From positions 1-15,186 of the forward strand of contig JADFDL010000018.1 in the NCBI GenBank assembly GCA_018262875.1: a stretch of DNA of 15,186 bases. The letters are read 5' to 3'. The stretch comes from Rhodocyclaceae bacterium (GTDB taxonomy: Bacteria > Pseudomonadota > Gammaproteobacteria > Burkholderiales > Rhodocyclaceae). Shown here one piece after another: positions 1 through 15,186 of this stretch. The translations under genes were made by a program, and so were the position numbers. Numbering within the stretch: position 1 is the first letter of the stretch; every line of letters begins with the position of its first letter. The notes under the pieces were generated by a model. That model was given only the letters and a program-made list of their open reading frames with translations, was not told the DNA's origin and did no database searches.

Positions 1-1
1 C

Positions 2-469
<468 letters not shown>

Positions 470-470
470 C

Positions 471-1379
471 ATGCGCGCGACGATCCTGGAACGAATCGCC
501 TTGTTCGCCTGCTGCCTGGGCCTGGCCGCGGCTGCGCAGGCTTCTGAAGAGGCGGGTCTCGCCGCCGTGCGCGATCTGGGCCGCCTCAACGGCAATGCGC
601 TTGCCTGCGGGCAGAAGGACACGGCCGCCTGGGTGAGAGTGCTCATGCTCAACCACGCGCCCAAGACCCGCACCTACGGCGAGGCTTACGAAGGGGGCAC
701 GCAGGAAACCTTTGCCGCCCATGGCCGTGGCGAGCCCTGCGCAGCACCGGCCGTGCTGGCCGCCAGGCTCGATGCCGTCACGCAGCGCCTGAAGGCTGCG
801 CTGCCGGTGCCCGGCCAGGTGCCGCAGGGGCACAACAGTCCCGCGGAAAGCGTGCCGAACGCCGTCGTGCCGCGCTATCTGCTGCAGGATCCGAACGGCC
901 GGGCGGTGACGAACGAGGACTTCCTCGGCCGTTTCCAGTTGGTTGCCTTCGGTTACACCTCCTGCCCCGATGTCTGCCCGACCACGCTGCTGGAAATGAA
1001 GGAGGTGCTGAAACTCCTCGGCGACAAGGCTGCGCAACTGCAAGCGATTTTCATCACGGTCGATCCCGAGCGCGACAGCGACCAGGTGCTGCGCGAATAC
1101 ACCGCCGCCTTCGATCCGCGCATCCTGGGATTGCGCGGCTCCGAGGCGCTGACCCGCCGCGCCGCCGCCGAGTTCAGGATGCGCTATGAAAAGGTGCGCG
1201 ACCCGGCCGCGCCGCCGGGCAGCTATACGGTGGACCACTCCGCCGGCATGGTGCTGCTCGGCCTGGACGGACGCGCCGTCGTCCGTTTCGCCTATGCCAC
1301 GCCGGCAAAGCTGATGGCCGAACGGATAGGTGTTCTGATGCAAGAGGGCGGTCCGCACCAGTTTCCGCGCCGGCGATGA
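471..1379 (+). CDS. SCO1/SenC/PrrC-like protein with an extra N-terminal domain
   Basis: The protein has 302 residues. A signal peptide (about residues 1-24, ending AAAQA/SEE) exports it to the periplasm. The C-terminal thioredoxin-like SCO domain (about 134-290) carries the copper/redox motif CPDVC (Cys165, Cys169) and the distal ligand His256 in VDHSAGM; both are the defining SCO residues. SCO proteins deliver copper to, or maintain thiols in, cytochrome c oxidase. Typical SCO proteins have about 200 residues. Here an additional domain of about 100 residues (26-125) precedes the SCO domain and has two cysteines (Cys46 in ALACGQ, Cys90 in GEPCAA); I do not recognise it. The start is one base after the ettA stop. 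Its TGA overlaps the next gene's ATG (ATGA), implying translational coupling. No oxidase genes are nearby. Confidence 0.9.
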   Translation: MRATILERIALFACCLGLAAAAQASEEAGLAAVRDLGRLNGNALACGQKDTAAWVRVLMLNHAPKTRTYGEAYEGGTQETFAAHGRGEPCAAPAVLAARLDAVTQRLKAALPVPGQVPQGHNSPAESVPNAVVPRYLLQDPNGRAVTNEDFLGRFQLVAFGYTSCPDVCPTTLLEMKEVLKLLGDKAAQLQAIFITVDPERDSDQVLREYTAAFDPRILGLRGSEALTRRAAAEFRMRYEKVRDPAAPPGSYTVDHSAGMVLLGLDGRAVVRFAYATPAKLMAERIGVLMQEGGPHQFPRRR

Positions 1380-2182
1380 CGGGACGTATGCCGGCCCTGT
1401 TCGTCGGGCACGGCAGCCCGATGAACACGCTGGAGGACAACCGTTTCACTGCAGCCTGGCGGCGCATCGGACAAGCGCTGCCGCGACCTGCCGCGGTGCT
1501 GGTCGTGTCGGCGCACTGGTACCTTCGCGGCACTGCGGTTACGGCGATGGATGCGCCGAGGACGATTCACGATTTCCAGGGTTTCCCGCAGGAACTCTTC
1601 GCATTCCGTTATCCCGCTCCGGGAAGCCCGGCGCTGGCTGCGCGCGTGCGCGAACTCTTGCAGCCACTGGAAGTGGCGGCGGATCATTCCTGGGGGATCG
1701 ATCACGGCGCCTGGTCGGTGCTCGCGCACTTGTTCCCGGCGGCGGATATCCCGGTGGTGCAACTGAGCATCGATCGCACCCGGCCGGCACGATTCCACTT
1801 TGAAACCGGGGAGCGCCTCGCCGCACTGCGCGACGAGGGCGTGCTGATCCTGGGAAGCGGCAACGTCGTGCACAACCTCGGCATGCTCCGATGGGACGCG
1901 CCGGAAGCCGCCTATGACTGGGCGCAGCGTTTCGAGCAGGCCGTCAAGGACCGCTTGTTGCAACGCGGCCATGCAGCCCTGGTCAACTGGGAACAACTTG
2001 ACGCGCAGGCGCGGCTTGCGGTGCCGACGCCAGAACATTACCTGCCGCTGCTCTACTGCATTGCTGTACAGCGGGAAGACGAGCCGGTGAGCTTTCCGGT
2101 CGAGGGCATGGACATGGGCTCCCTCAGCATGCTGACAGTCGGCATCGGCGCCATCCGAGGGTTACAATTCCCGCAACCATAG
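1376..2182 (+). CDS. ygiD: YgiD-type extradiol ring-cleavage dioxygenase (LigB superfamily)
   Basis: The protein has 268 residues, matching the 4,5-DOPA extradiol dioxygenase family (E. coli YgiD, plant DODA), which are metal-dependent class III enzymes of the LigB fold. Conserved His residues lie where the family has metal ligands and acid/base residues: His12 in VGHGSPMN, His47 in SAHW, His110 in WGIDHGAW, His166 in GSGNVVHN and His221 in PTPEHYLP. The substrate in bacteria is usually unknown, so DOPA is only the family name. The ATG at 1376 overlaps the stop of the SCO gene; a second Met at residue 5 (nt 1388) is an alternative start. Downstream spacing of 20 nt suggests that the AsmA-like gene belongs to the same operon. 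The family call is firm and the substrate is not. Confidence 0.9.
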   Translation: MTGRMPALFVGHGSPMNTLEDNRFTAAWRRIGQALPRPAAVLVVSAHWYLRGTAVTAMDAPRTIHDFQGFPQELFAFRYPAPGSPALAARVRELLQPLEVAADHSWGIDHGAWSVLAHLFPAADIPVVQLSIDRTRPARFHFETGERLAALRDEGVLILGSGNVVHNLGMLRWDAPEAAYDWAQRFEQAVKDRLLQRGHAALVNWEQLDAQARLAVPTPEHYLPLLYCIAVQREDEPVSFPVEGMDMGSLSMLTVGIGAIRGLQFPQP

Positions 2183-2190
2183 CGTCAGCA

Positions 2191-2196
2191 AAGGAG
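2191..2196 (+). promoter_or_regulatory. Ribosome binding site of the AsmA-like gene
   Basis: AAGGAG is placed 6 nt before the ATG at 2203. It is the strongest Shine-Dalgarno sequence in this operon and settles the start codon. Confidence 0.8.
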
Positions 2197-2202
2197 TCGA
2201 TC

Positions 2203-3321
2203 ATGGCCGCATCGAAATCGCAGCGCTGGGCCGTCATTGGGCTGGCCATCGTCGTCAGCCTGGTCGTGCTGGTCGCCGGCGGACTGTATTTCGGCGCCAA
2301 GGCGCTCAAGGGCAAGGTCGAACAGGCGCTCGGGCCGGAGAGCGAGATCGGTGAAATCCGCCTCGGCCTGACTGCCGTCGAAATCGTCAAGCTGCGCATC
2401 AAGGCGCCTTCGGGCTGGCCGGCGCCGGACACGCTGCGCGCCGAGCGCATCCGCATCGCGCCCGACCTGCTCGGGCTGCTGTCCGCCCGGGTGAATATCT
2501 CCAGCATTGTCATCGAGGGCGGCTATGTCTCCACGTCTCGCAGCGCCGACGGCAAGCTGCGCGTCGTGCCCAGCCTGCTGGAAAAGAAGGATGACAAGAA
2601 AGAGGGCGGCAAGGGACCGGAAGTGGGCATTGGCGTCATCGAGCTGAAGGACGGCGTGATGGAGTTCTTTGACGCCACGGTGAGGAAACCGGCCCACAGG
2701 ATTCGCCTGGAGCAGTTGCAGGCGAAAGTGACGGATCTTCACCTGCCCGAGTTGAAGGCCAGGTCGCAGCTTCATCTCGACGGCGTGCTGAAAGGCGTCA
2801 GGAGCGACGGCAAGATCCTCATCGACGGCTGGATGGAGTTCGCCAGCAAGGATTCCGTCATCAGCAACACCCTGCGCGGCGTCGACCTCATCGCCCTGCA
2901 ACCCTATCTGCTCAAGGCGTCGGAAACCGGCGTCAGGAAAGGCAGGCTGGATCTCGATCTGAAATCCACCATCAAGGCCAACCACCTCAACGCACCCGGC
3001 ACGTTAACGCTCAATGGCCTTGAACTGGAGTCCGGCGGTACTTTCATGGGCATGCCGCGGGCCGCGGTGGTCGGTCTCATGAAGGACAAGAACGACAGGA
3101 TTGCCGTCAAGTTCACGCTTGACGGCAAGCTCGACGACCCGAACTTCAAGCTGAACGAAGGTTTCTCCACCCGCGTCGCCTCGTCGCTCGGGGATGTCAT
3201 GGGCGTAAGCGTCGAAGGCCTGGCAAAGGGCGCCGGTTCGTTGGGGCAAAAGGGTGTGGAAGCAGCCGGCGGCGCCGTCGAGGGCGTCGGCAAGGCTGTC
3301 AAAGGCATCTTCGGCAAGTAG
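2203..3321 (+). CDS. AsmA/DUF748-like inner-membrane-anchored periplasmic protein
   Basis: The protein has 372 residues. One N-terminal membrane segment (about 9-31, AVIGLAIVVSLVVLVAGGLY) is followed by a periplasmic region. The stretch at 45-125 (alternating IGEIRLGLTAVEIVKLRI, then IRIAPDLLGLLSARVNISSI) is the beta-strand pattern of AsmA-family and DUF748 proteins, which resemble lipid-transport bridge proteins with TamB and YhdP. A charged linker (KKDDKKEGGKG, 128-138) separates it from a second beta-rich part. The last 50 or so residues are rich in Gly, Ala and Val (QKGVEAAGGAVEGVGKAVKG) and look like an amphipathic or flexible tail. The start is fixed by a strong ribosome binding site AAGGAG at 2191-2196. 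At 372 residues it is much shorter than AsmA itself (about 600). The precise role is unknown. Confidence 0.75.
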   Translation: MAASKSQRWAVIGLAIVVSLVVLVAGGLYFGAKALKGKVEQALGPESEIGEIRLGLTAVEIVKLRIKAPSGWPAPDTLRAERIRIAPDLLGLLSARVNISSIVIEGGYVSTSRSADGKLRVVPSLLEKKDDKKEGGKGPEVGIGVIELKDGVMEFFDATVRKPAHRIRLEQLQAKVTDLHLPELKARSQLHLDGVLKGVRSDGKILIDGWMEFASKDSVISNTLRGVDLIALQPYLLKASETGVRKGRLDLDLKSTIKANHLNAPGTLTLNGLELESGGTFMGMPRAAVVGLMKDKNDRIAVKFTLDGKLDDPNFKLNEGFSTRVASSLGDVMGVSVEGLAKGAGSLGQKGVEAAGGAVEGVGKAVKGIFGK

Positions 3322-3357
3322 GCGAAGGCTGCGCTGCCGGGGGTGTTTGGTGGGCGG

Positions 3358-4575
3358 CTAGGAGCGTTCTGCGAGCCAGTCCCTGATCCGCTCATACACC
3401 TGCGTCCGGCAAAGCAGATCGAGATGGCCGGTTGCATGGGCGATCCATTGCCGGTCTGGCGGGAACATCAGGTTGCGGTCGTCTTCCGCATGGCAGCCGA
3501 GTGCGCTCGCCAGCGGCACCAGCCCGTCGCCGATCAGTCTGTCTTTCAGATCGCCCGCCTGCTTGCCGGTGGTCCCGGCAATCGCATAGCACAGCACGTC
3601 TTCGGGCAATGGGACCACCGCGTGGTGGCCGGCGGAACGGGCAAAGCGGTCGCGGCCGTGCCAGTCCTCGTCGAGCAAATAAGTGTGGCGCAAGTCCGTG
3701 ATGCCCGCGCTGCGGATCTTGCCCAGGCGTGACAGGGGCGCGGTGTAGGGGCTGGCGCCCAAGGTGATGTCGATCAAGTTGCCGCCGCGCTCCATCGGCG
3801 CGCCGTGGTGAGGCGTGCCGAGAAATACGAGCTTCTTCAGTCGCTGCGGCCAGGCGTGGCCCGCCGCCGTGCCGTAATGCCAGGCGCTGCGCGCCAGCAG
3901 GCCGCCCATGCTGTGGCCGAGGATGGTCAGTTCCTTGACCGGAACCGGCCAGTGGGCGAGCAGGGCTTCGAGCAGGTCGGCGAATTCGCGTCCGTTGACG
4001 GAGATATGGCGGCCGCTGTTGTAGTGCAGATAGACGCTTGTGCAGCCGAGGTCGCGCGCCAGTGCGGCGCCGTGGTCGTGGCCCTGCCGCATCCACTGCA
4101 AGTCGTTCATGCACAGGCCGTGCGCCAGGACCAGCAGCTTGCCGCCGGCATTCGGGATGGCGGAAGAGAGCGCCGTCTTGTCGAGTTGCAGCGGGCGTCC
4201 GTCGCGGCGCAGGCGCATGTGGATGGCCAGCGGATTTCCGCTGGCTTCGAGATAGTCGCCGAGGACGCCGTTGAGCACTGCCAGAATCGCCTCGCGTTCG
4301 GGTGAGGACTGCTTTTCGCCGAACAGCGGAACCAATCGTCCCAGCACCGCATCGAGCCCGCCGCCGACCAGTCGCGTCATGCCGCGGACGCTGCGATAAA
4401 CCAGCCCCGTAATGCCTGTCGTGCGCCCCGACTTCGGCTTGCCGAGAATGGCCGGCGTGCTGGCGATGTTGTGGTGCATCGCCTCGACAAGATCGGTCAG
4501 TCCGCCGACGGCGTCAATCGTCAGCCGGCTGAAGCCGCGGAGATCGGAGGGGTGGAGGTGGGATTTGCGTGTCAT
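3358..4575 (-). CDS. Alpha/beta hydrolase (lipase/PGAP1-like), 405 residues
   Basis: This is a serine hydrolase of the alpha/beta fold. The oxyanion-hole segment LVLAHGLCMND (148-158) precedes the nucleophile elbow LGHSMGG with Ser222. Asp350 in IGDGLVPLASALG and His384 in GHLDLL complete a credible catalytic triad. The sequence FLGTPHHGAPMERGGN after the elbow is typical of lipase-like and PGAP1-like esterases. A leading region of about 140 residues has amphipathic helices but no clear signal peptide, so a cytoplasmic or peripheral location is likely. The substrate is unknown. The start at 4575 has only a weak upstream purine run (GGGA); the first Met gives a protein in the family's range. 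It converges with the AsmA-like gene (36 nt apart) and diverges from the His-rich gene. Confidence 0.85.
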   Translation of the reverse strand: MTRKSHLHPSDLRGFSRLTIDAVGGLTDLVEAMHHNIASTPAILGKPKSGRTTGITGLVYRSVRGMTRLVGGGLDAVLGRLVPLFGEKQSSPEREAILAVLNGVLGDYLEASGNPLAIHMRLRRDGRPLQLDKTALSSAIPNAGGKLLVLAHGLCMNDLQWMRQGHDHGAALARDLGCTSVYLHYNSGRHISVNGREFADLLEALLAHWPVPVKELTILGHSMGGLLARSAWHYGTAAGHAWPQRLKKLVFLGTPHHGAPMERGGNLIDITLGASPYTAPLSRLGKIRSAGITDLRHTYLLDEDWHGRDRFARSAGHHAVVPLPEDVLCYAIAGTTGKQAGDLKDRLIGDGLVPLASALGCHAEDDRNLMFPPDRQWIAHATGHLDLLCRTQVYERIRDWLAERS

Positions 4576-4709
4576 GGGTTCGATCCCATCCGCGGCACGG
4601 GCGGATCCGGGTAGGCGAGGCGTTACATTCTATTGCAATTGCTTACAGCACCGCCCGCTATTGGCCGGCTAGCATGACCTCACCACAATCCAAGACGCAG
4701 GAGACTTCA

Positions 4710-4997
4710 ATGAGCAAGCGCAATCGTTCGATCCTGGCAGGCATCATGGGAGTGGCGATGCTGTCCATGTCGTCAGGCGCGTTCGCGCATGATCGTGGCA
4801 GGCACGGCGGACATCCAGGACACGGCTGGGGGCATTACCAGCACCACCACCACGATCATCACCGCTACAGGGTGGTTCGCGAGCGTGTTGTCATCCACCC
4901 GCCCCCGCCCGTGATCTACGCGCAGCGGGCCTACTACGGGCCGCCGGCGATTGTCATCGGCGTCGATCTCCCGCCGCTGCTGCTCAGGCTGCGCTGA
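4710..4997 (+). CDS. Small exported histidine-rich protein
   Basis: The protein has 95 residues. The start at 4710 is chosen over a longer in-frame reading because it has the ribosome binding site AGGAG (4699-4703) and gives a clean signal peptide: MSKRNR, a hydrophobic core (8-22) and a likely cleavage site after AFA at residue 26. The mature part begins with a stretch holding eleven His between residues 27 and 51 (including HHHHDHH), then basic and Pro/Tyr-rich segments (HPPPPVIYAQRAYYGPP), ending in a hydrophobic LPPLLLRLR. This resembles small periplasmic or outer-surface proteins with His- and PxPV-rich tracts. Metal binding (Ni, Co, Zn, Cu) is an inference from composition only. No named family is recognised. 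Confidence 0.75.
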   Translation: MSKRNRSILAGIMGVAMLSMSSGAFAHDRGRHGGHPGHGWGHYQHHHHDHHRYRVVRERVVIHPPPPVIYAQRAYYGPPAIVIGVDLPPLLLRLR

Positions 4998-5035
4998 GGT
5001 TTCCGTCGGCACGCGGCCGGGGTGTGTGTATCATT

Positions 5036-5064
5036 CCGGTTCCACCCTGCAGCAACGGAACCGG
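5036..5064 (+). promoter_or_regulatory. Hairpin covering the ribosome binding region of the folE-like gene
   Basis: A perfect 8-bp inverted repeat, CCGGTTCC (5036-5043) and GGAACCGG (5057-5064), has a 13-nt loop and ends two bases before the ATG at 5067. The only Shine-Dalgarno-like bases (GGAA, 5057-5060) are inside the downstream arm, so the folded leader would hide them. A regulatory role is inferred; it could also be incidental. Confidence 0.5.
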
Positions 5065-5066
5065 CC

Positions 5067-5705
5067 ATGGCAGACCTCTCCGATCACGACATGCCACCAA
5101 CGGCTTGCACGGGTATCGGCATCCCGCGCCAGAATGCCTTCGATGTCGCCGCCTTCGAGCGGGCCATCACCGACCTGCTCGCCGCCTGCGGCATTGCGCC
5201 GGACATGAAGCACATGGGCCGCACCGCGGAGCGCGTGCGCACGCTGTGGCAGAAACGCCTGCTGGGCGGCTACGACATGGACCCGGCCGAGGCGCTCGGC
5301 GAAGGTTTCGAGGACCGCCGCCGCGACATGGTGGTGGTGCGCGGCATTGCCGTGCATGGCGTCTGTCCGCACCACCTGGTGCCCTTCCGCGGCGTGGCGC
5401 ATGTCGCCTATCTTCCGGGCGGGCGCCTGCACGGCTTCGGCCGCATCGCCCGCATGGTGGATGCCATCGGCCACCGCTTCACCTACCAGGAATGGATGAC
5501 GCGCGACATCGCCGAGGCGCTGGTGACGCACGGCAAGGCGGCCGGCGGGGCTTGCGTGGTCGAGGCCGAGCAGCTCTGCCTGCTGCTGGGCGAAGATCGG
5601 CGCGGCGACGAGCGCGTGGTGACGCAGGCCTTTACCGGCGCGTTCGAGCAGTCGGATCAGTTGCGCACGGAATTCCTTCGAGCGATCGGCGGAAGAGTGT
5701 CATGA
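5067..5705 (+). CDS. GTP cyclohydrolase I family protein (FolE-like, altered active site)
   Basis: The protein has 212 residues, close to E. coli FolE (222). The family core is clear: GVCPHHLVPFRGVAHVAYLP with zinc-type ligands Cys100 and His103, the second zinc cysteine Cys171, Gln141-Glu142 (guanine recognition), and the end FTGAF...RTEFLRAI. Canonical GTP cyclohydrolase I opens GTP to dihydroneopterin triphosphate for folate or pterin synthesis. Several usual active-site positions differ. The residue two before the second zinc Cys is Gln169 (His179 in E. coli), the Ser of GLSK is Gly125, and the Arg that contacts phosphate (E. coli Arg185) appears to be Gly. It may therefore be a paralogue with another substrate. 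The ATG at 5067 is preferred to an upstream GTG at 5022 because family homology begins after it. Its stop overlaps the next gene (ATGA). Confidence 0.82.
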   Translation: MADLSDHDMPPTACTGIGIPRQNAFDVAAFERAITDLLAACGIAPDMKHMGRTAERVRTLWQKRLLGGYDMDPAEALGEGFEDRRRDMVVVRGIAVHGVCPHHLVPFRGVAHVAYLPGGRLHGFGRIARMVDAIGHRFTYQEWMTRDIAEALVTHGKAAGGACVVEAEQLCLLLGEDRRGDERVVTQAFTGAFEQSDQLRTEFLRAIGGRVS

Positions 5706-6556
5706 ACGAATTCATGCGGCAGGTGATTTCCGTCGATGCTCATCAACATGTCGTCGCCCGCTTCTTCATGCCGGCGGATGAGCCCAGGGCCGCGGTGCTC
5801 GTCGTGCCGGCGATGGGCGTCACGCAGGCGTTTTACGCGCCCTTCGCGCACTGGCTGGCGACACAGGGCTTTCTCGTGGCGACCTTCGACTACCGCGGCA
5901 TCGGCCAGTCGCGCCACGGCAGCCTGCGCAAGGTGTCGACCGACATCCTCGACTGGGCGCGGCTGGACTGTGCGGCAATGATCGATGCGATGGCGACGCG
6001 CGTCGGCGACAAGCCGCTCTACTGGGTGGGCCACAGCCTGGGCGGGCAGATCCTGCCTTTCGTGCCGAATCGCCAGCGGGTGTCGCGCGTGGTGACGGTG
6101 GCCACCGGCAGCGGCTACTGGCGCGAGAACACGGCGGCCTTGCGCCGCACGTCATGGTGGCTGTGGTTCGTCGCGGCGCCGCTGTCGGTGCGCCTGTTCG
6201 GCTATTTTCCCGGCAAGCGCCTGCGCAAGGTGGGCGACCTGCCGCGCGGCGTGATGGAGCAATGGCGGCGCTGGTGCCTCGACCCGGAATACGCCGTCGG
6301 CGTCGAAGGCGAGTCGGCACGCGCGCTGTACGCCGCCGTGGAGACGCCGATCGTCTCGCTGTCCTTCACGGACGACGAGTTCATGTCGCTGCGCAACACC
6401 GAATCGATACACGGCCAGTACGCCAACGCCCGGCGCACCATGAAGCGCATCGCGCCGAAGGAGATCGGCGAGAAGCGCATCGGCCATTTCGGCTTTTTCA
6501 AGCCGAAGTACGAGCACTCGTTATGGCGGGCCTATCTGCTGCCGGAGTTGGCCTGA
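5702..6556 (+). CDS. Alpha/beta hydrolase (COG4757-like)
   Basis: The protein has 284 residues and is a predicted cytoplasmic serine hydrolase. It shows LVVPAMGVTQAFYAPFAHWLA at 33-53, where the oxyanion loop lies, FDYRGIGQS (62-70), and the nucleophile elbow VGHSLGG with Ser112. Asp224/Asp225 in SFTDDEFMS and His262 in IGHFGFF are the likely remaining triad members. The pattern matches the uncharacterised COG4757 predicted hydrolases; the substrate is unknown. The ATG at 5702 overlaps the TGA of the GTP cyclohydrolase-like gene, so the two are translationally coupled, which hints at a shared pathway (inference). The aromatic stretch SWWLWFVAAPLSVRLFGYF (151-169) is hydrophobic but probably a lid element rather than a membrane segment. 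A palindrome just after the stop may end transcription. Confidence 0.85.
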   Translation: MNEFMRQVISVDAHQHVVARFFMPADEPRAAVLVVPAMGVTQAFYAPFAHWLATQGFLVATFDYRGIGQSRHGSLRKVSTDILDWARLDCAAMIDAMATRVGDKPLYWVGHSLGGQILPFVPNRQRVSRVVTVATGSGYWRENTAALRRTSWWLWFVAAPLSVRLFGYFPGKRLRKVGDLPRGVMEQWRRWCLDPEYAVGVEGESARALYAAVETPIVSLSFTDDEFMSLRNTESIHGQYANARRTMKRIAPKEIGEKRIGHFGFFKPKYEHSLWRAYLLPELA

Positions 6557-6560
6557 GCGC

Positions 6561-6620
6561 CGTCGTTCCCGCGGAAGCGGGAATCCACTGCCATGGATAC
6601 CCGCTTCCGCGGGGATGACG
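6561..6620. repeat. 60-bp palindromic (REP-like) element between convergent genes
   Basis: Two 27-bp arms (6561-6587 and 6594-6620) pair with three mismatches around the 6-base loop CTGCCA. The inner parts of the arms are CCGCGGAAGCGGG and CCCGCTTCCGCGG. This is the style of the dispersed 'TTCCCGCG...GCGGGAA' palindromes found between genes in many proteobacteria. It sits 4 bp after the hydrolase stop and directly against the stop codon of the CDGSH gene, so it may act as a bidirectional transcript end. There is no poly-T tract. Confidence 0.75.
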
Positions 6621-6860
6621 TCATAGGTTCTTGTGCGAGCCGTCGCACAGCGGCTTGTTCGCCGAGTGCTTGCAGCCGCAGAACCACACCTTTTCCGATT
6701 TCTCCGCCTTGTATTCCACTGGCGTGAATTCAGTGCCCTTGTGCGAGCCGTCGCACAGGGGCTGACTTTTGCTTTTTCCGCAGGCGCACCACCAGTAACT
6801 TTTGCCGGCTTCCACGTCCACGGCGTAGGGGGCTTTCTGGGGGATGTCGGGATTGTTCAT
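6621..6860 (-). CDS. Dual CDGSH-type iron-sulfur protein
   Basis: A protein of 79 residues has two complete CDGSH motifs (C-x-C-x2-S-x3-P-x-C-D-G-S-H): CACGKSKSQPLCDGSH and CGCKHSANKPLCDGSH. Each should bind one [2Fe-2S] cluster by three Cys and one His, as in the mitoNEET/CISD family. The two-motif form resembles soluble CISD3-like bacterial proteins, with proposed roles in electron or cluster transfer. The start at 6860 is chosen because GGAG lies 6 nt upstream and the length suits the family. An alternative ATG at 6905 would add 15 residues with a weaker ribosome site. The gene is divergent from tusE and shares the IscR-like operator at 6912-6936, consistent with control by Fe-S status. 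The family call is firm; the function is unknown. Confidence 0.9.
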   Translation of the reverse strand: MNNPDIPQKAPYAVDVEAGKSYWWCACGKSKSQPLCDGSHKGTEFTPVEYKAEKSEKVWFCGCKHSANKPLCDGSHKNL

Positions 6861-6898
6861 ATCGGTCTCCACTTTGATGGGGGTATCAGGATGTTCGT

Positions 6899-6927
6899 TT
6901 GACATTGAATAATACCTGACTAATAAT
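6899..6927 (+). promoter_or_regulatory. Predicted sigma70 promoter of tusE
   Basis: A consensus -35 TTGACA (6899-6904) is followed after 17 nt by AATAAT (6922-6927); TAATAA one base earlier is an alternative -10. Transcription would start near 6934, about 40 nt before the tusE ATG. The -10 falls within the IscR-like site, which would allow repression by occlusion. Confidence 0.6.
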
Positions 6928-6936
6928 ATCAAGTAT
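6912..6936. promoter_or_regulatory. IscR (type 1)-like operator between the CDGSH gene and tusE
   Basis: This is a 25-bp imperfect palindrome, ATACCTGACT at the left and TCAAGTAT at the right, around an A/T-only centre. Compared with the E. coli IscR type 1 consensus as I remember it (left ATASYYGACT, right TCRRSTAT), 22 of 25 positions agree; the three differences are all in the centre. IscR with a [2Fe-2S] cluster binds this class of site, usually to repress Fe-S genes. The site overlaps the tusE -10 and lies upstream of the CDGSH gene. Confidence 0.65.
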
Positions 6937-6972
6937 AAAGAAAAACCCCAATCCCGACAGAGAGAACACATC

Positions 6973-7302
6973 ATGATCGTCATCAACGGCAAAGAGATCG
7001 AGACCGACGCGGAAGGCTACCTGGCGCAACTGGACGACTGGTCGGAGGATATCGCCAGCCACCTGGCGCAGCAGGACAACCTGCCGCTCACGGCAGACCA
7101 CTGGAAGCTGCTCAACTGGATCCGCGCCTACTACCAGGAGAACGGCACGGCGCCGAACCTGCGCGTCATGCAGAAGCTGCTCAAGGATGAATTGGGCGAG
7201 GAGTGGTCGGACAAGCGGCGCCTGTTCGATCTGTTCCCCTACGGCCCGGCCAAGCAGGGCGCGCGCTACGCCGGCATGCCGAAGCCGACCGGCTGCGTCT
7301 GA
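6973..7302 (+). CDS. tusE: TusE/DsrC-family sulfur carrier
   Basis: The protein has 109 residues. DsrC-family proteins carry sulfur on a cysteine near a flexible C-terminus; TusE passes persulfide sulfur from TusBCD to MnmA for 2-thiouridine in tRNA. The start INGKEIETDAEGYL and the end FPYGPAKQGARYAGMPKPTGCV are family hallmarks. The penultimate Cys108 (CysA) is present. The second cysteine of dissimilatory DsrC (CysB, 11 residues earlier) is Ala97, so this is the TusE/RspA type rather than a sulfite-reduction DsrC. There are no dsr or tusBCD genes here. A purine-rich GAGAGA stretch near 6960 may serve as ribosome binding site. The IscR-like operator upstream would tie it to iron-sulfur status. 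Confidence is high for the family and good for TusE. Confidence 0.9.
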   Translation: MIVINGKEIETDAEGYLAQLDDWSEDIASHLAQQDNLPLTADHWKLLNWIRAYYQENGTAPNLRVMQKLLKDELGEEWSDKRRLFDLFPYGPAKQGARYAGMPKPTGCV

Positions 7303-7309
7303 ATACGTT

Positions 7310-7837
7310 CTAATGCAACCCGGCCTGCCCGACCCTGGGCGGCGCCGGGCTTTCCAGTTCCTGCCCGAGTTCCCAGTCGCTGTGGGCGACGGCCTTCTGC
7401 AGCATCGCCAGTGTGCCGTGAATGCCGCGCACGTCGAGCACGAAGTTGAGCGTGCGCTTGTTTCCCAGCACCAGTGCCACGGACGCATTCTGCTCCTGTA
7501 ATTGAACCTCGCATCCGGTCGCCAGGACGGGGTCGGCGCCGAAGGGCAATGCGCCGGCCTTGTCCTCGAAGCGCTCGCCGAAATCGACATCCGCCGTGCG
7601 CGCCTCGCGCTGGAACTCCTGGATGGCGCGGGCGCCCGGCGCGACGTAGCCGCTTTGCGGATTTTCCAGCCCGAGCAGCCGGCGCTCCGCTCCCCCCAGT
7701 TCGCGGGCCAGCTTGCGCACGACGCGCCGCGTCAGCCAGATGCGGAACTCCTCCTTGCCGGTGGTGTTGAGCCGCAGCAGGATGCGATCCTCCGCCGCCA
7801 TGAAAGTGACGTTGAGCTGCTTGATGTGATTGCCCAT
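7310..7837 (-). CDS. Conserved-looking hypothetical protein, 175 residues
   Basis: I do not recognise a named family. The protein is soluble with no signal peptide or membrane segment. The N-terminal third (QLNVTFMAAEDRILLRLNTTGKEEFRIWLTRRVVRKL) predicts beta strands followed by a basic helix. The middle (FGERFEDKAGALPFGADPVLATGCEVQLQEQNASVALVL) predicts beta strands and holds the only cysteine (near 108). The end, PAPPRVGQAGLH, is probably disordered. It starts 9 nt after the yaeQ stop on the same strand, so the two probably form an operon. Codon composition matches the neighbours, and coding is supported by that and by the tight spacing. The ribosome site is weak; Met13 (nt 7801) is a possible later start. 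Confidence 0.75.
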   Translation of the reverse strand: MGNHIKQLNVTFMAAEDRILLRLNTTGKEEFRIWLTRRVVRKLARELGGAERRLLGLENPQSGYVAPGARAIQEFQREARTADVDFGERFEDKAGALPFGADPVLATGCEVQLQEQNASVALVLGNKRTLNFVLDVRGIHGTLAMLQKAVAHSDWELGQELESPAPPRVGQAGLH

Positions 7838-7846
7838 GGCGGAAGT

Positions 7847-8386
7847 TTAGCCCAGCAATGTCACGGGTTCGATGTGCACCGTGCGCTCGCCGTCGGTCAG
7901 CCAGGCCTGGCCGTCCTGGATCGTGCATTGCAGGCTCATGTTGCGGTTTGCCAGCGCGGCGAGGCCTTGCGAAGCGGCCGTCGGCAAGCTCATCACGACG
8001 AGATTGCGCAGCCGCTCCAGCTTGTCGCGGTTCTGGTTCCACCAGAGGTCGGCGCCGCGCCCGCCGTAGCACAGCACGGCGACGCGATTCGCCTTGCCGC
8101 AGGCCTTGCGGATTTCGCGCTCGTCGGGCAGGCCGACCTCGATCCACAGGTCGATGGCGCCGGTGAGGTCTTTCTTCCAGAGATCGGGCTCGTCCTCAGC
8201 GGAAAGACCTTTGCCGAAAGCCAGATACTCTTCGGCATACAGGGCGAACGCCAGCAGCCGCACCATCATGCGCTCGTCCGTCTCGGACGGATGGCGGGCC
8301 AGCGTGAGGGCGTGGCCCTGATAGTAATTGCGGTCCATGTCCGCAATCTGCAGTTCGGCCTTGAAGATGGTGGATTTAAGAGCCAT
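7847..8386 (-). CDS. yaeQ: YaeQ family protein
   Basis: The protein has 179 residues (E. coli YaeQ has 181). It begins MALKSTIFKAELQIADMDRNYY and includes HALTLARHPSETDERMMVRLLAFAL (25-49), LSAEDEPDLWKKDLTGAIDLWIEVGLPDE (61-89), WWNQNRDKL (115-123) and CTIQDGQAWL, all strongly conserved in YaeQ. The family has a variant PD-(D/E)xK nuclease fold, with the acidic residues and Lys of DEPDLW and IDLWIEVG in the expected area, but no proven biochemical activity. E. coli YaeQ was once linked to RfaH-like activity, a link later disputed. The start at 8386 is set by homology; a longer reading to 8584 lacks support. The ribosome site is weak. One copy of the 24-bp repeat lies 24-47 nt upstream of the start. 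Confidence 0.92.
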   Translation of the reverse strand: MALKSTIFKAELQIADMDRNYYQGHALTLARHPSETDERMMVRLLAFALYAEEYLAFGKGLSAEDEPDLWKKDLTGAIDLWIEVGLPDEREIRKACGKANRVAVLCYGGRGADLWWNQNRDKLERLRNLVVMSLPTAASQGLAALANRNMSLQCTIQDGQAWLTDGERTVHIEPVTLLG

Positions 8387-8409
8387 GAGAAGAAGCAGCG
8401 CCCAAGCGC

Positions 8410-8433
8410 GCCGTGTTGTGGAGACTGACTTTC
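8410..8433 (+). repeat. 24-bp dispersed repeat, copy A (left of the restriction cassette)
   Basis: This is a degenerate 24-mer beginning GCCGTGTTG and ending CTGACTTTC. It agrees with copy B (14521-14544) at 21 of 24 positions and with copy C (14671-14694) at 18 of 24. It lies between yaeQ and mod in non-coding DNA. Confidence 0.6.
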
Positions 8434-8464
8434 TACCACACTCCCCTTGATCGATTCGTCCCGG

Positions 8465-8493
8465 TTGATGACGTTGGCGAAAGTCCCTATAGT
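8465..8493 (+). promoter_or_regulatory. Predicted sigma70 promoter of the mod-res cassette
   Basis: TTGATG (8465-8470), a 17-nt spacer and TATAGT (8488-8493) give a good sigma70 match. Transcription would begin near 8500. A 6-bp perfect hairpin (CGGCGC 8506-8511, GCGCCG 8516-8521) would then lie at the very 5' end of the message, about 22 nt before the mod ATG. Confidence 0.6.
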
Positions 8494-8543
8494 CGCGGGC
8501 TGGAACGGCGCGCTGGCGCCGGTCAGGACTTGCACGGAATTTC

Positions 8544-10148
8544 ATGCCCACACTCGATTGGCTCCACAAGCAGCAGGCGATCAAGGCCGCCGGCCGCGTG
8601 CCCTACCGGCTGCTGAATGCCGAGAGCGTCCATGGCCAAATTGACACGGGCGCCGCCGACAACTGGCTGATCCAGGGTGACAACCTCGAAGCCCTCAAGG
8701 CGCTGCTGCCGTTCTACGCCGGCCGCGTGAAGTGCATCTACATCGATCCGCCCTACAACACCCGCAGCGCCTTCGAGCACTACGACGACAACCTGGAGCA
8801 CAGCCAGTGGCTGTCGATGATGTACCCGCGCCTGGAACTGCTGCGCGAACTGCTCGCCGAGGACGGCAGCATCTGGGTGTCCATCGACGATAACGAGGCG
8901 CACTACCTGAAGGCGGTAATGGACGAGGTGTTCGGGCGGGGGAATTTTGTTACCAGCGTAATCTGGCAGAAACGGGTTTCACCTGCGAACGACGCAAAAT
9001 TATTTAGCAGCGACCACGACTACGTCATCGTCTATGCGAAGCAAAAGACAGGTTGGTCGTTAAACCGGCTCAACCGAACAGAGCTGCAAAATTCTTACTA
9101 CAAAAACCCAGACGAAGATCCGCGTGGCCCATGGAACTCAGTCACCTATACAGGAAACAAAAAACGTGAGGAGCGACCAAATCTGTACTACGGCATCGTC
9201 AATCCATTCACGGGCGCAACCGTATTCCCGCCAGAAACGCTGACGTGGCGATACGGGCAAGACACGCATAATAAGAATGTTGCGGAGAACTTGCTCTACT
9301 GGGGAAAAAACGGCAATTCGAAGGTGCCGAGATTCAAGATGTTCTTGGAAGACGCAGCGCCCGTTGTTCCCAGGAGCGTATGGGCTGCATCAGAGGTAGG
9401 AAGTACGCAGCAATCAATGACTGAACAGAAGGTGCTATTCAGCGAGGCATTTGGAACCCCCAAGCCAGAATTGCTTCTTGAGCGCATCCTTCACATCGCC
9501 ACCAACTCCAACGACCTCGTCCTCGACAGCTTCCTCGGCTCGGGCACCACGGCGGCGGTGGCGCACAAGATGGGCCGGCGCTGGATCGGCATCGAGATGG
9601 GCGAGCATGCGCGCACGCATTGCCTGCCGCGCCTGGAGAAGGTGATCGCCGGCGAGCAGGGGGGCATTTCGCAGGCGGCGGGCTGGCAGGGCGGCGGCGG
9701 CTTCCGCTTCTTCACGCTCGGCCAGCCGGTGTTCCTCGCCGACGGCGGCATCGATCCGGAGATCCGCTTCGACACTCTGGCGGCCTGGGTCTGGTATCAG
9801 GAGACGCGCACACCGTGGAAAGTCAGTCCCTGCGGGACGGCGCCCCTCACCCCGGCCCTCTCCCCGCAAGCGGGGCGAGGGGGCGAAGGGGCGATGCCGG
9901 GCACGCCTGTGCTGGGCGTCCATGAGGGCAAGGCTTACGCGCTGCTCTACAACGGCATCCTCGGCGATCGCCGGCCTCAGGGCGGCAACGTGCTGACTTC
10001 AGCGGTTCTGGATGCGCTGAAGGCGCTGCTGCCCGACCATGCCGGGCCGTGGACGGTGTTCGGCGAATCCTGCCGCCTGTCGCCGCGGCGGCTGGCGGCC
10101 GAGGGCGTCCGTTTCAAACAGATTCCCTACGAGATCAAGGCGCGCTGA
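8544..10148 (+). CDS. mod: Type III-like DNA adenine methyltransferase (Mod, beta class)
   Basis: The protein has 534 residues. It should methylate adenine in a short asymmetric site using S-adenosylmethionine and serve as the specificity subunit for Res. Catalytic motif IV is DPPYNT (68-73); motif X is KPELLLERIL (307-316); the AdoMet motif I is DSFLGSGTT (328-336). The order IV then I is the beta class used by type III Mod. Residues about 134-310 between them form the target-recognition region; their DNA is only about 49% G+C, against about 72% just downstream, which suggests exchange. Residues about 426-452 (KVSPCGTAPLTPALSPQAGR...) translate an inverted 24-bp repeat copy and a GC palindrome, an apparent in-frame insertion. 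The C-terminus (LGVHEGKAYALLYNGILGD to FKQIPYEIKAR) is intact. The stop is two bases before res. Confidence 0.93.
   Translation: MPTLDWLHKQQAIKAAGRVPYRLLNAESVHGQIDTGAADNWLIQGDNLEALKALLPFYAGRVKCIYIDPPYNTRSAFEHYDDNLEHSQWLSMMYPRLELLRELLAEDGSIWVSIDDNEAHYLKAVMDEVFGRGNFVTSVIWQKRVSPANDAKLFSSDHDYVIVYAKQKTGWSLNRLNRTELQNSYYKNPDEDPRGPWNSVTYTGNKKREERPNLYYGIVNPFTGATVFPPETLTWRYGQDTHNKNVAENLLYWGKNGNSKVPRFKMFLEDAAPVVPRSVWAASEVGSTQQSMTEQKVLFSEAFGTPKPELLLERILHIATNSNDLVLDSFLGSGTTAAVAHKMGRRWIGIEMGEHARTHCLPRLEKVIAGEQGGISQAAGWQGGGGFRFFTLGQPVFLADGGIDPEIRFDTLAAWVWYQETRTPWKVSPCGTAPLTPALSPQAGRGGEGAMPGTPVLGVHEGKAYALLYNGILGDRRPQGGNVLTSAVLDALKALLPDHAGPWTVFGESCRLSPRRLAAEGVRFKQIPYEIKAR
9819..9841 (-). repeat. 24-bp dispersed repeat, copy D (inverted, inside mod)
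   Basis: On the plus strand it reads AAAGTCAGTCCC, three bases, then the end ACGGC, the reverse complement of the A/B/C repeat. It matches the complement of B at 19 of 23 positions. It is translated within mod and abuts the palindrome that follows, so the two may have arrived together. The match is weaker than among A, B and C. Confidence 0.45.
9843..9891. repeat. GC-rich palindromic (REP-like) element inside mod
   Basis: The left arm (9843-9867, ending CTCTCCCCGC) and right arm (9870-9891, beginning GCGGGGCGAG) pair around the loop AA with a three-base gap. It has the look of the common intergenic 'CCCTCACCCC...CTCTCCCGC' palindrome of proteobacteria, whose translated form PLTPALSP is familiar at gene ends. 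Here it is read through in frame. Confidence 0.7.
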
Positions 10149-10150
10149 CC

Positions 10151-12883
10151 ATGAGCCTGACACTCAAGCATTACCAGACCGCGGCGCTCGACGTGCTGGC
10201 GCGGTTTTTCGATCTGTCGCGCGGGGCGGGCGATGAGGCGGCGCTGGATGCCGCCTTCCGCCAGACGCTGATCGAGCAGGAACTGCCGGCCGAGGCCATC
10301 CCGCCTTATCTGTCGCAGGGTTTTGCCGCGACGCCCTATGTCTGCCTGCGCATTCCCACCGGCGGCGGCAAGACCCTGCTCGGCGCCCATGCCGTCGCCT
10401 GCGCGGCGCGGCATTACACCGGCCAGGAGCGGCCGGTGGCGCTGTGGCTGGTGCCGACCAACACCATACGGAGCCAGACGCTCAACGCGCTGCGCCAGCC
10501 GGGCCATCCCTATCGCGAGGCGCTGGAACAGCATTTCGGCGTGGACGGCCTGCGTGTGATCGACATCACCGAGTGCGAGCAGTTGCGGCCGCAGGATTTC
10601 GGCGGCCGGGCCATCGTGGTGGTAGGCACCCTGCAGACGCTGCGCGTCGAAGACACTTCGGGCCGCGACGTGTATGCCTACAAGGAAGCCTTCGAGCCGC
10701 ATTTCGAGCGGGCGCCGGAGTTGGCAGGTTTCGAGTGCGTCGAAGAAAAAGACCTCGCGGCGCAGCCGTATCTGGGCCGTGCCGACCTGGGCCGCGTGAA
10801 GCGCAGCTTCGCCAACCTGATGTACTGGCACCGTCCGATCGTGATCATCGACGAGGCGCACAACGCGCGCGGCGCCCTGAGCTACGAGACTTTCGCGCGC
10901 CTGCGGCCGGCGGCGCTGATCGAGATGACGGCGACGCCCGTGCGCAAGGGCGCGCACCGCAGCAATGTGCTCTACCACGTCTCGGCCGAGGCGCTGAAGG
11001 CGGAGCAGATGATCAAGCTGCCCATCGTGCTGCAGGCGCATCCGAACTGGCAGGAGGCGGTGCGCGACGCGCTGCTGACGCGCAAGCGCCTGGCAGCGGA
11101 GGCAGCGAACGAAGACGACTACCTGCGGCCGATCCTGTTGCTTCAGGCGGAGGACAAGGCGGGCGAGGTGACGGTGGACAAGCTGCGCGCCCATCTTGTC
11201 GAGCAGGAACATGTCGCCACGGCGCGCATCGCCGTGGCGACGGGCACGCAGCGGGAGCTGGACGGCGTGAACCTGTTCGATCCGGCCTGTCCGGTGGAGA
11301 TCGTGATTACCGTAGAGGCGTTGAAGGAAGGCTGGGATTGCTCCTTCGCCTACGTATTCTGCTCCCTGCAGAAGATCGGTTCGAGCAAGGACATGGAGCA
11401 GTTGCTGGGCCGTGTGCTGCGCATGCCGTATGCGCGGCGGCGCAAGAGCGAACTGTTGAACCGTGCCTACGCCCACGTGGCCAGCGCGGAAACCCTGCAG
11501 GTGGCGAACGCGCTGGCCGACAAATTGGTGGCGATGGGCTTTGAGGAGCTGGAGGCGGCCCAGGCGGTGTTCCCCACCACGACGCCGCTGTTCGACGCGG
11601 TGGGCGGCGCTGCGGCCGGCCTCGTGCCGCCGCCGATGGAGTGGGTGCTGCCGCAGGCGCCGGCCCTGCCGGCGGCCGCGGCCGAAGCCGCCGGCATGAC
11701 GCTGGAGGCGCACCCGGCAGGCGGGTTCGCACTGTGCCTGTCGCAGCCGCCGACGGCGGAGGTGCGCGACGCTCTGCTCGCCGCGCTGCCGACCAAGAAG
11801 GAGCAGGAAGCCTTCGCGCATGCGCTGGATCGCTTCGAGTTGCGCCATCAGGCGCAGATGGCGCCGTCGCTGCGCGGCGTGCCGTTCCGGCCGCTGCCCC
11901 TGCTGTGCATTCGATTGGGTGGCGAGGGCGAAGGCGGGCAGGCCGACCTCGATCTGGCGGAGAAGGAAACGCTGGTCGACCTGGCCGGCTTCTCGCTCTC
12001 GGCGCAGGCGCCGGAATTGGCGGGGTTCGTGCCGGAAGCCGACCGCAAGCCCTATTTGCTGGACGTGGAGAACGGGCACTTGCGCATCGAGCAGGAGCAG
12101 GCAGCGTATGGCGTGAACCTCGATCTGGTGCCGACCGACGTGACGGAAACCGACCTGGTGCGCTGGCTCGACGAACGCCTGCGCACGGCGGGCGTGACGC
12201 AGTCCGAGCGGTTGGTCTGGCTGGGCAAGGTGCTGCGCTGGCTGCAACGGGAACGCAACTATTCGCTGACGGCGCTGGTGCGCCACCGCAACCAGTTGGC
12301 CGATGCGCTGGCGGAGCGCATGGCAGCGCTGCGCAGCGAGGCGCAGAAGGTCGGCTTCCAGATGACACTGCTGGGCGACGATCCGAGGGGCTGCGTGAGC
12401 GGGGACTATGTGTTCCGCTTCGGGCCGGGCGCCTATCCGGCGCAGCCGCCCTACTATCAGGGCCGCCATCGCTTCCGCAAGCATTACTACGGCGTGATCG
12501 GCGAGTTGAAGGATCCGCCGCCGAGGCAGACGGACCACGAGTTCCATTGCGCGGCGGCGCTCGACGAACATCCGGCCGTGCGCCACTGGGTGCGCAACCT
12601 GCCGAAGAGCGAATTCTCCTTCAGCCTGCCGACTTCGGGACAGAACTTCTATCCCGATTTCGTCTGCGAACTGATGGACGGCCGCCACTTCGTGGTGGAG
12701 TACAAGGGCGAGGGCTACAAGACCAACGACGATTCGCAGGCCAAGCGCCTGGTCGGCGAATTCTGGGCCGGGGCGAGCGGCAATCTCTTCCTGATGGCGG
12801 TGGAAAAGGATGGCCAGGGGCGAGATGTGCGGAAGCAGATCGAAGCCGCCATCGGGACCGTTGCCGGAGAGGGGAGCCGATGA
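10151..12883 (+). CDS. res: Type III-like restriction endonuclease subunit (Res helicase-nuclease)
   Basis: The protein has 910 residues and is a superfamily 2 helicase with a C-terminal nuclease. Walker A is PTGGGKT (69-75), the DEAH box is IIDEAHNARG (232-241), motif III is MTATP (259-263), and motif VI is QLLGRVLRMP (417-426). Near the C-terminus, FYPDFVCEL with VVEYKG (Pro835-Asp836, Glu850, Lys852) is a complete PD-(D/E)xK nuclease site. Such proteins complex with Mod and translocate or slide on DNA before cleaving near unmethylated sites. All key motifs are present, so the enzyme looks active. Length is close to EcoP1I-type Res (about 970). It follows mod by 2 nt; its TGA overlaps an ATG at 12880. 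G+C is high throughout, unlike the middle of mod. Confidence 0.93.
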   Translation: MSLTLKHYQTAALDVLARFFDLSRGAGDEAALDAAFRQTLIEQELPAEAIPPYLSQGFAATPYVCLRIPTGGGKTLLGAHAVACAARHYTGQERPVALWLVPTNTIRSQTLNALRQPGHPYREALEQHFGVDGLRVIDITECEQLRPQDFGGRAIVVVGTLQTLRVEDTSGRDVYAYKEAFEPHFERAPELAGFECVEEKDLAAQPYLGRADLGRVKRSFANLMYWHRPIVIIDEAHNARGALSYETFARLRPAALIEMTATPVRKGAHRSNVLYHVSAEALKAEQMIKLPIVLQAHPNWQEAVRDALLTRKRLAAEAANEDDYLRPILLLQAEDKAGEVTVDKLRAHLVEQEHVATARIAVATGTQRELDGVNLFDPACPVEIVITVEALKEGWDCSFAYVFCSLQKIGSSKDMEQLLGRVLRMPYARRRKSELLNRAYAHVASAETLQVANALADKLVAMGFEELEAAQAVFPTTTPLFDAVGGAAAGLVPPPMEWVLPQAPALPAAAAEAAGMTLEAHPAGGFALCLSQPPTAEVRDALLAALPTKKEQEAFAHALDRFELRHQAQMAPSLRGVPFRPLPLLCIRLGGEGEGGQADLDLAEKETLVDLAGFSLSAQAPELAGFVPEADRKPYLLDVENGHLRIEQEQAAYGVNLDLVPTDVTETDLVRWLDERLRTAGVTQSERLVWLGKVLRWLQRERNYSLTALVRHRNQLADALAERMAALRSEAQKVGFQMTLLGDDPRGCVSGDYVFRFGPGAYPAQPPYYQGRHRFRKHYYGVIGELKDPPPRQTDHEFHCAAALDEHPAVRHWVRNLPKSEFSFSLPTSGQNFYPDFVCELMDGRHFVVEYKGEGYKTNDDSQAKRLVGEFWAGASGNLFLMAVEKDGQGRDVRKQIEAAIGTVAGEGSR

Positions 12884-13011
12884 ACCCGTATCTTTCCGAC
12901 AGCGGATACGCTCCGAGGAGGGGTGAATCGAAGCGCGGCGCTTATCACATCCGAAAATGGAAAATCACGAAAAATCCTTTTGTATCAACAGGCTTTAATC
13001 ATCATGGCTAG
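12880..13011 (+). CDS. Possible small ORF (43 residues) coupled to res
   Basis: The ATG overlaps the res stop (ATGA), giving a 43-residue reading, MNPYLSDSGYAPRRGESKRG followed by a basic end. It overlaps the start of the next gene by 8 nt. I recognise no family. Its G+C falls towards the 3' end, and it could be the remnant of a longer gene or simply a gap between res and the AlbA-type gene. Coupled overlap is the only positive evidence. Confidence 0.3.
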   Translation: MNPYLSDSGYAPRRGESKRGAYHIRKWKITKNPFVSTGFNHHG

Positions 13012-14464
13012 CAAGCACTGGGTGGCAGGGGCATTGACCTGCCTGGAAGAAAGCCTGAGACCGGTGCCGCATGAGACCAATGAGATCGACTGGAAGATCA
13101 GCCTCTCGGAGAAGAAAGACCGCTTGATCGAACACCTGATTGCCTTTGCCAATTATCCGAACGGCGGCTTTCTGGTTTTCGGCGTGCGGGATGGTGACGG
13201 CCAACTTGAGCCGGTTGACCGGGATGCTGTCGCGGAAATCGCCAACACGCTGGCGAATCTGGGCCGCGATGCGGTGGAGCCGCCTATCGCCATCGACCAT
13301 GCCGTGGTCGAGTATCGCGGCGTGCCTGTACTGCTGGTGAGCATTCCCGAGCAACGCCACAAGCCGGTTCACCGGCGCGGCAAGTCCGTTGAGGAATCGT
13401 GGGTGCGCTCGGGCGGCACGACGCGCAAGGCGTCTCGCCAGGAAGTCGGGGCCTTGATGCTGAACAGCACGGCGCCTAGATGGGAAGAGTTGCGAGCTTC
13501 AGGCCTGTTATCGATAGACGAGGCGGTGGACAACCTCGATCTGGACACGATCGCTAAATTGCTGCAGCGGCCGTTGCCGCAAGAAAAGGATGCGCTTGCG
13601 GCATGGCTTGCGGACGAGGGCATTCTGGCGCCTGACGGCCGCGGCTATTACATTACCCATTTCGGCGCCGTGGCGGCGGCGCGCCGACTGGAGCGGTTTC
13701 CGGCGCTCGAACGCAAGCGCATCCGCGTCATTCGCTATCGCGGTACGAACAAGGTTGAGACGATCGACGAGTTGGTCGGGCAGCGCGGCTATGCGGTGGG
13801 GTTCGAGGGGCTGATCGGCCATCTCAAACGGGTGCTGCCGCATTCCGAGGTGATAGAGCAATCCCTGCGTGTCGAGGTGAGCGTCTATCCGGAAATCGCT
13901 CTGCGCGAATTGATTGCCAATGCCCTGATCCACCAGGATTTCACCGTGACCGGAGCGGGACCGATGGTCGAAATTTTCGACGACAGGATCGAGTTCACCA
14001 ACCCCGGCGGGCTATTGCCGGGCAAGCGTCCGGACCGCTTGATCGGCGCGACACCGGAATCGCGCAACGAGATTCTGGCATCGGCATTCCGGCGCTATCG
14101 GATTTGCGAGGAACGTGGCACCGGCTTCCAGAAGGTGGTGCAGTCGGTGGAGTTGTTCGGACTGCCGCCGATCATGTTTACCGTGATGGACAATGCCTTT
14201 CGCGTCACGCTGTTCGCGCCACGCAAGTTTGCGGAGATGTCTCAGAGCGAGCGCATCGAGGCCTGCTATCAACATGCGGTGTTGCAGTATTTATCGAGCC
14301 AGACCCTGACCAATAGTACGCTGCGCGAGCGCTTCAAGTTGCACGATAAGCAGCGTAACCAGATCACAAATCTGATCGGCGATGCCGTTGCTGCCGGAAG
14401 AATCAAGCGCAAGGACGCCGGGAGCGGCAACAAGTTCGCGGAGTATCTGCCTTACTGGGCCTGA
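13004..14464 (+). CDS. Schlafen/AlbA_2 domain plus GHKL-type ATP-binding protein
   Basis: The protein has 486 residues. The N-terminal AlbA_2 (Schlafen-like) domain (about 24-150) shows ETNEIDWK (24-31) and LIAFANYPNGGFLVFGVRDGDG (45-66). A second domain resembles HATPase_c_4: YPEIALRELIANALIHQDF (295-313, N-box type), MVEIFDDRIEFTNPGGLLPG (321-340) and RICEERGTGFQKV (366-378, G-box type). The end (about 415-480, NSTLRERFKLHDKQRNQITNLIGDAVAAGRIKRK) looks like a winged helix. Such proteins are usually annotated as DNA-binding transcriptional regulators, and AlbA_2/Schlafen relatives include nucleic-acid binding or RNase enzymes. As the last gene after mod-res it may regulate or add an effector function (inference). 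The ATG at 13004 is chosen because family homology starts soon after; a GTG at 12923 is possible but its GAGGAGG is too close. Confidence 0.85.
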   Translation: MASKHWVAGALTCLEESLRPVPHETNEIDWKISLSEKKDRLIEHLIAFANYPNGGFLVFGVRDGDGQLEPVDRDAVAEIANTLANLGRDAVEPPIAIDHAVVEYRGVPVLLVSIPEQRHKPVHRRGKSVEESWVRSGGTTRKASRQEVGALMLNSTAPRWEELRASGLLSIDEAVDNLDLDTIAKLLQRPLPQEKDALAAWLADEGILAPDGRGYYITHFGAVAAARRLERFPALERKRIRVIRYRGTNKVETIDELVGQRGYAVGFEGLIGHLKRVLPHSEVIEQSLRVEVSVYPEIALRELIANALIHQDFTVTGAGPMVEIFDDRIEFTNPGGLLPGKRPDRLIGATPESRNEILASAFRRYRICEERGTGFQKVVQSVELFGLPPIMFTVMDNAFRVTLFAPRKFAEMSQSERIEACYQHAVLQYLSSQTLTNSTLRERFKLHDKQRNQITNLIGDAVAAGRIKRKDAGSGNKFAEYLPYWA

Positions 14465-14520
14465 GTGCGCGCCGCCATTCGCAGTCCCATGGCTGCCAGA
14501 AAACCCGCGTCCTCATCGTT

Positions 14521-14544
14521 GCCGTGTTGCGGGGACTGACTTTT
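14521..14544 (+). repeat. 24-bp dispersed repeat, copy B (right of the cassette)
   Basis: It begins GCCGTGTTGCGGGG and ends CTGACTTTT. It shares 21 of 24 positions with copy A (8410-8433) and 21 of 24 with copy C. It starts 56 bp after the stop of the AlbA_2 gene and is in the same orientation as A. Confidence 0.65.
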
Positions 14545-14556
14545 CATGGCATCAGT

Positions 14557-14617
14557 AAATGGGGTAATGGAAGGTTTTTTTACCCGCGCCCCATTGTTTT
14601 GCACCGTTACCCCATTT
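14557..14617. repeat. Spaced inverted repeat
   Basis: AAATGGGGTAATGG (14557-14570) is repeated inverted as CCGTTACCCCATTT (14604-14617) with one mismatch and a 33-bp spacer. A further CCCCATT (14589-14595) lies inside the spacer. It may be a remnant of transposon ends or a binding site; no function is known. Confidence 0.55.
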
Positions 14618-14636
14618 CCGGAAAAGCAGAAGAAAA

Positions 14637-14664
14637 AACGGCGCCGGGTTGCCCCGGCGCCGTT
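14637..14664 (-). terminator. Intrinsic terminator of malate synthase A
   Basis: A perfect 12-bp hairpin (AACGGCGCCGGG, loop of four, CCCGGCGCCGTT) is read on the minus strand and followed there by TTTTTTCTTCT when the last paired Ts are included. It begins 28 nt after the malate synthase stop, the usual place for a Rho-independent terminator. Confidence 0.85.
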
Positions 14665-14670
14665 GTTGTC

Positions 14671-14694
14671 GCCGTATTGCAGGGGCTGACTTTT
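14671..14694 (+). repeat. 24-bp dispersed repeat, copy C
   Basis: It begins GCCGTATTGCAGGGG and ends CTGACTTTT; 21 of 24 positions match copy B, same orientation, with 126 bp between the two. Its last two bases overlap the TAA of malate synthase (14693-14695). Confidence 0.6.
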
Positions 14695-15186
14695 ACTCCA
14701 TCGCCTCGTACAGCGGCAGGGTGAGAAACTCCGGGTAGTCGGGCGACAGGCTCATCTTCTCGAAGATGACCGCGGCCTGGTCGTAGGTGGCAGTCTGTTC
14801 GCCGGCGGCACTGACCGTGGCCTTGACCTTGGCGAGCTCCTCGGGGATCAGCGCCTTCACCATCTCGGCGGTGACCTTGCGGCCATCGTCGAGCTTGCCC
14901 TTCGGGCTGACCACCCACTGCCAGATCTGCGAGCGCGAGATCTCGGCGGTGGCGGCGTCCTCCATCAGGTTGTGGATGGGCACGCAGCCGTTGCCGGCGA
15001 GCCAGGAACCGAGGTAGTGGATGCCGACGTTGATGTTGTTGCGCACGCCGACCTCGGTGATCGGCTGCTCGGGCTGGAAGTCGAGCCAGTTCTTCGGGCC
15101 GTAGGTGTCGGTGCGCTGCTTGTCCCACTGGTTCGGCCGGTCGCCGAGCACCTTGACGAATTCCTCCATGGCGATGGAGACGAGGC
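14693..15186 (-). CDS. aceB: Malate synthase A, 3' part
   Basis: This is the last 164 residues; the 5' part is beyond the window edge and the reading frame stays open to it. Malate synthase condenses glyoxylate and acetyl-CoA to malate in the glyoxylate bypass. NINVGIHYLGSWLAGNGCVPIHNLMEDAATAEISRSQIWQWV is nearly diagnostic for the A-type enzyme; the Asp in LMEDAATAE is the position of the catalytic base in AceB, as I recall. KGKLDDGRKVTAEMV and the ending FLTLPLYEAME also fit. An intrinsic terminator follows at 14637-14664. Isocitrate lyase is not in the window. Confidence 0.95.
   Translation of the reverse strand, partial: LVSIAMEEFVKVLGDRPNQWDKQRTDTYGPKNWLDFQPEQPITEVGVRNNINVGIHYLGSWLAGNGCVPIHNLMEDAATAEISRSQIWQWVVSPKGKLDDGRKVTAEMVKALIPEELAKVKATVSAAGEQTATYDQAAVIFEKMSLSPDYPEFLTLPLYEAME

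Follow-up and report, generated by a model that had tools for sequence, protein, structure and literature searches.

A dispersed 25-bp motif found beside a type III restriction cassette in Rhodocyclaceae is a candidate DNA-uptake-sequence-like tag

Three degenerate direct repeats around a type III restriction cassette in a 15,186-nucleotide stretch of a Rhodocyclaceae genome (the whole stretch analysed, called the window below) are local members of a motif that occurs throughout the genome. From sequence comparisons we consider that this motif is probably a tag of the bacterial family of the window, comparable to the DNA uptake sequences (DUS) and USS of other bacteria. Seven properties of DUS and USS were observed: abundance, presence on both strands, occurrence in genes and in gaps, a frame preference, an origin by substitution, dialects and loss in single lineages. 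In the proposed mechanism, cells of motif-rich genera would use type IV pili and ComEC for DNA import, import would favour fragments bearing the tag, and the tag would become enriched in the chromosome as imported fragments recombine. At the aceB-yaeQ locus, the type III restriction cassette would have entered beside or through an existing copy, leaving tags on both sides.

The preliminary description had reported three 24-mers of the same orientation, with neighbours sharing 21 of 24 bases and with no other intergenic copy in the window. All three were found again at 8410..8433 (AAAGTCAGTCTCCACAACACGGC, 2 mismatches, upstream of yaeQ, to the left of mod), 14521..14544 (AAAGTCAGTCCCCGCAACACGGC, 0 mismatches, right of the AlbA_2 gene) and 14671..14694 (AAAGTCAGCCCCTGCAATACGGC, overlapping the aceB stop codon, 1 mismatch when position 9 of the consensus is taken as Y). 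Read on the minus strand, each is 5'-AAAGTCAG...ACGGC, and the identity of 21 in 24 bases between neighbours held in a comparison by eye. The absence of further intergenic copies was also confirmed, two additional copies being both intragenic: one on the plus strand inside mod (9819..9841), in a length-variable linker adjoining a GC-rich repeat, and one motif-like copy on the minus strand inside a CDGSH gene (6747..6769, 2-3 mismatches), which codes for K-S-Q-P-L-C-D-G and was found in the relative G010 (L176) as well. A sixth copy in the window was not found at up to 6 mismatches.

A search of the genome and its relatives, proposed earlier as a check, revealed the wider distribution. A first query, one stretch of the window, matched six short segments spread over five other contigs. 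The query AAAGTCAGTCCCNGCRNCACGGC, allowing up to 3 mismatches, matched 243 times in the own assembly (2,002,337 bases, 54 % complete; 135 forward, 108 reverse) and 488 times in G002, a relative with a complete genome (240 forward, 248 reverse); this equals one copy per 8.2 kb and per 6.4 kb, respectively. The reversed pattern, as a control at the same threshold, had 0 matches in both. At the density of the own assembly, 1.84 copies are expected in the 15.2 kb of the window and 5 were present (Poisson P ~0.04); the bracketing of the cassette by repeats is only mildly above what the motif density gives. An 800-kb sample of G002 (40 stretches of 20 kb) held 132 copies at up to 4 mismatches, distributed as 9, 36, 40, 31 and 16 copies with 0 to 4 mismatches, and one first-order Markov set held none; together with the reversed control, this places the motif far above chance. 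The consensus of this sample spans 25 bp, A-AAAGTCAGT-CCCNGC-RRS-ACGGC-G, and conserved information stops at its borders, the flanks carrying little; the copies were chosen by pattern, which flatters the information values of the inner positions. The motif is asymmetric and, by eye, not a palindrome. Among the 10- and 12-mers of the sample, its words ranked first in over-representation, AAAGTCAGTC being observed 100 times against 0.17 expected. A scan of 160 kb of the motif-poor congener G008 for another over-represented word yielded none comparable.

The placement of the copies was analysed in the G002 sample with a simple gene finder of our own (811 genes, 92.4 % coding). One hundred of the 132 copies were intragenic, 58 antisense and 42 sense, and 79 of these were in whichever frame was most frequent for their orientation (P 1e-20 for an expectation of one third, with that frame picked post hoc and this choice uncorrected). 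The remaining 32 copies were intergenic, a 3.2-fold excess over the 7.6 % of intergenic sequence (P 4e-9), and 23 of them were located 3' of a gene on the same strand. Among the 31 intergenic copies having both neighbours, 14 were in convergent gaps, which comprise 9 % of the intergenic bases (P 2e-7), and only one was in a divergent gap, a class that comprises 24 % (P 0.005). Copies per stretch were Poisson-like (variance/mean 0.90), and their number rose with the GC content of the stretch (rho 0.48, P 0.0015). The motif itself is no GC-richer than the genome; the GC-linked density would fit its depletion in foreign, low-GC DNA. Close pairs were rare, with 1 of 94 neighbour distances below 100 bp.

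Gain and loss of the motif were followed at the nucleotide level by comparing sites of G002, as reference, with orthologous DNA of congeners. In five motif-rich congeners the motif was aligned gap-free in 14 of 18 site-genome pairs, which represent five sites of a single 20-kb stretch (L028) picked for its many copies; the motif was retained in 13 of the 14 gap-free pairs, and all four gapped pairs came from two intergenic sites. In the motif-poor G008, 4 of 5 pairs were gap-free and the motif was kept in none of these four (5 to 7 mismatches). Retention in the rich congeners together with the mismatches in G008 indicates, within this small sample, that genomes rich in the motif keep their copies in place, and that substitutions erode the copies of a genome poor in it. 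The motif appears to arise and to decay at its sites through substitution rather than insertion, as far as so few sites can indicate. The same gap argument was applied earlier to USS, according to passages of PMC1626085. For 96 intragenic copies, distant homologues were also queried at the protein level: 29 had a homologue over the site, 17 of them gapless and 12 gapped. Many of these homologues were too remote or paralogous and therefore unsuitable, thus the nucleotide comparison among congeners was used.

The distribution of the motif within the family was determined in a sample of 297 genomes and 68 genera, taken from a larger group; the query was AAAGTCNGTNNNNGCNNNACGGC, at most 1 mismatch being allowed. 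Fifty genomes had at least 40 copies; they belong to nine genera (g1, g10, g17, g27, g31, g46, g54, g72 and g74). Three more genomes within the same nine genera had 15 to 39 copies, the other 244 had at most 12, and the reversed control gave at most 6 per genome. Near-absence was observed in single species of motif-rich genera: G008 had 7 copies (98 % complete), G259 had 0 (87 % complete) and G238 had 1 (85 % complete). The genus of the window includes the metagenome-assembled genomes 'Sulfuritalea sp. PRO1' (G007) and 'Rhodocyclaceae bacterium SB9' (G005); NCBI places Sulfuritalea in the Sterolibacteriaceae. Samples of the order and the class were searched more strictly, with AAAGTCNGNNNNNGCNNNACGGC and no mismatch, a search that finds 113 copies in the own genome and would miss more divergent forms. 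In the order sample (399 genomes) the best genome from outside the family had 10 copies, and in the class sample (369 genomes) the own genome alone had more than 2. Many of the stray copies outside the family were, among those listed, full dialect copies, which is expected if DNA was transferred. A plasmid search with one g27-type copy returned three weak records. Three viral contigs carried one copy each in the form of the window genus.

The motif occurs in dialects. Consensus forms were derived for six other genera from 60-100 kb each and from 9 to 23 copies apiece. While the window genus has ..GTCAGTCCCNGCRRSACGGCG, the form is ..GTCGGCGCTGGCGGGACGGC in g27, ..GTCGGCGCTGGCGGSACGGCG in g54, ..GTCGGCGCTGGCGATACGGCG in g46, ..GTCGGCGCTGGCGAYACGGCG in g10, ..GTCGGCGCTGGCGAGACGGCG in g72 and ..GTCGGTGCTGGCGGGACGGCG in g17; the finer distinctions between the forms of g54, g46, g10 and g72 are tentative. 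For g31, no copy was present in 60 kb of G041. The nine motif genera may form one clade, and in that case several lineages would have lost the motif. In a ComEC tree of 39 rows (G194 gave no ComEC match), a single clade was not rejected (p-AU 0.316) and appeared in 5 % of the bootstrap trees; this test used 34 of the 39 rows, after the long-branched motif-poor G031, G069, G078, G033 and G026 were dropped, and the group was defined after the first trees had been viewed.

Components of the competence machinery were at least partly present. ComEC was detected in 39 of the 40 genomes tried and GspH/FimT-type pilins in 38 of 40, with G002 and G064, both motif-rich, giving no pilin match. As discriminators the two families were discarded, for they exhibited no contrast between motif-rich and motif-poor genomes; the step from the motif to DNA uptake is thus one that we infer. 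The uptake-tag explanation has to accommodate a motif that is longer and less numerous than DUS and that rarely forms close pairs.

The cassette consists of mod, encoding a type III DNA methyltransferase (8544..10148), res, encoding a type III restriction enzyme (10151..12883), and a gene for a protein with AlbA_2 (Schlafen) and HATPase_c_4 domains (13004..14464), all on the plus strand. It is flanked on the minus strand by yaeQ (PF07152; 7847..8386) on the left and by the C-terminal part of the malate synthase gene aceB on the right (14693..15169, a frame reaching the window edge). A terminator-like stem with a T run, recognised by eye, follows on the minus strand at 14634..14665, 3' of aceB and of the third motif copy. 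The predicted empty site, a single repeat in strains lacking the cassette, was encountered in G010 and G009: here aceB adjoins yaeQ with one motif copy between them, with 0 mismatches in G010 and 4 in G009. G010 is the nearest among 11 yaeQ loci (YaeQ 93 % identical). In the filled site of the window, aceB and yaeQ each retain a copy on their own side of the insert. The third copy of the window occupies the same position relative to aceB as the single empty-site copy of G010 and G009. In the remaining 9 of the 11 yaeQ loci, stretches of 1.8 to 3.5 kb, no aceB was detected next to yaeQ, thus these loci show no empty junction; the locus L186 comes without the yaeQ start. 'Sulfuritalea sp. PRO1' (L037) has a related mod-res block adjoining aceB (Res 90 %, Mod 72 % identical), with one motif on the left and two on the right (3, 4 and 3 mismatches). 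Its left border repeats, by eye, 26 bp around the right-most motif and 16 bp of the aceB tail as well. A Fic-like gene, by our own reading of the sequence, is located left of the block, and the slot of the AlbA_2 gene is occupied by other sequence. The aceB-yaeQ junction is thus variable in content, and relatives that lack the insert carry a motif there.

The earlier interpretation of these repeats, an insertion bordered by them through recombination or through an element that targets them, is partly supported; it is compatible with the uptake-tag explanation and possible for the local site, though less likely than not. In its favour are the one-copy empty junctions, the three copies of the related PRO1 block with its repeated aceB tail, and a second case in the motif-poor G310, where 15 kb around a type I restriction system, which adjoins an integrase and an AbiEii gene, contain four copies. 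A precedent is the neisserial ICENmu, for which passages of PMC7371117 describe DUS sites as attachment sites. The motif is, however, no border element: it is scattered over the genome in hundreds of copies, most of them in genes, so that a position at a border alone is no sign of insertion via the motif, and at this density border copies are not rare. Besides, in G002 and G004 a copy is situated within 120 bp upstream of yaeQ in a locus without aceB or cassette, and a scan of 8 window proteins, those of the three cassette genes among them, gave no integrase, in line with the preliminary description.

For the motif as a whole, the main rival is a site without a role in uptake, bound throughout the genome by a protein that organises the chromosome or serves replication or recombination, as known from KOPS, Chi, matS and nucleoid-occlusion sites. 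The genome-wide, Poisson-like numbers and the conservation at orthologous positions suit such a site, as does the failure of the two competence families tried to discriminate rich from poor genomes. The strand counts speak on both sides. The 800-kb sample of G002 had 54 forward and 78 reverse copies (P 0.045), and its first third was skewed, 14 to 29 (P 0.03); however, the other two thirds had 22 to 24 and 18 to 25, and over the whole of G002 the strands are even (240/248). Near-absence in the congeners G008, G259 and G238 would moreover require that the site be dispensable. We regard a chromosome-protein site as unlikely. Spread of a mobile repeat by insertion, as REP/RAYT, MITE or transposon end, is improbable. 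A possible source exists in the motif-poor G100, in which IS91-family units (Y2 transposase; IS91-like element, L168) bear identical tandem motif copies, and gaps consistent with insertion were seen in 4 of the 18 congener pairs and near the motif in 12 of the 29 distant protein comparisons; the copy within mod also has extra residues relative to two homologues. Yet 100 of 132 copies are intragenic and frame-biased, the flanks are unconserved and no palindrome is apparent by eye, and the alignments with rich relatives (14 of 18) and with G008 (4 of 5) were gap-free. The extragenic inserted copies with hairpins or terminal repeats that characterise REP/RAYT and MITE families were not what we found.

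A signal for a transcription factor or at the RNA level, such as a terminator or a 3' UTR element, is very improbable, in spite of the prevalence of intergenic copies 3' of same-strand genes and of the third window copy, which overlaps the aceB stop codon and is followed by the terminator-like stem. Intragenic copies are more often antisense than sense, the window has no Rfam match at the gathering threshold, and a single one of 31 copies lies in the divergent gaps, although a regulator would be expected to bind in gaps of this type. Sharing of a terminator as a general role, an idea prompted by the G010 and G009 junctions, was dropped: the complementary CGCCGT was present within ~50 nt downstream at only 1 of the 32 intergenic copies.

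In the literature, no link of uptake sequences to Rhodocyclaceae, Sulfuritalea, Accumulibacter, Thauera or Azoarcus was among the matches listed, in a scope that excluded preprints and most subscription papers; the matching text of PMC10257627 mentions Rhodocyclaceae once, solely as enriched under kanamycin. Among the best 10 of 13 records matching any of four motif strings, none dealt with the motif by title or abstract. A bolder version of the uptake-tag explanation, to which we give a low probability, holds that a third family independently evolved sequence-specific, self-recognising natural transformation, based on a tag of 25 bp with a dialect in each genus, and that restriction and defence cassettes use the tag as uptake passport and landing place. 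The cases cited for passport and landing place are the aceB-yaeQ site in the window and in PRO1 and the type I restriction island in G310. If true, this third, unrelated and longer motif would mean that uptake specific for own DNA has more evolutionary origins than believed. The several forms and natural losses would render gain, drift and loss of such a motif testable and point to a search for the receptor, and stray copies in other families would mark gene flow out of the motif-rich bacteria.

KOPS and Chi are octamers with strong strand polarity. The present motif resembles them as a genome-wide over-represented DNA signal, but it measures ~25 bp and, counted over the complete G002 genome, favours neither strand. 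As at the site of an integrative element, one copy is present at the empty site and copies flank the filled one on both sides, in the window and beside aceB in PRO1; an integrase gene in the element was not found among the 8 window proteins. ICENmu of commensal Neisseria is likewise accessory DNA with a host uptake-type motif at its junctions, as passages of PMC7371117 describe, whereas the insert here is a small type III restriction cassette and an integrase was again not among the 8 window proteins. Known DUS and USS are confined to Neisseriaceae and Pasteurellaceae, according to a passage of a 2025 paper (PMC12616744). The USS of Pasteurellaceae belong to another family, have an unrelated sequence and differ from the present motif, whose function is putative, but share with it the intragenic frame preference (PMC2346458) and the origin by substitution without insertion (passages of PMC1626085). 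The neisserial DUS likewise has an unrelated sequence. With about 10-12 bp and the receptor ComP, the DUS is shorter than the ~25 bp with degenerate middle found here, and it is reported in thousands of copies (passages of PMC3630211) against hundreds. Inverted pairs with a terminator role are reported to be frequent among neisserial DUS and are an accessory feature, not a defining one for USS; close pairs are rare in our motif. In common with DUS, as portrayed in passages of PMC3630211 and PMC12616744, the motif is an over-represented word in and between genes, with dialects across related genera, missing from some relatives and with stray foreign copies elsewhere.

Copies of the repeat motif also lie inside genes of the window. 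The mod gene contains a length-variable linker (9815-9905) in which a GC-rich inverted repeat, coding PLTPALSPQAGRGG, comes after a copy of the motif; this linker differs in the homologues of Sulfuritalea sp. PRO1, a metagenome-assembled genome of the window's genus, and of locus L036. A motif-like copy at 6747-6769 overlaps the codons that are conserved in the CDGSH iron-sulphur motif and is present as well in G010, a relative without the cassette. Between the second and third motif copies, at 14545-14640, lies a further inverted repeat, AATGGGGTAA...TTACCCCATT, partly conserved in PRO1.

Outside the motif-rich genomes, 10 motif copies were found in G391, a genome from another family of the order. 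Since the AGTCCC and GGCGCTGG forms both occur there, more than one motif-rich donor appears to have passed motif DNA to it. In the motif-poor genome G310, which also carries locus L043, an integrase and an AbiEii-type gene adjoin type I hsdR/S/M (L169, 129-19958); four motif copies of mixed form lie inside 15 kb, and the locus may be a defence island acquired from a donor rich in the motif. Another motif-poor genome, G100, contains tandemly arranged IS91-family (Y2) transposase units (L168, 10591-14957). In these units the transposase frames are preceded, at a distance of about 100 bp, by motif copies of identical sequence, AAAGTCGGCGCTGGCAACACGGC. Three viral contigs of IMG/VR (L252, L253 and L254) each carry one exact copy of the motif form of the window's genus.
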